Source of the DNA: Thalassospira profundimaris
GTDB taxonomy: Bacteria; Pseudomonadota; Alphaproteobacteria; Rhodospirillales; Thalassospiraceae
Direction: 5' to 3'
Assembly (NCBI RefSeq): GCF_003326795.1
Contig: NZ_JPWI01000009.1
Location: 124,001-188,000 of the forward strand
Length of the DNA: 64,000 nt
The position numbers and the translations under genes are program-made. A model generated the notes under the pieces. It saw only the letters and a program-made list of their open reading frames with translations. It did not search any database and had not been told where the DNA came from. Of this stretch, positions 1 to 64,000 are shown piece after piece (within the stretch, counting starts at the first letter, position 1; each line of letters begins with the position of its first letter).

Positions 1-392
1 GACAGAACCTCGTCGGTTTTCTTCGGATCGTGTGCAAAGGCCGTCACCGGCAGACCAACACCACGGCGCGCAAGGATCTGCAGCGACCGCAGCTTGTCGC
101 GCGAACGGCCAATCGCAACCGATTCATTGAGCGGATAAACACCCATCATCTCGAACTGGCGAAGAACAGCCAGACCGAAGGACGTAACCGAAACGCCAAT
201 GCGTGGAATGACAGCTTCGTACCCCAGAAGCTTTTTGCCGCCATAATAGATTTCGGGTTTCATCGACGTGATATTCATCGAAACACGCAAGGTGCTGATG
301 ATGTCGATCTCATGCCCACGCGCCTCGGCAGCCTCGACCAACCGTTTGTGGGAGTAAAGATTCGGATTCCGCGCAAGCATCGCGATTTTCAT
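1..392 (-). CDS. rimK: RimK-type ATP-grasp glutamate ligase, 5' part only
   Basis: The first ~130 residues of a RimK-family alpha-L-glutamate ligase, running off the left edge. RimK adds glutamate residues to the C-terminus of ribosomal protein S6. The N-terminus ([18 protein letters not shown]) and the later [13 protein letters not shown] stretch are typical of the pre-ATP-grasp part; the catalytic ATP-grasp domain lies outside the window. The ATG at 392 has a GGGAG ribosome site about eight bases upstream. The gene upstream on the same strand is a retropepsin-like protease of the RimB type, a pairing known from rim loci. The family is clear; the S6 substrate is taken from the family. Confidence 0.9.
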
Positions 393-478
393 ACAATGAA
401 CTCCCGTGGTCGGCATCAAAAGGCGCGCGAACGATCCAGACGTCGTTTGCGGGGCTTTGAAATACTGTCAGAAAGAAA

Positions 479-518
479 AAACGATCCTGCCGGGAATTTG
501 TTCCGTCACACGATCGTT
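479..518 (-). terminator. Possible terminator or attenuator between the protease gene and rimK
   Basis: On the minus strand AACGATC and GATCGTT arms enclose an inner GGAA/TTCC hairpin and are followed by a run of T. It would reduce read-through from the protease gene into rimK. The large loop makes it a medium-strength call. Confidence 0.45.
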
Positions 519-529
519 CTTCTGCGCAT

Positions 530-1036
530 CTAACTCTGTTCGGGCTTCCCTGCAAGATAAGATTTCGATGGCAGCACCAAAAATCTTCCTGCCTTCATCG
601 CCGTGCGCCCCAAAAGCATGGGAAACCCCATGATTGAGCGGTTGGCAAGCGACACTTCAACTTTCAATTTGTGATGCCCGACGACGATATGGGTCGACAC
701 AATGAACCGTTCTTCGGCATTTCCGTTCGACGAACGAATCTCGCGAAGTTCGACCAGCGGGGCACAACACTGGATGCGCCCGTGACCATCACCGCGATAA
801 TGGGGCAAGACGAACTGAACATAATCGCGTCCGTCCAGGGTAATCTGTTTGGGATTAAGCGCGTGCAGCGACGACGTCCTTGCCCCTGTATCGACCTTGG
901 CCTTGATCTGCGGAACATTAAGGTCGGGGAGTCCGATCCATTCCCGCCAGCCCAGAATATGTCCATCAGCAATCAGGGCTTCGGTCTGGGATTTCAATGA
1001 CGGTTTTGCTTTAACGCGTTGCGGGCTCACATGCAC
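530..1036 (-). CDS. Retropepsin-like protease, ATP-dependent zinc protease family (RimB-like)
   Basis: A 168-residue protein of the family annotated 'putative ATP-dependent zinc protease' (PF05618), which folds like a single-chain retropepsin. The aspartyl-protease signature DTGARTSSLHA is near residue 50, followed by the typical LLGRTAMKAGRFLVLPSKSYL C-terminus. RimB relatives are reported to trim the poly-glutamate tails that RimK adds to ribosomal protein S6, so the position just upstream of rimK on the same strand (about 137 bp away) supports that role. No signal peptide is visible, so it should act in the cytoplasm. The retropepsin fold is clear; the S6 link is inferred from the neighbour. 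Confidence 0.85.
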   Translation of the reverse strand: MHVSPQRVKAKPSLKSQTEALIADGHILGWREWIGLPDLNVPQIKAKVDTGARTSSLHALNPKQITLDGRDYVQFVLPHYRGDGHGRIQCCAPLVELREIRSSNGNAEERFIVSTHIVVGHHKLKVEVSLANRSIMGFPMLLGRTAMKAGRFLVLPSKSYLAGKPEQS

Positions 1037-1113
1037 AGTCCGGTAATTGATAATGCCTTGAATATAGACTGCAAATGGCTGAATGGCATACGGATTTAAC
1101 GCATCCGGACGAT

Positions 1114-1962
1114 TTAGTCCGCGCGATTACCCTGCCCTGTGGCCATCTGGATATCTTCCATCACGCTGCGCACCAGCGGCAAGGTTACGGCACGCTTTTC
1201 AGCAAGCGCACGGCGATCAATTGCCGCCACCAGATCGGTCAGTGCCACAAAGGACCGTTCGATCCGGGGCAGGATATAGCTGATGGTTTGCGGGCCTGCC
1301 TGAATTTGCCGATCCGCAAAAAGCTTAAGCAGCAATCCGACCATAAGGTCATCATCGGGCGGCGATATCTCGCAGACCAGTGCCGCCCCAAGACGCGATT
1401 TCAAATCGGGCAAGGTCACTTTCCAGCGCGCAGGCGGCAAGGTTGCCGTCAAAAGCAAATGCCCGCCCCGTTCCTTGAGCATATTGTAAAGATGAAAACA
1501 GACCGTCTCGTCGAGACCGCCATCGGCATCCTCGATGACAAGCCCCTGCGCATCACCAAGAAGCGCGTCGGGATCAACACCGCCAAGATCGCCTGCAGCA
1601 ACGCTAAGGGCTGCGGACCGAGCCCGCCACACTTCGGCCAGATGGCTTTTGCCACATCCCTTGGGCCCATAAAGACACAATGCCGGCACCGGCCAGTTCG
1701 GCCACTGGTCAATCCAGGCCACCGCTTCGCGGTTACATTGGGCAACCATGAAATCATCACGTCCAAGAGCCGGGCGCAATTCAAGAGCCAGTGGCAATTG
1801 TTGCGGGGCGACTTCGGGCGTGATTGCCGCGCGGTCATCCTGCACATCCGCCACCGGATTGTCTGTTTCATTGGCCGGATTGTTTGTTGCCCGGGTCACG
1901 ATGGTCTCAATTCTCGCCGTCTGTAACCGCATCACCGCGTGGATGATCCGGTCCGTGGTCAT
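1114..1962 (-). CDS. hdaA: DnaA-related regulatory protein HdaA (Hda family)
   Basis: An AAA+ protein homologous to the central domain of DnaA. Hda/HdaA works with the DNA-loaded sliding clamp to stimulate ATP hydrolysis by DnaA and so stops re-initiation of replication. Walker A GPKGCGKSHL is present; the Walker B region reads LVIEDADG. The QQLPLAL segment near residue 54 is the clamp-binding-type motif typical of the family N-terminus. The start is uncertain: this frame opens inside the 3' end of the transporter gene (56 bp overlap), while an internal GTG at 1899 lies 7 bp past that gene's stop codon, with a GGCGAGA sequence upstream, and would shorten the protein by 21 residues. The DUF2066-transporter-hda order recurs in alphaproteobacteria. 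Confidence 0.85.
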   Translation of the reverse strand: MTTDRIIHAVMRLQTARIETIVTRATNNPANETDNPVADVQDDRAAITPEVAPQQLPLALELRPALGRDDFMVAQCNREAVAWIDQWPNWPVPALCLYGPKGCGKSHLAEVWRARSAALSVAAGDLGGVDPDALLGDAQGLVIEDADGGLDETVCFHLYNMLKERGGHLLLTATLPPARWKVTLPDLKSRLGAALVCEISPPDDDLMVGLLLKLFADRQIQAGPQTISYILPRIERSFVALTDLVAAIDRRALAEKRAVTLPLVRSVMEDIQMATGQGNRAD

Positions 1963-3004
1963 ATAGATGACTACTGAGATACTGCCTTAAACCGTAACGC
2001 ACAAGTACGCCGATCACCGCCGCAACCGGAACCGCCAGCATCACCCCAAGCAAACCGAACACCGCACCACCGGCAAGCAAGGCAAACATCACCCAGACCG
2101 CATGAAGACCGACTTTGTCGCCAACCAGTTTGGGGGTCAGGAAGTTGCCTTCCAAAATCTGTCCGATCCCGAACACCAGCGCGACAAGACCAAGATCAAC
2201 ACCAAATCCGAACTGGGCAATCGCAACCCCCATCCCGACCGCAAAGCCTGCGATCATGCCAAAATACGGCACAAAGGATACCAAGCCGGTCATAAGCCCG
2301 ATCACAAAGCCGAATTCAAGTCCGGCAAGCGTCAGGCCCAATCCGTAAAACAGGCCAAGCAAGACGCAAACGGTTGCCTGCCCGCGCACGAACCCGGCAA
2401 GGGTTTCATCGATCTCGCTGGCACATTGGCGGATATCCTCGGCCGAACGACGCGGCAGATAGCTATCGATCTTGGCAACAATCTTGTCCCAGTCGCGCAA
2501 CAGATAGAACGACACAACCGGGGTAATAAACAGCAAACTCAGGAAGTTCAGAAGCGCCAGACCACCGGAAAGCACATTGGTCAGAACATTGCCAACCCAC
2601 TTGAGCGCATTGGCACTTTGGCCCTTAACAGCATCGGAAACACTTTGCAGGGTCTCGGGCGCAACGCGGTCAAGGATATGCTGCAAATACGGTGCAACAT
2701 TGGTGCGCAACGCATCGACATAGCCCGGCAACCGTTCAAGGAACCCGGCAAGCTGGCTTCCGATCATTGGGACGATCAAAAGCAGCACCAGAATAAAGAC
2801 AAGGAAGAACAACACCGTAATGATGCTTGTCGCGATGGTTCGGCTAGCACCGCGCGCTTCAAGCTTGTCTGCCAGCGGATCAAGGAAATAGGCAATCGCC
2901 ATCCCGGCAACAAACGGCAACAGGATGCCCGAAAACAGCCAGACCAGAAAGAAGAAGGCGACAGTGAATAAAAGCCAGAAACGTGCCTTTTGCCGTAACG
3001 TCAT
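1907..3004 (-). CDS. AI-2E family transporter (PerM-like membrane protein)
   Basis: A 365-residue polytopic inner-membrane protein of the AI-2E exporter / PerM family (PF01594). Strong hydrophobic segments lie at roughly residues 10-40, 60-85, 150-180, 210-260 and 290-340, with the conserved central region around FVPYFGMIAGFAVG and the C-terminal GNFLTPKLVGDKVGLHAVWVM stretch. Family members have been linked to autoinducer-2 export, to sodium/proton antiport, or to nothing known, so the substrate is open. It forms a minus-strand cluster with the DUF2066 gene upstream and hdaA downstream, its 3' end touching or overlapping hdaA. Confidence 0.85.
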   Translation of the reverse strand: MTLRQKARFWLLFTVAFFFLVWLFSGILLPFVAGMAIAYFLDPLADKLEARGASRTIATSIITVLFFLVFILVLLLIVPMIGSQLAGFLERLPGYVDALRTNVAPYLQHILDRVAPETLQSVSDAVKGQSANALKWVGNVLTNVLSGGLALLNFLSLLFITPVVSFYLLRDWDKIVAKIDSYLPRRSAEDIRQCASEIDETLAGFVRGQATVCVLLGLFYGLGLTLAGLEFGFVIGLMTGLVSFVPYFGMIAGFAVGMGVAIAQFGFGVDLGLVALVFGIGQILEGNFLTPKLVGDKVGLHAVWVMFALLAGGAVFGLLGVMLAVPVAAVIGVLVRYGLRQYLSSHLYDHGPDHPRGDAVTDGEN

Positions 3005-3102
3005 GTCTGGGTACCCCTTTTTGCCAGACGCCCGAAACCTGTGGCGAAAACTCAGGGGGCGTTAACCGCACCCCTGTTAGGCTTTATGGCGCGCCGCTTG
3101 GC

Positions 3103-4227
3103 TTATCCGCCAATCGACAGGCCCTGCAAACGGTCCGAACCGGTCGGCTGGATGAACCAGAGCTCGCCCATGCGACTCAGATTAAGGTTCTGCTGGTTAA
3201 GGGCCGTCTGCAGCTGACTGGTCGAACCGACGAAATCCAGCGACAGCTGAACTTCGCGGCGTGACATCGCCACCACGCGCGAATTGCGCACAACCGGAAG
3301 ACCGATCAGCTTGTCCTCGATCTTGGCCCAGTCCTGCAAACCGGTAATCGGGATAAACACCATCAGGCTGCCACCCGTACTGTAATTGATCAGGTTCGCA
3401 CGCTTCCAGCCATCGGCAAGCTGGTCCTGTACCGACTTCGCGGCACGCACCAGCGTCTCGTTCAGCGTTTCACCAGGAAGCGTATTTTCCTGAACACCAA
3501 ACACCTGCGGGCCGCTGTTGGGATCATAGCGGGTCACGGTCACATTGACACTTTCCCCGCCGGTCGGTCCGGCAACATCTGCACTTGCCACCACGGCGAC
3601 CCCCGCCCCATAGCGATTTGCTAGTGTCGTAAGGCGTTCCATCGACCCATTTTCCGCCTGTTCGGCTGAAATGGTGCCAATATCGGTCAGATCACCAATC
3701 GGTGCCTTGACCGGAACAAGTCCCGATGTCGCGATATTGCGTGACCAGACATCGCGCCAAGGATTGGGATCATCCCACAGGCTGACATAGCCCGATGTGC
3801 GATAGACCGGGACGATCATCACCGGTTTTGATTGCAGCTCGGCAAAGGAGATATCGCGGAACCGCAAGAAACGGCGCAATTCATCATCCTTGAAGCGCAC
3901 GGTCATGTCCGCGATATATCGTACCGACGACGTTTTTTCGTTCGACAGGCCGAAATCGCGCACCATATTGGTAATTTCCGAGGTCGCAGGAATCTGCAAT
4001 CCGGCGCGATCTTCGGGCAGCGTCAGGCGCGCAACCACTTCTTCAAATGCTTTGCGCTGTCCGATTTCCAGTGCCTTTTCGCGCGCAGCTGCGGCGGTTT
4101 CCGCACTTTCATCGACATGAACGCCCGTTACGGTGAAAATGTCCTGTGCGAAAGCCGGAAATGCCATCAGCGCAGAAACGGTAACGGCGCCAGCCAACAT
4201 CTTGATGTTTTTCAATGAAGTAAGCAC
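3103..4227 (-). CDS. Exported DUF2066 domain-containing protein
   Basis: A 374-residue protein with a clear Sec signal peptide (basic start, then AGAVTVSALMAFPAFA and cleavage before QD), so it is periplasmic or envelope-bound. The rest matches the DUF2066 family, found in alpha- and gammaproteobacteria beside transporter and hda genes; no biochemical role is known. The start is a GTG at 4227 with a GAGG ribosome site six bases upstream; no better ATG exists before the signal peptide. Divergent from purM across a 363 bp gap. Confidence 0.8.
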   Translation of the reverse strand: MLTSLKNIKMLAGAVTVSALMAFPAFAQDIFTVTGVHVDESAETAAAAREKALEIGQRKAFEEVVARLTLPEDRAGLQIPATSEITNMVRDFGLSNEKTSSVRYIADMTVRFKDDELRRFLRFRDISFAELQSKPVMIVPVYRTSGYVSLWDDPNPWRDVWSRNIATSGLVPVKAPIGDLTDIGTISAEQAENGSMERLTTLANRYGAGVAVVASADVAGPTGGESVNVTVTRYDPNSGPQVFGVQENTLPGETLNETLVRAAKSVQDQLADGWKRANLINYSTGGSLMVFIPITGLQDWAKIEDKLIGLPVVRNSRVVAMSRREVQLSLDFVGSTSQLQTALNQQNLNLSRMGELWFIQPTGSDRLQGLSIGG

Positions 4228-4590
4228 GTATGCCTCGTTGCCCTAATCGTGTCTTGTCGAATTCTTGTGCAATGCTCTTTGTGGCATGTTGCACGCATTC
4301 TGCAAAGAAAACTCTGTCATGCGCAGGTGATCATTGCATATTGTCCGCGTTTGAGTATTTTCGGCCCAGCGGAAATTATCAAGCCCGCGTTTTTTATCAG
4401 TAGGACTGACGAATATTCCTGCATCTGATTAAAGGCGTCAGTAAGGCGGATTGGTCAAACAGCAGCATATCCGCTGCGACCCGGCCCGCAAATGCCCGGT
4501 GAACGTCGATTGGAAGTCGGTACGTATTGATGAAAAACGCGGGTTATGCCGCCCTTTTTTCATGCATGCTTGATGCCAAGGATCACCAAA
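4228..4590. promoter_or_regulatory. Divergent intergenic region between the DUF2066 gene and purM
   Basis: A 363 bp gap that must hold the outward promoters for the hda cluster (minus) and purMN (plus). It is locally AT-rich around 4300-4440. I find no open frame of merit and no riboswitch that I recognise; a weak GGG/CCC hairpin followed by T residues at about 4540-4560 is not convincing as an attenuator. Confidence 0.4.
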
Positions 4591-5664
4591 ATGACCGCCT
4601 CCAAAGGCCTTACCTATAAGGACTCCGGTGTCGATATCGATGCCGGTAACGCCCTTGTCGATCGAATCAAACCGTTGGCCAAGGCCACCTCGCGCTCCGG
4701 TGTTTCCGGCGGGCTTGGCGGTTTCGGTGCACTTTTTGACCTGAAGGCTGCCGGTTACAACGACCCGGTTCTGGTTTCCTGCACCGACGGTGTCGGCACC
4801 AAGCTCAAGGTCGCCTTCCTTGCCGACAAGCACGACACCGTCGGTATCGACCTTGTCGCCATGAGCGTCAATGACCTTGTCGTTCAGGGCGCTGAACCGC
4901 TTCTTTTCCTTGATTACTTCGCAACCGGCAAACTGTCGGTCGATAATGCCGCCGACGTGGTTGCGGGCATCGCCGAGGGCTGCAAACAGGCTGGCTGTGC
5001 ACTGATCGGTGGTGAAACCGCTGAAATGCCGGGCATGTATTCGGATGGCGAATATGATCTGGCCGGTTTTGCCGTGGGTGCCGCCGAACGTGGTGAACTT
5101 CTTGATGGCAGCAACGTTGCCGAAGGTGACGTGATCCTTGGTCTGGCATCGAGTGGCGTTCACTCGAACGGTTATTCGCTGGTCCGCAAGGTTGTCGACA
5201 AGGCGGGCCTTGGTTACAGCGACGAAGCCCCGTTTGCACCGGGCAAAACCGTTGGCGAAGCCCTTCTTGAACCGACCAAAATTTACGTCAAAAGTTGTCT
5301 GGCAGCCCACAAGGCCGGTCTGGTCAAGGCCCTTGCCCACATCACCGGTGGCGGCCTGACGGAAAACGTTCCGCGCGTTCTGCCAGAAAACATGACGGCT
5401 GTCTTTGATGCCAGCACTTGGGAATTCCTTCCGATCTTCAAATGGCTCGCCAAAGAAGGCGGCATTCCCGCCGTCGAGATGGCACGCACCTTTAACTGCG
5501 GCATTGGCATGTGCGTTGTGGTTCCGGCTGACAAGGCAGACGAGGCCGAAGCCATCCTGCGTGAACATGGCGAAACCGTCAGCCAGATCGGTGTGATCGG
5601 CCCGCGTGCCGGTGACGGCCCGCAGGTCGTTATCAAGAACATGGGCCCCGCATGGGAAAAGTAA
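4591..5664 (+). CDS. purM: Phosphoribosylformylglycinamidine cyclo-ligase
   Basis: AIR synthetase, the fifth step of purine synthesis: closes the imidazole ring of FGAM to AIR using ATP. Family motifs are intact: [10 protein letters not shown], the [11 protein letters not shown] block, and the C-terminal [10 protein letters not shown] block. The ATG at 4591 ([16 protein letters not shown]) is chosen over in-frame ATGs at 4546 and 4573 because it has AAGGA eight bases upstream and gives a 357-residue protein, close to the usual ~345. It overlaps purN by 13 bp, so the two are translationally coupled. Confidence 0.96.
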
Positions 5665-6326
5665 GCAAGCTTAAACTCGCCGTTCTGATTTCAGGCGGCG
5701 GGTCCAATTTGCAGGCCATCATTGATGCCTGCAATGCAGCTGACTACCCTGCCGAAATCGTTCTGGTTTTCTCAAACCAGCTTGACGCAGGCGGGCTTGA
5801 ACGCGGCCGCAAGGCAGGCATCCGCGCCGAAGCCATCCCGCACAAGGGCTATCCCGGCGGGCGCGAAGCCTATGACGCGGCGGTCAGCACCCTGATCGAG
5901 GAAAGCGGTGCGGATCTCGTGGTGCTTGCCGGATATCTGCGACTGGTCAGTGAAAGCTTTGTCACCCGCTGGAAAGACAGGCTGATCAATATTCACCCGT
6001 CGCTTCTGCCAAGCTTCAAGGGCCTGCATGTTCATCAGGCTGCCCTTGATGCCGGGGTCAAATTTGCCGGATGCACCGTGCATTATGTTGTCCCCGAAGT
6101 CGATAGCGGCCCGATCATCGCCCAGGCAGTCGTCCCTGTTCTTCCCGGCGATGATGCGGGCAAACTCGCCCAGCGCATCCTGCGTCAGGAGCACCGCATT
6201 TATCCGCAAGTGATCCGCTGGATCGCCGAGGGCCGGGTATCGGTCGATGCCAAGGGCATCGTGACGGTTGCCGACGCCCCGCAGGCCGATTTTGCTGAAA
6301 TCAACCCAGCACTCGAGCCCGGATGA
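5652..6326 (+). CDS. purN: Phosphoribosylglycinamide formyltransferase
   Basis: GAR transformylase, which moves a formyl group from 10-formyltetrahydrofolate to GAR, the third step of purine synthesis. At 224 residues it is near the normal length. Visible motifs are the phosphate-binding GGGSNLQAI near the N-terminus, the catalytic [13 protein letters not shown] block with its His, and [16 protein letters not shown] with the catalytic Asp region. The ATG lies inside the last codons of purM. The operon ends at a strong hairpin 45 bp downstream. Confidence 0.96.
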
Positions 6327-6370
6327 AAGAACCTTTGGCGCTGGCTGCGCAGGTTTCTGAACGCATAAAA

Positions 6371-6400
6371 GGCGGGACATACCATATGTCCCGCCTTTTT
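6371..6400 (+). terminator. Rho-independent terminator of purMN
   Basis: Perfect 11-bp stem (GGCGGGACATA / TATGTCCCGCC) with a 3-base loop, followed by five T residues. Confidence 0.93.
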
Positions 6401-6503
6401 CTTGGCCTGCTGCCAGATCCGCAAACCGGGGTCATAATCTTTGCGCATTCTGATGCTGTTATGGGATCAACGAATACCACCACCGCCACGGAAAACCGAT
6501 ACC

Positions 6504-6887
6504 ATGATGCGCAAGCTCTCCGGACTGATCATCCCCTTCGCCCTTTTGGCCATGCTCACCAGTCCTGCGATGGCCGATTCCGATCCAGATCTGGACTCCT
6601 ACAAGGCCGATATGCAAACGGGTGAAAAATCCTGGCGGGCACAAAAATGCGCTGTCTATCAGGAAACCCGGGATGAAATGCTTGATGAAATTCCGCGCGG
6701 CGCACTCAGCCCCGAATTTGCCAAGGCCGAGGAAGACTATATCGAAAATGGCTGTGCCGGGCGAGCCTATGCCTGCCCGAAATCCAAGACAGAGCTCGAC
6801 TACGCCAACGAGATGTCACTTGCGATGATGAGCCACGGGCTCACCGGTACCTTCCTGCCTTATGGTTGTCGCAACGATGGTCAATGA
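6504..6887 (+). CDS. Small exported protein of unknown function
   Basis: A 127-residue protein with a textbook Sec signal peptide (MMRKLSG, hydrophobic LIIPFALLAMLTS, PAMA cleavage site) and a mature region of about 100 residues rich in Glu, Lys and Asp, with four Cys (QKCAVY, NGCAGRAYACP, YGCRN) that could form two disulfides in the periplasm. I do not recognise a family. The ATG at 6504 is preferred over one at 6441 because it begins the signal peptide directly. It stands alone between the purMN terminator and a CoxIV microgene. Confidence 0.65.
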   Translation: MMRKLSGLIIPFALLAMLTSPAMADSDPDLDSYKADMQTGEKSWRAQKCAVYQETRDEMLDEIPRGALSPEFAKAEEDYIENGCAGRAYACPKSKTELDYANEMSLAMMSHGLTGTFLPYGCRNDGQ

Positions 6888-6994
6888 GCGAGTGTGACCT
6901 TGGTCAAAGGGATGATATTTATGGTTAATCTTGGACTTGCCTCACCTCAACCCAGCAGATATAAATTTGAAAAATTCAAACCTAGGAGGCAATC

Positions 6995-7123
6995 TTGCAG
7001 GGTAACGACTACGAACTTACCGACACCCATGTCGCGATTTATGACGGTTTCACCAGCTTCGTGAAATGGTCGACCATTTCGGTTATCGCCATTCTGGTCC
7101 TGATGGCCATTTTCCTGCTGTGA
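6995..7123 (+). CDS. aa3-type cytochrome c oxidase subunit IV, first copy
   Basis: A 42-residue microprotein with an N-terminal acidic head (QGNDYELTDTHVAIYDGF), a short KWST junction and one membrane helix (ISVIAILVLMAIFLL). This matches the bacterial aa3-type subunit IV family (PF07835), a single-helix accessory subunit of the terminal oxidase. The start is a TTG, but the ribosome site CTAGGAGGC five bases upstream is excellent. It is closely related to the protein at 8093-8230. The catalytic oxidase genes are not in the window. Confidence 0.85.
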   Translation: MQGNDYELTDTHVAIYDGFTSFVKWSTISVIAILVLMAIFLL

Positions 7124-7167
7124 TCTGCCTTTGGCATTGATCTGATTGCATCAAGCCGGAATTTAAA

Positions 7168-7195
7168 AAGCTGCCATTCTCTGGCAGCTTTTTTT
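7168..7195 (+). terminator. Rho-independent terminator after the first CoxIV gene
   Basis: Nine-base stem AAGCTGCCA / TGGCAGCTT with a five-base loop and seven T residues. The flanking A-run lets it also serve the convergent kinase gene. Confidence 0.9.
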
Positions 7196-7199
7196 GTTT

Positions 7200-7745
7200 T
7201 CAGATCGTATCTGTCACATAAGTGACGACATCAAAGCCCTCGTGAATGGCTGGTGGTTGAAAAGCCGCACAAATCTGGTGGAACTGGGTGTCACTGGCCG
7301 CAAACTGATGCGTTCCCGTCCGGTTGCGTGCGCGCAGGCGCTGCTTGCAGACATCTTCATCCAGATCAAGAAAATGCAACTTGTGACCGGCTCCGGCATC
7401 TTCGTATATCTGCCGCATCCAGCCGCGCAAGGTCACGGTATTGGCCGGAAAATCAAGCACCACGGAAATCCCCGACATCAGCAACATGCTGACATGCGGG
7501 CCCATGACGGTGCGAAGTTTCCCTGAAACACGGATATAATCGGCAACAGAGGTCATCTGATCGCCAAACAAGACCGAAAGCCATTCATCCTCGGCAATCA
7601 GAACTGTTCGGGGTTTTCGCGCCAGTTCTGCGGCAAGCGTGGATTTTCCGGCGGCGATCTTTCCGCATAACATATGCAGCACGGGGGCCGCTTGGGCTGG
7701 TTCGGCTGGTTGACGTCGATCTTGATGCGATGGCGCAGGCTGCAT
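7200..7745 (-). CDS. P-loop kinase-like ATPase (AAA_33 / zeta-toxin-like fold)
   Basis: A 181-residue cytoplasmic protein with Walker A GKIAAGKSTLAAELA at about residue 28 and the layout of small P-loop kinases: a conserved Asp-Glu after the second strand (LIAEDEWLS), VVLDFPANT, then LDLDEDVCKQRLRARN, which resembles a lid and base-recognition region. Similar proteins are annotated as AAA family ATPase or predicted kinase; the substrate is unknown. The start has AAGGGAG upstream. It sits antisense between two CoxIV microgenes, and a terminator-like hairpin lies in its own 5' leader about 40 bp before the ATG. Confidence 0.75.
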   Translation of the reverse strand: MQPAPSHQDRRQPAEPAQAAPVLHMLCGKIAAGKSTLAAELARKPRTVLIAEDEWLSVLFGDQMTSVADYIRVSGKLRTVMGPHVSMLLMSGISVVLDFPANTVTLRGWMRQIYEDAGAGHKLHFLDLDEDVCKQRLRARNRTGTHQFAASDTQFHQICAAFQPPAIHEGFDVVTYVTDTI

Positions 7746-7784
7746 TTAAATCTCCCTTGTTCAAAAATACCGGGAGACAGCCAC

Positions 7785-7807
7785 AAAAAACCCGCCTCGC
7801 CGGCGGG
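7785..7807 (-). terminator. Terminator hairpin in the kinase 5' leader
   Basis: Read on the minus strand: CCCGCC, a five-base loop, GGCGGG, then six T. It lies upstream of, not after, the kinase gene (start at 7745) with no other minus-strand gene ending here, so it is either an attenuator or the end of a small RNA. Confidence 0.75.
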
Positions 7808-8057
7808 TGGGTTTCATTTGGTCAAAACGTCGCTACCCCGCCATCCTGTGAATGGCGGTAAAAATTCGTGCAGATGCATTGGTTACAACATTTTCCATAC
7901 CGGCATCATTGCATGGAGACCCTGCCTTGTCCACAACGTTGCGGCGCACAAAACGATCCGAGAACAAAAGATATTCACCCACAGGTTAAATATCGCTAAG
8001 ATTTGTCTGTTGTCTTGATTGATAGCCGGGGTACCCCCGAAATCCGAAACAATCGGA

Positions 8058-8083
8058 CCCAGAAATTGGGCCCAGAAATTGGG
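8058..8083 (+). repeat. 13-bp perfect tandem repeat before the second CoxIV gene
   Basis: Two exact adjacent copies of CCCAGAAATTGGG, ending immediately before the GGAGGA ribosome site. Each unit can pair CCCA with TGGG, so two small hairpins could sit next to the start of translation. Confidence 0.8.
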
Positions 8084-8092
8084 GAGGAAACA

Positions 8093-8230
8093 ATGCAAGG
8101 AAGCGACTACGACGTCGAACTGGTCAAGGTCCATGAAACGGGCTGGCACAACTGGACCAAGTTCGTTCTCTGGAGCATTATCTCCATTGCTGTTTTGCTG
8201 CTTTTGATGGCGGCTTTCCTGATAGATTGA
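8093..8230 (+). CDS. aa3-type cytochrome c oxidase subunit IV, second copy
   Basis: A 45-residue paralogue of the protein at 6995-7123, sharing the MQG-N/S-DY start, the W-K/T head-to-helix junction and one membrane helix (VLWSIISIAVLLLLMAAFL). Same family (PF07835). The ATG at 8093 follows a strong GGGGAGGA site; an upstream in-frame start at 8003 would add 30 residues with no family support. Two copies of this subunit 1 kb apart may serve two oxidases or two growth conditions. Confidence 0.85.
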   Translation: MQGSDYDVELVKVHETGWHNWTKFVLWSIISIAVLLLLMAAFLID

Positions 8231-8257
8231 TCTCTCATTCCAGAACGCAGGCACAAA

Positions 8258-8286
8258 AAAACGCCCCGCAATCTGCGGGGCGTTTT
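8258..8286. terminator. Bidirectional terminator shared by CoxIV and ndk
   Basis: A 13-bp stem AAAACGCCCCGCA / TGCGGGGCGTTTT with loop ATC, with A and T runs on both sides; it serves the convergent CoxIV (+) and ndk (-) genes. Confidence 0.92.
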
Positions 8287-8321
8287 CTTTACCGGATGAA
8301 CCGGAATTCTGTATTCCAAGC

Positions 8322-8744
8322 TTAGCCGACGATCTCGGTCTGAGCGAAGAAGTAAGCAATTTCGATTGCAGCGTTTTCGAGCGAGTCCGAACCATGGACC
8401 GAGTTCGCTTCGATGGATTCTGCAAACTGCTTACGGATGGTGCCCTCTTCGGCGTTTGCCGGGTTGGTTGCACCCATAACTTCGCGGTAGGTCGCGACAG
8501 CGTTTTCGCCTTCCAGAACCTGGACGACGACCGGGCCGGAGACCATGAAGTCTACGAGCTCACCGAAGAACGAACGTTCTTTGTGAACTGCATAGAAACC
8601 TTCAGCCTGAGCGCGGGTCAGTGCGACGCGCTTCTGTGCGACAATGCGCAGGCCAGCTTCTTCGATGACGGCATTGATTTTGCCAGTCAGGTTGCGGCGC
8701 GTTGCGTCCGGCTTGATGATCGAAAGAGTGCGTTCGACAGCCAT
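8322..8744 (-). CDS. ndk: Nucleoside diphosphate kinase
   Basis: A 140-residue enzyme that balances nucleoside triphosphate pools by transferring the gamma phosphate through a phospho-histidine. The active-site motif NSVHGSDS with the catalytic His is near residue 116, and the N-terminal [15 protein letters not shown] block is typical. I start at the ATG at 8744 (MAVERTL), which has AGGTG seven bases upstream and gives the family's usual length; an in-frame ATG nine bases earlier is less likely. Monocistronic by its surroundings. Confidence 0.97.
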
Positions 8745-9167
8745 TGGTTTCACCTAGCTTTTTAAAATTTCGTTACCCCCCAAGAGGGCTTCCAAAAGGG
8801 CCTGCGGAACATAAAGGAGCCATAGATTAGGACTCCCTTATCATCCACAGACCCAAAGGTTGGCGCTATATAAACGGGCTTGAAGCGCAACGCAACAGAT
8901 AGTTCTGCCCGCGCAATACAGACCTGCAGTAGCTGCATTGACCTCAAAACCATCACGAAAATGCGCAAAAACGCATAAAACTGCGATTCTTCCGATGGTT
9001 ACAACCCTGCTGTTTCCAGTGATTTTCCACAGGTTACAGTTTCAAGAAACCTTGCTTCAAACGGCACTCTGCCCTATTGAAAGCACAGAAATCCTTGCGA
9101 TTCCCCCGACCGCTGGCGGGAATGCTCGGGAAAACCGGATTACACGATCAAGAGAACGACCGATAAA
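8745..9167. promoter_or_regulatory. Divergent region between ndk and the ABC-F gene
   Basis: A 423 bp gap with no credible gene. It carries the ndk promoter region (a TATATA-like element near 8870 on the minus strand) and the ABC-F leader. Some ABC-F genes are controlled by attenuation, but I see no clear terminator hairpin in the leader. Confidence 0.35.
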
Positions 9168-11075
9168 ATGCTGCAAATTACCGATCTCACCTATCGTATT
9201 GGTGGCCGCGTCATTCTTGACCAGGTTTCCCTGACCATTCCCGATGGCCATAAAGTCGGCCTGATTGGCCGCAATGGTGCTGGCAAATCCACCCTGCTCA
9301 AGCTGATCTCGGGCGAACTGGCAACCGATGGTGGCGACATTGTCCTGTCAAAGCGTGCCCGCATGGGCGTGGTTTCACAGGAAGCTCCTGCTGGCAGCCG
9401 ATCCCTTCTTGATACTGTTCTTGCCGCGGATACCGAACGCGCAAGCCTGCTTGACGAGGCCGAAACAGCCACCGATCCCCATCGCATTGCTGAAATCCAC
9501 ACCCGCCTTGCCGATATTGATGCCCACACCGCCGAAGCGCGCGCCGCATCGATCCTTTCGGGCCTTGGCTTTGACGCCGAGGCACAGCAACGCGCCTGCG
9601 ATGATTTCTCGGGTGGCTGGCGCATGCGTGTGGCGCTTGCCGCAACCCTGTTCCTGCGTCCTGATCTGCTGCTGCTTGACGAGCCGACCAACCACCTTGA
9701 TCTTGAAGCCACCATCTGGCTTGAAAACTATCTGATCAACTATCCCGGCACGATCATCCTGATCAGTCACGATCGCGATCTTTTGAACCGCGCGGTCAAA
9801 ACCATTGCCCATCTGCATGATGGCACGGTGACGCTTTATGGCGGCAATTACGACAAATTCGCCAAGACGCGCCGCGAACAGATGGAACTGGCCTCCAAGC
9901 ATTACGAAAAACAGATCGCCCAGCAAAAGCATCTGCAATCCTTCATCGACCGCTTCCGTGCCAAGGCCAGCAAGGCCAAACAGGCGCAAAGCCGTGTCAA
10001 AATGCTTGAAAAAATGGGCCCGGCCATTCCGGTGGTCGAGGATCGCGGTATTTCCTTTGACTTCCCGAGCCCCAAGGAACTGCCGCCGCCCCTGATCAAT
10101 ATCCATAATGGTGAAGTCGGCTATGAGCCGGGCAAACCGGTTCTGCGCAATATCAGCCTGCGCATTGATATGGATGACCGCATCGCCCTTCTTGGCGCCA
10201 ATGGCAATGGTAAATCAACACTGGCCAAACTGCTGTCGGACCGGCTCGAGCTGACCGACGGCGAAAAGACATCCTCGAACAAATTGCGCATCGGGTATTT
10301 CGCCCAGCACCAGACAGACGAGCTCCGCGGCGATGAAACGCCTTATCAGCATATGGCATCCCTGATGCCCGATGTGATCGAAAGCAAGGTCCGCGCCCAG
10401 CTCGGCCGCTTTGCCTTCGAAGGCGCGAAGGGCGACACCAAGGTCAAGGACCTTTCGGGTGGTGAAAAGGCGCGTCTGCTGTTTGCCCTGATGACGCTTG
10501 ATGCCCCGCATATGCTGATCCTTGACGAACCAACCAACCATCTTGATATCGACAGCCGCGATGCGCTTAACCACGCGCTCAATGCCTATGAAGGTGCGGT
10601 CATCATCATCAGCCACGATCCCTACCTGATCGAGGCCTGTGCGGATCGTCTGGTTCTGGTAGCGGACGGCACGGTCACATCGTTTGACGGCGACGTTGCC
10701 GAATACCGCCAGTATCTTCTCGATCGTGCGCGCATGGAACGCCGTGCCAACAAGAACGGCGGCGAAGACGGAAACGGCAATGGCAAACCCGCCAAACGCG
10801 ACCGCAAGGCAGAACGCCAACAGGCCGCCGAAAAGCGTAAAGTAGCCGCCCCCATAAAGCGCGAAGTCGAAAAGCTTGAAAAGCAGATGGAAAAGCTTTC
10901 CGAACGCAAAGCCGGCATCGAAGAAAAAATGGCCGACCCGACCCTTTACGAAGACGCCAACGCGCAAAAACTGGCCGACATCCAAAAGGAACTCGGCCAG
11001 ATCGAAAACGAGCTTGCCATGGTCGAACAGAAATGGCTCGACAAGCAGGAAGAGTATGAGGCGATGGTGGCCTGA
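9168..11075 (+). CDS. ABC-F family ATPase (YheS-like translation factor)
   Basis: A 635-residue protein with two ABC ATPase domains and no membrane segments, so a ribosome-acting ABC-F protein rather than a transporter. Domain 1 has GRNGAGKST, FSGGWRMRVALA and LLLLDEPTNHLD; domain 2 has GANGNGKST, LSGGEKARLLFA and MLILDEPTNHLD. Between them is the charged linker arm (about residues 230-300) that reaches toward the ribosomal E site, and after residue 530 comes a lysine- and glutamate-rich coiled C-terminal tail. The N-terminus resembles the YheS/ABCF3 branch more than EttA or Uup. The cellular role of that branch is poorly known. Confidence 0.93.
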   Translation: MLQITDLTYRIGGRVILDQVSLTIPDGHKVGLIGRNGAGKSTLLKLISGELATDGGDIVLSKRARMGVVSQEAPAGSRSLLDTVLAADTERASLLDEAETATDPHRIAEIHTRLADIDAHTAEARAASILSGLGFDAEAQQRACDDFSGGWRMRVALAATLFLRPDLLLLDEPTNHLDLEATIWLENYLINYPGTIILISHDRDLLNRAVKTIAHLHDGTVTLYGGNYDKFAKTRREQMELASKHYEKQIAQQKHLQSFIDRFRAKASKAKQAQSRVKMLEKMGPAIPVVEDRGISFDFPSPKELPPPLINIHNGEVGYEPGKPVLRNISLRIDMDDRIALLGANGNGKSTLAKLLSDRLELTDGEKTSSNKLRIGYFAQHQTDELRGDETPYQHMASLMPDVIESKVRAQLGRFAFEGAKGDTKVKDLSGGEKARLLFALMTLDAPHMLILDEPTNHLDIDSRDALNHALNAYEGAVIIISHDPYLIEACADRLVLVADGTVTSFDGDVAEYRQYLLDRARMERRANKNGGEDGNGNGKPAKRDRKAERQQAAEKRKVAAPIKREVEKLEKQMEKLSERKAGIEEKMADPTLYEDANAQKLADIQKELGQIENELAMVEQKWLDKQEEYEAMVA

Positions 11076-11255
11076 AAAAGGCAGAACCACTAGGATATTG
11101 GGCCCACACCACCCTTAGAAAGCTTCTAATGGCGCTTGTTTAAAGCGATGTGACGAAATATAAATTAGCTGCAATCATCAACCTTCGGTTAATTTAAAAA
11201 CGGGTGAGGGACATCGTTTTGGCCCACCTGCTTGCCTTACCCGCAATGTGAAAGA

Positions 11256-12302
11256 ATGTTCAGATTGTCCGAAACGGCACAGGTTCCGATATCGCATTTT
11301 GACACGGCCAGTATCGAGCCAGATCATCGCTTTGATGCCTGGCAAGAAAATATCGGCGTCTTTTTCGATCTTGCCATGCCCGATGGCGGGAAGCAGTCAA
11401 CGAATGTTCATGCAAAAATCGATGTCTGCAATCTCGGCGACGCCGTTTTTGGTGTAACCAGATCACAAGCCCAGCGATTCACGCGCAATACCCGCCGGGT
11501 GATACAGGATGATATGGATCACATTCTGGTTCAGCTTTTCCTCAAGGGCAGCGGTGTTACCAAAGACAACGAGCATATCGTTGCAGGCGACATGCTGATC
11601 ATTGATCTTGATCAGCCCCATGACATGACCAACAGCGATTTTGAAAACCTGACCCTTGTCCTCCCACGGGACAAGCGACCGGAAATATCCGATCGCTTGT
11701 CGGCTTTGCATGGCAGGAGGCTATCATCGGAAAATCCGCTGATCAGCTTTATTGGAAGCGGTCTTTTAAATCTGTGGCAAAGCATTCCCGGCATGACAAT
11801 CAGTCAGGCGGACAGCGCGATGCAGGGTACCCTTGATCTGATGCAGGGATGCCTGCTGCGCAAGGGGCTTTTCCCCGATGAATATGATTTGCCGACTTCT
11901 GTGGCTTTAACCCGGATCATCTATCGCTATATCGAAAACAACCTGTCCGAAAACATCACCCCGGCATTGCTCGCCCAGACCTTTCGAATGTCACGGTCAC
12001 AGATTTACCGCATCTTCGCCCCCCATGGCGGTGTCGCGACTTATTTGTGGGACCGCCGTTTGCAGCGCAGCCTGCATTTGCTGTCACAGCCCCGCTTCAG
12101 CCACAAGAATATTGGCACCATCGCCTTTGAATGCGGATTTAACAGTGAATCCCATTTCAGCCGGGCCTTCCGCGCCAAATTCAACGCCGCACCAAGTCAG
12201 GTCCGCGCCGAAGCCCTCGATGCTTACATACGCAACCGGGACACTTCCCCGTCATCCCCCAGTTATGCCGCAGGGTTGCCGCACTGGGTGCGGCAACTTT
12301 AA
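11256..12302 (+). CDS. AraC family transcriptional regulator
   Basis: A 348-residue regulator. Residues ~20-200 match the AraC-type 'AraC_binding_2' cupin-like N-terminal region found in many alphaproteobacterial regulators; the last ~100 residues hold two helix-turn-helix motifs, including MSRSQIYRIFAPHGGVATYLWDRRL and IAFECGFNSESHFSRAFRAKF. I prefer the ATG at 11256 to a TTG at 11232. It is convergent with the autotransporter gene 12 bp away, so neither shares a promoter with the other; its target is unknown. Confidence 0.88.
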   Translation: MFRLSETAQVPISHFDTASIEPDHRFDAWQENIGVFFDLAMPDGGKQSTNVHAKIDVCNLGDAVFGVTRSQAQRFTRNTRRVIQDDMDHILVQLFLKGSGVTKDNEHIVAGDMLIIDLDQPHDMTNSDFENLTLVLPRDKRPEISDRLSALHGRRLSSENPLISFIGSGLLNLWQSIPGMTISQADSAMQGTLDLMQGCLLRKGLFPDEYDLPTSVALTRIIYRYIENNLSENITPALLAQTFRMSRSQIYRIFAPHGGVATYLWDRRLQRSLHLLSQPRFSHKNIGTIAFECGFNSESHFSRAFRAKFNAAPSQVRAEALDAYIRNRDTSPSSPSYAAGLPHWVRQL

Positions 12303-12314
12303 CGCCCCCTGCTC

Positions 12315-14249
12315 CTAGAACCGGTATTCCAGCCCAAGATACCCGCTGATGGACCGTTCCTCGTTTGTGGCAGCGCCCATTTCCATATCGGCGACAAAGG
12401 TCATGCGCCGGTCAATGTCATAGCGCATGTTGCCCCCGACATACCCCCCACGCGATGACGTATCCCCTGTTCCCTGATAGCGTGTCATCGGTCCGTTCCT
12501 CAGGCCGACATCAACGCTGTCGCGCCCGAAATAGCTGTATTTCATCCCGCCACGCAATTCGATTTCGCCAAGCCCGTCGGCAATATCCTGCCGGGCGGCC
12601 AGTTGCAGACGACCATTGATCACATCCACCCCGTGCCCCTTGACGGTCAGGTTCGATGATGTCGTGCCGGTTTCACTATATTCCCCGTAATAGCCATAGG
12701 TGTAATTCACCTCCGCGGACGGACGCAGCTCTATGCCCCCGGCAAGATCAATCGACCGGATCAGCGCCAGAGAGGGGCTGATATAGACACTGTTGTAATC
12801 CGATTGGGCTGTTTCCTCGCCCTTCAGGTTATCGACCACAAGACGTTCATCCTGATGGTGCTGGTATCCGACAACCACCGCCCCGTCGAGGGCCCATTTC
12901 CCGAAAACATATTCCCCGTATCCGCCGATGAACACACCGTTGCTGTCACTTTCAACCGATGCCTCGTCGGTTTTCATGCCCGCAACCGATGCTCCGCCAA
13001 ACAGGCCGATGCTGTGATCATCAATCGGCTTTTCATATCCGGCAATTACCCCGCCAACCCGGCTTGAATAGGCCAAAGCCGCCCCGTCATCGCCACGTTG
13101 AAGGTAACTGCCAAAAACCTGCCCCCATGCAAACGGCATTTCTTCGACAAACAGCATGCCGGGCTCCAGCTCATCGGCGGCGACCACAATCAGGTCCGGC
13201 TTGTTCGACCGTGCCAGTTGCTGGCTGACAGCCTGATGAATACCCACTGTGGTTGACCCCAATGCCGCCCGGTTGGCCGCAAGGCCCGTGGGATCAACAA
13301 TCGCCACTGTCGAACCGCTTTGCACAGCCAGTCCGTCGCCCCCCGACGATGGATTGATTGTTCCGGCATTGGTAAAGGTCAATGTTGAAGACCGGCCGCC
13401 CCCCGACGCATCGATATTGATCACGCTGGTTGCACCCCCCGGATCAATGGTCCCGACAATCGTCGCGCCTGCATTGATATTAATGATGCCACCGGTGCTT
13501 GTGAAACGAATCGCTTCTGTCGCACTCCCGGTCGCCATAATCGTTCCGCTGACCGTGACTGTCGTATTCGCACCCGTACTGATAATGCCCCGGGCACTGG
13601 CCGCCGACACATTGACGATCCCGGTATCAGTAACAGTAATTTTATTGTTGCTACCTGATAGGGCAATGCCGGAACCACCGGTCGAGGTAATTGAGCCACT
13701 ATTGATACCAGTACCGTTTGAGATGTCGAGAGACATCCCGATACCGCTTGACGAAATTGTCCCAGTGTTGGTAAGCGTGATGTTGGTTCCGCTGGTGGCC
13801 CGGAGGCCGAAGGCATTTGCGCCAGTTGTTGTAATCGACCCGTTATTGATCACCGTACTGCCGGTTCCTTGCGCAACCATCCCGGACCCAAACGCGGCGG
13901 TTGTTGAAATACTTCCGTTATTTGTAAACCGGGCATTGGTTGACGTCGCACCACCATTGATTGCCGGGTTTGTTGATGAAATCGTGCCATTGTTCGTCAC
14001 CGTCACGCCATCGCCCGCAACACTGATCGACGTCCCCGCTGCAACATTAAGAACCCCGCCCGCTTCGATCAATCCGGTTTGCCCGGCCGTCAGCGATTTG
14101 GCCGTTGTGTCGGTAACACCGCTGGAAATCGTGAAATCCGCCGCCTGAATTGCTGTTCCCGACAACAAGGCCACACCAAACGTCGCAAGACCTAATCCCC
14201 GACGCAGCCCCCAAAAACCCATCGCCATTTTCCCCCTAACGACAGACAT
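12315..14249 (-). CDS. Autotransporter (type Va secretion) with repeat-rich passenger
   Basis: A 644-residue outer-membrane autotransporter. A signal peptide (about residues 1-36, ending TAIQA) is followed by a ~300-residue passenger built of degenerate ~20-residue beta-helix repeats around NNGSI/NTGTI/NSGSI motifs and rich in Ser, Thr, Gly and Asn. After a linker, the last ~265 residues form the beta-barrel, starting around PFAWGQVFGSYLQRGDDG and ending in the outer-membrane signature LGLEYRF with a terminal Phe. The passenger is short for an adhesin. No protease motif is visible, so adhesion or biofilm is the likeliest role by family. Confidence 0.88.
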   Translation of the reverse strand: MSVVRGKMAMGFWGLRRGLGLATFGVALLSGTAIQAADFTISSGVTDTTAKSLTAGQTGLIEAGGVLNVAAGTSISVAGDGVTVTNNGTISSTNPAINGGATSTNARFTNNGSISTTAAFGSGMVAQGTGSTVINNGSITTTGANAFGLRATSGTNITLTNTGTISSSGIGMSLDISNGTGINSGSITSTGGSGIALSGSNNKITVTDTGIVNVSAASARGIISTGANTTVTVSGTIMATGSATEAIRFTSTGGIININAGATIVGTIDPGGATSVINIDASGGGRSSTLTFTNAGTINPSSGGDGLAVQSGSTVAIVDPTGLAANRAALGSTTVGIHQAVSQQLARSNKPDLIVVAADELEPGMLFVEEMPFAWGQVFGSYLQRGDDGAALAYSSRVGGVIAGYEKPIDDHSIGLFGGASVAGMKTDEASVESDSNGVFIGGYGEYVFGKWALDGAVVVGYQHHQDERLVVDNLKGEETAQSDYNSVYISPSLALIRSIDLAGGIELRPSAEVNYTYGYYGEYSETGTTSSNLTVKGHGVDVINGRLQLAARQDIADGLGEIELRGGMKYSYFGRDSVDVGLRNGPMTRYQGTGDTSSRGGYVGGNMRYDIDRRMTFVADMEMGAATNEERSISGYLGLEYRF

Positions 14250-14392
14250 TCAATGTCAGAAGAATACACATGTCCCCATCAACAGTTTTGACTGAGCATC
14301 CCAAAACTCTGTCACCAGTGTTCCAGCCTGCTGATTTTGATAATCATGGTATCCGGCATTTCGAACTTCTGATCTGCTCCGGTTAAGGGTAC

Positions 14393-14429
14393 AAAAAAAC
14401 GCCCAGTCATGGTTACAAGACCGGGCGTT
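14393..14429 (-). terminator. Terminator of the membrane diguanylate cyclase gene
   Basis: On the minus strand AACGCCCGGTC and GACTGGGCGTT pair with one mismatch, followed by a run of T; it lies just after the stop codon at 14448. Confidence 0.82.
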
Positions 14430-14447
14430 TGGGGTTGGCTTTTTGTG

Positions 14448-16409
14448 TTACTTCAGGGCACTGGCCAGATCACCACTCTTGGATTTTCTGATCCGCTTGT
14501 TCTGGTACATTTTTTCATCTGCCAGTCCCAGCAGCGCGACCGTTTCCTTGCAATCTGTCGGGAAAATCGCGATCCCGACACTTGCACCAACGGTAATGCT
14601 CAGCGCATCAATCTCGATCGGGCGCTGGATGGATGCTGCAATTTTCTGAGCGACCCATTCGGCTTCTTCGCGCCCGTTCACGTCATCGGCAATCACCGCG
14701 AACTCATCCCCGCCAAGACGTGCGACCGTATCGCCCTGACGGATTGTATTCTTGATCCGCTCGCCAACCTTGCGCAGGACCTGATCGCCGATTTCATGGC
14801 CATAACGATCATTGACCGGCTTGAAGCCATCAAGATCGATATAGAGAAGCCCGACCGAATGCCCTTCATTCTCGGAATGACCGCACGAGACTTCAAGACG
14901 GTCCTCGAACAAAAGCCGGTTCGGAAGCCCGGTCAGCGCGTCATGATTGGCCTGACGCCACAATTCCTGGGCATTTTCCATATGGCGCGAGATATCAAGT
15001 CCCATCTCGACAAAATTGACATCCGATGTTGTGGGATCGGTAATCGCGCTGACCACCACATTTGAATAGAAGAAATCCCCGCCCTTGCGACGGTTGCGCA
15101 CTTCGCCTTCCCAGATGCCATTGGCGCGCGCCGACATCAGGATATCGTCAAGCGCTTCGGCATTTTCGCGCTGGGCACGCAGGAAGGAAAGCGGTTTGCC
15201 GACCGCCTCGTTGGGCAAATAACCCGTCATTGCCGTAAAGCCCGGATTGACCTTAAGGATGATGCCATTCTCATCGGCGACGACCACACTGTTCTTTGAG
15301 GCCCGCAGCACCTGTTCGGACAGGCGGGCATCGAAACTGGCAATAATCTGGTTCTGGCGAGTCCAGGCATAGGCGGCACTGCCCACCGCAATCAGCAAAA
15401 GAAAGGCTGCTGAAACGATGATCAGTGTGTCGCGCTCGGGCGAAAGAAGCTGGTTTAACGTATCGGTGGGCAGCCGGGCACCGACATAAAGGTTCAAACG
15501 GCTGCTTTTTTCGTCGTCACTGCCAAAAATAACCGCCAGCGAACGCAGGGAATTGCGTGCCAGAAACAGGTCGGAAACATCAAGACGCTGTACCGAATAA
15601 AATCCGCTATCAACCCGGAAACTTTGCAGGCCAAGCTGCATGTTCTCCCACGCCTTCGGATAACGGTCGCCGATGCTTGATGGTTTGCCGGTCAGTTCCT
15701 CCGACCAGTTTTCCCCCTCCTCGCCGCCAAGCATCCAGCCACCATCGTCATCAAGGACAAAGGGCTCTGCCCCGTCAAGGCGCAAGGCATCGACGACCTC
15801 GTTAAAGATCGGAGCCGCACGCAGGTTCAGAACCATGACACCGTGGCGCTCGCCAAATTTGTCAAACACCGGTGCAGACAACCGGACCACAGGCTTGATC
15901 GGTTTTTCGATCTGTCCGAATTCCTCGTTCAGATCAACGCCCGAAATATAGATCGTCCCGCGCGGTGCGTTTCTTGCCATCCGGAAATAGGAGCGGTTGC
16001 TTTTATCCTGAAGCTCACGCACCGGCACGGAAAACGGGATGCCGCTGCCATAATTGACGCGCACAACTTCAATACCGTCATTATCAAGCAGGCGGATCTG
16101 GTCATAGAGACCGCGGCGCAGGGAAAAAACCGCAAACTCGTCCGCAAGTTCCGTCAGGTTTGATGTGCCCGCAACAACCGCGTCAATCTGCTTGCTTTCA
16201 GACAGGATCAAAAGATCGGAAATAACAATTTCAATACGTTCCCGCAGGACCGAGATCGACTTTTCAAGGGCATAGCGCTGGTCATCGGCAATGGCCTTTT
16301 CCCGGACAGAGCTTCCCTCCCATGCCAGAAATCCGACAATGCTCAGAAAGACGACGGACAACGGTGCGAAACACACCATAAATGACTTCACATGGCCCAG
16401 TTTGATCAT
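14448..16409 (-). CDS. Membrane-bound Cache-PAS-GGDEF diguanylate cyclase
   Basis: A 653-residue sensor that should make the second messenger cyclic di-GMP. Order: a membrane helix at ~12-30, a large periplasmic sensor of the Cache type (~35-330, with YFRMARNAPRGTIYISG), a second helix (LIIVSAAFLLLIAVGSAAYAW), a PAS domain with PAC (~370-480), then GGDEF with DALTGLPNRLLFEDRL and an intact RLGGDEFAV active site. No EAL domain. The ATG at 16409 (MIKLGHVKSFMV) has AGGAAGG upstream and begins just before the first helix, so I prefer it to the longer frame starting at 16469. The ligand is unknown. Confidence 0.9.
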   Translation of the reverse strand: MIKLGHVKSFMVCFAPLSVVFLSIVGFLAWEGSSVREKAIADDQRYALEKSISVLRERIEIVISDLLILSESKQIDAVVAGTSNLTELADEFAVFSLRRGLYDQIRLLDNDGIEVVRVNYGSGIPFSVPVRELQDKSNRSYFRMARNAPRGTIYISGVDLNEEFGQIEKPIKPVVRLSAPVFDKFGERHGVMVLNLRAAPIFNEVVDALRLDGAEPFVLDDDGGWMLGGEEGENWSEELTGKPSSIGDRYPKAWENMQLGLQSFRVDSGFYSVQRLDVSDLFLARNSLRSLAVIFGSDDEKSSRLNLYVGARLPTDTLNQLLSPERDTLIIVSAAFLLLIAVGSAAYAWTRQNQIIASFDARLSEQVLRASKNSVVVADENGIILKVNPGFTAMTGYLPNEAVGKPLSFLRAQRENAEALDDILMSARANGIWEGEVRNRRKGGDFFYSNVVVSAITDPTTSDVNFVEMGLDISRHMENAQELWRQANHDALTGLPNRLLFEDRLEVSCGHSENEGHSVGLLYIDLDGFKPVNDRYGHEIGDQVLRKVGERIKNTIRQGDTVARLGGDEFAVIADDVNGREEAEWVAQKIAASIQRPIEIDALSITVGASVGIAIFPTDCKETVALLGLADEKMYQNKRIRKSKSGDLASALK

Positions 16410-16720
16410 CGCCTTCCTGCTTCTGTCAGTCGCACATTGCGCAAGCCGCCAAATCCTGCCCACACCCAAGGCACCCTATTCTCAAGTATGACACCTGCAA
16501 ATAATACCCGAAGAACAGACTTTCGCACACAAATTGTCCCGCCCCGTGAAATGTTCTTTTGGTTCAACATCTAATATAAGCAACCCTACATTACAATGGC
16601 TCCAGATTATTCCCGCCAGAAGGATCACCATGCGACCGACATTCCTGACATGATCCTGTCAGGAGCGCCCTGCTAGCTTCCGGGTGACAAACTTTTACGA
16701 ACCCCGATGCAAGGCGTGCC
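16410..16720. promoter_or_regulatory. Divergent intergenic region upstream of the cyclase and LysE genes
   Basis: 311 bp between two divergent starts. Apart from a short TGACA...TGTCA inverted repeat near 16646-16662, I see no gene, RNA or repeat. Confidence 0.35.
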
Positions 16721-17359
16721 ATGACCTATGTTGAAAATCTCTGGCTATTTTTCGTTCTGCTTTCGGGCATCATTATCGTGCCCGGAATGGATATGTTTTT
16801 TGTCATCGCCAATGCCCTGACCGGCGGGCGGCGTGCCGGTCTTTCGGCAACGGTCGGTATCATGCTTGGCGGGGTGTATCACACCCTGCTTGGCGCAATC
16901 GGCATCAGCGCCCTTCTGGCCATTGCCCCCTGGCTCTTGAATGTGATGCTGTTTGCCGGGGCGGCCTATATGGTCTGGATCGGGGTTACCCTGATCCGAA
17001 GTGCGATCACCGTCGGGGCGATCCGGGCGGCAAAACCATCATCACTGTGGATCGCCTTTCGTCAGGGCATGATCACCTGCATGCTCAACCCCAAGGCCTA
17101 TCTGTTTATCTTTGCGGTCTATCCGCAATTCATCCGCCCGCAATATGGCCCGCTTTGGTCACAGGCGCTGGTGATGGGGATCATGACGGCTGCGGTTCAG
17201 CTTGCCGTCTATGGCGCGCTTGCCCTTGCTGCCGGAACCAGCCGCAATCTGATCACGGGCAACCCGGTCGCCACCATCTTTATCGGGCGGGCGGCAGGAT
17301 TACTGTTTATCGGGGTTGCCCTTCTGACCGCATGGCACGGCATGGTCACACTTGATTGA
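16721..17359 (+). CDS. LysE/RhtB family amino-acid exporter
   Basis: A 212-residue inner-membrane protein with about six hydrophobic helices and the family's N-terminal signature (IIIVPGMDMFFVIANALTGG). The central CMLNPKAYLFIFAVYPQF stretch is also typical. LysE/RhtB proteins export amino acids such as lysine, threonine or homoserine lactone; the substrate cannot be read from sequence. It is alone, followed by a bidirectional terminator shared with metQ. Confidence 0.9.
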   Translation: MTYVENLWLFFVLLSGIIIVPGMDMFFVIANALTGGRRAGLSATVGIMLGGVYHTLLGAIGISALLAIAPWLLNVMLFAGAAYMVWIGVTLIRSAITVGAIRAAKPSSLWIAFRQGMITCMLNPKAYLFIFAVYPQFIRPQYGPLWSQALVMGIMTAAVQLAVYGALALAAGTSRNLITGNPVATIFIGRAAGLLFIGVALLTAWHGMVTLD

Positions 17360-17428
17360 TGACTCTACGTTGAGGGTTGAGGGTTGAGGCCAAACTCGAT
17401 CCCCGACAATCAGGAACCCGAAATGAAA

Positions 17429-17460
17429 ATCGCCCGCGGACCGGAAGGCACGCGGGCGAT
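17429..17460. terminator. Bidirectional terminator between lysE-like gene and metQ
   Basis: Perfect 10-bp stem ATCGCCCGCG / CGCGGGCGAT with a 12-base loop, flanked by A-rich sequence on the left and a weak T-run on the right. Confidence 0.8.
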
Positions 17461-17486
17461 TAACTTAAATTGAATAATCAGGCTGA

Positions 17487-18287
17487 TTATTCAGAAATTT
17501 TAAAGACCGGAAGAACCGAACCTTCGTATTTGGTTTCGATGAACTCGCGGATTTTGTCATCGTGATAGGCCTCAACCAGCGTCTTGACCCAGGCCGCATC
17601 CTTGTCCTGGGTGCGAGTGACGATCACGTTGGCATAGGGGCTGTCATTGCCTTCAATCGCAATTGAATCCTTGATCGGGTTCAGACCGGCTTCAAGCGCA
17701 TAGTTGGTGTTGATTGCCGAGGCATCAAGATCGGCCAGCGAACGCGGCAGCTGTGCAGCATCAAGCTCTACAAAGCTGATGTTTTTCGGGTTTTCGATGA
17801 TATCAAGCGGGCTGACAACCAGACCGGCTGCCGGATCGACCTTGATCAGGCCCTGTGCCTGCAGCACCAGAAGCGCACGACCACCATTGGTCGGGTCGTT
17901 CGGAATGCCGATTTCCGCACCGTCTTTAAGCTCGTCGAGGCTTTTGATCTTGTCGGAATAGATGCCCATCGGGGTCAGGATGTTGTAACCGACAACTGCC
18001 AGATCATAACCGCGATCCTTGATCTGGTTATCAAGATACGGCTTGTGCTGGAAGCTGTTGGCCTGCAGATCGCCATCATCCAGCGCCTGGTTCGGAATGA
18101 CATAATCCGAGAAGCTGACGATTTCGATATCAAGACCCTTGGTCGCCGCAACCTTGACGACCTCTTCCATGACTTCTTCATGCGCACCCGGGGTAACGCC
18201 GATTTTGATTTTTTCGTTGGCAAGTGCCTGACCGGTCAGGGCCGATGCCAGAACGGCCGCAGCCGTCAGTTTAAGCAGAAACCGCAT
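17487..18287 (-). CDS. metQ: D/L-methionine ABC transporter substrate-binding protein
   Basis: A 266-residue periplasmic binding protein of the NlpA/MetQ family. After the signal peptide the mature protein begins NEKIKIGVTPGAHEEVMEEV, and the family blocks DLQANSFQHKPYLDNQ and GIPNDPTNGGRALLVLQ are intact. Unlike E. coli MetQ, the signal peptide ends in ALA with no lipobox cysteine, so this one seems to be a soluble periplasmic protein. It is the last gene of metN-metI-metQ behind a SAM-II riboswitch, which supports methionine as substrate. Confidence 0.95.
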   Translation of the reverse strand: MRFLLKLTAAAVLASALTGQALANEKIKIGVTPGAHEEVMEEVVKVAATKGLDIEIVSFSDYVIPNQALDDGDLQANSFQHKPYLDNQIKDRGYDLAVVGYNILTPMGIYSDKIKSLDELKDGAEIGIPNDPTNGGRALLVLQAQGLIKVDPAAGLVVSPLDIIENPKNISFVELDAAQLPRSLADLDASAINTNYALEAGLNPIKDSIAIEGNDSPYANVIVTRTQDKDAAWVKTLVEAYHDDKIREFIETKYEGSVLPVFKISE

Positions 18288-18344
18288 TGTAAAACTCCTT
18301 GTTTTAGCTGGTTCTTTGCGGGAATTTCAAAATATGAGGATTGC

Positions 18345-19004
18345 TCATATATTACGTTTATCAGCCTTGCGCGCCATCCAGTCGCCCGAGCTTTGAACAG
18401 CCTGCACCACAACAATCAGGGTGATCACAACGGCCGCCATCACGTCGGGGCGGAACCGCTGATAGCCATAGCGAATGCCAAGATCACCCAGCCCACCAGC
18501 ACCAACCGCACCGACCATGGCCGAATAGCCGATCAGTGTCACCGCGGTCAGGGTCAGGCCATGAATGATGCCGGGCAATGCCTCGGGCAGCAGAACCTTG
18601 GTCACGACCTGAACCGGGCGCGCGCCCATGGCTTGGGCGGCTTCGATCAGGCCGCTATCGACTTCACGAATGGCCCCTTCGATGATGCGCGCAATGAACG
18701 GGATCGCCGCCACGGTCAGCGGCACAATCGCCGCAGACGTACCAATTGACGTTCCGACAATCAGGCGGGTGAACGGAATGATCGCCACGGCCAGAATGAT
18801 AAAGGGAACCGAACGGGTCGCATTGACAATCGGGCCAAAGATACGTTGGAACCAAAGCGCTTCAAACAGTTCGCCACGTCCGGATGTGGCCAGAAGCACA
18901 CCAAGCGGAAGCCCCATCGAGGTGCCCAGCGTCAAGGCAGCAGCAACCATGTAAAGGGTTTCCCCGGTCGCCTGAAGCAAGATCGGTGCGAGTGTCGAAA
19001 ACAT
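18345..19004 (-). CDS. metI: Methionine ABC transporter permease
   Basis: A 219-residue permease with five hydrophobic segments and the EAA coupling loop (EAAQAMGARPVQVVTKVLLPEALPG) that docks on the ATPase. It forms the membrane pore of the MetNIQ importer. It begins 3 bp after metN ends (stop at 19008), so the two are coupled; metQ follows 57 bp downstream. Confidence 0.95.
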   Translation of the reverse strand: MFSTLAPILLQATGETLYMVAAALTLGTSMGLPLGVLLATSGRGELFEALWFQRIFGPIVNATRSVPFIILAVAIIPFTRLIVGTSIGTSAAIVPLTVAAIPFIARIIEGAIREVDSGLIEAAQAMGARPVQVVTKVLLPEALPGIIHGLTLTAVTLIGYSAMVGAVGAGGLGDLGIRYGYQRFRPDVMAAVVITLIVVVQAVQSSGDWMARKADKRNI

Positions 19005-19007
19005 GAA

Positions 19008-19814
19008 TTAATCCTCCTGCCCGTTAGATTGGTCGCTGGACTGGTTACTGGACTGGCCGGCGCGGAATTCGACGAATTCATCGGCCAGAAGCGATTTGGT
19101 GGTGTCGTGAACCGGATTGGCGAAAATGCCGTCAACCAGCCCTTCTTCGACAATCACACCGCCATCCATGACCGCAACACGATCACACAGCGCCTTGACC
19201 ACCGCCATTTCATGGGTGATCACCACCATGGTCAGACCAAGACGTTTATTGATGTCTTTAAGCAGATTAAGGATCTGGCGGGTGGTTTCCGGATCAAGGG
19301 CCGAGGTCACCTCGTCACACAAAAGAACCTTGGGGCTCGATGACAGGGCGCGCGCAATACCGACACGCTGTTTCTGACCACCGGACAATTCCGCCGGATA
19401 GCGATCCCGCTTTTCTTCCAGTCCGACCAGCGGCAAAAGCGGATTTACCGCCTCGGCGATTTCGGCCTTGCTGGCACCGGCCAGTTCAAGCGGAAGCGCG
19501 ATATTGTCATAGACCGTGCGCGACGACAGCAGATTGAAATGCTGAAACACCATGCCAAGCTGGCGACGGAACAACGGAAGATCACGCTTGGAAAGCTTGG
19601 TGACGTCCGTGCCATCCACAACCACGGAGCCCGAGGTCGGCGTTTCAAGCAGATTGATACAACGGATCAGGGTAGATTTACCGGCACCGGAACGGCCAAT
19701 GACACCAACAATCTCGCCTGCTGCAATATCAAGATCAATACCGCGCAGCGCTGTATGTTCTTCACTGCCACGCCGGGCAGCATAAGTCTTCTGGACGTTC
19801 GAGAGCCTGATCAT
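19008..19814 (-). CDS. metN: Methionine ABC transporter ATP-binding protein, lacking the NIL domain
   Basis: The ATPase of the methionine importer, 268 residues. Walker [10 protein letters not shown], signature [15 protein letters not shown] and Walker [16 protein letters not shown] are intact. E. coli MetN is ~343 residues, with a C-terminal NIL/ACT domain through which internal methionine inhibits transport. Here that domain is missing and the protein ends in a short Gln/Ser-rich tail. The ATG at 19814 ([15 protein letters not shown]) is used because the longer frame up to 19910 would run through the terminator and into the riboswitch. First gene of metNIQ. Confidence 0.93.
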
Positions 19815-19837
19815 GGACCCCAACCTTTCCGTAGATA

Positions 19838-19870
19838 CAAAAAAACCGCCGCGGCTTAACCGAGGCGGTC
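19838..19870 (-). terminator. Expression-platform terminator of the metNIQ leader
   Basis: On the minus strand ACCGCCTCGG and CCGCGGCGGT pair with one mismatch around a short loop, followed by seven T. It lies 20 bp after the SAM-II aptamer and 23 bp before metN, as expected for control by premature termination. Confidence 0.88.
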
Positions 19871-19890
19871 GTACATACGGAGCATATACG

Positions 19891-19952
19891 CCCTCTCGCT
19901 TTAGCCGCATTTTTATCGCGCCCGCAAGCTGAGGAGCAAATCGGCGCGTTCG
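19891..19952 (-). promoter_or_regulatory. SAM-II riboswitch upstream of metNIQ
   Basis: Reading the minus strand, the leader has a CGCGCC...GGCGCG P1 stem, a GATTTG segment, then ATAAAAATGCGGCTAAAGCG and GAGAGGG. This follows the layout of the crystallised SAM-II aptamer upstream of metX (CGCGC-GAUUU...GCGCG-U-GAUAAAUG-GCUAAA-AGGG), a pseudoknot that binds S-adenosylmethionine and is common in alphaproteobacteria. High SAM would be expected to switch the importer off. Confidence 0.85.
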
Positions 19953-20042
19953 ATTGCTCTTGTGTACCTGACTGGACGCCGTTCATCAATGGCAATGATC
20001 ATGCATTTTACGCATAGCTTTCATGAAGTTGAAATATACAAC

Positions 20043-20055
20043 ACAAATATTTTGT
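20043..20055. repeat. Small perfect palindrome upstream of the deiminase operon
   Basis: ACAAA-TAT-TTTGT, in an AT-rich patch about 85 bp before the first gene of the operon and inside wider TTGAA/TTCAA arms. It could be a regulator site; no regulator is suggested by the neighbours. Confidence 0.35.
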
Positions 20056-20137
20056 TCAAAAGCCCCCACCAGTCGGCATTCACAAACCCGCTGCTGTCCC
20101 GTCTAGGGATGGTCAATATCAAAGCGGGATTGGACAG

Positions 20138-21028
20138 ATGGCCTATGCCGACCGGATCAATGACCTTGCCAGAACACTGGCCCAGTACCCGACCGTCGTG
20201 ACGGTCACGGGCAACAAGGTGGATGTCCGTACCAAGACACAGCTTTCCACCCTGTCATCGGAAACGGCGTCGCTTGAAAAGCTAGCCGCCGAAGGTGATG
20301 TGGCGATTGCCAGTGGCAAATGCCCGGATGCCGCAAATCTTGCATCCAGGCTGTCCTCCGGTGCCGGTCAGATATCGGCGACCCTGTCGGCCTTTCGCGC
20401 GCAGGACGCCGAACGCCTGAAATCCATGAGCATCTTTAGCAAACAGAAATTCGATGCCAGTGCCGCAACACGCTATCAGGCCGAGAAACGCTTTGCTGAT
20501 GAAATTGCAAAACTTCTGACCCAAGAGTCTCAGGCGGTTGGTTCCCTGCAAGGTGGCAGCGGCGTCAAACCCGATCCCAAGCCACAACCTCAGCCTCAGC
20601 CCCAACCAACACCGGTCCCGACACCAGTTCCGACCCCAACGCCAACTCCGACGCCAGCACCGGCCCCCTCGCCCGTGCCGTCCTTGCAGGATGTCGTCGC
20701 ATCTCTGCCCGGATACTTGCAGATCACCATTCCCGACGCGGTCGCGGGCTACGACGCCGACAGTCTGGCGAACGCGAGCAAAGCCGCCGGGGATGCCGCG
20801 ATCAAGCTTGGCGCGAAAACCCCCGACGGGATCACTGATTATGCGACGGCGCAATTCACAGGTGGCCCGGACGTCTTCAGCCAGCCTTGGGCCAGCGCGA
20901 TCCTGAAAGATACCGGTCTTGGCACCATTGATGACCGGATTGCGGTTTTAAACAACGCACTTCAGGCACGGCAACTGATTGCCGATGCGTTGCACGAAAC
21001 CCCATCCCACGAACCTAGCAGCCGCTGA
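20138..21028 (+). CDS. Unknown protein with a long proline-rich hinge, deiminase operon gene 1
   Basis: A 296-residue protein that I do not recognise. Residues 1-138 look helical with many Ala, Ser, Lys and Glu; residues ~144-182 are a low-complexity hinge of PQ, TP and AP pairs; residues ~183-280 form a second compact region (LQDVVASLPGYLQITIPD...). There is no signal peptide or membrane helix. Proline hinges of this kind separate independently folded domains, often in exported or surface-associated proteins. It lies 7 bp upstream of the arginine deiminase gene and is surely co-transcribed with it. Confidence 0.7.
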   Translation: MAYADRINDLARTLAQYPTVVTVTGNKVDVRTKTQLSTLSSETASLEKLAAEGDVAIASGKCPDAANLASRLSSGAGQISATLSAFRAQDAERLKSMSIFSKQKFDASAATRYQAEKRFADEIAKLLTQESQAVGSLQGGSGVKPDPKPQPQPQPQPTPVPTPVPTPTPTPTPAPAPSPVPSLQDVVASLPGYLQITIPDAVAGYDADSLANASKAAGDAAIKLGAKTPDGITDYATAQFTGGPDVFSQPWASAILKDTGLGTIDDRIAVLNNALQARQLIADALHETPSHEPSSR

Positions 21029-21035
21029 GGACGCC

Positions 21036-23366
21036 ATGGCAAATTACACCGTCCAGCTGACCGCCCCCGCCGGAGTTTACCCGTTTAACACGGTACGTGT
21101 TTCACTTACCTGCGTGGGCCAGCCACAACAAATCCAGAATGTCGTCCTTACGCCGAATGTCGCGGTTTCGCGTGTATTCAACATCCCAAACGGCACATGG
21201 GACCTTGAGATTTCCGGTGCCGGTTTCGTGCCTGTCAACGAACAGAACATTGTTGTGAATGGCGATGCCGTCAATGCGAAGAATCTCGATGTTGTCTGGT
21301 ATACGCTTCATACTGATCGCAATCGCGATGGCAATCTGGATGATGCCGGTCTCCTTAATCAGGTAACACCGGGGGCAATCACCTATGGCACCGCCGGTGT
21401 GGGCGCGATCATTCCGGTCAACTGCAATCGTGACGGCAACAATACCGCTGCCGGATACACGGATAATCAGGATCAGCGGGTCAATGGTAACAATGACCTT
21501 GTCACCGGCACATCCCGCCTTGAAATCCGGCGAAATGCCCTTGGCCCGAATGCAGGTGCCCCGGCTATTCCGGTGGGCTGGAGCTTGCTGTTAAGCGTGA
21601 TCGGAACCCTTGGCGAAAACCCTGCCCAACAGCATTTGCGGATTTTCGACGGGATCCTGAATAACAGCGCCGAAATCATTGGCCCCGAAACGACCCACAG
21701 CGTCCCGATCACCACCGTCACTGTCGGTGCGTCCAAACTCTATGCAGTTGAAGCCGTCCGGTTTGCGGGCACAGGATTTACATCCGGGCAAATCCGCATC
21801 GCCCTGAACGTGATCCAGCAGGAAGTCACAGGGAATGGCAATCCCACCTATCTCTTTGCAGACCGGGTTGTCGTTGCGCGCTGGATCGGCAATCATCATC
21901 GTCAAACTGTTTCGCAGATTTATGTTGTCGATGCCAATAATGCCAACTTTCAAGCGGCCCTTGGCGTTCCCGTTGCCAACGAAAACCCGCCCTACGCCCT
22001 GACATTGGCCACACCGGGCACGTCCGCACTCACACACGTTCCCTATCTGAACGGCAATGCCTGGCAGAATTTCATTGCTGCGGGAAGAATCGCGAGGCCC
22101 GGCATCAGCAGGGATCGCTGGATGCGCGATACCATTGTCTCAGGTCACAGTGTCTGGCCAGGAAACGGAGCAGGTGTTCAAAGCAAGGACACCTTCATGA
22201 AAGCTCATCGCTGGCGGTCATTACAGAACTGGATTTACCAAACGCTGATCAGCCAGAATGTAGGGCTGTATTACCCTGCTGCCGGGAGTGCTGATGGCAT
22301 TAATGACGGCAATTCCGGGGGTAATATTGCCGTTACGCCCCCGGTGCAGAAAACGGTGAACGGAGCGACAGCCTATTACCGATATGGACGGATCTATTTC
22401 GGCAACAATGTCCAGAGCACCGTGGATCAAAGCAGCAGAGACTTCTTTGATGCGCAGAACATGCAGCCGCCAATCACACTGAACACTGACTGGTTGGCGG
22501 TTGGTCATGTGGACGAGATGATGACATTCGTTCCGGACGACAACCCGGCCAATGCCTTCAAGAAATGGAAACTGCTGATCGCAAGCCCGGCAACGGCCTA
22601 TGGCATTCTGCGCAATAACCGCAATGCACATGGCAACGCGCCACTTATTGCGCGCCCGCCACATTCGCCGGGCAATGCGACCCCAAACTTTGCAGGGCTT
22701 AGCATCGGCAACGCCATAGATGCGACCGGCACAATCACCGACTTCCTGGGCAACGGGCAGGCCCCAACAAGCTGGCAGGATATCAATACCGGGAACTTAC
22801 AAAACTACACATACAAACAACTCAGAGACTGGAATATCTATGGTATTGAAAATCTGATCAATCAGAACATCCGTCGATTAAAGGCAGCGTTCGATCTGAC
22901 GGACAATGATATCATCAAGGTGCCCGTAATCTTCATTCCCGTGCATCAGATCAATGGTAACTTCACAATTTCTGACAAGATCAGCTTCTGGACAATTGGT
23001 GCAGATAACGGCTTCAATATTTATCCGGGTCGAGAATGCGGTTTCCGCAGTGGCGCCATGACCGGGGATATGGTCAATATGTTCGTCGGGAACGACAAAC
23101 TCATGATTCCCAAGCCTTTTGGTCCCTGGATTGTCGACAACACAATGCCCAATAACGGTCATGATCTGTTTGAGGACGATATCAGACAGAAGATCGCGGC
23201 AATTCAGAACGGTCCGGAATGCGTCTTTATTGATGACTGGGACGACTACCATGTCGCGCATGGCGAGATTCACTGCGGCACAAATGAACTTCGCGCCCCC
23301 TATGACGGCCAGACGGCCTTTGGCAATGCGCGCTATGCAAACTGGTGGACGGCGGTCGATGCCTGA
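21036..23366 (+). CDS. Bacterial protein-arginine deiminase (PAD family)
   Basis: A 776-residue homologue of the calcium-dependent peptidylarginine deiminases (PF03068), which turn protein arginine into citrulline. All four catalytic residues of animal PAD can be placed: Asp365 in RDRWMRD (Asp350 in human PAD4), His491 and Asp493 in WLAVGHVDEMMTFVP (His471, Asp473), and Cys747 in HGEIHCGTNELRAPY (Cys645). Residues 1-85 look like an immunoglobulin-like domain. Asp/Asn-rich loops at 94-103 (DRNRDGNLDD) and 131-150 (NRDGNN...) resemble calcium sites. No signal peptide. The ATG at 21036 has TGAGGA upstream and replaces a longer frame from 20979. Confidence 0.9.
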   Translation: MANYTVQLTAPAGVYPFNTVRVSLTCVGQPQQIQNVVLTPNVAVSRVFNIPNGTWDLEISGAGFVPVNEQNIVVNGDAVNAKNLDVVWYTLHTDRNRDGNLDDAGLLNQVTPGAITYGTAGVGAIIPVNCNRDGNNTAAGYTDNQDQRVNGNNDLVTGTSRLEIRRNALGPNAGAPAIPVGWSLLLSVIGTLGENPAQQHLRIFDGILNNSAEIIGPETTHSVPITTVTVGASKLYAVEAVRFAGTGFTSGQIRIALNVIQQEVTGNGNPTYLFADRVVVARWIGNHHRQTVSQIYVVDANNANFQAALGVPVANENPPYALTLATPGTSALTHVPYLNGNAWQNFIAAGRIARPGISRDRWMRDTIVSGHSVWPGNGAGVQSKDTFMKAHRWRSLQNWIYQTLISQNVGLYYPAAGSADGINDGNSGGNIAVTPPVQKTVNGATAYYRYGRIYFGNNVQSTVDQSSRDFFDAQNMQPPITLNTDWLAVGHVDEMMTFVPDDNPANAFKKWKLLIASPATAYGILRNNRNAHGNAPLIARPPHSPGNATPNFAGLSIGNAIDATGTITDFLGNGQAPTSWQDINTGNLQNYTYKQLRDWNIYGIENLINQNIRRLKAAFDLTDNDIIKVPVIFIPVHQINGNFTISDKISFWTIGADNGFNIYPGRECGFRSGAMTGDMVNMFVGNDKLMIPKPFGPWIVDNTMPNNGHDLFEDDIRQKIAAIQNGPECVFIDDWDDYHVAHGEIHCGTNELRAPYDGQTAFGNARYANWWTAVDA

Positions 23367-23396
23367 TATCATCGCACATGAAAAGGGAGTTTCCCG

Positions 23397-24026
23397 ATGA
23401 GTGCACAAAGTGACTATCAACAGGCCCTCAAAGATATTTCCAGTCTTGCCAGCTCGATGGAAGACCGCATTTCAAATCGCCCCGCCCCTTACACGGTTGA
23501 TCAGATTTTCCGTCGATATAGTGGCACGATTGCGGCCCCGATGATTGACGATCTCAAGGCCGGGGTCTGGAAAAAATGGGAAAACTGGCAGCTTGGCGGG
23601 GCGATATCCTATCTGGGAAGTTATGGCACGTCGGCCGCTGTCGCGCCGTTGCGCGAGATCGAACAAAACTATCCGGTTAACGATATTCAGAAACAGGCAA
23701 AGGAACTTGCCGATTTGTTGGCGACACTTGATGTTGCAGTATCGGAGGCCAAGCAAATCCCGCAGGTTCAGGACGCGATCAAAAGCGGTGATGCCGATCA
23801 GATGGCGCGGAGCATGCTGTTGGGACTTGCACAAATTGATCCCGACTGGCCTGTGCGTGCATCGGAGATCCAGACAAAGCTGTTTGACCTGGCATCCGAC
23901 AGTTTCCCGGCAATCAATGAAATGGCTGCGGGAAAATTGACCGAGCAAGACGTAACAAAGGCACTGGTGGAAATCCTGTTTGCCGAATTCCTTCCGGGCC
24001 CTGGCACCACACAACCCAAACCTTAG
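23397..24026 (+). CDS. Unknown helical protein, deiminase operon gene 3
   Basis: A 209-residue soluble protein, predicted by eye to be mostly helical, with a tryptophan cluster (VWKKWENWQLGGAISYLGSYG, about residues 57-77) and a short proline-rich end. No signal peptide, membrane segment or family I recognise. It starts 30 bp after the arginine deiminase gene with AAAAGGGAG as ribosome site, so it belongs to the same operon. A partner, chaperone, immunity or substrate protein are all possible; nothing in the sequence decides. Confidence 0.68.
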   Translation: MSAQSDYQQALKDISSLASSMEDRISNRPAPYTVDQIFRRYSGTIAAPMIDDLKAGVWKKWENWQLGGAISYLGSYGTSAAVAPLREIEQNYPVNDIQKQAKELADLLATLDVAVSEAKQIPQVQDAIKSGDADQMARSMLLGLAQIDPDWPVRASEIQTKLFDLASDSFPAINEMAAGKLTEQDVTKALVEILFAEFLPGPGTTQPKP

Positions 24027-24052
24027 CGGCAAGGGTCCCATGAATGCACATT

Positions 24053-24703
24053 CTATCGCTGGGTAAAAAGCAGCTTTAAAAAACTGCGCAGCAGCATGAC
24101 CTGATCGGCGAGTTTGCGGGGCTCGTTGAGTGCCTTTGACATGACAATCCCGCCTTCGAGCACGGTTGAAATCATGTCGGCGACCTGTTCGAGGTCGACC
24201 GGCTCGGTCGTCTGGTACTGGTCTGCGATATCGTCAAGGATCGCGCGGAAACGGGTGCGCCAGGCCAGAACGGCGTGACGGTTGAGATCACGGACTTCCT
24301 TGTCAAACAGCCGTTCCTGATAGCAATAGACCGCAACGATGCAGCCCGGATGACCGTTGGGCAGATCTTCGAGCACCTCGGCCAGCATTTTAAGCGCTGC
24401 CAGCAATTGATGCAGCGGATCGTCGACCAGTTCGCGGGCGCGATCAAACACCTGATCGAGGATTTCGTCATCCTGTTCAATATAGCGTTGCAAAAGTGCG
24501 CGGGCGAGTTCGTTCTTATCGGAGAAATGATAGAAAAACCCGCTTTTTGTCAGTCCGGCTTCGGCAATGATTTCCTCGATCGAGGTCGCACCGAAGCCCT
24601 TTTCCAGAACTGCCTGTGATGCGATTTCCAGAATGCGTTCGCGCGTGCGTTCGCCCTTGCGTTTCGGGCCACCGAACGTGTCGGTGATTGTCAGTTTTTC
24701 CAT
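24053..24703 (-). CDS. TetR/AcrR family transcriptional regulator
   Basis: A 216-residue regulator with the TetR helix-turn-helix at about residues 18-62 (RERILEIASQAVLEKGFGATSIEEIIAEAGLTKSGFFYHFSDKNELARALL) and a C-terminal ligand domain like the 'TetR_C' group that often includes HPGCIVAVYCYQERLF. It is convergent with the deiminase operon and divergent from the homocysteine methyltransferase gene, which is therefore the likeliest target. Confidence 0.92.
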   Translation of the reverse strand: MEKLTITDTFGGPKRKGERTRERILEIASQAVLEKGFGATSIEEIIAEAGLTKSGFFYHFSDKNELARALLQRYIEQDDEILDQVFDRARELVDDPLHQLLAALKMLAEVLEDLPNGHPGCIVAVYCYQERLFDKEVRDLNRHAVLAWRTRFRAILDDIADQYQTTEPVDLEQVADMISTVLEGGIVMSKALNEPRKLADQVMLLRSFLKLLFTQR

Positions 24704-24938
24704 CTCAACCCCCGCTTACCCTACCGCCGGTACAGTTTTTCGTCGTCAAAGGCCGCCATGGCCGCGCCGAAAAACACCGGATAAATCATAAGCATCTGTT
24801 TTGAATATATTTTTGAAAATCTGAAAAACCTGACCGTGTGCCTACTAGAAGCAAAACTCAATCAGGGCGAGATTTCCGATCCGCGATTACATACCCCCGC
24901 GGTAGAAATTTTGAAACCCAAAACTGAAATTTGGACCC

Positions 24939-25901
24939 ATGAGCACAGGCAATCTGCACCTTCCGCCGCACGGAAAGGCAAAATTCATCACCGATGGCGG
25001 TCTTGAGACCACCCTGATCTTTCATGACGGGATCGACCTGCCGCATTTTGCATCCTTTGACCTTCTGAAAACGGATGCGGGCTGCGCGCGTATCACCGCC
25101 TATTACGAACGTTATCTTGATCTGGCCAAGCAGGCCCAAGCCGGATTTATCCTTGAAAGCCCGACATGGCGCGCCAATCGCGACTGGGGGGCCAGGATCG
25201 GCTATGACGAGGATGACCTGGCCGATATCAACCGCAAGGCCATTGGCCTGATGGCGGAGCTTCGCGATCGTTATCATTCTGATGCAACACCGTGCCTGAT
25301 CAGTGGCAATATCGGACCGCGTGGCGATGGGTATGTGCCATCGGACCGGATGACGATCAATCAGGCGCGCGCCTATCACGCCCCGCAGATTGTGACTTTT
25401 GCCAAGGCGGGGGTCGACATGGTGTCGGTCGTGACCATCAACTATCCCGAGGAAGCCATCGGCATCGCCCTTGCGTGCCGGGATGTTGATATTCCTTGCG
25501 TCATTTCGTTCACTGTTGAAACCGATGGCAACCTGCCCAGCGGCGAGACGATCCGTGATGCGATTGCCATGGTTGATACCGAAACCGGGACCTATCCGGC
25601 CTATTACATGATCAACTGTGCCCACCCGGATCATTTCCGCGACCGATTGCACGAAAACGGCGACTGGAAAACGCGCATTTGTGGTCTGCGGGCCAATGCA
25701 TCGCGCCAAAGCCACGCCGAACTTGATGCCAGCACGCATCTTGATGATGGCGATCCGGAAGAACTGGGCCAGCTTTATCACGATCTGGCTGATCTGCTGC
25801 CAAATCTGGCGGTGATTGGCGGCTGTTGCGGCACAGACCATCGCCATGTTGCGGCTATGACCAAACATGCCCTGCCGCGCCTTTTGGCCACGGGCGCATA
25901 A
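24939..25901 (+). CDS. Homocysteine S-methyltransferase family protein
   Basis: A 320-residue (betaine/S-methylmethionine type) methyltransferase that would make methionine from homocysteine. TDGGLETTLIFHDGIDLP opens the barrel, and the zinc-binding cysteine triad is visible as INCAHP plus GGCCGTDHRH at the C-terminus. No cobalamin domain is attached, so the methyl donor is probably a sulfonium or betaine compound. The start ATG has only a weak ribosome site. A GNAT gene follows 40 bp downstream. No SAM-II element is present in its leader, unlike metNIQ. Confidence 0.9.
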   Translation: MSTGNLHLPPHGKAKFITDGGLETTLIFHDGIDLPHFASFDLLKTDAGCARITAYYERYLDLAKQAQAGFILESPTWRANRDWGARIGYDEDDLADINRKAIGLMAELRDRYHSDATPCLISGNIGPRGDGYVPSDRMTINQARAYHAPQIVTFAKAGVDMVSVVTINYPEEAIGIALACRDVDIPCVISFTVETDGNLPSGETIRDAIAMVDTETGTYPAYYMINCAHPDHFRDRLHENGDWKTRICGLRANASRQSHAELDASTHLDDGDPEELGQLYHDLADLLPNLAVIGGCCGTDHRHVAAMTKHALPRLLATGA

Positions 25902-25941
25902 GAACCAAACACGAAAACCCAAAAAGAACAGGATACGAGCA

Positions 25942-26589
25942 ATGATTGCAGAACCCGTACTGGAACGGGCGGCACATAAGGGTGCCGCCCGTCCGCGCCA
26001 CCCGCACCCGGTCACGAGCTTTGTCAGAGCGACAAAATCGGATGCCGATGCGATGGCCCAGCTGATCAATATCGCCGGTGAAGGTTTGCCGGTCTATTTG
26101 TGGCAAGACATGGCAGAAGGCAGCGAGACGGTCTTTGATGTCGGTCGCAGACGCGCACAACGTGAAGAAGGCGGTTTTTCATATCGCAACACCACCCTTG
26201 CGGTCCATCATGGTGAAACCGTTGCGGCACTTGTCGATTATGCCCAACCTGATCAGCCAGAGCCCTTTGACCCGGCCGATATCCCGGCGATATTCGTACC
26301 GATCCTTGAACTTGAAAATCTTGCACCGGGCAGCTGGTACATCAATGTCCTTGCCGTCTTTCCGGCCCACCGCGATCAGGGGATTGGATCGGCATTGCTT
26401 GCACGGGCCGAGGCCAATGCACGACATGCCGGTAAAAAGACCGTCAGCCTGATTGCATCGGATGGCAATCCCGACGCAATTCGCCTTTACCAACGCCAAG
26501 GCTTTGTGGCCTGTGCCCAACGCCCGATGGTCAAGGAGGGTTGGGAAAATCGTGGTCAGAACTGGGTGTTATTGATCAAGGAAATCTGA
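25942..26589 (+). CDS. GNAT family N-acetyltransferase
   Basis: A 215-residue acetyltransferase. The acetyl-CoA loop (VFPAHRDQGIGSALLARAEANA) and the following SLIASDGNPDAIRLYQRQGF motif mark the GNAT fold; an N-terminal ~60-residue extension precedes it. The ATG at 25942 has AGGATACGAG upstream and is chosen over a start at 25867 that overlaps the previous gene. Probably co-transcribed with the homocysteine methyltransferase; the acceptor substrate is unknown. Confidence 0.87.
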   Translation: MIAEPVLERAAHKGAARPRHPHPVTSFVRATKSDADAMAQLINIAGEGLPVYLWQDMAEGSETVFDVGRRRAQREEGGFSYRNTTLAVHHGETVAALVDYAQPDQPEPFDPADIPAIFVPILELENLAPGSWYINVLAVFPAHRDQGIGSALLARAEANARHAGKKTVSLIASDGNPDAIRLYQRQGFVACAQRPMVKEGWENRGQNWVLLIKEI

Positions 26590-26607
26590 AAAGAACCGTG
26601 AAACAAC

Positions 26608-26640
26608 AAAGGCCGGAAGCGATCAGCTTTCGGCCTTTTT
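26608..26640. terminator. Terminator between the GNAT gene and holC
   Basis: AAAGGCCGGAAGC and GCTTTCGGCCTTT form a stem with one mismatch and a short loop, then a T-run. It overlaps the holC stop region and can work for both convergent genes. Confidence 0.85.
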
Positions 26641-27078
26641 CTCCCACGCGCCTTGCGGGGATTGCTGCCAGTAGGACAGCTTGTGACCGGCGTCTTTCCA
26701 GTCTTTCCAGCGCGTGCGGGCCTCGGCCACCGCATCATGGTCACGATCATCAAACAGCATGATGACGCGTTCGTACTCCGCGACCTTGTCGCTCATCGCA
26801 CGGTCGGTCAGAAACAGGAACTGGGCATTGTTGGGATTTTCATCCTCGGATGTCAGCCAGACGGGCTGCATTTCCGGATCACCATCAGCGGCAGAACCAT
26901 GGGGCAACCAGCTTGCCGGATCATAGGTCCAGAGAAGCGTGTTGATCGCATCGATGCGCTGATCATTACCGGTCATCACCACAGCACGTTTTTCCCGCTC
27001 CAGCGTTTTGGAGAGCAGGGTGGGAAGTGCGCGTTCCAGCGGCAAGCTGGTGAGATGATAGAACCAGATGTCAGCCAT
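26623..27078 (-). CDS. holC: DNA polymerase III subunit chi
   Basis: A 151-residue chi subunit, which ties the clamp loader to single-stranded DNA-binding protein. The family opening (WFYHLTSLPLERALPTLLSK) and the C-terminal block where chi ends in a conserved RWKDWK-like helix are clear. The 82 bp gap from pepA upstream and the terminator in it suggest partly independent transcription, though pepA-holC neighbours are usual in proteobacteria. Confidence 0.92.
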   Translation of the reverse strand: MADIWFYHLTSLPLERALPTLLSKTLEREKRAVVMTGNDQRIDAINTLLWTYDPASWLPHGSAADGDPEMQPVWLTSEDENPNNAQFLFLTDRAMSDKVAEYERVIMLFDDRDHDAVAEARTRWKDWKDAGHKLSYWQQSPQGAWEKKAES

Positions 27079-27101
27079 ACAGCGTTTCTAGCCCGAACAT
27101 G

Positions 27102-27134
27102 AAAACGGGGCAAGGTGATCCACACCCTGCCCCG
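27102..27134 (-). terminator. Hairpin terminator after pepA
   Basis: Minus-strand CGGGGCA / TGCCCCG stem around a 15-base loop, followed by TTTTC. It lies between the pepA stop and the holC start. Confidence 0.7.
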
Positions 27135-27160
27135 CAAATTACGACCGATGAAAACCGAAA

Positions 27161-28630
27161 TCAGTTTTCGTAGTTATCGGCAACAAAGCGATCAAGCAGA
27201 CGCACGCCAAAGCCCGTACCGCCTTTTGGCACGACTTCCTTATCCGCGGTCGACCATGCCATGGCCGCGATATCAAGATGCGCCCAGGGGCGATCCTTGG
27301 TGATAAAGCGTTTGAGGAACTGGGCCGCGGTGATCGAACCGGCCGGACGACCGCCAACGTTTTTCATATCGGCAATGTCGGATTTAAGCTGCTTGTCATA
27401 GGCAGGCGACAGCGGCAAGCGCCAGACACCTTCATCAACCGCAAGACCGGCTGTTGAAATCTGGGCAGCCAGATCGTCATTATTGGAAAACAGGCCGGCA
27501 TTTTCATGACCAAGGGCAATGATGACCGCACCGGTCAGGGTCGCCAGATCAACGATCAGACGCGGATCGTATTTTTCCTGCACATAGGTCAGGGCATCAC
27601 ACAGAACCAAGCGGCCTTCGGCGTCGGTATTGATGACTTCAATCGTCTGGCCCGACATCGAGGTCACAACGTCACCCGGACGCTGTGCGGTCGAGGACGG
27701 CATGTTTTCAACAAGACCAAGAACCGCAACCACGTTGCATTTCGCCTTGCGGCCCGCCAGTGCCTTCATCAGACCGGAAACAACACCGGCACCGCCCATG
27801 TCCCATTTCATGTCTTCCATGCCAGCCGCCGGTTTGATCGAAATACCACCGGTGTCAAAGGTCACGCCCTTGCCAACGAAGGCAATCGGGGCGTCTTTTT
27901 TCTTGCCGCCATTCCAGCGCATGACAACCATGGCCGGTTTCTTGGCCGAGCCCATGGCAACGCCCAGAAGCGCGCCCATGCCGAGCTTCTTCATTTCCTT
28001 TTCATCAAGGACGTCAATCTCGACACCGAGCTTTTCAAGCGCCATGACTTCCTTGGTGAAGGTTTCCGGATACAGAACGTTGGCCGGTTCGGAGACAAGA
28101 TCACGGGTGAAGAACACGCCTTCGACGACCTTTTTGGCGGTATCGAACTGTTTCTTGGCTTCCTTGTGATCGCGGGTCGCGACATCAAGGGATTTCAGAA
28201 CCGGCTTGTCTTCCTTGGTTTCGGTGGTGCGGTATTTATCAAAACGATAGTCGCGCAGCATCGCACCGGTTGCGAAATCACAGGCGAGGTTTTCCATATC
28301 AAACAGGACAGAGACCTCTTTCTCGCCGGTTGACAGCGCGCGTACGGTCACAGAACCGCCAAGCTTCTGGGCAGCGATCACGTCAAATTCGGCTTCCTTG
28401 CCAATCCCGAAAATGATCACGCGCGACAGATCAACATTGGCCGGCGCCAGAACCTGAAGGCTTTGTCCTGCCTTGCCCTTGAAGGTCGAGGATTTGATCG
28501 CCCTGGTGATCGATCCACCGGTTGCTTCGTCCAGTGCGACGGCACTTGGCATCAGATCGGCACCCTCGGTCGCAAAGGCAATAACGGCACCGCTGGACGG
28601 AATGGCGAGATCGGAAAACGTGATCTTCAT
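27161..28630 (-). CDS. pepA: Leucyl aminopeptidase (family M17)
   Basis: A 489-residue cytosolic aminopeptidase that removes N-terminal residues from peptides. The family signature NTDAEGRLVLCDAL and the metal-binding GKGVTFDTGGISIKP and KWDMGGAG blocks are intact, so the two-metal active site should work. The start ATG at 28630 (MKITFSDLAI) gives the standard length; AGGAG lies 11 bases upstream. Divergent from nnrS. Confidence 0.96.
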   Translation of the reverse strand: MKITFSDLAIPSSGAVIAFATEGADLMPSAVALDEATGGSITRAIKSSTFKGKAGQSLQVLAPANVDLSRVIIFGIGKEAEFDVIAAQKLGGSVTVRALSTGEKEVSVLFDMENLACDFATGAMLRDYRFDKYRTTETKEDKPVLKSLDVATRDHKEAKKQFDTAKKVVEGVFFTRDLVSEPANVLYPETFTKEVMALEKLGVEIDVLDEKEMKKLGMGALLGVAMGSAKKPAMVVMRWNGGKKKDAPIAFVGKGVTFDTGGISIKPAAGMEDMKWDMGGAGVVSGLMKALAGRKAKCNVVAVLGLVENMPSSTAQRPGDVVTSMSGQTIEVINTDAEGRLVLCDALTYVQEKYDPRLIVDLATLTGAVIIALGHENAGLFSNNDDLAAQISTAGLAVDEGVWRLPLSPAYDKQLKSDIADMKNVGGRPAGSITAAQFLKRFITKDRPWAHLDIAAMAWSTADKEVVPKGGTGFGVRLLDRFVADNYEN

Positions 28631-28872
28631 GGTGAACAGGACTCCTGTCATGTTTCGGGGCGCACAGCTTGAACACTGTGTCTGAACAATACTGCCCCTA
28701 ATCTAGCGCGATAAATGCGCTTGAAAAGGCTTATCATCGAAAAAGCTCCGGGATTTCACTTAACAGCAATGTGTTAGCGTTGCGAATTGGCTTCGATCCA
28801 AATTGCCCAATATCAAGTCCGGATGGTCAAAACCCGCTATGATGGCCCATTCCCCTATGCAGGAGCCCCGTC

Positions 28873-30105
28873 ATGTGCGCCAAGCCGGCACCGATTACCA
28901 TTACCGAGCCGCCAAAATCTCCCCATCCATTCTGGAGTGGTGCATTCCGCCCGCTTTTCCTGCTTGCCGGTCTTTTGGCGATTGTGGCTGTGGTCTGGTG
29001 GGTTGCGGGATTTGCCCACGGAATTGTCGTGCCAAGCCTTGGAACGCCGTCATACTGGCATGCCCATGAAATGATATTCGGTTTTGGCGGGGCGGCGATT
29101 GGCGGGTTTCTGTTAACGGCAATTGCCAACTGGACCGGACGACCGGCCATTTCCGGGCCGATGTTAATGGGCCTTACATCAACGTGGCTTCTGGGGCGGA
29201 TTTCAGTCGGTTTTGCCGACAGCCTGCCACCGGTTCTGGTGATCCTTGGCGATCTTGCCTATTTCGCCTTTCTGATTGCGCTGGGCGCACGCGAACTGAT
29301 TGCGGCGCGCAATTTCAAGAATATGCGGGTTCTGGCCGTGATTGGCGTCATCGCGCTGTTTGACGGGCTGTTTATTGCATCCTGCCTGGATGTCATCGCC
29401 CTTGATCCGGCCATTCTTTATCAAACCGCGATCCTGACGATCATTTTGCTGATCAGCCTCATTGGCGGGCGGGTGATCCCGGCCTTTACGCGCAACTGGA
29501 TGCAGCGCGAACAGATCAATGCGCCGATGCCCGCCATGTTTGGCCGGTTTGACATGGCCTGTATGGCCAGCATTGTTGTCGCCATCCTGAGTACGATTAC
29601 CGCACCTGACACGCCATTGTCTGGCAGTGTGCTTCTGGTTGCGGCCGTGCTGCATGCCGTGCGCCTGATCCGCTGGCGCGGGATTTACAGCTGGCGCGAG
29701 CCGATTGTTGCCATGCTTCATCTTGGCTATTTCTGGGTGCCGGTGGGGCTTGCTCTTCTGGGGGCGTCACATATCTGGCCCGATACGATTGGCAGTCGCG
29801 ATGCGCTGCATGCGCTGACCGGCGGGGCGATGGCCTGTATGATCATTGCGATTTCCGGGCGGGCGGCCCTTGGCCATACCGGGCGCGAATTGCGCGCAAG
29901 CGGGATGCTTAATGCCGCCTTTGGCCTGATCTGGCTTTCAACCGCCTTTCGGATCATCGCCGGGCAAAGCAATGAACACTATGTCACGATCCTTGCGATT
30001 GCGACCCTGATGTGGCTGGGCGGCTGGCTGGCATTTCTGATTGGCTATGGCCCGGTTCTGTTGGGCCCGTCGCAGAAGAAAACACGCGGCATTCCGGTGC
30101 GCTAG
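28873..30105 (+). CDS. nnrS: NnrS family haem-copper membrane protein
   Basis: A 410-residue protein with about 12 hydrophobic helices, the N-terminal FRPLFLLAGLLAIVAVVWW and the family HAHEMIFGFGGAAIGGFLLTAI block with its conserved His. NnrS proteins relieve nitric-oxide stress, mainly by preventing iron-dinitrosyl complexes. No FNR/NnrR-like palindrome is evident in the 242 bp leader, and no denitrification genes are nearby. Confidence 0.92.
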   Translation: MCAKPAPITITEPPKSPHPFWSGAFRPLFLLAGLLAIVAVVWWVAGFAHGIVVPSLGTPSYWHAHEMIFGFGGAAIGGFLLTAIANWTGRPAISGPMLMGLTSTWLLGRISVGFADSLPPVLVILGDLAYFAFLIALGARELIAARNFKNMRVLAVIGVIALFDGLFIASCLDVIALDPAILYQTAILTIILLISLIGGRVIPAFTRNWMQREQINAPMPAMFGRFDMACMASIVVAILSTITAPDTPLSGSVLLVAAVLHAVRLIRWRGIYSWREPIVAMLHLGYFWVPVGLALLGASHIWPDTIGSRDALHALTGGAMACMIIAISGRAALGHTGRELRASGMLNAAFGLIWLSTAFRIIAGQSNEHYVTILAIATLMWLGGWLAFLIGYGPVLLGPSQKKTRGIPVR

Positions 30106-30117
30106 GTCCTTCGTGAT

Positions 30118-30588
30118 CTAGAAATCAAACAGCGAAAGCGACGGGTTGGATTTGATATATTCGACATCGTCGTTTTCGACATCTCCGGTGCTGTGCCAGC
30201 CATGCATTTCATAAAAGCCATGGGCACGGTTTTTCGGATCCGCCCCGGTGGTAAGCGAGATGTCATCACATCCTTGGGCAAACAGCCAGTCTTCTGCGGT
30301 GCGCAGCAATGCCGCACCGACACCGCGCCCTTCGAAATCGGGATCAACAAACAGCGCCCAAAGGGTGGCTTCACTCGGGATGGCGATGGCAAAGCCCGCC
30401 GCCGATCCGTCCAGATCGGCAAGCCAGATGCCGTAACCATCGGCAAGCCATTTGCCAAAGGCCGCCTTGGTGATGCCGCGTTCGGCCAGTTCGGAGGCGG
30501 AAAGGTGGTTTTCACGCACGCGGCTTCGGATGGCAAAAATTGCCCCGACATCGCCCAAACGGGCTTTGCGAATTTTCATCCCGGCCAC
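30118..30588 (-). CDS. GNAT family N-acetyltransferase
   Basis: A 156-residue single-domain acetyltransferase: FVDPDFEGRGVGAALLRTAEDWL is the acetyl-CoA binding loop and AHGFYEMHGWHSTG the conserved C-terminal motif. It begins MAGMKIRKARLGDVGAIFAI. Convergent with nnrS only 12 bp away. Substrate unknown. Confidence 0.9.
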   Translation of the reverse strand: MAGMKIRKARLGDVGAIFAIRSRVRENHLSASELAERGITKAAFGKWLADGYGIWLADLDGSAAGFAIAIPSEATLWALFVDPDFEGRGVGAALLRTAEDWLFAQGCDDISLTTGADPKNRAHGFYEMHGWHSTGDVENDDVEYIKSNPSLSLFDF

Positions 30589-30688
30589 TGCGTGTGCTTT
30601 CTTTCCTACCGCGTCAAACTGTGCGGCAATTTAGCGATATGACGCGAGAGTGCCAGCGAAATCGTAAGGTGTTAAGTAATGCCTCCAC

Positions 30689-30788
30689 CGCCGTCATCCC
30701 CGCGAAGGCGGGGATCCAGTCGGGCACCACCATGACCTCAGAGCGATGGATTCCGGGTCTGCGCTTTGCTCCGCCCGGAATGACGGCG
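30689..30788. repeat. Palindromic intergenic repeat element (REP/RPE-like)
   Basis: About 100 bp beginning CGCCGTCATCCCCGCGAAGG and ending with its near-complement CCCGGAATGACGGCG, with inner CCCCGCGAAGGCGGGG and GGATCCAG / TGGATTCC arms. Elements of this exact style are dispersed in many alphaproteobacterial genomes between genes. Only one copy lies in this window. Confidence 0.75.
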
Positions 30789-30813
30789 TGGGCCGAATTG
30801 TCAGACCAGCGGT

Positions 30814-31212
30814 TTATTTACCGAGATAATCCGCATCCGTCACGGGCTCCAACCAATCGACTGGCGAGCCATTGAGTTTTTCCTGAATGGCGATATGGGT
30901 CATGGCCGTTTCGGGACCGGCCCCGTGCCAGTGCTTTTCACCCGGCTCGAACCAGACGATATCGCCCGGACGGATTTCCTCGACCGGGCCGCCTTCGCGC
31001 TGAGCACGGCCTACCCCGGCGGTGACAATAATCGTCTGGCCCAGCGGATGGGTGTGCCATGTGGTGCGTGCGCCCGGTTCAAACGTCACATTGGCTGCGG
31101 CAACCCGTGCCGGGTCGGCGGCACTGATGATTGGTTCGATCCGCACCCGTCCGGTGAAATATTCCGGTGACCCGGTGGTTGAGGCTTGCGATCCGGCGCG
31201 TTTGATATCCAT
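30814..31212 (-). CDS. Cupin domain protein (mandelonitrile-lyase-like)
   Basis: A 132-residue single cupin barrel. Motif 1 appears as [21 protein letters not shown] and motif 2 as [20 protein letters not shown], giving the His/Glu metal ligands. The sequence is close to the small cupins annotated as (R)-mandelonitrile lyase or carboxymuconolactone-associated cupin; a true lyase role is unproven. It starts 21 bp downstream of the radical SAM gene end and may be co-transcribed with it. Confidence 0.88.
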
Positions 31213-31233
31213 GACGTCCCTGCCTTCCTGTAA

Positions 31234-32331
31234 TTATGTTTTTGAAATCAGTTTCACCGGCTGGCGCTTTGGCCCCCATGTTCCGGGGTTTGCCTGAAAC
31301 ACCCCACTGCAATGGGTGCCGCAATTCTTGCAGGCCCCATGGGCATCAAGGTTCCAGTCCGATAGCTGATACCAGTCCCGCCCGATCAGGATACCGCCAC
31401 AGCCATGGCAATAGGTACTTGATCCCGCCTTGTCATGAACATTGCCGACATAGGCATATCGAATGCCGTTCTTCGTGGCGATGTCCCGCGCCCGCATCAG
31501 GGTCGCGGGCGGTGTTGGCGGGGTATCCATCATTTTCCAGTCCGGGTGAAAGGCACTGAAATGCATCGGCACATCCGGACCAAGTTCGGACTGCACCCAG
31601 CCGGTCATTTCATCAAATTCCCCGTCCCCGTCATTCTCGCCGGGAATGACCAGATTGGTCAGTTCAAACCACACCCCGGTTTCGTGTTTGAGGTATCTAA
31701 GCGTTTCAAGCACATCCTCAAGATGGGCCGAACAAAGCTGATGATAAAACCGGTCGGTGAAGCCTTTTAAATCCACATTGGCCGCATCCATATGGCGGAA
31801 AAATTCCTCGCGTGCCGCCTCCCCGATATAACCCGCCGTAACCGCCACCGTGCGCAATCCCAACTCACGACAGGCCTGTGCCACATCCACCGCATATTCA
31901 AGGAAAATCACAGGATCGTTATAGGTAAAGGCCACCGACGAACAGCCATGCGCCTTGGCGGTCTGGGCGATCATTTCCGGGGTCGCCAGCGATGAAAGCT
32001 TGTCCATCTGGCGCGCCTTGGAAATCTCGTAATTCTGGCAGAACTTGCAGGTCAGATTACAGCCCGCTGTGCCAAATGACAGGACCGGCGTTCCGGGCAG
32101 GAAATGATTGAGCGGCTTTTTCTCGATCGGATCAATGCAAAAGCCCGATGACCGCCCCCAAGTGGTCAGAACCATCTGATCGCCTTCGCGAGCCCGGACA
32201 AAACAAAGCCCCCGCTGCCCGTCATTGAGCCTGCAAAAGCGCGGGCAGACATCGCACTGAATGCGGCCATCGTCGAGATGGTGCCAATAGCGGGCGGGGA
32301 CCGTATCGACCTGCGGGGTGGTCATATTCAT
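31234..32331 (-). CDS. AmmeMemoRadiSam system radical SAM enzyme
   Basis: A ~365-residue radical SAM protein related to pyruvate formate-lyase activating enzymes. The 4Fe-4S/SAM motif CNLTCKFC sits at residues 91-98. Extra cysteines at the N-terminus (Cys26, 29, 33, 43) and C-terminus (CHGCGG, CKNCGTHC) suggest further metal sites. This is the radical SAM member of the AmmeMemoRadiSam set; its Memo-AMMECR1 partner is encoded divergently at 32955. The set's reaction is unknown. I use the ATG at 32331 (MNMTTPQVD); an upstream TTG at 32397 would add 22 atypical basic residues. Confidence 0.93.
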   Translation of the reverse strand: MNMTTPQVDTVPARYWHHLDDGRIQCDVCPRFCRLNDGQRGLCFVRAREGDQMVLTTWGRSSGFCIDPIEKKPLNHFLPGTPVLSFGTAGCNLTCKFCQNYEISKARQMDKLSSLATPEMIAQTAKAHGCSSVAFTYNDPVIFLEYAVDVAQACRELGLRTVAVTAGYIGEAAREEFFRHMDAANVDLKGFTDRFYHQLCSAHLEDVLETLRYLKHETGVWFELTNLVIPGENDGDGEFDEMTGWVQSELGPDVPMHFSAFHPDWKMMDTPPTPPATLMRARDIATKNGIRYAYVGNVHDKAGSSTYCHGCGGILIGRDWYQLSDWNLDAHGACKNCGTHCSGVFQANPGTWGPKRQPVKLISKT

Positions 32332-32451
32332 GGCGCGGGCTTTCTTTTGGCAAAGCTTCCTCTTTGAAAATCTAGTCCTGATCGCTATCTTTTTCAAAAG
32401 GTCGCTGAGAAATCTCCTGCTGCAATGAGCATCTAACTTTAGGACAACGCA

Positions 32452-32958
32452 TTGGATATTTTAGAACACTTCCTTTCCCGTGACCCTCACAAAGTTTGGC
32501 TAGCCAGCTGTGAAATTAGAAAGTTACGCGATAGAGATAAGCTTCTCGAAATTTCCGAGCACTTGAAAAAAATTAGAAAGGAGACAAAAAACATCTTTAA
32601 GAACAGTGGCCCTGGCTTGTTGTCTAATGATTACCACCTGAACTTTGCATTGAAGAAACTGAGCTTCATTAGAGAGACTGAGGCTTGCCAATGCGAACTT
32701 TACCCAAGCAACATGTTTTTCAATCCGAACAAAGAAGCGGAGGAAGGATTCGTTGTCATAACTGATAAAGTGGAAGACGCCCAAAACTGGTCCGCCGACT
32801 ATAGATGCGAATGCACAATTTGTGGGAATAAATTCAGCGTCCAACAGGGAGTATATCACTATACTTGGTACCATTGGACCAATTTGAGTCCAAGCATTCC
32901 AAACCCCTCTGAAACATCGCTTCAAAGGGCTTTCAGGTACATCAGAGGAAAGCTATGA
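32452..32958 (+). CDS. AT-rich protein of unknown function inserted in the AmmeMemoRadiSam locus
   Basis: A 168-residue protein beginning at a TTG (AGGA 8-9 bases upstream). It is clearly richer in A and T than both neighbours and uses codons they avoid (AGA, TTA, AAA runs), which suggests recent transfer. A cysteine group near the centre (CQCELY) and another at residues ~122-127 (CECTIC), followed by aromatic YHYTWYHW, could bind zinc. No family recognised. Its stop overlaps the start of the Memo-AMMECR1 gene by 4 bp, so that gene is now translated downstream of it. Confidence 0.6.
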   Translation: MDILEHFLSRDPHKVWLASCEIRKLRDRDKLLEISEHLKKIRKETKNIFKNSGPGLLSNDYHLNFALKKLSFIRETEACQCELYPSNMFFNPNKEAEEGFVVITDKVEDAQNWSADYRCECTICGNKFSVQQGVYHYTWYHWTNLSPSIPNPSETSLQRAFRYIRGKL

Positions 32959-34424
32959 CCATCATCCGCCCCCCTGCCGTTGCCGGAACCTTTTATCCTG
33001 CTGATGCTGATATCCTGCGCAGCGAGATTGACGGGCTGATTGATGCCGCGCTGCATGCTGATGCCACGCAAAACAAAGCGACCCCCAAGGCGATAATTGT
33101 TCCTCATGCCGGTTTGATGTTTTCAGGAAACCTTGCCGCCCTTGGCTTTGCCACGGTGCGCGCCCTTAAGGGGCAGATAAAGCGTATCCTGATCATTGGC
33201 CCGGCGCACCGCATGGCGTTTCAGGGCATCGCACTGGCCAAGGCCGATGGTTTTGCAACCCCGCTTGGTACGATGCGCTGCGATCTTCCTGCTCTGCAAA
33301 CGTCGCTGTCTTTGCCACAGGTTCAGATGCTTGACGACGCGCACAAGCTTGAGCACGGGCTTGAGATCGAATTGCCATTTATTCAGCGCCTGTTTGGCGA
33401 AACGGCCGATATCGGCATCGTGCCGCTTCTGGTCAGCCGATGCAGCCCGCGTCAGGTCAGTGAGGTCATTGAAAAGCTGTGGGGCGGTCCGGAAACCCTG
33501 ATTGTCATTTCATCAGACCTGTCGCACTTCCATGATTATGACACCGCCAAACGCATGGATGCCAATACCCGCAAAATGATCGAGAATTTCGATGCGGAAA
33601 GTATCGGAAGCGATGACGCCTGTGGCGCGCTTCCGGTGGCGGGCATGTTGCTTTGCGCGCGGAACCGCAATATGCGGATCGAAACATTGGGCATGCGTAA
33701 TTCCGGTGATGTCACCGGCGACAAGTCGCGTGTGGTTGGCTATGGCGCATGGGCGCTTTATCAAAGTGACGAGTTGCCCGATACGAGACCGAACGCCACA
33801 GAAGACAATTTCGCCAAGGCGACCGAGGATTTGATCAAGGCTCATGGCCCCGCCATGCTTGATCTGTGCCGCAAATCAATCCTGCACGGGCTTGATACCG
33901 GTGCGCCATTGCATGTCTCCACCAGCGAAGTCCCACCGGCCCTTGCCGCACCGGGGGCCTGCTTTGTGACGCTTAAAAAATCCGGGCAATTGCGCGGCTG
34001 CATCGGATCAATCATTGCGCACGCCGATCTTGCCACCGATCTTTGTGAGAACGCCTTCAAGGCCGCATTCCGCGATCCGCGATTTGCCGGGCTTTCACGT
34101 GATGAAATCAGTGATGATCTTGAACTGTCGATCTCGGTCCTGTCGCCGCCCCATCCGTTCCCGTTTGAAGACGAGGCTGATCTGATTGCCAGGCTGACGC
34201 CGTTTGAAGACGGCATCATCCTGTCGGATGGCAACCGGCGGGGCTTGTTCCTGCCACAGGTTTGGGATCAGTTGCCCGATCCCAAGGATTTTGTAGCCCA
34301 CCTGAAACGCAAGGCCGGATTGCCGATGGATTACTGGTCGGGCAGCCTGCAAGCCCAGCGGTTCATCACCCGTGGCATTTCCGCCCGCGACATAACGCCA
34401 ACCGGTTTCTGGCGCGATGTCTGA
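32955..34424 (+). CDS. Memo-AMMECR1 fusion protein (AmmeMemoRadiSam proteins B and A)
   Basis: A 489-residue fusion. Residues 1-~265 are a Memo domain, related to extradiol dioxygenases: PPAVAGTFYPAD, IIVPHAGLMFSGNLAA, SSDLSHFHDYDTA and the DACGALPVAGMLLCA block carry the likely metal ligands. Residues ~285-480 are an AMMECR1 domain with its hallmark LRGCIGSI. In many genomes the two are separate genes next to a radical SAM enzyme; fusion implies they act on the same substrate. Function unknown. Overlaps the DUF2750 gene by 8 bp. Confidence 0.93.
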   Translation: MTIIRPPAVAGTFYPADADILRSEIDGLIDAALHADATQNKATPKAIIVPHAGLMFSGNLAALGFATVRALKGQIKRILIIGPAHRMAFQGIALAKADGFATPLGTMRCDLPALQTSLSLPQVQMLDDAHKLEHGLEIELPFIQRLFGETADIGIVPLLVSRCSPRQVSEVIEKLWGGPETLIVISSDLSHFHDYDTAKRMDANTRKMIENFDAESIGSDDACGALPVAGMLLCARNRNMRIETLGMRNSGDVTGDKSRVVGYGAWALYQSDELPDTRPNATEDNFAKATEDLIKAHGPAMLDLCRKSILHGLDTGAPLHVSTSEVPPALAAPGACFVTLKKSGQLRGCIGSIIAHADLATDLCENAFKAAFRDPRFAGLSRDEISDDLELSISVLSPPHPFPFEDEADLIARLTPFEDGIILSDGNRRGLFLPQVWDQLPDPKDFVAHLKRKAGLPMDYWSGSLQAQRFITRGISARDITPTGFWRDV

Positions 34425-34806
34425 CGTCGCTTCAGAACATCCGAACGACAACCGGTATCGGGAATTTCTGCAAGAAGTCGGGAAATGGGAAGGTCTTTGG
34501 GGGCTTTTTCATCATGGCTGGTTGCTGCATACCCATGAGGGTCAGACATTCTGCCCGCTTTTCGCCACCCGCGATGCCGCGCAACGCTGGGGGGCAAGCA
34601 TTCGGACCAACCATGTTGCCGGTGCGATCACACTGGTTGATGTGATTGAGCATCTGATACCTGACTGGCAGTCCCAAAACATCATGGCGGGCATTTGCCC
34701 GACACCGGCACTGGGGCCGGTTTTGATCCGGCCCGATAAATTGAGTGCCTATTTGCTTGGCGCGCTTAAGGCCGCGATGACGGTTCAGTTCGGCAGGAAA
34801 TCCTGA
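34417..34806 (+). CDS. DUF2750 domain-containing protein
   Basis: A 129-residue protein with the DUF2750 pattern: EVGKWEGLWGLFHHGW, FCPLFATRDAAQRWG, then an IPDWQSQNIMAGICP segment and a C-terminal P-x-x-L motif. No known function. It overlaps the end of the Memo-AMMECR1 gene by 8 bp, so it is translationally coupled to it, although DUF2750 is not a standard part of AmmeMemoRadiSam. Confidence 0.8.
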   Translation: MSDVASEHPNDNRYREFLQEVGKWEGLWGLFHHGWLLHTHEGQTFCPLFATRDAAQRWGASIRTNHVAGAITLVDVIEHLIPDWQSQNIMAGICPTPALGPVLIRPDKLSAYLLGALKAAMTVQFGRKS

Positions 34807-34899
34807 AACCGGAATTATTTGCATGTGCAGGCTGGACCTTGGGTCGAAAATTCCCTATCCCCATCAATCAACATATTCACGCAAACGCACGAGACCGCA

Positions 34900-35715
34900 A
34901 TGACCATTGCCCTGCCAGCCAAAGCCGACGCCCTTGAAAACGGCCTGATCGAAATTGCCCGCAAGGCCGGTGCGGCCATGATGGAAATCTACAAGACCGA
35001 TTTCGAAGTCCGCTCCAAGGATGATGCAAGCCCGGTGACCGAAGCCGACGAAGCCGCCGAGGCCGTGATCCTTCCGGGTCTGCGCGCGCTGACCCCGGAT
35101 GTCAAAATCGTGTCCGAGGAATCAGCGGCCAAGGGTGATGTGCCAGATGTGAATGGTGAAACGGAATTTTTCTGGCTGGTTGATCCGCTGGACGGCACCA
35201 AGGAATTCATCAAGCGCAATGGCGAATTCACCGTCAACATTGCCCTGATTGCCAAGGGTCAGCCGGTTCTGGGCGTGGTCTATGCCCCGGCCATTGAAAA
35301 GCTTTATTACGGCGGCCCGGATGGCGCGAAACTGATCGAGGACGATGTTAACCCGACCATCACCAACATCACCGTGCGCGATATGCCAGAAGACGGCGTT
35401 GTTGTTGTCGGGTCGCGTTCGCATGGCGATCCCGAAGCCATGAAGGCCTTTCTTGGTGATCTTCCGGTCAAGGAACTGCGCCCGGCGGGCAGTTCGCTTA
35501 AGCTTTGCCTTGTCGCCGCAGGCGAAGCCGATCTTTACCCGCGTCTGGGTCCGACCATGGAATGGGATATCGGGGCTGGTCATGCCGTTCTGGCAGCCGC
35601 AGGCGGCGTTGTCGAAAATATGGACGGATCGCGATTCCTTTATGGAAAAGACGATTTTCGCAATCCGTTCTTCATCGCGCGCAGCCCGTCCGTACCGGTG
35701 AAATACCAAGCCTGA
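34900..35715 (+). CDS. cysQ: 3'(2'),5'-bisphosphate nucleotidase
   Basis: A 271-residue inositol-phosphatase-fold enzyme that removes the 3'-phosphate of PAP formed in sulfate assimilation. The metal-binding motif VDPLDGTKEFIKRNGEFTVN and the C-terminal WDIGAGHAVLAAAGG are intact, and the EES motif (VSEESAA) supplies the third ligand. The ATG at 34900 is chosen because the longer frame from 34819 adds a non-conserved stretch. It stands alone; 3'-phosphatase versus inositol-phosphatase use follows the family. Confidence 0.93.
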   Translation: MTIALPAKADALENGLIEIARKAGAAMMEIYKTDFEVRSKDDASPVTEADEAAEAVILPGLRALTPDVKIVSEESAAKGDVPDVNGETEFFWLVDPLDGTKEFIKRNGEFTVNIALIAKGQPVLGVVYAPAIEKLYYGGPDGAKLIEDDVNPTITNITVRDMPEDGVVVVGSRSHGDPEAMKAFLGDLPVKELRPAGSSLKLCLVAAGEADLYPRLGPTMEWDIGAGHAVLAAAGGVVENMDGSRFLYGKDDFRNPFFIARSPSVPVKYQA

Positions 35716-35843
35716 TTTACCGCTACGCAAAGACCTGGACGAATTCATCAGCATCATCAGCGGCTTGTCCCTTGTGCATTGCACATATGGCAGGCCGCTT
35801 TTGTTTTGGCGCAGAAAAAACACCTTAAAAAACCGCAGTTTCA

Positions 35844-35872
35844 TTGACTTTTCGCGTGTTTTGAAATATACA
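35844..35872 (+). promoter_or_regulatory. Sigma-70 type promoter upstream of the Sua5-type gene
   Basis: TTGACT, 17 bases, then TATACA, predicting a start near 35880. An inverted repeat ATACA-GAA-TGTAT (35868-35880) lies over the -10 element and could be an operator. Confidence 0.6.
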
Positions 35873-35879
35873 GAATGTA

Positions 35880-36003
35880 TCGCCACACTGAGTGTAGGTG
35901 ACGTAAATAGCCGCCGGAATAACGGCGACGCGGTCCAGTTTCACCACCGCGGGGCGAAATCGGGCTAGAGCGTAAATTGGAGCCGCCATTTTATGGCGGC
36001 TCT
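35880..36003 (+). ncRNA. Possible structured leader RNA or small RNA
   Basis: Downstream of the promoter the transcript can form a compact three-way junction at about 35910-35970: closing stem TAGCC/GGCTA, hairpin GCCG/CGGC with an AATAA-type loop, and hairpin CGCGGT/ACCGCG. A strong hairpin GAGCCGCCAT/ATGGCGGCTC follows at 35981-36003, without a T-run. No known riboswitch class matches. Confidence 0.35.
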
Positions 36004-36142
36004 GCGCTGTTCGGGCCCAAGTTCCTTCCAGATATGTCATTCTTTTTTGGCTGCCATCACGTAACCGTGCGGCGTTCTTCCTTGTCATGGGCGCGCATCG
36101 TCGCTAGGTATCTGAGTAGCTTGTCTTTTCACGGATACTTGC

Positions 36143-37138
36143 ATGTCACCCGCACTGACCATTCGACCCTATTCCGAAGGTGCCCTTAGCCAGGCCGCAG
36201 CAAAACTGCGCGCCGGTGAACTTGTGGCCTTTCCGACCGAGACGGTCTATGGACTGGGTGCGGATGCCACCAATGCCGATGCGGTTGCCGGTATCTATGC
36301 CGCCAAGCAGCGTCCAAGCTTCAACCCGCTGATCAGCCATTTTCCCGACCGCGACGCGGCGGCAAAGCATGCGGTCTTTGATGCCCGTGCCGACAAACTG
36401 GCCGGGGCATTCTGGCCCGGTGCGCTGACACTGGTTCTGCCCCGTCAAAAAGACAGTAATGTCTGCGAACTGGTCACCGCAGGTCTTCCAAGCATTGCCG
36501 TACGTGTTCCGGCCCATCCGATGGCGCGTGAGTTGTTGCGCGCGGTCGGTCGCCCGATTGCCGCCCCCTCTGCCAACCGTTCCGGGCGCATCAGCCCGAC
36601 CACAGCAGGCCATGTTGCCCATTCCCTTGGCGATGCGATCAGCATGATCCTTGATGGCGGCCCCTGTGGTGTCGGGCTTGAAAGTACGGTCATTGACCTG
36701 ACCACGGATCGGGTGGTGATGTTGCGTCCCGGCGGGATTACCATGGAACAGGTTGCAGAGGTTCTTGGCTGTGAGGTCATCATGGCCGAAACCGATGATA
36801 CCGCACCCAAAAGCCCCGGCATGCTGACCAGCCATTATGCGCCGGGTCTGCCGGTGCGCCTTGATGCAAAAACCGCCGACAGTGCCAAATATGGCAATGA
36901 AATCCTTCTGGCATTTGGCGATTGCAACACCAGGGGATTTGACGCTGTTCTTTGGTTATCCAGAACCGGCGATGACCGTGAAGCGGCTGCCAATCTGTTT
37001 GCCAAACTTCATGAAGCCGACCAGAAACGTTTTGACGGCATTGCGATTGCGCCAATCCCCGATAGCGGACTTGGACTTGCGATCAATGACCGCATGAAAC
37101 GTGCCGCAGCCCCGCGCGCGCCACATCCTTCGCCCTGA
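36143..37138 (+). CDS. L-threonylcarbamoyladenylate synthase, Sua5 type
   Basis: A 331-residue enzyme that makes threonylcarbamoyl-AMP from threonine, bicarbonate and ATP for the t6A modification of tRNAs reading ANN codons. The YrdC domain (residues 10-200) has the typical FPTETVYGLGADA and KQRPSFNPLISH blocks and IAAPSANRSGRISPT; the extra C-terminal Sua5 domain with SPGMLTSHYAPG closing the active site separates it from the short TsaC form. The next gene begins 13 bp after its stop. Confidence 0.95.
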   Translation: MSPALTIRPYSEGALSQAAAKLRAGELVAFPTETVYGLGADATNADAVAGIYAAKQRPSFNPLISHFPDRDAAAKHAVFDARADKLAGAFWPGALTLVLPRQKDSNVCELVTAGLPSIAVRVPAHPMARELLRAVGRPIAAPSANRSGRISPTTAGHVAHSLGDAISMILDGGPCGVGLESTVIDLTTDRVVMLRPGGITMEQVAEVLGCEVIMAETDDTAPKSPGMLTSHYAPGLPVRLDAKTADSAKYGNEILLAFGDCNTRGFDAVLWLSRTGDDREAAANLFAKLHEADQKRFDGIAIAPIPDSGLGLAINDRMKRAAAPRAPHPSP

Positions 37139-37151
37139 CACGGATATCGCC

Positions 37152-38564
37152 ATGCCCTTTTTGCCAGACGGCGCGATCAATGATCTCAAAGACCTGCTTG
37201 GCCCCAAGGGCTGGAGCACCGATCTTGACGTTCTGGCACCGCATAATGCCGAGGCCCGTGGCAAGTTCAAAGGTCAGGCGGAAATTGTCCTGTTTCCGGC
37301 CAGTACCGAAGAAGTCGCAAAGGCGGTTGCGATCTGTGCCGCCCATGACATTGCCATTGTTCCGCAAGGCGGCAATACCGGACGATGCGGCGGGGCAGTT
37401 GCCGGTTCCAAACAGGTTCTTTTGAACCTGAAGCGCATGAACGCGATCATTGAAATTGACGAGCGCGATTTTACCGCGACCGTCGAAGCCGGTGCGATCC
37501 TGCAAACCATTCAGGAAGCCTGTGCGAGACATGACCTTCTTTTCCCGTTATCACTCGGGGCCGAGGGCAGCTGTCAGATCGGTGGCAATCTTGCGACCAA
37601 TGCCGGCGGCTTGAATGTCATTCGTTATGGCAATGCGCGGGATTTGTGCCTTGGCCTTGAGGTCGTCCTGCCCGATGGCAGCATCTGGAACGGGCTTTCC
37701 AAACTGCGCAAGGACAATAGCGGGTATGATCTTCGCGATCTGTTTATCGGCGCCGAAGGCACATTAGGTATCATCACCAAGGCGACGCTTAAACTGTTTG
37801 CCCGTCCCCAGCATGTCGCCACCGCATGGCTTGCTGTGCCATCGCCGGAATGCGCGATTGATCTGCTGGCCCTTGCCCGCCGCCATACCGGGGACGCGAT
37901 TGCCGCGTTCGAACTGATCAGCGGCTTTGCCCATGATATGTCGGTGACTTACCTTAAGGGGCTGACACGTCCGCTTGCCACCAAGACAGACTGGCATGTT
38001 CTGATCGAGCTGACCTCGTCACGCCCTGATGATGATTTGCAAGCACTTCTGGTCGACCTTTTAAGCAATGCGGTCGAGATCGGTCTGGCATCTGATGCCA
38101 CCATTGCGCAATCGGAAAAACAGCGCGCCAATCTGTGGGCAATCCGCGAAGGCATCCCCGAGGCCCAGGGGTTCGAAGGCGGCTCGATCAAGCATGACGT
38201 GTCCGTGCCGGTATCGCGCGTGCCCGATCTTCTGGATCGTGGGATAGCTGCGGCCAAGGCCCTGATCCCCGGTATTCGCCCCTGCCCGTTTGGTCATGTC
38301 GGCGATGGCAATATCCATTTCAATTTCAGCCAGCCGGTCAGCATGGAGAAATCAAAATATCTAGCCCGCTGGGAAAGCCTCAATAGAGTCATCCATGACA
38401 TTGTCACTGATCTTGGCGGATCGATCAGTGCCGAACATGGCATCGGGCAGCTCAAGCGTGACGAGCTTGCTCACTATGCCAGCGACGAAAAAATGAAGCT
38501 GTTGCGCGCGATCAAGACAGCGATTGATCCCGATGCCAGGTTTAATCCCGGTAAAGTTGTTTAA
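37152..38564 (+). CDS. FAD-binding oxidoreductase, D-2-hydroxyglutarate/D-lactate dehydrogenase type
   Basis: A 470-residue flavoprotein of the FAD_binding_4 / FAD-oxidase_C architecture. The FAD loop VPQGGNTGRCGGAV and the LGAEGSCQIGGNLATNAGG block lie in the N-terminal half; the C-terminal HVGDGNIHFNF and SAEHGIGQLKRDEL motifs bring substrate and metal ligands. This is the pattern of D-2-hydroxyglutarate and D-lactate dehydrogenases, which pass electrons to an acceptor such as ETF. The ATG at 37152 is chosen; an upstream start at 37101 would overlap the previous gene. Exact substrate not readable. Confidence 0.93.
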   Translation: MPFLPDGAINDLKDLLGPKGWSTDLDVLAPHNAEARGKFKGQAEIVLFPASTEEVAKAVAICAAHDIAIVPQGGNTGRCGGAVAGSKQVLLNLKRMNAIIEIDERDFTATVEAGAILQTIQEACARHDLLFPLSLGAEGSCQIGGNLATNAGGLNVIRYGNARDLCLGLEVVLPDGSIWNGLSKLRKDNSGYDLRDLFIGAEGTLGIITKATLKLFARPQHVATAWLAVPSPECAIDLLALARRHTGDAIAAFELISGFAHDMSVTYLKGLTRPLATKTDWHVLIELTSSRPDDDLQALLVDLLSNAVEIGLASDATIAQSEKQRANLWAIREGIPEAQGFEGGSIKHDVSVPVSRVPDLLDRGIAAAKALIPGIRPCPFGHVGDGNIHFNFSQPVSMEKSKYLARWESLNRVIHDIVTDLGGSISAEHGIGQLKRDELAHYASDEKMKLLRAIKTAIDPDARFNPGKVV

Positions 38565-38603
38565 CCTTTACACAAACACCCCACCATACCGGAGACACGC
38601 CCC

Positions 38604-39353
38604 ATGTTCTCTGTCGATACCTATGCCCCGCTCGATACGCCCAAACCGGTTGCTGATAATATCTGGATCATTGATGGTCCGGTGATCGGGTTTCAGAATT
38701 TCGGGTTTTCCATGCCCTTTCCCATGCGAATGACCATCGTGCGCCTGTCGGGAAACAGGCTGTTTGTGCATTCCCCGATCCGTCTTACCAATCAGTTGAA
38801 GGCGGCAGTCGATCAACTGGGCACAGTAACCTGGCTGATTGCATCAAACACCATTCACTATGCCGGTGTGCCTGACTGGCAAAAGGCCTATCCGGATGCA
38901 CTGGCATTTTGTGCGCCCGGCGTGATCAAGCGTGCCAAATCGGTTGGCATATCAGTACGCTTTGACGGTGAACTGGCTGACAGTGCCGAGCCCGACTGGG
39001 CCGATGACATCAAACAGGTACTGGTTCGGGGCGGCTATCTGAACGAAGCAGTCTTTTTCCACAGTGCTTCCGAAACCCTGATCCTGACCGATCTGATCGA
39101 GAATTTCGAACCGCAAAAAGTCAAAAGCCCGTTCTGGCGGTTCATGCTGCGTCTATTCGGAACCATGGATCCGGATGGATCCGCCCCGCGTGACATGCGG
39201 GCAACCTTTATCGGCCATCGTGGTCATGTGCGCAAATGCGTTGAAACCATGATCGGCTGGAACCCGAAGCGCGTCATTCTTGCCCATGGGCGCTGGTACG
39301 ACACCAATGCAGTTGCAGAGCTTAACCGTGCCTTCCGCTGGGTCCTGAAATAA
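38604..39353 (+). CDS. DUF4336 domain-containing protein
   Basis: A 249-residue protein of the DUF4336 family, a relative of metallo-beta-lactamase folds that has lost the classic HxHxDH zinc motif. ASNTIHYAGVPDWQKAYPDA and the C-terminal ILAHGRWYDTNAVAELNRAFRW are typical. No signal peptide, no known reaction. It follows the flavoprotein gene by 39 bp and ends at a bidirectional terminator, so it probably closes the Sua5-type gene/flavoprotein/DUF4336 unit. Confidence 0.85.
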   Translation: MFSVDTYAPLDTPKPVADNIWIIDGPVIGFQNFGFSMPFPMRMTIVRLSGNRLFVHSPIRLTNQLKAAVDQLGTVTWLIASNTIHYAGVPDWQKAYPDALAFCAPGVIKRAKSVGISVRFDGELADSAEPDWADDIKQVLVRGGYLNEAVFFHSASETLILTDLIENFEPQKVKSPFWRFMLRLFGTMDPDGSAPRDMRATFIGHRGHVRKCVETMIGWNPKRVILAHGRWYDTNAVAELNRAFRWVLK

Positions 39354-39363
39354 ATCGAATGCA

Positions 39364-39391
39364 AAAAGGGCGCCCCGCGGGACGCCCTTTT
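39364..39391. terminator. Bidirectional terminator after the DUF4336 gene
   Basis: AAAAGGGCG and CGCCCTTTT form a stem with an inner CCCGCGGG, flanked by A and T runs on both sides; it serves two convergent genes. Confidence 0.9.
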
Positions 39392-39416
39392 CAGTTTCAT
39401 GGTCAAAGTCGCAGAC

Positions 39417-40271
39417 TTATTCGCCCGGACCGGCCCATGGATCCATGGCATTGAGCTTGTCCTGACGACGGACCTCAGACGACTTTTTCCAGTCGCCACC
39501 AAATGCAGCTTCTTCCCACGAGCCGTAGCTCGGGTTTGGCAGCATGAACCAGCGCTCGCCCCAATAGGTCGCGTATTTGTCCATGACTTCAAGGCGTTCT
39601 GCGATCGAACCATCAATCTCGTCGGTGAAGTCGCCGAAATTGTCACCAAATTGCATGATCACACGGTAGTCATCCGCAACCGCCTTGCGACGCGGTGTTT
39701 TGTTCGAGCCCCAAGCTTCGACTTCACCACGCAACATGACGTGTTTTTCATCAGCATAGGGGAAACCGTATTTTTTCAGGTTTTCGATGGTCGGTGTTTC
39801 TTCCGGTGCCTTGCGGTTTGACACATAGAAGACTTCCACACCCTTGGCCGCAGCAGCCTTGGTGAATTCAAGTGCGCCCGGGGTCGGGGTCGACACCATG
39901 TCATGAACGAATTTCGCCCAGGTTTTGGAGCTGTAATGCGTGCTCTCGGTTACAACCCATGCCTGATATTTCGAGTTGTCCAGAACCGTCTCATCAACGT
40001 CCAGAATAACTGCCGGCGGCTTGGACATATAGTTGCCGTCCTGCTCAAGTGCTGCGGTCCAGCTGTGATCGCCAATGGCCGCATCCAGCAGACGGGTCGC
40101 ACCGGCATAGACCGAAATGGCGGTCGTTTTATATTCGACCGAGGTCTGAAGCCAAAGGGTGCCGTTCAAACCGTCATTCTGTGCAGGTTCCTGCGCCTGT
40201 GCACCAAAAGCACAAAGGGCGCTGGTCGCCACAATGGCGGCCACACCAAATGATTTTGCGATAAAGGTCAT
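39417..40271 (-). CDS. Exported HAD-superfamily acid phosphatase (class B / lipoprotein e(P4) type)
   Basis: A 284-residue periplasmic phosphatase. A Sec signal peptide (MTFIAKSFGVAAIVATSALC, cleavage after GAQA) is followed by a HAD domain with the DxDxT nucleophile motif ILDVDETVLDNS. Related acid phosphatases remove phosphate from nucleotides and other esters outside the cytoplasm. No lipobox cysteine at the cleavage site, so likely soluble. The ATG at 40271 has AGGGAG upstream; the frame extends further to 40448 but without signal-peptide sense. Confidence 0.92.
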   Translation of the reverse strand: MTFIAKSFGVAAIVATSALCAFGAQAQEPAQNDGLNGTLWLQTSVEYKTTAISVYAGATRLLDAAIGDHSWTAALEQDGNYMSKPPAVILDVDETVLDNSKYQAWVVTESTHYSSKTWAKFVHDMVSTPTPGALEFTKAAAAKGVEVFYVSNRKAPEETPTIENLKKYGFPYADEKHVMLRGEVEAWGSNKTPRRKAVADDYRVIMQFGDNFGDFTDEIDGSIAERLEVMDKYATYWGERWFMLPNPSYGSWEEAAFGGDWKKSSEVRRQDKLNAMDPWAGPGE

Positions 40272-40360
40272 TTTATATTCTCCCTGTTGATTTCCCGACC
40301 CGATGGATGCTGACCATGCAGACAGGATTTCAACAGCATGCCACTGCACTGCGACAAATA

Positions 40361-40398
40361 AAAAGCCTTTTTCCAGTTCTTGCCGGAAAAAGGCTTTT
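40361..40398. terminator. Terminator between acylphosphatase and acid phosphatase genes
   Basis: Perfect 14-bp stem AAAAGCCTTTTTCC / GGAAAAAGGCTTTT with a 10-base loop. On the minus strand it ends the acylphosphatase unit. Confidence 0.88.
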
Positions 40399-40448
40399 GC
40401 CAGCGGTTTGAAAATAACGCCAAACCGGTGATTATATTTGGAATTCAC

Positions 40449-40763
40449 TCAGGCCGTGGGACGCTTTTCAAATATGTCAAAGCCGTCTTCCAGTGCGGGT
40501 TCTTCGTGAATTTTGTCGACGCGCGCATGAGGAGGCCCGTCGTAACAGGCCGTAATCATCGATTGCACCACATCGACCGGACCGCAAAACACCGCCTCTA
40601 CCGTGCCATCGGTGCGATTGCGCACCCAGCCGGTAAGATCGCGCTTGCGGGCTTCCTCGACGGTCCATGCGCGATACCATACACCCTGTACCCTGCCCTC
40701 GATCCGGGCATGAACAGATATGTTGCCAGATCCGGTCTGTGGATCGGGGCGTGTGTCGGTCAT
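40449..40763 (-). CDS. acyP: Acylphosphatase
   Basis: A 104-residue enzyme that hydrolyses acyl-phosphates. The signature GRVQGVWYRAW carries the phosphate-binding Arg, and VRNRTDGTVEAVF carries the catalytic Asn. About 15 extra residues precede the domain. It follows the DUF1244 gene on the same strand by 30 bp and probably shares its transcript. Confidence 0.94.
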   Translation of the reverse strand: MTDTRPDPQTGSGNISVHARIEGRVQGVWYRAWTVEEARKRDLTGWVRNRTDGTVEAVFCGPVDVVQSMITACYDGPPHARVDKIHEEPALEDGFDIFEKRPTA

Positions 40764-40793
40764 GAAAACCTCCCTCGCCTTGGCGTTTCCGGG

Positions 40794-41177
40794 TTACTTG
40801 GCACCCGGAATTTTTGCATGCAGATGGGCAGTATCAACGAATTTCTGTTTCTGCTCTTCCGATGCCGGGGCCTGATGGTTGTCCTTCCATGCGTCATAGG
40901 TCATGCCATAGACAACTTCGCGCGCCCCGTCATAATCCATCGCTACGCCACGGTCGCGCGCAGCAGCCAGATACCATTTGGCAAGGCAGTTACGGCAGAA
41001 ACCGGCAAGGTTCATCAGGTCAATATTCTGAACATCCTTGCGGTCCTGAAGATGCAGGACAAGACCGCGAAAGGCCGCAGCTTCGAGTTCCAGCTTGGTT
41101 TGCGGATCAAGGTCGGCGGCCGGACCATTGGCCAGAACGGCCTCGGTTGACATTTCAGAACCGGCGCAATCAGACAT
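40794..41177 (-). CDS. DUF1244 domain-containing protein
   Basis: A 127-residue protein whose last ~100 residues match DUF1244, a small helical family widespread in alpha- and gammaproteobacteria: AAAFRGLVLHLQDRKDVQNIDLMNLAGFCRNCLAKWY and GMTYDAWKDNHQ. The CRNC pair could bind a metal. Function unknown. The ATG at 41177 overlaps the end of the upstream HAD gene by 8 bp, so the two are translated together. Confidence 0.87.
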   Translation of the reverse strand: MSDCAGSEMSTEAVLANGPAADLDPQTKLELEAAAFRGLVLHLQDRKDVQNIDLMNLAGFCRNCLAKWYLAAARDRGVAMDYDGAREVVYGMTYDAWKDNHQAPASEEQKQKFVDTAHLHAKIPGAK

Positions 41178-41904
41178 GCTCCATACTCCCAGCAGTGCGG
41201 TGTTGTTCAAGTTGTTCAATCATGGCCGGAACGTCGGCGATGCTTTCTGCGGTCACGACATTCTGGTTTTCAATCTCGGTCTGGTCGACCATTTCATGAA
41301 CCCAGGTGATTTCATAGGGAATGTGGATCGCAGCCCCGCCACACGCAAGGACCGGCAGGATATCGGATTTCATCGAATTGCCGATCATGATTGCGTCTTC
41401 GGGCTCGACACCATAGCGCCCAAAGATGTTGCGATAGGTCAGCGGATCCTTTTCCGAGACAATCTCGATCCCGTCAAACAGGTCTTCGAACCCGGAACGG
41501 TCGATTTTAAGCTGCTGTGCGATCAGATCACCCTTGGTGATCAGAACGACCTTGTAGCGTGGATTTTCCGCATAACGGCGCAGAACTTCGACCGCACCAT
41601 CAATGATACGGGTCGGGGCGCGCAGCATGGATTTGCCGATCTCGGCCAGTTTGTGAATATCTTCTGCACTGATCTTGCGATCAGAAAGCTCGATCGCGGT
41701 TTCAATCATCGACAGGGTAAAGCCGGTTATCCCGTAGCCATAGATCGACAGGTTTGCCAGTTCGGCCTGATACAGGCGGTCATCGACCTGTTCGGGGGCA
41801 ACATAATGGCCCAGCATTTCACGCAACTGAATGTGCGCTTCGCGGAAAAGTGGCTCGTTGTGCCACAGGGTATCATCCCCATCAAAAGCAATCAGTTTAT
41901 ACAT
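41170..41904 (-). CDS. HAD family hydrolase
   Basis: A 244-residue cytoplasmic phosphatase-fold enzyme. Motif I is FDGDDTLWHNEP, motif II/III are VVLITKGDL and the GNSMKSDILP block with the second pair of acidic residues. The helical cap (residues ~20-110) places it among class C1 HAD enzymes; the substrate is unknown. First gene of an HAD-DUF1244-acylphosphatase unit. Confidence 0.9.
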   Translation of the reverse strand: MYKLIAFDGDDTLWHNEPLFREAHIQLREMLGHYVAPEQVDDRLYQAELANLSIYGYGITGFTLSMIETAIELSDRKISAEDIHKLAEIGKSMLRAPTRIIDGAVEVLRRYAENPRYKVVLITKGDLIAQQLKIDRSGFEDLFDGIEIVSEKDPLTYRNIFGRYGVEPEDAIMIGNSMKSDILPVLACGGAAIHIPYEITWVHEMVDQTEIENQNVVTAESIADVPAMIEQLEQHRTAGSMEHV

Positions 41905-42074
41905 TCTTTCGCCTCGTTTCTTGTTATTGGATGGCCGTGTTCATCGGGAATTACAGCCTCGATTTGCGACCATATGGCAGTGCAAACCCGCAGTAAAGCC
42001 CCGTTATCTGTATTTAATATTCGCAAATGCACAGTGAAAGGGGTTGAAACTACGGCGGCGTGATCAGATTAACA

Positions 42075-42107
42075 GAAAAGGCGCCAGCAAATTAATCGCC
42101 AGCGCCT
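42075..42107 (-). terminator. Terminator of the OLD nuclease gene
   Basis: Minus strand AGGCGC / GCGCCT stem with further internal pairing, followed by TTTTC. Its core (GGCGCCAGCA...CGCCAGCGCC, 27 bases) closely resembles the pccA terminator on the other side of the nuclease gene. Confidence 0.75.
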
Positions 42108-42119
42108 ATCACCCGTTTT

Positions 42120-43868
42120 TCAGGAAATAAGGCCTTTGACCCTAGCCCAATATTCTTCGTCAACGTTAACCTCTATCCACTCTTGGCTTGCTTCATCCAA
42201 ATCACTAACTTCTTTCAGCATGTCACGTGAGAACTGGACAACTGGCTGATCGCCTCCTTTGTCTAGTAGCTTGCCAAACTTAAATGCCGAGAATGGCTTT
42301 CCTTCATTAGCATCATACGAATAACCGTGAGCGGACTCAAAATCCACGATATGAACATACCTGCGAGCCAAACCTTCTTTTTGACTGTTACTTGCAACAA
42401 TGTTTTCCCAGATTTTAGCATTTAATGTCCAAGCTGAATTTGCCTTCGGCTCACCATCACCCTTTCTCGAGATTTGTCCGTGTTTATATTGGTAGCGCAA
42501 GTCTGCATCGTGAATTACCGTGTGTTTAATTCCGAAATGGGTAAGTACATTTTGAAAGAAAGGAATATTGTTTTTTGTGCCAGTGTTTAGCACAAATACT
42601 TCTCGATGTTCTTCGCTATCCTCTAGTAAGCTCCGAAGAACAATAGCTTCTGTATCACCTTCTACTAGGATCACATTGTCAGCAAAAAACACTTCGCAAA
42701 TATGCGGATCAAAGTTCATCAACATGTGCATAAAGTCTTTAGCGTCCTTATCAGGTGCGAATAGTTGCTCCCCTGCCTGATAGTACTCTGTGATCTCATC
42801 ATTTTTTGTAATACGGACGAGCGACGTATGCTTCTTCGACAAGTCAATAAGTTGAGGGCTATGAGAAGCGCATAGCAATTGAAACGGCGAATTTGTAACA
42901 ATGCTATAAAGCTTCTCCCTCATCAAACGCATCTTAGATGGATGCAAATAGACCTCTGGTTCCTCAAACAATATAAGGAATCCCTTACGGTCACCCCCAT
43001 TGGCAAAGCCCTCAATTAATTCTCTGTTTTTTACAATACCGATGAAGTTAAATATTGCCTGACGAACAACTCCATCGCCTTGACTAGATAGAGGTTGCTG
43101 TTCTTCAGCTAAGCGCTCATTGACTACTGTTACATCAAAGCTCTTGCTAAGCAGTGTTTCAAGACGTCCGTCTCCCGCGTTTGCCGAGCTGATTTTCAAT
43201 GCGTGATCTGGAAATATCTTTTGAAAATACTCGTTCGCAAGCGTGTTCACTTTTGCTGTTTCATCCATCACAGAAACAGCCTCTTCGAGTTCGCGAAAAG
43301 CAGCATCCGCACGATCTAGAATTTCACCGCATTCGTCTTTCAGTTTCTGCGCGATGTGCTTTTTAAGAATATCCCCAACGATCTTTTTCAGGTCATCTTC
43401 TGTAGCTACGGGAGGGATATAAACTGGTGTAGGCGCATAATGAGATACCAGTGTATCAAAGCCGCCAAAGCCACCTTTGACGAATGCATCAGCTCTCGGA
43501 TCGTAGGTGTACTTGACACCTTGGCCACCCACTTCAGACCACACCTTCCTGATACGTACAAATCCGTCTGGAGAAATCCACTTTTCTAAATTTCCATCGG
43601 CTAGTTTTTGTCTATCTTCACCATCTTTCACACTGAAAATGAGCTCAATCTCGATATCCAGCGCATCTCCATGCATGAAGTTATAGAAATCGGATCGTTG
43701 TGGTTTTGATTTCGCATTACAGAAAAACTCGTACGCTTTGAGAATACTTGTTTTCCCTGCATTGTTCCTTCCAAAGACAAAGATTGCATCCCCATCAAGG
43801 AAAGATACGTACACTCCGTTCGATGCAATCGAACGGAATCCAGCTACATGCATACCTGCTACTTTCAC
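42120..43868 (-). CDS. OLD-family ATP-dependent endonuclease, probable phage defence
   Basis: A 582-residue protein of the overcoming-lysogenization-defect family: an N-terminal ABC-type ATPase (Walker A GRNNAGKTSI, residues 33-42; LFEEPEVYLHPSKMRLM Walker B region; CASHSPQLIDL switch His) and a C-terminal Toprim nuclease (NVILVEGDTEAI with its Glu, then VIHDADLRY). OLD proteins degrade DNA and several protect against phages. It has no neighbouring UvrD-like helicase, so it is a solitary (class 1) OLD and not Gabija. The GTG at 43868 has TTGGAG upstream. It is much more AT-rich than its neighbours, suggesting transfer. Confidence 0.88.
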   Translation of the reverse strand: MKVAGMHVAGFRSIASNGVYVSFLDGDAIFVFGRNNAGKTSILKAYEFFCNAKSKPQRSDFYNFMHGDALDIEIELIFSVKDGEDRQKLADGNLEKWISPDGFVRIRKVWSEVGGQGVKYTYDPRADAFVKGGFGGFDTLVSHYAPTPVYIPPVATEDDLKKIVGDILKKHIAQKLKDECGEILDRADAAFRELEEAVSVMDETAKVNTLANEYFQKIFPDHALKISSANAGDGRLETLLSKSFDVTVVNERLAEEQQPLSSQGDGVVRQAIFNFIGIVKNRELIEGFANGGDRKGFLILFEEPEVYLHPSKMRLMREKLYSIVTNSPFQLLCASHSPQLIDLSKKHTSLVRITKNDEITEYYQAGEQLFAPDKDAKDFMHMLMNFDPHICEVFFADNVILVEGDTEAIVLRSLLEDSEEHREVFVLNTGTKNNIPFFQNVLTHFGIKHTVIHDADLRYQYKHGQISRKGDGEPKANSAWTLNAKIWENIVASNSQKEGLARRYVHIVDFESAHGYSYDANEGKPFSAFKFGKLLDKGGDQPVVQFSRDMLKEVSDLDEASQEWIEVNVDEEYWARVKGLIS

Positions 43869-43948
43869 GACACACTCCAATTCATCTAAATTGTGTCGGC
43901 AACTTAACATGACAGATAGCTAATTGATCCTACTCGTCCGAGCAGTTA

Positions 43949-43984
43949 CAAAAATGGCGCCAACATTCATATTGCTGGCGCCAT
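43949..43984 (-). terminator. Terminator of pccBA
   Basis: Minus strand ATGGCGCCA / TGGCGCCAT, a 13-base loop, then five T. It lies 32 bp past the pccA stop. Confidence 0.88.
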
Positions 43985-44015
43985 GACAAGCATCACCCTT
44001 GAGGGATCAGGTGGC

Positions 44016-46016
44016 TTATTCGTCTTTTTCGAACTCGATGATGATGGCATCGACCGAGAGGTTTGCACCCTGCTCGGCATGGATCTTTTTGACCACGCCC
44101 TTGCTTTCGGCCTTCAGCACGTTTTCCATCTTCATGGCTTCGAGGATACAAAGCTCCTGTCCTGGCTGAACCGTCTGGCCTTCGGTCACGGATACCTTGA
44201 CCAAAAGCCCCGGCATCGGCGATTGCAGGAAGTTAGACATGTCTGGCGGCGCCTTGAACGGCATCAGTTTCTGGAGCTCTGCCACGCGGGGCAGAAGGAC
44301 CTTGAAGCTGCGCTGAACACCGTTTGACGACAGGCGGAAGCCAATACCTTCGATATCGATCTGAACGCAGACCAATCCACCATCGATTTCACCGACAAAC
44401 ATCGGATCACCGATTTTCCAGTCCGACACCACGCCATAGCTGCGATCACCGATGGCCACAATGTAATCGCCGTTAACACCATCAAACTCGATATCAAACG
44501 GGGTGTGCTCATCGCCGCTGACCGCAACCCAGCTTTCGGAAACCTTGATCGGGTGGTCGCTGACCTGCCCGGTGATACCGGAATTGCGTTCGGCATAACG
44601 CTGATTAAGGTAGGCGGCGACAACAATCAGGGTCGAAGGATCTTCATCGGGAAGATCATCAGACGAGAAACCGTCGGGATATTCTTCGGCAATGAAGTTG
44701 GTGGTGATATTGCCATCCTGGAACCGTTTATTGGCCATGACAGCGGCCAGGAACGGGATGTTGTGGGAAATCCCACGGATGTAATAGGCATCAAGGGCGC
44801 TACGCATTTCGGCAATCGCCTGATCACGGGTTTCCCCATAGGTGATCAGTTTTGCGACCATCGGATCGTAATACATCGAAATCTCGCCGCCTTCATAGAC
44901 GCCGGTATCAACGCGCACCGTCGCACTTTCTGCGGGCGGTTGATATTTCACCAGACGCCCGGTAGATGGCAGGAATTCGCGGAACGGGTCTTCGGCATAG
45001 ACGCGGGTTTCCATCGCCCAGCCGGTCATGGTTACGTCATCCTGTTTAAGGGTCAGTTCCTGCCCGTCGGCGATCCTGATCATCCATTCGACAAGGTCCT
45101 GCCCGGTGACAAGTTCGGTCACCGGATGTTCGACCTGAAGACGGGTGTTCATTTCAAGGAAGTAGAAATTCTTGTCCTTGTCGACGATGAATTCCACGGT
45201 CCCGGCCGAGCAGTAATCCACCGCACGTGCCAGTGCCACGGCCTGTTCGCCCATGGCCTTGCGGGTTGCCGGATCGATAAAGGGTGACGGGGCTTCTTCA
45301 ACGACCTTTTGGTGGCGGCGCTGAATGGAACATTCACGCTCGCCGAGATAGATCGCATTGCCGTGCTTGTCGGCCAGCACCTGAATTTCGATATGGCGCG
45401 GTTCTTCGACGAATTTTTCGACAAAGACACGGTCATCACCAAACGAGCTTGCAGCTTCCGACGTTGCACGTTCGAAGCCTTCGCGGCATTCGGCGTCATT
45501 GCGCGCGATACGCATGCCCTTGCCACCACCGCCCGCGGATGCTTTCAGCATCACCGGATAGCCGATTTCGTTGGCGATCTTGATGGCCTCGTCGGTATCC
45601 TTGATCACCCCCATATAGCCCGGAACCGTGGAAACCCCGGCATCTGCGGCAATTTTCTTGGACGTAATCTTGTCACCCATGGCGGCAATCGCACCATTCG
45701 GCGGGCCGATAAAGGCGATATTGGCGGCATCAAGGGCCTTGGCGAAGGCCTGATTTTCCGACAGGAAACCATAGCCCGGATGAACGGCCTCGGCACCGGT
45801 TGCCTTACAGGCTTCGATGATCTTGTCGATGATCAGATAGGACTGGTTGGTCGGGGCCGGACCGATATGGACGGCCTCGTCAGCCATCTGCACATGCAGG
45901 GCAGCTTTATCCGCATCGGAATAAACCGCGACGGTTTTGATGCCCATCTTGCGGGCTGATTTGATCACACGGCAGGCAATTTCACCGCGGTTGGCAATCA
46001 GGATTTTCGAAAACAT
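44016..46016 (-). CDS. pccA: Acyl-CoA (propionyl-CoA) carboxylase alpha subunit
   Basis: A 666-residue biotin-dependent subunit: biotin carboxylase (residues 1-450: GGGGKGMRI ATP-grasp loop, EMNTRLQVEHPVTE), a short BT linker region, and the C-terminal biotin carrier with the EAMKMEN lysine. With PccB it carboxylates propionyl-CoA to methylmalonyl-CoA in breakdown of odd-chain acids and branched amino acids. The length and carrier layout favour propionyl- over methylcrotonyl-CoA carboxylase, but substrate choice lies mainly in the beta subunit. It follows pccB by 27 bp. Confidence 0.93.
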   Translation of the reverse strand: MFSKILIANRGEIACRVIKSARKMGIKTVAVYSDADKAALHVQMADEAVHIGPAPTNQSYLIIDKIIEACKATGAEAVHPGYGFLSENQAFAKALDAANIAFIGPPNGAIAAMGDKITSKKIAADAGVSTVPGYMGVIKDTDEAIKIANEIGYPVMLKASAGGGGKGMRIARNDAECREGFERATSEAASSFGDDRVFVEKFVEEPRHIEIQVLADKHGNAIYLGERECSIQRRHQKVVEEAPSPFIDPATRKAMGEQAVALARAVDYCSAGTVEFIVDKDKNFYFLEMNTRLQVEHPVTELVTGQDLVEWMIRIADGQELTLKQDDVTMTGWAMETRVYAEDPFREFLPSTGRLVKYQPPAESATVRVDTGVYEGGEISMYYDPMVAKLITYGETRDQAIAEMRSALDAYYIRGISHNIPFLAAVMANKRFQDGNITTNFIAEEYPDGFSSDDLPDEDPSTLIVVAAYLNQRYAERNSGITGQVSDHPIKVSESWVAVSGDEHTPFDIEFDGVNGDYIVAIGDRSYGVVSDWKIGDPMFVGEIDGGLVCVQIDIEGIGFRLSSNGVQRSFKVLLPRVAELQKLMPFKAPPDMSNFLQSPMPGLLVKVSVTEGQTVQPGQELCILEAMKMENVLKAESKGVVKKIHAEQGANLSVDAIIIEFEKDE

Positions 46017-46043
46017 GGATGTCTCCCAATATGTCTTGGCGGA

Positions 46044-47576
46044 TTACAACGGAATGTTGCCGTGTTTCTTTTCCGGGTTCTTGATGTCTTTGTTGCGCAG
46101 CATGCCAAGCGCCTTACAAATGCGGCGGCGTGTGCCGTGCGGCATAATGACATCATCGATAAAGCCCTTGCGGCCCGCGACAAACGGGTTGGCGAATTTT
46201 TCGCGATATTCCTCGGTGCGGGCTTCGATCTTGGCCGGATCATTCATGTCAGACCGGAAGATAATTTCCACAGCCCCCTTTGGCCCCATCACCGCAATTT
46301 CCGCGGTCGGCCAGGCATAGTTGACATCACCGCGCAGATGTTTGGACGCCATAACGTCATAGGCGCCGCCATAGGCCTTGCGCGTGATCACGGTGACTTT
46401 TGGCACCGTTGCCTCGGCATAGGCATAAAGAAGCTTGGCACCATGTTTGATGATCCCGCCATATTCCTGTGCGGTGCCCGGCATGAAGCCCGGCACATCA
46501 ACAAGGGTGACAATCGGAATGTTATAGGCATCGCAGAACCGTACAAAACGCGCGGCCTTTTTGGAACTGTCGATATCAAGGCAACCGGCCAGAACCATCG
46601 GCTGGTTGGCGACAACACCGACGGTACGGCCATCCATACGCGCCATGCCAATGATGATGTTTTTGGCGTAGTCAGGCTGAATTTCAAAGAAATCGCCCTC
46701 ATCGACGATCTTTGCAATCAGCTCCTTCATGTCATAGGGCATGTTGGGGTTTTCAGGCACCAGCGTATCAAGCGAGAAATCATCACGCGTGATCGGGTCT
46801 TCGCACAGATGGGCGGGCGGGTCTTCCTTGTTACACAGCGGCAGGAAGTCCATGAAACGACGGGTCTGCAGCAACAGATCAACGTCATTGTCAAAGGCCA
46901 GATCGGCAACGCCCGAAACCGATGTATGCGTTGACGCACCACCAAGCTGTTCGTGGGTGACTTCCTCGTGGGTCACGGTCTTGACCACATCGGGCCCCGT
47001 CACGAACATATAGGAGCTGTCCTTGACCATGAAGATGAAGTCGGTCATGGCCGGGCTGTAAACAGCACCACCGGCACAAGGCCCCATGATCAGGGAAATC
47101 TGCGGAATAACGCCCGATGCCTCGACATTGCGCTGGAACACATCGGCATAACCGGCAAGACTTTCGACACCTTCCTGAATACGGGCACCGCCCGAATCAT
47201 TCAGGCCGATAACCGGAGCACCGACCTTCATCGCCTGATCCATGATCTTTCCGATCTTGCGCGCGTGCGCCCCGGAAAGTGCGCCGCCAAACACGGTGAA
47301 GTCCTGCGAAAACACAAAAACAAGCCGACCATTGATCGTACCGTGACCGGTGACAACACCATCGCCCGGGATGCGGTTTTCGGTCATGCCGAAATCCACA
47401 CAATCATGTTCGACAAACATATCCCATTCTTCGAAGGAACCCTCATCAAGCAACACATCAAGACGTTCACGTGCAGTGAGCTTGCCTTTGGCGTGCTGAT
47501 TATCAATGCGTCGCTGGCCACCACCCATGGCGGCTTCGGCGCGTTTCGCTTCGAGCTTGGCGATGATTTCTTGCAT
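46044..47576 (-). CDS. pccB: Acyl-CoA (propionyl-CoA) carboxylase beta subunit
   Basis: A 510-residue carboxyltransferase of the ACC/PCC beta type: [20 protein letters not shown] near the start, the oxyanion-forming glycine pairs in [21 protein letters not shown] and the [16 protein letters not shown] block, and [33 protein letters not shown] near the C-terminal half. All match propionyl-CoA carboxylase beta. The ATG at 47576 ([14 protein letters not shown]) has AAGGA nine bases upstream; a longer frame to 47672 has no support. First gene of pccBA. Confidence 0.95.
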
Positions 47577-47885
47577 CTTGCGTTTTCCTTGCTGTGAACG
47601 GGCGTTTTGCACATTTCGCCCAATGTGCGCGTCCTGAGAATGAAATAGCATTATTCGGTACTGGAATGCCAATTATTTTTGACAGTTTGGTCTCATGCCA
47701 AAATCGACCGCAAAGGCCTGATTTCCCTAGCGTCATTGTGATATGTGAGAAGAAGCTGGACTAAAGTCTAGAGGTGGGCGCAAGCAAGCTTCATCAGAAA
47801 CCGCGATTTACCCGTTCAGCAGCGCCAAAAGCAACCGCCCCCTCATCAACAATCCGGGGCAGCACAACTTCATCAACCCCGATCA
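47577..47885. promoter_or_regulatory. Intergenic region upstream of pccB
   Basis: 309 bp between the end of the cyclase gene and pccB. It must carry the pccBA promoter (an AT-rich patch with TTGGCA around 47660-47690 on the minus strand is a candidate). No PccR-type TTTGCAA repeat, gene or RNA is visible. Confidence 0.35.
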
Positions 47886-49781
47886 CTATGCTTCGCGCTT
47901 TGCCGCCATCTCATGAATGAGTGATGACAAACTGTCGCCGCACAAGAGCTTATCACATTCTTCGCAGCTTTCCGCGACGCCCGTCTTGTGGAAGCAATAT
48001 TTATTCCGCCCGCATTCCTTGGCACGATAAAGCGCCCGATCAGCATCGTTGTAAATCAGCTCCGGATTGCTTTCGCCATCATGACAGGTTGTTATGCCGA
48101 TGCTTGCACCAACCCGGATTGTCTGGCCGTCAATGATATGGGGCTTTGAAATTTCCTCGATGATCCGGCTGGCCGGTATTGCGGCATCGGTCACTTTTTC
48201 AATCAGCGGCAGGATAATCGCAAATTCATCCCCGCCAAGCCGGGCGACAACATCTGCGCCACGCGAATGGGTCTTGATGATTTCGCCAACCCTGATCAGA
48301 AGCTTGTCGCCCATCGGATGACCGTATGTGTCATTAACAGCCTTGAAGTAATCAAGATCGAGCAACATCAAAACCACGTTCTTTTTATAACGGCGGTTTA
48401 GCTGCACAATCTGCGAAAGCATTGTATTGAACTGATAGCGGTTGGCCAGACCGGTCAACTGATCGGTTTGGGCAAGACGTCTGATTTCTTCCTCAACCGC
48501 TTTGGACGGTGTGATATCGGTATGCGTGCCCGACATACGAAGCGGTTTGCCCGCATCATCCCATTCCACAACCTTACCACGGTCAAGAACCCAGACCCAG
48601 TGTCCGTCCTTGTGGCGCATCCGGCATTCACATTCGTAATACTCGTCCTGTCTGGCAAAAACCCGTTCAAGCCGCGTATTGGACTGTTCAAGATCGTCCG
48701 GATGACAATAGGTAATCCATGTTTCGATGCTGGTATTGCCCAGCTCTTCAAGACGATAGCCAATGATATCGGCCCATCTTTCGTTAAAACGAACATCCCC
48801 GATCTGGACGTGCCATTCCCAGGTCCCGACATTGGTCCCCCAAATGATTTCATCAAGGCGCTGACGTTCGCTTGACAGGGCATGGTTCACATCAACCAGC
48901 TGTTGCTCATAGTTTTTGCGATCTGTCACATCGAAATTGGTTGAATGGATAAACTGGCGCTCGTCAAGTTCGATCAGGCCGGCATGGATCTGGATGTCAC
49001 GCAAGGATCCGTTGGCCAGCCGATGCTGCACATCAAAACTTGCCGCTCCTTTTTCCAGAACATCGATAATATGTTTTCTGACTTCACCACTACCATTCAC
49101 ATTAAGATCAAGAATGGTACGTCCGATCAGACCGTCATCCTCAAACCCGTAGAATGCCTTGGCCGCATTACTGGCATCAACAATACGCCCGTCAGCGGGA
49201 TCAATGAGCAAATTGACCGCTGTCGTATTCTTGAACATCTGGCGATAGAGCCGTTCGCGTTCCTGAATGGCCACTTCGGCCTTTTTCAACGCGTTGATAT
49301 CGGCAAAGGATACGATGACACCATCAAAGCTTTTGTTGTCTTCGCTAAATAACGGTTCGGCATTGATCCGTATCCAGGAAAACGAGCCATCTGGCTGATT
49401 AACCCCCATCACGATATCGGCCTGGCTTTTGTGGGTCGCCATAACCTTTGCCGCCGGATGATCTTCGCCCGGAAAAGGAGATCCGTCGACATGCACACAA
49501 TTCCATCGCGGATCAATCGGCGTGACCCCGGTTAACTCGTCCGCCGTGAGGCCAAGGATCGAAAGGGCCGCATGGTTAAATTCGACAATTGCGCCCGAAG
49601 CATCATGAACAACCACACCTTCGGCCAATGCTTCAAGAAGGCGCTTGTAGCGTCGCTCGGCATCGCGCGATGAATCTCCACCGCGTAACTGGCTCTGTTG
49701 TGCTTTCATATTTGCAGCAGGCGTCATTCGGATCGTTGCCTTCAAATCAGTCCAGACCAGCTTTGATCGGCCTGTTTTCAT
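47886..49781 (-). CDS. Multi-PAS GGDEF diguanylate cyclase with C-terminal cysteine tail
   Basis: A 631-residue cytoplasmic signalling protein: three PAS domains (roughly residues 35-160, 165-285 and 295-430, each with a PAC-like end), then a GGDEF domain with TDQLTGLANRYQFNTML and an intact RLGGDEFAI site. It should make cyclic di-GMP in response to small ligands, light or redox through the PAS units. After the GGDEF domain come ~35 extra residues with CFHKTG and CEECDKLLC, which may hold a metal or respond to redox. No membrane segment is evident. Confidence 0.9.
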   Translation of the reverse strand: MKTGRSKLVWTDLKATIRMTPAANMKAQQSQLRGGDSSRDAERRYKRLLEALAEGVVVHDASGAIVEFNHAALSILGLTADELTGVTPIDPRWNCVHVDGSPFPGEDHPAAKVMATHKSQADIVMGVNQPDGSFSWIRINAEPLFSEDNKSFDGVIVSFADINALKKAEVAIQERERLYRQMFKNTTAVNLLIDPADGRIVDASNAAKAFYGFEDDGLIGRTILDLNVNGSGEVRKHIIDVLEKGAASFDVQHRLANGSLRDIQIHAGLIELDERQFIHSTNFDVTDRKNYEQQLVDVNHALSSERQRLDEIIWGTNVGTWEWHVQIGDVRFNERWADIIGYRLEELGNTSIETWITYCHPDDLEQSNTRLERVFARQDEYYECECRMRHKDGHWVWVLDRGKVVEWDDAGKPLRMSGTHTDITPSKAVEEEIRRLAQTDQLTGLANRYQFNTMLSQIVQLNRRYKKNVVLMLLDLDYFKAVNDTYGHPMGDKLLIRVGEIIKTHSRGADVVARLGGDEFAIILPLIEKVTDAAIPASRIIEEISKPHIIDGQTIRVGASIGITTCHDGESNPELIYNDADRALYRAKECGRNKYCFHKTGVAESCEECDKLLCGDSLSSLIHEMAAKREA

Positions 49782-49930
49782 TCCTCACCCACGTTCCACC
49801 ACATATGCGACAGAACAAAGAAACTAATACTACGGTATATAATACACTTCCATCACTTATACCATTGGAGAGTGCGCACTAATTGATTTCCAGCATAACC
49901 ACGCGTGTAAAAAAGCGCCGAAACACCAAA

Positions 49931-49966
49931 ACAAGAAAAGGGGCAGTTTCCTGCCCCTTTTCTTGT
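49931..49966. terminator. Strong terminator after the ATP12 gene
   Basis: Perfect 16-bp stem ACAAGAAAAGGGGCAG / CTGCCCCTTTTCTTGT with loop TTTC, able to act in both directions; it ends the minus-strand ATP12 transcript. Confidence 0.93.
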
Positions 49967-49993
49967 GAAATCTCTGAAATGTTTCGGCCGGTG

Positions 49994-50722
49994 TCAGTTG
50001 CCAGACAGCAACTCCAGATATCGGCCGGTTGCCAGCAATTCTGACTTGTGGCGCTCACATCGTGCCACGGCCTCGGCATCATCTCCCCACTGCTCAATCG
50101 CGTATTCTTCGTCAAGCATCGCGCATTCAAAGGCGTGCTGCGCATCGATCTCGCGCTTCATCACGGCAAGACCAATGACCACGGAACCCGATACCGTGGT
50201 CAGACTGTGCAAGGCGGTCAGATGATAGTCATCAAAGCTTTTTACATGGTCCTGCAAACGCAAAAGCGATTGATCATCCTGACTGATCGGCATTACGCCT
50301 TCAGTCACGGCAAGCGCAACATCAAGATCGGACTTTGCCCAGTCAAGAAGCGGTTGCCATACCCTGGCCTGACGTTCGATCAGGTCCTTGGGAAATGATG
50401 CCCGATAGCATAACAGGTCAGACCGGCCATAGCCGGTAAGTTCGGCGATAACCGCATCGCGGTGCGGACGCACCCGGTCAATGGCAGTTGCAGCCAGCTG
50501 CATGATCGGCATGGTCGCCGGTTGAACTTTTTCCCCCTGCGCATCCCATTCAGCAGCAATTTCGCGCGCCAGAATTTCAGAAGGCAGCAGGAATTCTGCC
50601 TTTGCAGGTGACTTTACCGCGCGACCATCAAGATGCACGCGCCATCCCGAACCACTGTCATCGGCAGCAGCTTCGGCTTTTTTATAGAAGCGATTGATCG
50701 TTTTTGTAAGCATGATCGCCAT
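49994..50722 (-). CDS. ATP12 family F1-ATPase assembly chaperone
   Basis: A 242-residue ATP12 protein. In mitochondria ATP12 shields the F1 alpha subunit before assembly; alphaproteobacteria keep the gene. The family opening RFYKKAEAAADDSGSGWRVHLDGRAVKSPAKAEFLLP and the C-terminal EQWGDDAEAVARCERHKSELLATGRYLELL are typical. The start may be this ATG or the one nine bases later (MLTKTINRF). It stands alone, with no ATP synthase genes nearby. Confidence 0.92.
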   Translation of the reverse strand: MAIMLTKTINRFYKKAEAAADDSGSGWRVHLDGRAVKSPAKAEFLLPSEILAREIAAEWDAQGEKVQPATMPIMQLAATAIDRVRPHRDAVIAELTGYGRSDLLCYRASFPKDLIERQARVWQPLLDWAKSDLDVALAVTEGVMPISQDDQSLLRLQDHVKSFDDYHLTALHSLTTVSGSVVIGLAVMKREIDAQHAFECAMLDEEYAIEQWGDDAEAVARCERHKSELLATGRYLELLSGN

Positions 50723-50775
50723 ATGCCTAAAAGCGGCGCGCTGTGCAAGGGCTTTTCACCGCATCAGATTGCAGT

Positions 50776-50832
50776 TTGGGCGATTATCAATAATTTCTGT
50801 ATAATTTTTGATCAATTTACCCCATTGACCAA
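50776..50832 (+). promoter_or_regulatory. Promoter with overlapping inverted-repeat operator
   Basis: TTGGGC, 18 bases, then a perfect TATAAT (50800-50805). Right after it, over the expected start site, lie 9-base arms TTGATCAAT and ATTGACCAA (50808-50816, 50824-50832, one mismatch) with a 7-base spacer. A dimeric regulator bound there would control the ABC transporter operon that begins at 50985. Confidence 0.6.
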
Positions 50833-50984
50833 ATAATAAACAACTCTACTCTGCTTGATGAAGATTACAAATCCGCAACAAAGCGGGCGCATTCGCGACA
50901 TGGCATACGAATTGCTGTGTCATCAGGGGATTATTCGGTTGCAGGGTCGGCATAATCGACCCAAAACAGGAGGCTTCTTAACAA

Positions 50985-52007
50985 ATGACGACTTTTACAA
51001 ACCGGCTCTTGGGTGCAGCACTCGGTGCTGCGGTTGCACTTGGCGCACATTCAGCCATGGCTGAAATGGCGATCAAATTCTCGCTCGACTGGAAATTCGA
51101 AGGTCCGGCAGCACCGTATCTTCTGGCCAAGAAAAATGGCTATTTCGATGAAGAAGGTCTGGATGTGACCATTGACTCGGGCAACGGCTCGGTCGGTGCG
51201 ATCACCCGTGTTGCCAGCGGTGCCTATGATGTGTCGCTTGCTGATATCAACTCGCTGGTTGAATTCAATGCATCGAACCCGGATCGTGCCATGAAGTCGA
51301 TCTTCATGGTCTATGACCGCCCGCCCTTCTCGCTGTTCATGCTCAAGAAATCGGGCATCACCAAGCCGGAAGACCTGATTGGTAAAAAACTCGGCGCCCC
51401 GGTCTTTGATGCATCGCGCAAGCTTTATCCTGCATTTGCTTCGGCAACCGGTCTTGAACTTGATGCCGTAACTTGGGAAAGCATGGATCCGCCGCTGCGT
51501 GAACCGATGCTGGTACGTGGCGATGTCGATGCGATTTCCGGCCACTATTTCACCTCGATCCTCAACCTTCAGGCACAGGGCGTTACCAAGGATGACCTGA
51601 CCGTTTTCCAATACAAGGATTTCGGTATGGACTTCTATGGCAATGGCCTTCTTGCATCGCCTGACATGATGGAAAACCACGCCGAAGAACTGCGCGGTTT
51701 CCTGCGCGGTGTTGTCAAAGGCTGGCGTGCGGCAATTGCCGATCCGGCATCGGCAATCGAGGCCCTTAAGGAAGTCGATCCGCTGATCGACCCGGCCCTG
51801 GAGCTGCAACGCCTTCAGATGGCGATTGATGAAAACGTCGTCACCCCGGACACCCTTGAAAATGGCATGGGCATGGTCAAAACCGACCGTATGGCCAAGG
51901 CAATTGATCAGGTCGCACTCGCATTCGGCTTTGAAAACAAGCCGACCGTTGGTGACGTCTTCACCGACGTTTTCATGCCGGGCGCAGAAGACCGTAAAAT
52001 CAAGTAA
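50985..52007 (+). CDS. ABC transporter substrate-binding protein, NMT1/THI5-like
   Basis: A 340-residue periplasmic protein with a Sec signal peptide (LLGAALGAAVALGAHS, cleavage before EMAIK). The fold is the NMT1/THI5-like family used for pyrimidines, thiamine precursors, riboflavin, taurine and sulfonates: KFSLDWKFEGPAAPYLLAKKNGYFDEEGLDV is the typical opening. AGGAGG lies about 12 bases upstream of the ATG. First gene of a three-gene importer operon with a partial terminator behind it. The substrate cannot be assigned; no thiamine riboswitch is present in the leader. Confidence 0.88.
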   Translation: MTTFTNRLLGAALGAAVALGAHSAMAEMAIKFSLDWKFEGPAAPYLLAKKNGYFDEEGLDVTIDSGNGSVGAITRVASGAYDVSLADINSLVEFNASNPDRAMKSIFMVYDRPPFSLFMLKKSGITKPEDLIGKKLGAPVFDASRKLYPAFASATGLELDAVTWESMDPPLREPMLVRGDVDAISGHYFTSILNLQAQGVTKDDLTVFQYKDFGMDFYGNGLLASPDMMENHAEELRGFLRGVVKGWRAAIADPASAIEALKEVDPLIDPALELQRLQMAIDENVVTPDTLENGMGMVKTDRMAKAIDQVALAFGFENKPTVGDVFTDVFMPGAEDRKIK

Positions 52008-52020
52008 GTCACATGATATT

Positions 52021-52050
52021 CCGGGGCGGTCGATCATCCGCCCCGGTTTT
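52021..52050 (+). terminator. Partial terminator inside the importer operon
   Basis: Nine-base stem CCGGGGCGG / CCGCCCCGG with an eight-base loop and four T, 14 bp after the binding-protein gene. It probably lowers expression of the ATPase and permease relative to the binding protein. Confidence 0.85.
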
Positions 52051-52101
52051 CTATTGATGACCACCAATCCATAATAAGAACGACCGAGACAAGCAGGGGG
52101 A

Positions 52102-52896
52102 ATGACTGCAGTGTCGAAGAGCTTTGTCGAACTCAACAATGTCAGGCTGCGCTATAGTGAAGGCGACGAGCTGGCGCTTGAAACCACCAATATGAAAATT
52201 GACAAGGGGGAATTTATTGCTGTTGTCGGCCCGTCAGGCTGCGGCAAGTCTTCCTTGCTTAAACTTGTTTCCGGCCTGATGCCCCCGTCCGAGGGCAATG
52301 TCATTGTCGACAACAAGGAAGTCAGTGGCCCGCTCAAGATCGTTGGCATGGCTTTCCAGAACCCGACCCTTTTGCCCTGGCGGACCACGCTCGATAACGT
52401 GCTGTTGCCAATGGAAATCGTTAAACCGCATCGTAACCGCCTGCGCAAGCATCGCGCCGAATATGAAGAACGTGCGCGCAAACTTCTGGCCAGTGTCGGC
52501 CTTCAGGGACATGAAGACAAATATCCGTGGGAACTGTCGGGCGGAATGCAACAACGTGCGTCACTTTGCCGCTCACTGATCCATGAACCTGATCTTTTGA
52601 TGCTTGATGAGCCGTTCGGGGCACTTGATGCCTTCACCCGTGAAGAATTGTGGGACATCTTGCAGAACCTCTGGATGGTGCGTCCCTTCACCGTCATTCT
52701 GGTGACACATGATCTGCGCGAGGCAGCCTATCTGGCTGATACCATTTATGTGATGTCCAAGCGTCCGGGCAAAATTCTGGTGGCACGTGAAAACACCCTG
52801 CCCCGCCCGCGCGATCAGGAAACCACCTTTACCCAGCCATTCACCGACCTTGTCCATGAACTGCGCAGTCACATCCGTGACGTGCGAGAATCCTGA
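52102..52896 (+). CDS. ABC transporter ATP-binding protein (SsuB/TauB-like)
   Basis: A 264-residue ATPase with Walker A GPSGCGKSSL, signature LSGGMQQRASLCRSL and Walker B LLMLDEPFGALD. Family of the nitrate/sulfonate/taurine/pyrimidine importers. Starts 94 bp after the binding-protein gene, past a terminator, and is followed 17 bp later by the permease. Confidence 0.92.
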   Translation: MTAVSKSFVELNNVRLRYSEGDELALETTNMKIDKGEFIAVVGPSGCGKSSLLKLVSGLMPPSEGNVIVDNKEVSGPLKIVGMAFQNPTLLPWRTTLDNVLLPMEIVKPHRNRLRKHRAEYEERARKLLASVGLQGHEDKYPWELSGGMQQRASLCRSLIHEPDLLMLDEPFGALDAFTREELWDILQNLWMVRPFTVILVTHDLREAAYLADTIYVMSKRPGKILVARENTLPRPRDQETTFTQPFTDLVHELRSHIRDVRES

Positions 52897-52913
52897 GGGG
52901 GCGGGCAGATATC

Positions 52914-53684
52914 ATGAAAAAGAAACTCAACCTTTCCAAAGCAGCCCCGTGGCTTAGCGCAATTGGCCTTTTTGTTCTGTGGGAACTGATTGTCCGTATC
53001 TTCAACATTCCGCCCTATGTCCTCCCAACCCCGTCCGAAAGCATCATTGTCGGCTGGCAGTTCCACGAAGCGATCTGGATGCATGCGGTTCACACGCTTT
53101 ACACAACGCTTGCCGGCTTTGCCATTGCGGTTGTGTTTGGCGTTGTGCTTGGGGCGCTGGTCGGCTCAAGCCGGGCGATATATGATGCGGCAAACCCGCT
53201 TCTGGTCGGCTTTAACTCGGTCCCGAAGGTTGCCCTTGTTCCGGTTCTGGTCATGTGGTTTGGCATCGGGACAGTGCCGGCGATCATCACCGCATTTCTG
53301 ATCTCGTTCTTCCCGATTGTGGTCAACGTGGCTACGGGTCTGGCGACCCTTGAGCCGGAATTGCGCGATGTGTTGCGTTCGCTTGGCGCGACCCGTCGCG
53401 ATATTCTGGTCAAGGTCGGCTTCCCGCGTGCCATGCCCTATTTCTTTGCATCGCTTAAGGTTGCGATCACGCTGGCCTTTGTCGGATCGGTAATTTCTGA
53501 AACCGTGGCATCGAATGTCGGGGTCGGGTATCTGATGCTTTCGGCGTCATCGAAATTCAACATGCCGCTGGTCTTTGCCGGTCTTCTGGTGATCGCGGTG
53601 ATGGGGATTGCGATGTACGAGATATTCAACGTGATCGAGCGCCGTTCGACCAAATGGGCCAATCGCGGCAATCAGAACATCTGA
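52914..53684 (+). CDS. ABC transporter permease (SsuC/TauC-like)
   Basis: A 256-residue permease with six helices and the EAA loop (PELRDVLRSLGATRRDILVKVGFPRAMP). Together with the two genes before it, it forms a complete NMT1-type importer. Ends in front of a strong terminator. Confidence 0.92.
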   Translation: MKKKLNLSKAAPWLSAIGLFVLWELIVRIFNIPPYVLPTPSESIIVGWQFHEAIWMHAVHTLYTTLAGFAIAVVFGVVLGALVGSSRAIYDAANPLLVGFNSVPKVALVPVLVMWFGIGTVPAIITAFLISFFPIVVNVATGLATLEPELRDVLRSLGATRRDILVKVGFPRAMPYFFASLKVAITLAFVGSVISETVASNVGVGYLMLSASSKFNMPLVFAGLLVIAVMGIAMYEIFNVIERRSTKWANRGNQNI

Positions 53685-53703
53685 TCGCATTCATCAGACA
53701 AAT

Positions 53704-53733
53704 AAAAAGGCCGGGATTTTCCCGGCCTTTTTT
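53704..53733 (+). terminator. Terminator of the NMT1-type importer operon
   Basis: Seven-base GC stem GGCCGGG / CCCGGCC with a five-base loop, A-run before and T-run after; serves the convergent hydrolase gene as well. Confidence 0.9.
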
Positions 53734-53763
53734 GGTCATACAATAGCAAGTCGTGGCTTTGGG

Positions 53764-54588
53764 CTAGGCCAGATGATCACCAAAGAATGCCATGGTGCGC
53801 TCCCAGGCCAGCATCGCATCTTCGCTGTCATAGCGGGCACCACTTGGATTGGCAAAGGCATGGTCGGCTTCGTACCAGTAGAACTGATAATCCGACTTGC
53901 CCGCGATCCGAAGGGACTGTTCGAACCCGTCGACCATTGCCTTGTTGATGCTTTTATCAAGGGTTCCGAAATGCCCCAGAAGCGGCGCATTGAGGGTTGC
54001 GACCTGTTCCGGAGTCTTTTTGACATTGCCGTAATAGATCACAGCCGCATCAATATCGGTGGCAAGCGCCGTATTGAGCGACCAGCCACCCCCAAAGCAC
54101 CAGCCAACAGAGCCAACCTTGCCCGTTGAATCCTTGTGATTGCGCAGGAATTCGACCGATGACTGCAATTTGCGGGTCGCGACAACCGGATCAAGCCCCG
54201 CCATCAGCGCCTTTGCACCATCGGGCGTGGTTGCTGGCGGCTTGCCATAGAGATCAACCGCAAGCGCAATATAGCCCTGTTTGGCATATTCGGCAGCAAC
54301 GGCACGGATCTGATCATTAAGCCCCCACCATTCGTGGATCAGGATCACGGTCGGGGCAGGCAATGTTGCGGGCATGGCAATCTCGGCTGCCATCTGATCG
54401 CCTTCGGGGGTCGTGATCGTTACTTTTTCAAGCATCGACCCGGCGGCATGGGCGAGCATCGGGTCGGCAAGAATAACAGCAAGCGGCAGCGCAATAGCGC
54501 CCTTCAGAAACAGTCGACGGTCCTCATCTGTCGCCTTGGGTGGCGGACCAAGATCTTCGTGGGAACCACATCCATCAAGGGTACACAT
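53764..54588 (-). CDS. Dienelactone hydrolase family protein with twin-arginine signal
   Basis: A 274-residue alpha/beta hydrolase of the dienelactone hydrolase family, with a Cys nucleophile in GWCFGGGW and the catalytic His in YEADHAFAN. Residues 30-55 (DRRLFLKGAIALPLAVILA) form a twin-arginine signal, so the folded enzyme is exported. Oddly, the part before it contains two cysteines (MCTLDGCGSH) that could bind a metal while in the cytoplasm. The ATG at 54588 has AGAGGAGG upstream; the longer frame to 54663 is not supported. Confidence 0.9.
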   Translation of the reverse strand: MCTLDGCGSHEDLGPPPKATDEDRRLFLKGAIALPLAVILADPMLAHAAGSMLEKVTITTPEGDQMAAEIAMPATLPAPTVILIHEWWGLNDQIRAVAAEYAKQGYIALAVDLYGKPPATTPDGAKALMAGLDPVVATRKLQSSVEFLRNHKDSTGKVGSVGWCFGGGWSLNTALATDIDAAVIYYGNVKKTPEQVATLNAPLLGHFGTLDKSINKAMVDGFEQSLRIAGKSDYQFYWYEADHAFANPSGARYDSEDAMLAWERTMAFFGDHLA

Positions 54589-54849
54589 GTTCAAGCCTCC
54601 TCTGATTCTTGTTTTGTGGAATTTCCATCTTTTGCGAAAAGGCAGGGTCTTGGCAAATGACAATCATGTCATCGCCCTGGCCACGCCATAACCCCGAACA
54701 TCAGATTATTCTGCCCGGTGCCTTTAATACGGTCGCATCACTGCACAAGATCATGTCGGCACGCCAAACTTTGGTAAACTGCAGCTTGCGATTGCACCTC
54801 ACAGCTGGTTTAACCATCCCGTTACACGCCATTGCCGCAGGGAGACATC

Positions 54850-55464
54850 ATGCGCGATATCGAAACCGTCCTGTTTGATCTTGGTGGGGTTCTTGTCGAC
54901 TGGGATCCGCGCCATCTGTATCGCAAGATTTTTACCGACCCTGCGGAAATGGAAAAGTTCCTGTCCGAAGTCTGCCATCCGCACTGGAATTTTTTGCATG
55001 ACAAGGGTGCGCTCAGCTTTGCCAATTCCATCCCGGATTTGCAGCATCGCTATCCGCATTACCACGATCAGATCGCGGCATGGAATGATCGCTGGCCGGA
55101 AATGATGAAAGGCCCGATTGAACGCACAGTCGGCATCCTCGAAGACCTGAAGGCCAGAAACAAGGTCCGTCTGTTTGCCCTGACCAACTGGTCGGCAGAA
55201 ACCTGGCCCCATGCGCTTGAACGGTTCGAGTTCCTCAATCACTTCGAAGGCATTCTGGTTTCTGGTCAGGAAAAACTCGCCAAGCCAGATCCGCAGATTT
55301 TTGATCTTGTCTGCGCGCGCTTCAAGCTCAATCCGCGCGAAACACTGTTTATCGATGATAGCGAAAAGAACATCCAGCAGGCACGCGAAATGGGCTTCAT
55401 GACGCACTGGTTCCGCGATCCGGTCAAATTGCAGCGCGAAATGATCGAAGATCGCCTGTTTTAA
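54850..55464 (+). CDS. HAD family hydrolase (YihX-like)
   Basis: A 204-residue HAD enzyme with FDLGGVLVDWDPRHLY as motif I, LTNWSAETW as motif II and KPDPQIFDLVC / FIDDSEKNIQQAREMG as motifs III-IV. This pattern matches the YihX-type sugar phosphatases. The ATG at 54850 follows GGGAGA; an in-frame TTG at 54832 is not needed. Single gene ending at a clear terminator. Confidence 0.9.
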   Translation: MRDIETVLFDLGGVLVDWDPRHLYRKIFTDPAEMEKFLSEVCHPHWNFLHDKGALSFANSIPDLQHRYPHYHDQIAAWNDRWPEMMKGPIERTVGILEDLKARNKVRLFALTNWSAETWPHALERFEFLNHFEGILVSGQEKLAKPDPQIFDLVCARFKLNPRETLFIDDSEKNIQQAREMGFMTHWFRDPVKLQREMIEDRLF

Positions 55465-55485
55465 CAACTGTCCGCCACAAATGAC

Positions 55486-55512
55486 AAAGGGCACCCGAAC
55501 GGTGCCCTTTAT
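55486..55512. terminator. Terminator after the HAD gene
   Basis: Ten-base stem AAAGGGCACC / GGTGCCCTTT with a five-base loop, shared with the convergent SRPBCC gene. Confidence 0.9.
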
Positions 55513-55535
55513 TTTAATCCGGTCAGATATCGGGA

Positions 55536-56012
55536 TTATCGGCGACCATTGCGCAGATAATTGCCAAAGCATTCCCCGAAGACATATTCCCAGCCCGACA
55601 GATATCCTTCACGCAGGGCCGGAGCGATATCACCGACATTTTCCCACGCCCTATGTTCAAGGCGGATCACACAGCGCCCGAAATCATTCAGATCAAACCT
55701 GACATCAATCAGGGTAAAGTCCCCGACATCCCATCCCGGATGCCAGGTAAAGGACAGGGCTTCACCCGGTTGCCAGTTTTCAATCCGGCCCCAGACGATG
55801 TCTTTCTTGCCTTTTACCCGCTCGATAATCTTGCCGCCCGCAACGGGATCAAGCTCAACCGCAAGACAATCCTTTTTGGAAATCGAATGGCTGTCGGTTG
55901 GCCACCAGCTGCCAAAGCCCTTGGTAAAGACATCAAAGGCGTCTTGCGGGTCAATCGCCACCACCAGCTCGAAGCTGATCGGGGCCAGTTCCGGGTTTTT
56001 AAGCGGCGTCAC
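55536..56012 (-). CDS. SRPBCC (AHSA1-like) family protein
   Basis: A 158-residue START-like/SRPBCC protein, a small hydrophobic-ligand fold: FELVVAIDPQDAFDVFTKGFGSWWP at the start, PGGKIIERV-like core and a C-terminal LREGYLSGWEYVFGECFGNYL helix. The GTG at 56012 overlaps the upstream HAD gene's stop by 14 bp and has GGGAAGA upstream, so the two genes are coupled. Ligand unknown. Confidence 0.87.
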   Translation of the reverse strand: MTPLKNPELAPISFELVVAIDPQDAFDVFTKGFGSWWPTDSHSISKKDCLAVELDPVAGGKIIERVKGKKDIVWGRIENWQPGEALSFTWHPGWDVGDFTLIDVRFDLNDFGRCVIRLEHRAWENVGDIAPALREGYLSGWEYVFGECFGNYLRNGRR

Positions 56013-56697
56013 GATCGTCTTCCCAGATCTTGTCGAGTATGTCAGGCAGATCGTCAAAATGGCTGATCACGGCATGTGCGCCGGACGCGTGAAGCGTTTC
56101 GACATCGTGATAGCCCCAGTCAACGCCAATCGCAATCATTCCGGCAGCACGGCCCATCTCGATATCATAGCTGGTATCCCCGACAATAACAGCATTGGGC
56201 GCATCGACACCGGTTTCATCAAGAGCTGCCATGAGCATCGCCGGATTGGGTTTTGACGGATGGTTGTCGCAGGTCTGCAAAGTCACAAACCGGCCTTCAA
56301 GTTCATTGCGCGCAAGTACCGCGTCAAGACCTCGGCGCGCCTTGCCGGTTGCGACACCGCTCAGCCACTGACGACGATCAAGCTCGGCCAGAAGTTCACG
56401 CACACCGGGGAAAAGCGGCTCGTAGAAATCAGGCGTCTGGCGCAGGGTAAAGAAAGCCGTTTTATAAGCCGCAGTCACCGCTTCAATCAGGGCATTGTCA
56501 ATGCGATTGGGGGCAGCCAGCTTCGTGATGGCTTCGGGCAGGCTCAGACCGATGATCGTACGGGTATTTTCAAGCCCCGGGCAATCCAGACCATGTTGTG
56601 CAAACGCATGATCCATGCAGTGCGCAATCGCGTGCTGGCTGTCAACAAGGGTGCCGTCACAATCAAATACAACAAGTCTGAGCGGGTCGGTGGTCAT
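55999..56697 (-). CDS. HAD-IA family hydrolase, phosphoglycolate phosphatase-like
   Basis: A 232-residue phosphatase: FDCDGTLVDSQHAIAH, VATGKARRGLD and IVGDTSYDIEMGRAAGM are motifs I, II and IV; the helical cap lies between. This is the Gph/PGP subgroup. Start ATG at 56697, chosen over a longer frame with no conserved residues. First gene of a two-gene unit with the SRPBCC protein. Confidence 0.92.
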   Translation of the reverse strand: MTTDPLRLVVFDCDGTLVDSQHAIAHCMDHAFAQHGLDCPGLENTRTIIGLSLPEAITKLAAPNRIDNALIEAVTAAYKTAFFTLRQTPDFYEPLFPGVRELLAELDRRQWLSGVATGKARRGLDAVLARNELEGRFVTLQTCDNHPSKPNPAMLMAALDETGVDAPNAVIVGDTSYDIEMGRAAGMIAIGVDWGYHDVETLHASGAHAVISHFDDLPDILDKIWEDDRDAA

Positions 56698-56899
56698 GCG
56701 TGGTCTTTCATCCTGAATTTCAGAAAGCCAGAACCTAATGCAAACGGAACCAAAGATCGAGTCCCTGACCAACGCAATGCAGAACCATTTTTAGTCACCC
56801 GCGAAGCATTGGAAACCACAGGTAAAATTTGATCTTCTTTTGATCACCTCAAAGACGCGATATTATGATCTTCTGACCTTGTAACGGCGGAGGCAACCC

Positions 56900-57160
56900 G
56901 TGCTCACGCTACGTGACTGCATCGATTTCAGTGATCTGAAGGAGGAAGAAATACTCGCGATTGCCGAGTGTGAGCATATCCCGCTTGTATCGGCCTTGGA
57001 GGAAGGCGAAAGCATGGTACACACTGCACATGGTCGCAAACGTATTGCGTGCATGATCAAGGGTCAGGCCGAAATGTGTGAACGCATGGGAAATACGGTT
57101 CATGCCCAATATCTGAACCGGGTGCATGATGCCTTCATCAAACGTTTCGGAAAACACTAA
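56900..57160 (+). CDS. Small conserved protein of unknown function
   Basis: An 86-residue acidic, cysteine-containing helical protein (LTLRDCIDFSDLKEEEILAIAECEHIP...) of a kind seen as a conserved hypothetical in alphaproteobacteria. GTG start at 56900 with GGAGG six bases upstream, a strong site. No signal peptide, membrane segment or named family. Confidence 0.75.
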   Translation: MLTLRDCIDFSDLKEEEILAIAECEHIPLVSALEEGESMVHTAHGRKRIACMIKGQAEMCERMGNTVHAQYLNRVHDAFIKRFGKH

Positions 57161-57223
57161 CTTACCGCTGATAAAGCTCGAATGTCATTCAACGCCTTTT
57201 GGTTTTGACCTCTGACAGGGACG

Positions 57224-57251
57224 AAAAAGCCGACGCACTGCGTCGGCTTTT
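57224..57251. terminator. Bidirectional terminator
   Basis: GCCGACG / CGTCGGC stem with five-base loop, flanked by five A and four T residues; between the small + gene and rluC. Confidence 0.88.
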
Positions 57252-57282
57252 CGCGGTTTCAGGCCAGATCAAAAGACAGGCG

Positions 57283-58383
57283 TTATTTCTTGCGCGACCG
57301 GGACGGTTTCGCCTTGGGTTTCGGTTTTTCTTCCTTTTCGCGGTGAATTTCCGGCGTCAGGAATTTGGTCGGCGTTTTCGGATCAAAGTTGAGCGCCTTC
57401 AAGGTCTCGGCAAAGTGCGGCGGCACTGGTGCCTCGATGATCACGCGATGCCCGGTCACAGGATGCGGGAAATCAATCGCACGTGCATGCAGATGCATCT
57501 GGTTGGACAAACCATCAAGGAAGGCCTTGGCCCCGCCATATTTACCATCCCCAAGGATCGGGCATTCAATGGCCTCGCAATGAACGCGCAGCTGGTGCGT
57601 ACGCCCGGTCAGCGGCGACAGCGCAAGCCAGGCGGCCTTGCGTCCGGCGCGATGAAGCTGACGGAACACGCTTTGTGCCGATTTACCAAGCTTTTCGTCG
57701 ATGACCATCTTTTCCCCGCCCTTGCCTGCGAGTTTGGCAAGCGGCGCATCAATCAGACCTTCGCGTTCGGCCGGTGCACCAGCAACAATCGCCCAATACA
57801 GCTTGCGGGTTGATTTGTCCTTGAATGCCTTGGTCAGGGCATGGGCCGCTGATGCCGAACGCGCCAGCAGCAAAACGCCGCTGGTGTCCTTATCAAGACG
57901 GTGAACCAGCTTCGGACGTTCCTTGCTGTCAAGTTTCAGGGCATCAAGCATGCCGTCAACATGAAGCGACGTGTTGGTTCCGCCCTGCACGGCAAGACCG
58001 GCAGGCTTGTTGATCGCGAGAACCACTTCGTCATAGAAAATCACGGAATCGCGCAGGGCCTGAAGATCTGCCTCGCTGGCATCGGACTTGGACGGTCCGG
58101 CCTGTTTGCGCTGCTGGACTTCGGCGGGGTTATAGGCCCCGTCCTGCGCCCATGGTTCAGCCCCGCCACCGGACATGACCGGTACGGGCGGGACACGGAT
58201 TTCCTGTCCCGGCTCGACGCGCTGATTGGCCTTGGCACGTTTGCCGTCGACCCGGATCTGACCGCCACGCAGAAACTTTTGAACCTGACCGAATGTAAAT
58301 TCCGGGCAATTGCGCTTGAACCAGCGATCAAGCCGCAAATCGGCTTCGTCAGCTTTGACCTTGCGCAGAGTGACACCACTCAT
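57283..58383 (-). CDS. rluC: Ribosomal large-subunit pseudouridine synthase, RluA/RluC family
   Basis: A 366-residue enzyme that isomerises uridines in 23S rRNA. An S4 RNA-binding domain (LDRWFKRNCPEFTFGQVQKFLRGGQIRVDGKRA) precedes the synthase domain with the catalytic Asp in HRLDKDTSGVLLLARS and the GRTHQLRVH motif. A basic tail (KPKAKPSRSRKK) follows. Two-domain layout and length fit RluC (sites 955, 2504, 2580 in E. coli). It overlaps crcB by 4 bp. Confidence 0.92.
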   Translation of the reverse strand: MSGVTLRKVKADEADLRLDRWFKRNCPEFTFGQVQKFLRGGQIRVDGKRAKANQRVEPGQEIRVPPVPVMSGGGAEPWAQDGAYNPAEVQQRKQAGPSKSDASEADLQALRDSVIFYDEVVLAINKPAGLAVQGGTNTSLHVDGMLDALKLDSKERPKLVHRLDKDTSGVLLLARSASAAHALTKAFKDKSTRKLYWAIVAGAPAEREGLIDAPLAKLAGKGGEKMVIDEKLGKSAQSVFRQLHRAGRKAAWLALSPLTGRTHQLRVHCEAIECPILGDGKYGGAKAFLDGLSNQMHLHARAIDFPHPVTGHRVIIEAPVPPHFAETLKALNFDPKTPTKFLTPEIHREKEEKPKPKAKPSRSRKK

Positions 58384-58772
58384 TGCAGAATACCCCTTAC
58401 CAGCGCCATCGCGCCAAACAGTGCGGAAATACCAACCACGACAGAAACAATCACATACAGGGCCGACAGGCCAAGATTGCTTCGTTCATATAGGGTCGCC
58501 ACATCCAGCGAAAAAGTCGAAAAGGTTGTAAATGCCCCAAGAAAACCGGTCACAAGCAGTGCGCGCATTTCCGGCCCCATCGAAAGTTTAAGGGCCGAAA
58601 GTTCGATCAGCACGCCCATCAGAAACGAACCGACGATATTGACCGTAAGCGTTCCCCAGGGAAATCCATTACCCAGAAGCGAGCCCATCATCACAGAAAC
58701 ACTGTGACGTGCGATCGCACCAACGGCGCCACCCAAGGCAATGGAAGCGATAAACAACGGTGAAAATTGCAT
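58380..58772 (-). CDS. crcB: Fluoride channel CrcB/Fluc
   Basis: A 130-residue four-helix membrane protein forming dimeric fluoride-exporting channels. GAIARHSVSV, GTLTVNIVGSFLMGV with the conserved Asn, and GFLGAFTTFSTFS with the phenylalanine track are all present. Upstream of rluC with a 4-bp overlap, a usual arrangement. I checked its leader for a fluoride riboswitch and see none. Confidence 0.95.
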   Translation of the reverse strand: MQFSPLFIASIALGGAVGAIARHSVSVMMGSLLGNGFPWGTLTVNIVGSFLMGVLIELSALKLSMGPEMRALLVTGFLGAFTTFSTFSLDVATLYERSNLGLSALYVIVSVVVGISALFGAMALVRGILQ

Positions 58773-58934
58773 GGCGCGGAACCTATTCTTTCAAACACCA
58801 AAAGTCACGCGTGAAAACGTCATGGGCAACAAGCATTATCGCATCCACAGAATTTCATTCTATTTCAACATATTGCAACGCAGACCAGCTCTGTATATTA
58901 CTTTTCCCTTTATCAACTCGGTCTGAGGGCTCTC

Positions 58935-59486
58935 ATGAAACTTCGTCGACTTGGCATCCTATGTTCCATAGCAGCGTCGCTTGCACTTGGCGCTTGCTCA
59001 AGCAAATACCGTACTGACAATCATCAATTGGTGCAAACAGTTGCTCCGGGTAGCAGTTTTTATGTGATGCAACCGGCAGATGGTACTTTTGGGTCGACAA
59101 ACTATGTCGGTTCAGGCGCGATGCTAACCAACGAAGTTTACAAACAGCTTATCCCCTTTAGCAGTAAAGTCGTGAAAGCAACCTCGATTGAAACCCGGGA
59201 TGAAGCCTTTCAAAATGCAGCTAACTTGGAACTGGAGTTCCTGATTGATCCGCAAATTCTGCACTGGGAAGATCGCGCAACCGAATGGTCGGGTAGACCA
59301 GATCGCATTACCATTCACTATCAAGCCTATAATGTAAGTGATCAAAAAATGCTTGCGACCAGCACTTTGAGTGCAAGCAGCAAATGGGCAACATTTGGCG
59401 GAGATCATCCGGTTGATCTGCTTCCGGTACCGACCAAGCAATTCTTGTCGTCATTGCTTGGCAAGTCCATGGATTTGCAAAACTAG
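58935..59486 (+). CDS. DUF4823 lipoprotein
   Basis: A 183-residue protein with a lipoprotein signal peptide (SIAASLALGACSS; lipobox LGAC), so it should be anchored to a membrane facing the periplasm. The body matches DUF4823, a small envelope family of unknown function. Ends at a strong terminator. Confidence 0.82.
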   Translation: MKLRRLGILCSIAASLALGACSSKYRTDNHQLVQTVAPGSSFYVMQPADGTFGSTNYVGSGAMLTNEVYKQLIPFSSKVVKATSIETRDEAFQNAANLELEFLIDPQILHWEDRATEWSGRPDRITIHYQAYNVSDQKMLATSTLSASSKWATFGGDHPVDLLPVPTKQFLSSLLGKSMDLQN

Positions 59487-59512
59487 AACTGATTTCTCAA
59501 TGCCTTCAGACA

Positions 59513-59545
59513 AGCCGCTTCGTGACCATGCGAAGCGGCTTTTTC
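59513..59545. terminator. Terminator after the DUF4823 gene
   Basis: Ten-base stem AGCCGCTTCG / CGAAGCGGCT with an eight-base loop followed by T residues. Confidence 0.9.
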
Positions 59546-59549
59546 TGCT

Positions 59550-60056
59550 TCATTTTCCATGCATGAGTTTGGTCACATCGGCAATCCAGGCCCGGGTGCG
59601 TTTTTCGTTTTGCTGGATATCGTCAAGGCCATAGACCGACTGGGCAAACAGGCAAAACGAAATATCACCACCCTTTTCGGGCAGGACAAGCTCGACCTCG
59701 ACCCAGTCGGGAAAATGGAAAATCGGGCTGCGTGCAAGGAAGTACAGGCGTCCGGGCTCCGCACCGCTGACACCGGTTTTGGCTGTCATGCCGTGTGCGG
59801 GAGCCGTTTCGATCATGACATCGGCCAGTGTCGATGCCGCCGCATTAAAATGCGGGCTTTGCATTGACCGGTCTGTTTTGGGCAGCAGATCATCGGGGCA
59901 GGCCACGAAGAAGTTGCGTGTTTGCGGCACCGGCGTATCAGGTGCGAAGGTGAATTTGGGCGGCTCACCTGCCGGTAACATATGGTCGATCAACCCGGTA
60001 AAGCGAACGACCACAAATATCCCTGTGAGTACTACCAAGCCCCATATTGCAAACAT
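59550..60056 (-). CDS. DUF1499 domain-containing membrane-anchored protein
   Basis: A 168-residue protein with one N-terminal membrane helix (FAIWGLVVLTGIFVVVRF) and a DUF1499 domain (CPDDLLPKTDRSMQSPHF, then WVEVELVLPEKGGDIS and a C-terminal helix), a family of unknown function. I use the ATG at 60056, just before the helix; the frame extends to 60188 in a region without conserved features. Confidence 0.8.
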   Translation of the reverse strand: MFAIWGLVVLTGIFVVVRFTGLIDHMLPAGEPPKFTFAPDTPVPQTRNFFVACPDDLLPKTDRSMQSPHFNAAASTLADVMIETAPAHGMTAKTGVSGAEPGRLYFLARSPIFHFPDWVEVELVLPEKGGDISFCLFAQSVYGLDDIQQNEKRTRAWIADVTKLMHGK

Positions 60057-60219
60057 TACCAGTCGTCTCAATCGCACCACCTGTCTGTTTGCACGCAAGC
60101 CAGCCCATCTGGCACACGCCGACACGGCGATTACAATAATACGAATTGGGCAGGAATCAAAATGCCCGACTGGGGAACAGTCGGGCACCGGGAGATGCGA
60201 AATAGAGCAATCAACGAAC

Positions 60220-60230
60220 GGGGGGGGGGG
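60220..60230. repeat. Poly-G tract of 11 bases
   Basis: An uninterrupted run of eleven G (C on the minus strand) between azoR and the DUF1499 gene, about 165 bp upstream of the DUF1499 start. Such tracts slip during replication and are also prone to sequencing error. Confidence 0.85.
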
Positions 60231-60285
60231 AATTGGTTTCGTTGATCAGCAAATTCGCACTGCATTCGCAGTCAAGGTTGTTCGA

Positions 60286-60891
60286 TCAGGCGACAGAAGG
60301 CAATGCAACTGCTTCGACATTGGCGATGGCGCGCTGCATGGCTTCTTCGGCATTTACCGCAAAGCCGGATGCGTCAATGACTTCAACTTCCGAAATCCCG
60401 ACGAAACCAAGCACCTGTTTCAAATACGGGGTCGCAAAATCCGCAGGGCTGTTGACCGGCACGCCGCCAGTCGCAACAACAACATAGGCTTTTTTGCCGC
60501 CGAGCAGGCCAACCGCGCCGTTTTCGGTGTATTTGAAGGTCACACCAACACGGGCAATCAGGTCAACCCAGGCTTTGAGGGTCGAAGGAACACTGAAGTT
60601 ATACATCGGCGCACCAATGACAAGGACATCAGCCGCCTGAAGTTCGGCAACCATCTTGTCCGAGACAGCAATTACTTCTTTCTGTGCGTCGGTACGGGAT
60701 TCTTCCGGGGTGTAGAAGGCCCCAACAGTTTCGCCGGTCAGTGCGGAAATTGCTTTGTCATTGGCATCACGCTCAACGACTTTGGCGGACGGATCGGCAG
60801 CAACGATGCGCTCGATCAGTTTGGAAGCGATGTGACGGGAGTTGGAATTCTCACCGTTCACAGATGCGTTCACATGCAGAATATTGGTCAT
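60286..60891 (-). CDS. azoR: FMN-dependent NADH-azoreductase
   Basis: A 201-residue flavodoxin-fold quinone/azo reductase. The FMN-binding opening ILHVNASVNGENSNSRHIAS and the PMYNFSVPSTLKAWVDLIARVGVTFKY block are typical. AzoR uses NADH to reduce quinones and azo dyes, protecting against electrophiles. Single gene. Confidence 0.94.
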   Translation of the reverse strand: MTNILHVNASVNGENSNSRHIASKLIERIVAADPSAKVVERDANDKAISALTGETVGAFYTPEESRTDAQKEVIAVSDKMVAELQAADVLVIGAPMYNFSVPSTLKAWVDLIARVGVTFKYTENGAVGLLGGKKAYVVVATGGVPVNSPADFATPYLKQVLGFVGISEVEVIDASGFAVNAEEAMQRAIANVEAVALPSVA

Positions 60892-61009
60892 TTGAGGTCT
60901 CCAGAGAGGTGTTCGTTTGTTGACCTGAAACTACCCTTCTCTGCCGTTCCTGTTTATCCCAAGACTGTTCACCAGATTGTTTCCAAAATGATAACTAACC
61001 AACCGTCAG

Positions 61010-62320
61010 TTAATCTTTAGGCCGCTTTTGTTGCCGATCCTGACGCAGACGGTCGAAATATTCGACCCGCTTTTTCAGATCGCGTTCAAATCCGCGCTCG
61101 ACCGGCTCATAGAAATTCTGCCGACGCATGCCATCGGGGAAGTAATTCTGACCGGAAAAACCATCTTCCTGATCATGGTCATAGGCATAACCGGTACCAT
61201 AACCGATATCTTTCATCAGCTTGGTCGGCGCATTAAGGATGTGGGCCGGTGGCATCAGGGAGCCGGTTTCACGCGCGATTTTGAGCGACTTCTTATAAGC
61301 CGAATAACCGGCATTCGATTTGGGCGCCAGGGCAAGATAAATCACAGCCTGGGCCAGGGCAAGCTCGCCCTCGGGGCTGCCAAGCCGCTCATAGGATTCC
61401 CAGGCACCAATGCAGAATTGCTGGGCTTGCGGATCGGCCAGCCCAATATCCTCAACCGCCATACGGGTCAGACGGCGCGCAACGAATTTGGGATCCTCTC
61501 CCCCGGCCAGCATGCGGTTAAACCAGTAAAGGGCCGCATCCGGGTCAGAGCCACGAATGGATTTATGCAGCGCACTGATCAGGTTGTAATGGCTGTCATC
61601 ACCCTTGTCATAGATCGGCATCCGCTTTTGCACTGTACGCGCAAGCTCGGCAACGCCAAGCGGGCCATCGTCACTGGGCGGCATCGAAAACAGTTCTTCG
61701 GCAAGATTGAGCAAATAACGCCCGTCGCCGTCAGCCATCGCACGCAGGGTTTCACGCGCTTCAGATGTCAGCGGAAGCTCAAAGCCCATTTCCTTTTCCG
61801 CACGAACCAGAAGTTCTTCAAGTCCCTGATCATCCAGACGCTTGAGAACAAGCACCTGACAGCGCGACAAAAGGGCGGCATTGAGCTCAAAGGACGGGTT
61901 TTCGGTTGTTGCACCAATAAGCGTAATCGTCCCGTCTTCGACATAGGGCAGGAAGCTGTCCTGCTGGGCCTTGTTGAAACGATGGATTTCATCGATGAAC
62001 AGCAAGGTCGCCCCGCCGGTGGCGCGGCGCCCACGCGCGCGTTCGAACACCTTGCGCAGATCAGCAACCCCGGAAAAGATCGCCGAAAGCGGTTCAAAAG
62101 CCATATCGGCCACATCGGCCATCAGACGTGCCAATGTGGTCTTGCCACAACCGGGCGGCCCCCAAAGGATGACCGAGGGCACGCGCCCGGTTTTAATCAT
62201 CCGGGTGATCGGACCGTCATCGCCAAACAGATGCCCCTGCCCCACCACCTCGTCGAGTTTGGCGGGGCGAAGTCTGTCGGCCAAAGGCCGGGTTACCTGA
62301 CTTTCAAACAGGGATGGCAT
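61010..62320 (-). CDS. rarA: Replication-associated recombination protein A
   Basis: A 436-residue clamp-loader-like AAA+ ATPase (MgsA/Mgs1 in other nomenclature) that acts at stalled forks. Walker A GPPGCGKTTLA, Walker B LLFIDEIHRFNK, sensor 1 GATTENPSF and the C-terminal tetramerisation domain (MLAGGEDPKFVARRLTRMAVEDIGLADP) are intact. It follows the DegQ-type gene on the same strand by 27 bp. Confidence 0.95.
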   Translation of the reverse strand: MPSLFESQVTRPLADRLRPAKLDEVVGQGHLFGDDGPITRMIKTGRVPSVILWGPPGCGKTTLARLMADVADMAFEPLSAIFSGVADLRKVFERARGRRATGGATLLFIDEIHRFNKAQQDSFLPYVEDGTITLIGATTENPSFELNAALLSRCQVLVLKRLDDQGLEELLVRAEKEMGFELPLTSEARETLRAMADGDGRYLLNLAEELFSMPPSDDGPLGVAELARTVQKRMPIYDKGDDSHYNLISALHKSIRGSDPDAALYWFNRMLAGGEDPKFVARRLTRMAVEDIGLADPQAQQFCIGAWESYERLGSPEGELALAQAVIYLALAPKSNAGYSAYKKSLKIARETGSLMPPAHILNAPTKLMKDIGYGTGYAYDHDQEDGFSGQNYFPDGMRRQNFYEPVERGFERDLKKRVEYFDRLRQDRQQKRPKD

Positions 62321-62347
62321 AAACGGTCTTCTCGTTACGGGTGGCCG

Positions 62348-63814
62348 TTACAGGGTAAACTCGCCTGTCAAAACCTTGCCATCACGTTTTACCGCAATTT
62401 TCCAGTCCCGGCTGCGTTCGCCTGATTTGACAACTTCCTTCAGGCGCGCGACCGTGTCAATCTTCTGACCATTGATTTCAACAATATAGTCACCGGCCTG
62501 AAGACGTGCGCGACGCGCAAGACTGTCGCGTGCGACCCCAAGGATGACCACACCTTCGGTCAGGGTATCAACCCCGAGCTCGTCAGCCAGTGCCGGGTTC
62601 ATGTTTGAAACCTTGGTGCCGCTAAACGGGTTATTGCCATCAATCACGCTTTCATCGCGAGCCGGTTTTTCCGGTGCGACTTCAAGCGGCATCGACAGTA
62701 CAGTTTCCTTGCCACGGCGTAGAACCAGAAGTTCTGCATCGTGGTTCAGTTCAAGGGTCGCGATCCGGAATTTCAGTTCATTGGGGTTATCAACCGGAAG
62801 GCCGTTTACCGCCACGACAACATCGCCGGCGCGAAGTCCCCCGCGGTCGGCCGGGCTGCCGTCGCGAATAGCACTGATCAGAACACCATGCGGACGATCA
62901 AGTTCAAGCGAGGCCGCCAGATCAGCCGTCACCGCCTGACCACTTGCCCCGACCCATGGACGGCGTAAATCGCCACTGATCAGACCGCGCATCACGACCT
63001 TGACCATATTGACCGGAACAGCAAAGCCGATGCCGTTCGATCCACCCGACTTTGTAAAGATCGCCGAGTTGACACCAATCAGCTTGCCATCAATATCAAT
63101 CAGCGCCCCGCCCGAGTTCCCCGGGTTGATCGCCGCATCGGTCTGGATGAAGGATTGATAATCCTGCCCGGTAACACCGGCACGTGCCAGAGCCGACACA
63201 ATCCCGCTCGTGACGGTTTGCCCTACGCCAAACGGGTTACCGATGGCCAGAACAAGATCACCGACCTCGACTGCATCGGAATCGCCAAACGAGATGGCGG
63301 GCAAGGCGCTTTCGACACCGCGCAACTTGAGAACGGCCAGATCGGTACGTTCGTCCGATCCGACAAGCTCGGCATCAAATTCCCGGTTGTCATGCAGGAC
63401 CACACGGATCTCGCTTGCGCCATCAATCACATGGTGGTTGGTCACAACTGTACCGTCGCCAGAAACGATAACACCCGAGCCAAGAGACCGTTCCACCCGT
63501 TGGCGCGGCGCGCCAAATGCACCTCCAAACCGCTCCCCAAAGAATTGCTTGAAGAACGGATCATTGAAGAACGGTGTACGCTGACGCTCGGCGACGACCT
63601 TCTTGGTATAGATATTGACCACAGCCGGTGCGGTCTGTTTGACCAGCGGCGAGAAAGACATTTTGACTTCGGCCTGACTGGTTGGCAGTCGGCGATCGTC
63701 AGTATGATTTGTCCGGGTTTGGGCCTGTGCTTCCCCGACTGGCGCAACGCCAACAAGGGCGGCCATGGAAATCGTTGCGATTGTCAAAATGGCTGGAATC
63801 CATCTTACCTGCAC
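62348..63814 (-). CDS. degQ: Periplasmic serine protease of the DegQ/DegP (Do) family
   Basis: A ~488-residue HtrA protease for periplasmic quality control. A signal peptide ending GEAQAQ is followed by the trypsin-like domain with the catalytic triad in VVTNHHVIDGA (His), RTDLAVLKL (Asp) and INPGNSGGALID (Ser), and by two PDZ domains (about 285-375 and 395-485). The GTG at 63814 (MQVRWIPAIL) has GAGAG upstream and is preferred to a TTG at 63838 without a ribosome site. Which Do paralogue it is cannot be settled here. Confidence 0.93.
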   Translation of the reverse strand: MQVRWIPAILTIATISMAALVGVAPVGEAQAQTRTNHTDDRRLPTSQAEVKMSFSPLVKQTAPAVVNIYTKKVVAERQRTPFFNDPFFKQFFGERFGGAFGAPRQRVERSLGSGVIVSGDGTVVTNHHVIDGASEIRVVLHDNREFDAELVGSDERTDLAVLKLRGVESALPAISFGDSDAVEVGDLVLAIGNPFGVGQTVTSGIVSALARAGVTGQDYQSFIQTDAAINPGNSGGALIDIDGKLIGVNSAIFTKSGGSNGIGFAVPVNMVKVVMRGLISGDLRRPWVGASGQAVTADLAASLELDRPHGVLISAIRDGSPADRGGLRAGDVVVAVNGLPVDNPNELKFRIATLELNHDAELLVLRRGKETVLSMPLEVAPEKPARDESVIDGNNPFSGTKVSNMNPALADELGVDTLTEGVVILGVARDSLARRARLQAGDYIVEINGQKIDTVARLKEVVKSGERSRDWKIAVKRDGKVLTGEFTL

Positions 63815-64000
63815 GTCGTTCTCTCTCACTGCTGTCAAACCATGTGATGTGTCTGAATAAAGGATCGTGTTGCCAACAATCCACAGACATATGAATTAGG
63901 AAAACAAGATTTGCCGCGCAACATTGGCGGAAATATGAACAAAATTCCTGACAGGCACCTTAAGTGACGTCAGGGTAAAAGGACCAGAATAAAAGAAAAC

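What the first reader, a model, noticed from the sequence alone, without database searches (positions are those of the whole stretch)
20138..24026. Bacterial protein-arginine deiminase operon with two unknown partners
Peptidylarginine deiminases are best known from vertebrates; bacterial members of this calcium-dependent family are few and mostly uncharacterised. The protein at 21036-23366 keeps all four catalytic residues (Asp365, His491, Asp493, Cys747) in the right motifs, plus Asp/Asn-rich loops that look like calcium sites. It sits 7 bp after a gene for a protein with a long proline hinge and 30 bp before a gene for a helical protein; I recognise neither. This could be an undescribed protein citrullination system, for instance one that modifies the flanking proteins, a toxin, or self proteins. 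That the three work together is inferred from tight spacing.
Basis: partly seen in the sequence, partly recalled or inferred. Interest (0 to 1): 0.78.

Follow-up and report, generated by a model that had tools for sequence, protein, structure and literature searches.

The report
Three-gene bacterial protein-citrullination cassette, allelically diverse
Many strains of a marine bacterium carry, as one three-gene block that exists in very different versions, a relative of the human enzyme that turns protein arginine into citrulline, next to two proteins of no known family; in this relative the calcium-binding residues at the active site have been replaced.

Summary
21036-23366 encodes a protein-arginine deiminase (Pfam PAD 5e-63, PAD_M 5e-8); Asp365, His491, Asp493 and Cys747 are invariant in 17 of 17 orthologues. 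Contig matches identify the genus as Thalassospira. Upstream gene A, the deiminase and downstream gene C occur, at full length, in the same 17 of 29 genomes of the genus, always in this order between metN and holC; at least six gains or losses of the whole are needed. The other 12 genomes hold that site without it. So the three-gene unit is well supported.

The calcium reading is half right. PAD_M sites Ca3 and Ca5 are largely kept, but five of six active-site (Ca1, Ca2) side-chain ligands are lost in 17 of 17; the sixth survives in 4.

New here: the deiminase, with C and the C-terminal part of A, is exchanged between strains. Near-identical chromosomes carry deiminases whose segments are 43-61% identical, while the N-terminal part of A follows the chromosome. 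T6SS export is excluded; hydropathy shows no membrane helix. I favour an intracellular citrullination module in a genetic conflict (enzyme likely, role inferred).

The parts
20138..21028 (+). gene A: 296 aa orphan family; N-terminal part (1-138), Pro/Thr hinge (about 143-181), C-terminal part (181-296)
   Evidence: 17 orthologues; window protein matches no family over cut-off; full length only in the 17 PAD-bearing genomes of 29
20138..20551 (+). N-terminal part of A, which follows the species' chromosome rather than the PAD allele
   Evidence: Spearman 0.87 (residues 1-60) and 0.82 (61-135) with flanking housekeeping genes, 0.07-0.28 with PAD segments
20678..21025 (+). C-terminal part of A, which goes with the PAD and C over all pairs (less clearly when the deepest allele split is left out)
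   Evidence: Spearman 0.74-0.91 with PAD and C segments, 0.27 with flanks over 136 pairs; 0.32-0.82 and 0.42 over 84 pairs; no Pfam or PDB match below E 0.1
21036..23366 (+). protein-arginine deiminase, 776 aa
   Evidence: PF03068 5.3e-63, PF08527 4.9e-8; PAD4 by profile 1.7e-54
21036..21302 (+). N-terminal about 89 aa, weakly like a carboxypeptidase-regulatory domain; no PAD_N match
   Evidence: CarboxypepD_reg listed for 11 of 13 members at E up to 1, best 1.7e-4, window member 17.7 bits against a cut-off of 32.3; no PAD_N
21303..21812 (+). PAD_M domain (residues 90-259) with Ca3 and Ca5 type ligands
   Evidence: PF08527 over cut-off; ligand table
21858..23306 (+). PAD catalytic domain (residues 275-757)
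   Evidence: PF03068
22128..22130 (+). catalytic Asp365 (PAD4 D350)
   Evidence: 17 of 17
22506..22514 (+). catalytic His491-Val-Asp493 (PAD4 H471, D473)
   Evidence: 17 of 17
23274..23276 (+). nucleophile Cys747 (PAD4 C645)
   Evidence: 17 of 17
22125..22202 (+). place of lost active-site calcium ligands: Arg364, Thr366, Val368, Lys389 in place of PAD4 Q349, E351, E353, D369
   Evidence: Arg, Thr and Lys 17 of 17; V/F/I at 368 17 of 17; ligand list from PMC5445078
23397..24026 (+). gene C: 209 aa orphan family, weakly HEAT-like
   Evidence: 17 orthologues, found only with the PAD in 29 genomes; HEAT_2 listed for 8 of 17 members, best 0.0011, and RIP (ribosome-inactivating protein) for 10 of 17, best 0.00059, both below the cut-off in the window's protein

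Best explanation
A, PAD and C are one functional unit: a cytoplasmic protein-citrullinating enzyme with two dedicated partner proteins. Shown: the three are held together in the same genomes and gained or lost together; the catalytic and essential substrate residues are intact; five of the six active-site Ca1 and Ca2 side-chain ligands are lost, two of them to Arg and Lys, while PAD_M sites Ca3 and Ca5 largely stay; the PAD and C (most firmly its residues 1-100), and less firmly the C-terminal part of A, change by exchange between strains; no type VI secretion and no membrane helix by hydropathy. Inferred: the fixed Arg364 and Lys389 stand where vertebrate PADs hold calcium, so the active site is preset and does not need the calcium switch; control comes from A and C instead. 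C, and the C-terminal part of A, bind the PAD and aim or restrain it, while the N-terminal part of A docks to something that belongs to the core genome. Divergent alleles at one site, swapped between strains, suggest frequency-dependent selection: most likely an intracellular conflict system (against phage or other invaders) in which the PAD citrullinates a target protein when A or C senses a trigger.
For: Co-occurrence: A at full length 17, PAD 17, C 17 of 29 genomes, the same genomes. Same order at the same site in 16 of 16 relatives that have it; 12 of 12 PAD-less genomes keep the site; fewest changes of state on the flank tree 6, of which starred branches force 5. Catalytic residues and calcium ligands; W347, R372, V469 equivalents 17 of 17 and their weight in PAD4 from PMC5314407. 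A Streptomyces PAD keeps Q349, E353 and E411 in the same alignment, so the loss of Ca1 is not an alignment fault. Exchange. No VipB (T6SS) in 17 of 17 PAD genomes. Highest 19-residue hydropathy 1.60 over 51 proteins. PAD dN/dS median 0.13 over the pairs where it could be computed.
Against: No activity, binding or phage data. No PADLOC model matches any of the three window proteins at E up to 1, and I recognised no defence genes among the neighbours looked at. With the 52 pairs between the two deep allele groups left out, the C-terminal part of A correlates with PAD segments only 0.32-0.60 and with the flanks 0.42, and C 101-196 with the PAD 0.27-0.40 and the flanks 0.42, so the firm block is the PAD with C 1-100. 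The C-terminal part of A covaries with C 61-196 better than with the PAD that lies between them, which nested recombination alone could give. Purifying dN/dS means the diversity comes from exchange of old alleles, not from positive selection shown here. Streptomyces has Arg where Lys389 stands, as aligned, so that change is not special to this group. Hypervariable sites beside the active site (488, 741, 742) are 3 of 30 such sites in 232 conserved contexts, so they prove nothing about specificity. Calcium can also be held by backbone oxygens, which sequence does not show.
Confidence: 0.5

Rival explanations
1. An ordinary calcium-regulated PAD that citrullinates the cell's own proteins; A and C are scaffold and regulator. 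Calcium acts through the PAD_M sites that remain.
For: Ca3 and Ca5 type ligands conserved (N129, N131, D143, D146, D154, E239 in 17 of 17, D133 in 16). The cyanobacterial PADI shows absolute calcium dependence (PMC8826395, passage).
Against: Five of six Ca1 and Ca2 side-chain ligands are lost, unlike Ca1 in the Streptomyces PAD. Absence from 12 of 29 genomes and alleles whose segments are 43-61% identical in near-identical strains do not look like housekeeping.
Confidence: 0.22
2. A secreted toxin or effector: the PAD is exported by an unknown route, A is the export adaptor, C the immunity or chaperone protein.
For: Pro/Thr hinge in A and a weakly CarboxypepD_reg-like N-terminus on the PAD, both common in exported proteins (recalled). 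C residues 1-60 covary with the PAD (0.82-0.93), as toxin and immunity pairs do (recalled).
Against: T6SS marker VipB absent from 17 of 17 PAD genomes and present in 4 of 12 PAD-less ones. No hydrophobic stretch typical of a membrane helix (no dedicated signal-peptide predictor was run). Other export routes (T1SS, T4SS, contractile injection) were not searched.
Confidence: 0.15
3. The PAD fold is kept but the protein no longer deiminates; it serves as a binding or structural component of a complex with A and C.
For: Loss of Ca1 and Ca2 ligands, which are part of the active site of PAD4 (PMC5445078, passage); R639 equivalent lost in 17 of 17 (position read).
Against: Catalytic tetrad and W347, R372, V469 equivalents invariant while identity to the window's PAD is 43-74%; R639A in PAD4 keeps about 40% of kcat (PMC5314407).
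Confidence: 0.1

Closest known systems
Vertebrate PADs (human PAD4, PAD2)
   Same: PAD_M and catalytic domains; catalytic D350, H471, D473, C645 and substrate W347, R372, V469 equivalents
   Different: No PAD_N match; a different about 89-aa N-terminus; most Ca1 and Ca2 side-chain ligands replaced; part of a three-gene unit
Actinobacterial and fungal two-domain PADIs (PMC8826395; Streptomyces sp. KN37 WP_320592483.1)
   Same: No PAD_N; two invariant His (H287, H288) where these have a triple-His motif; Ca2 side-chain ligands absent in both
   Different: They keep Ca1 (Streptomyces Q, E, E), here lost. The listed neighbours of the Streptomyces gene do not resemble A or C; C has no match in the plasmid collection, A was not searched there. 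The Streptomyces N-terminus looks like a signal peptide (by eye)
Cyanobacterial three-domain PADI (cyanoPADI, PMC8826395)
   Same: Bacterial member of the PAD family
   Different: That one has PAD_N, the active-site calcium sites and shown calcium dependence (passages); 'operon' occurs 0 times in the main text of the paper
Porphyromonas pPAD type
   Same: Citrullinating enzyme of a bacterium (recalled)
   Different: PMC8826395 sets pPAD apart from the PADIs (passage); no match to another deiminase family

Membership tests
PAD (PF03068) | Match to the PAD model over its curated cut-off | tested here: met
   213.8 bits against 25
PAD (PF03068) | Catalytic Asp, His, Asp, Cys | tested here: met
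   17 of 17
PAD (PF03068) | PAD_M domain | tested here: met
   PF08527 33.2 bits against 24.8
PAD (PF03068) | Deimination of protein arginine | not testable with these tools
   needs an enzyme assay
Three-domain, calcium-switched PADI (vertebrate and late cyanobacterial) | PAD_N domain | tested here: not met
   no PAD_N match for the full protein or for 13 of 17 N-termini scanned; their profile against the PDB, E up to 1, lists no PAD; a fold comparison could not be run
Three-domain, calcium-switched PADI (vertebrate and late cyanobacterial) | Ca1 and Ca2 side-chain ligands Q349, E353, E411; E351, D369, N373 | tested here: not met
   0 of 17 for five of the six, E411 4 of 17
Three-domain, calcium-switched PADI (vertebrate and late cyanobacterial) | Calcium dependence | not testable with these tools
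   Ca3 and Ca5 ligands largely present, so some calcium binding is likely
Type VI secretion effector | T6SS in the same genomes | tested here: not met
   VipB (PF05943) in 0 of 17 PAD genomes, 4 of 12 PAD-less
Known anti-phage defence systems (PADLOC-DB 2.0.0) | Match to a model | tested here: not met
   0 matches at E up to 1 for the three window proteins
HEAT-repeat proteins (gene C) | HEAT model over cut-off | tested here: inconclusive
   HEAT_2 listed for 8 of 17 members, best 0.0011; 17.7 bits against 27.7 in the window's protein
Ribosome-inactivating proteins (gene C) | RIP model over cut-off | tested here: inconclusive
   PF00161 listed for 10 of 17 members, best 0.00059; 13.8 bits against 21 in the window's protein, a 69-residue stretch; I read it as chance

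The most novel reading that the evidence does not exclude
A new kind of intracellular conflict system that uses citrullination as its weapon: a PAD whose active-site calcium is replaced by built-in Arg and Lys, controlled by two proteins of unknown families, kept as exchangeable alleles at one chromosomal site in response to phage or rival elements.
Probability: 0.27. Interest if true: 0.88.

Novelty: new variant of a known kind. Interest (0 to 1): 0.62.

Why it matters
The natural role of bacterial PADs is unknown to me and was not described in the passages seen. This locus gives a marine host not known to me as a pathogen, two fixed partner genes, a natural set of strains with and without the unit, and a clear chemical prediction (activity without the active-site calcium switch). 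If true it would show how a PAD can be wired without the calcium switch of the vertebrate enzymes, and would give citrullination a bacterial role that can be tested by deletion.

Tried and rejected
T6SS effector: rejected, marker absent from all 17 PAD genomes. The neighbouring TetR, methyltransferase and acetyltransferase genes as part of the unit: rejected, present in 7 of 17 PAD genomes and 5 of 12 PAD-less ones (counted). Mobile element: no tRNA found in the window, no relatives of A, PAD or C in viral contigs, no phage-record match for the PAD; no marked shift of composition (G+C 0.49-0.62 in the windows over the block, 0.52-0.59 beside it). Wider distribution: of 289 class genomes and 398 phylum genomes, drawn from larger groups and searched with PF03068, matches over the cut-off came only from this genus; two weak hits below it, L041 and L042, are judged false (by eye their frames look like a pseudouridine synthase and an isochorismate synthase). 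Plasmids: two actinobacterial records match the window's PAD. C profile in 385 class genomes: only the own genome. A against C by profile: no relation. Solved structures: nothing below E 0.05 for C or for the two parts of A. Promoter scan: none found, 3.2 expected by chance. Papers (listings only): nothing that bears on this under the words used. Specificity diversification at the active site: only suggestive.
Full report
What is there. Three genes run in one direction at 20138-24026: A (296 aa), a protein-arginine deiminase (776 aa) and C (209 aa), with gaps of 7 and 30 bp. The deiminase passes the Pfam cut-offs of the catalytic and the middle PAD domains and is the only PF03068 protein in its genome.

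One unit. Over 29 genomes of the genus, the PAD is in 17, A at full length in the same 17 and C in the same 17. Three further short hits to A (G002, G003 and the PAD-less G010) cover 42 to 83 query residues at or beside its low-complexity hinge, with E 3.5e-5 or weaker. The housekeeping gene holC, used as control, is in 29 of 29. In 16 of 16 relatives the order is A-PAD-C at the same chromosomal site, between a methionine-type transporter operon (metN side) and holC-pepA. In the 12 genomes without the PAD the site is there: 4 are empty, 5 hold a TetR, methyltransferase and acetyltransferase cassette and 3 hold what looks like a chemoreceptor gene (counted by me, chemoreceptor named by eye). 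On a tree of five flanking genes the presence of the unit changes state at least 6 times (5 forced by starred branches; 7 of 500 shuffles are as low). Against the empty site of G004, homology in G015 stops about 110 bp before A and resumes about 10 bp after C, with 66 bp between in G004; G021, the sister of G015, has the same two edges but holds other content between them; in G013 against G020 the edges lie 345 bp before A and 88 bp after C. This is much more than tight spacing: the three genes are inherited as one object.

The enzyme. All four catalytic residues are invariant in 17 sequences, whose identity to the window's is 43-74%. Of the PAD4 residues that PMC5314407 (passages seen) found critical for substrate binding, the equivalents of W347, R372 and V469 are also invariant; R374 is kept in 14 of 17, and R639, whose loss costs PAD4 about 60% of its rate, is lost in all 17. 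I therefore expect an active deiminase.

Calcium. The ligand list of PAD4 was taken from PMC5445078 (passages seen). In PAD_M the Ca3 and Ca5 ligands are present in 17 of 17, except that Asp155 is Asn in all and Asp157 is kept in 16; Asp179 could not be placed, and Asp388 (Ca4) is Asp in 7. At the active site, Q349 is Arg, E351 is Thr, D369 is Lys in 17 of 17; E353 is Val, Phe or Ile; N373 is never Asn; E411 is Glu in 4, the G003, G013, G015 and G026 group (group read). A Streptomyces PAD in the same alignment keeps Q349, E353 and E411, and has Phe and Arg where E351 and D369 stand. PMC8826395 (passages seen) states that site 1 appears fully conserved in the homologues it compared and that sites 2 and 4 are exclusive to the animal and late cyanobacterial clade. 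So loss of Ca2 is shared with two-domain relatives, and loss of the Ca1 side chains is the extra step here. That Arg364 and Lys389 replace the metal is inference. The first 89 residues show no PAD_N match and weakly resemble a carboxypeptidase regulatory domain.

Allele exchange. Between G007 and G008 five flanking genes differ at 9% of synonymous sites and 0.2% of non-synonymous ones, while their PADs differ at 77% and 30%. Along the DNA of G007 against G028, identity is 94-99% up to A and 86-96% in its first part, 58-74% through the PAD, and 96-98% after the middle of C. In G023 and G024 it is the other way round: PAD segments are 95-98% identical and the flanking proteins 92%. The PAD tree rejects groups that the flanking genes support (G023, G013, G026: p-AU 3e-5; the window, G002, G012: 4.5e-55; the five-genome group 0.02), but not G007 with G008 (0.20); only 6 of its 14 inner branches are starred and four rows are long. 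Pairwise distances over 136 pairs show which pieces go together: residues 1-135 of A follow the flanks (rho 0.82-0.87) and not the PAD (0.07-0.28), while the C-terminal part of A, the PAD and C follow one another (0.74-0.93) and less the flanks (0.17-0.39). With the 52 pairs between the two deep allele groups left out, the PAD (0.05-0.32 with flanks) still goes with C 1-60 (0.66-0.93) and C 61-100 (0.54-0.65), but the C-terminal part of A goes with the PAD only at 0.32-0.60 and with the flanks at 0.42, and C 101-196 with the PAD at 0.27-0.40 and with the flanks at 0.42. The C-terminal part of A then goes best with C 61-196 (0.73-0.82), although the PAD gene lies between. Direct contact of A and C, or nested crossovers round the PAD, would both explain it. 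Pairs of sequences are not independent, so the coefficients describe and do not test. dN/dS of the PAD has a median of 0.13 over the pairs where it could be computed: each allele is under constraint, and the diversity comes from exchange of old alleles.

The partners. A and C are orphan families. In the window's proteins no Pfam or NCBIfam match passes its cut-off; among other members the listed Pfam matches are weak (A: best 3e-7, Trypan_PARP, a proline-repeat family whose match in the window's A lies on the hinge; C: RIP in 10 of 17, best 0.00059, and HEAT_2 in 8 of 17, best 0.0011). PDB profile searches gave nothing below E 0.05. The PHROGs and NCBIfam hits of A all overlap its proline hinge. 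C was not found in 384 other class genomes or in the plasmid collection, and neither A nor C in viral contigs; A was not searched outside the genus elsewhere. The highest 19-residue hydropathy among the 51 proteins is 1.60, too low for a membrane helix.

How it probably works. The steps shown are unit, intact catalytic residues, altered active-site calcium positions, allele exchange and lack of T6SS. The steps inferred are that the enzyme is on without the calcium switch, that A and C aim or restrain it, that the conserved N-terminal part of A meets a core-genome partner, and that exchanged alleles at one site reflect conflict with phage or rivals. I put the functional unit at about 0.9, an active deiminase at about 0.8, loss of the active-site calcium switch at about 0.6 and a conflict role at about 0.3.

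Comparison with what is known. Bacterial PADs are a known kind (295 species counted in PMC8826395, 69 of them proteobacterial; passage), so the enzyme is a new variant and not a new kind. That a three-gene PAD unit in this genus is not in print rests only on the searches; the words operon and Thalassospira do not occur in the main text of PMC8826395.

Noticed in passing
window 19911-27078 (metN to holC) and L049-L060: The metN-holC interval is a variable site of the genus: empty, TetR-methyltransferase-acetyltransferase, a chemoreceptor-like gene, the PAD unit, or mixtures.
   Followed up: partly
L038 about 6189-6320 and L060 about 7702-7941: Fragments of the 3' end of holC lie beside the site in two genomes (G003 with the PAD unit, G021 without), as direct repeats of the intact holC; they may be scars of insertion or loss.
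   Followed up: partly
window 20040-20056: A near-perfect palindrome, AACACAAATATTTTGTT, about 80-100 bp before A, recognisable by eye in several but not all of the 17 upstream regions; perhaps an operator of A or of metN.
   Followed up: no
window 7787-7868, minus strand: Rfam P9 small RNA (described from Pseudomonas) over its gathering score, E 6.3e-8.
   Followed up: no
L038 4120-6156: In G003 an AraC-like regulator and a short-chain dehydrogenase (named by eye) lie between metN and A.
   Followed up: no
L061 11218-13125: A Streptomyces plasmid PAD whose listed neighbours do not resemble A or C and whose start looks like a signal peptide.
   Followed up: partly
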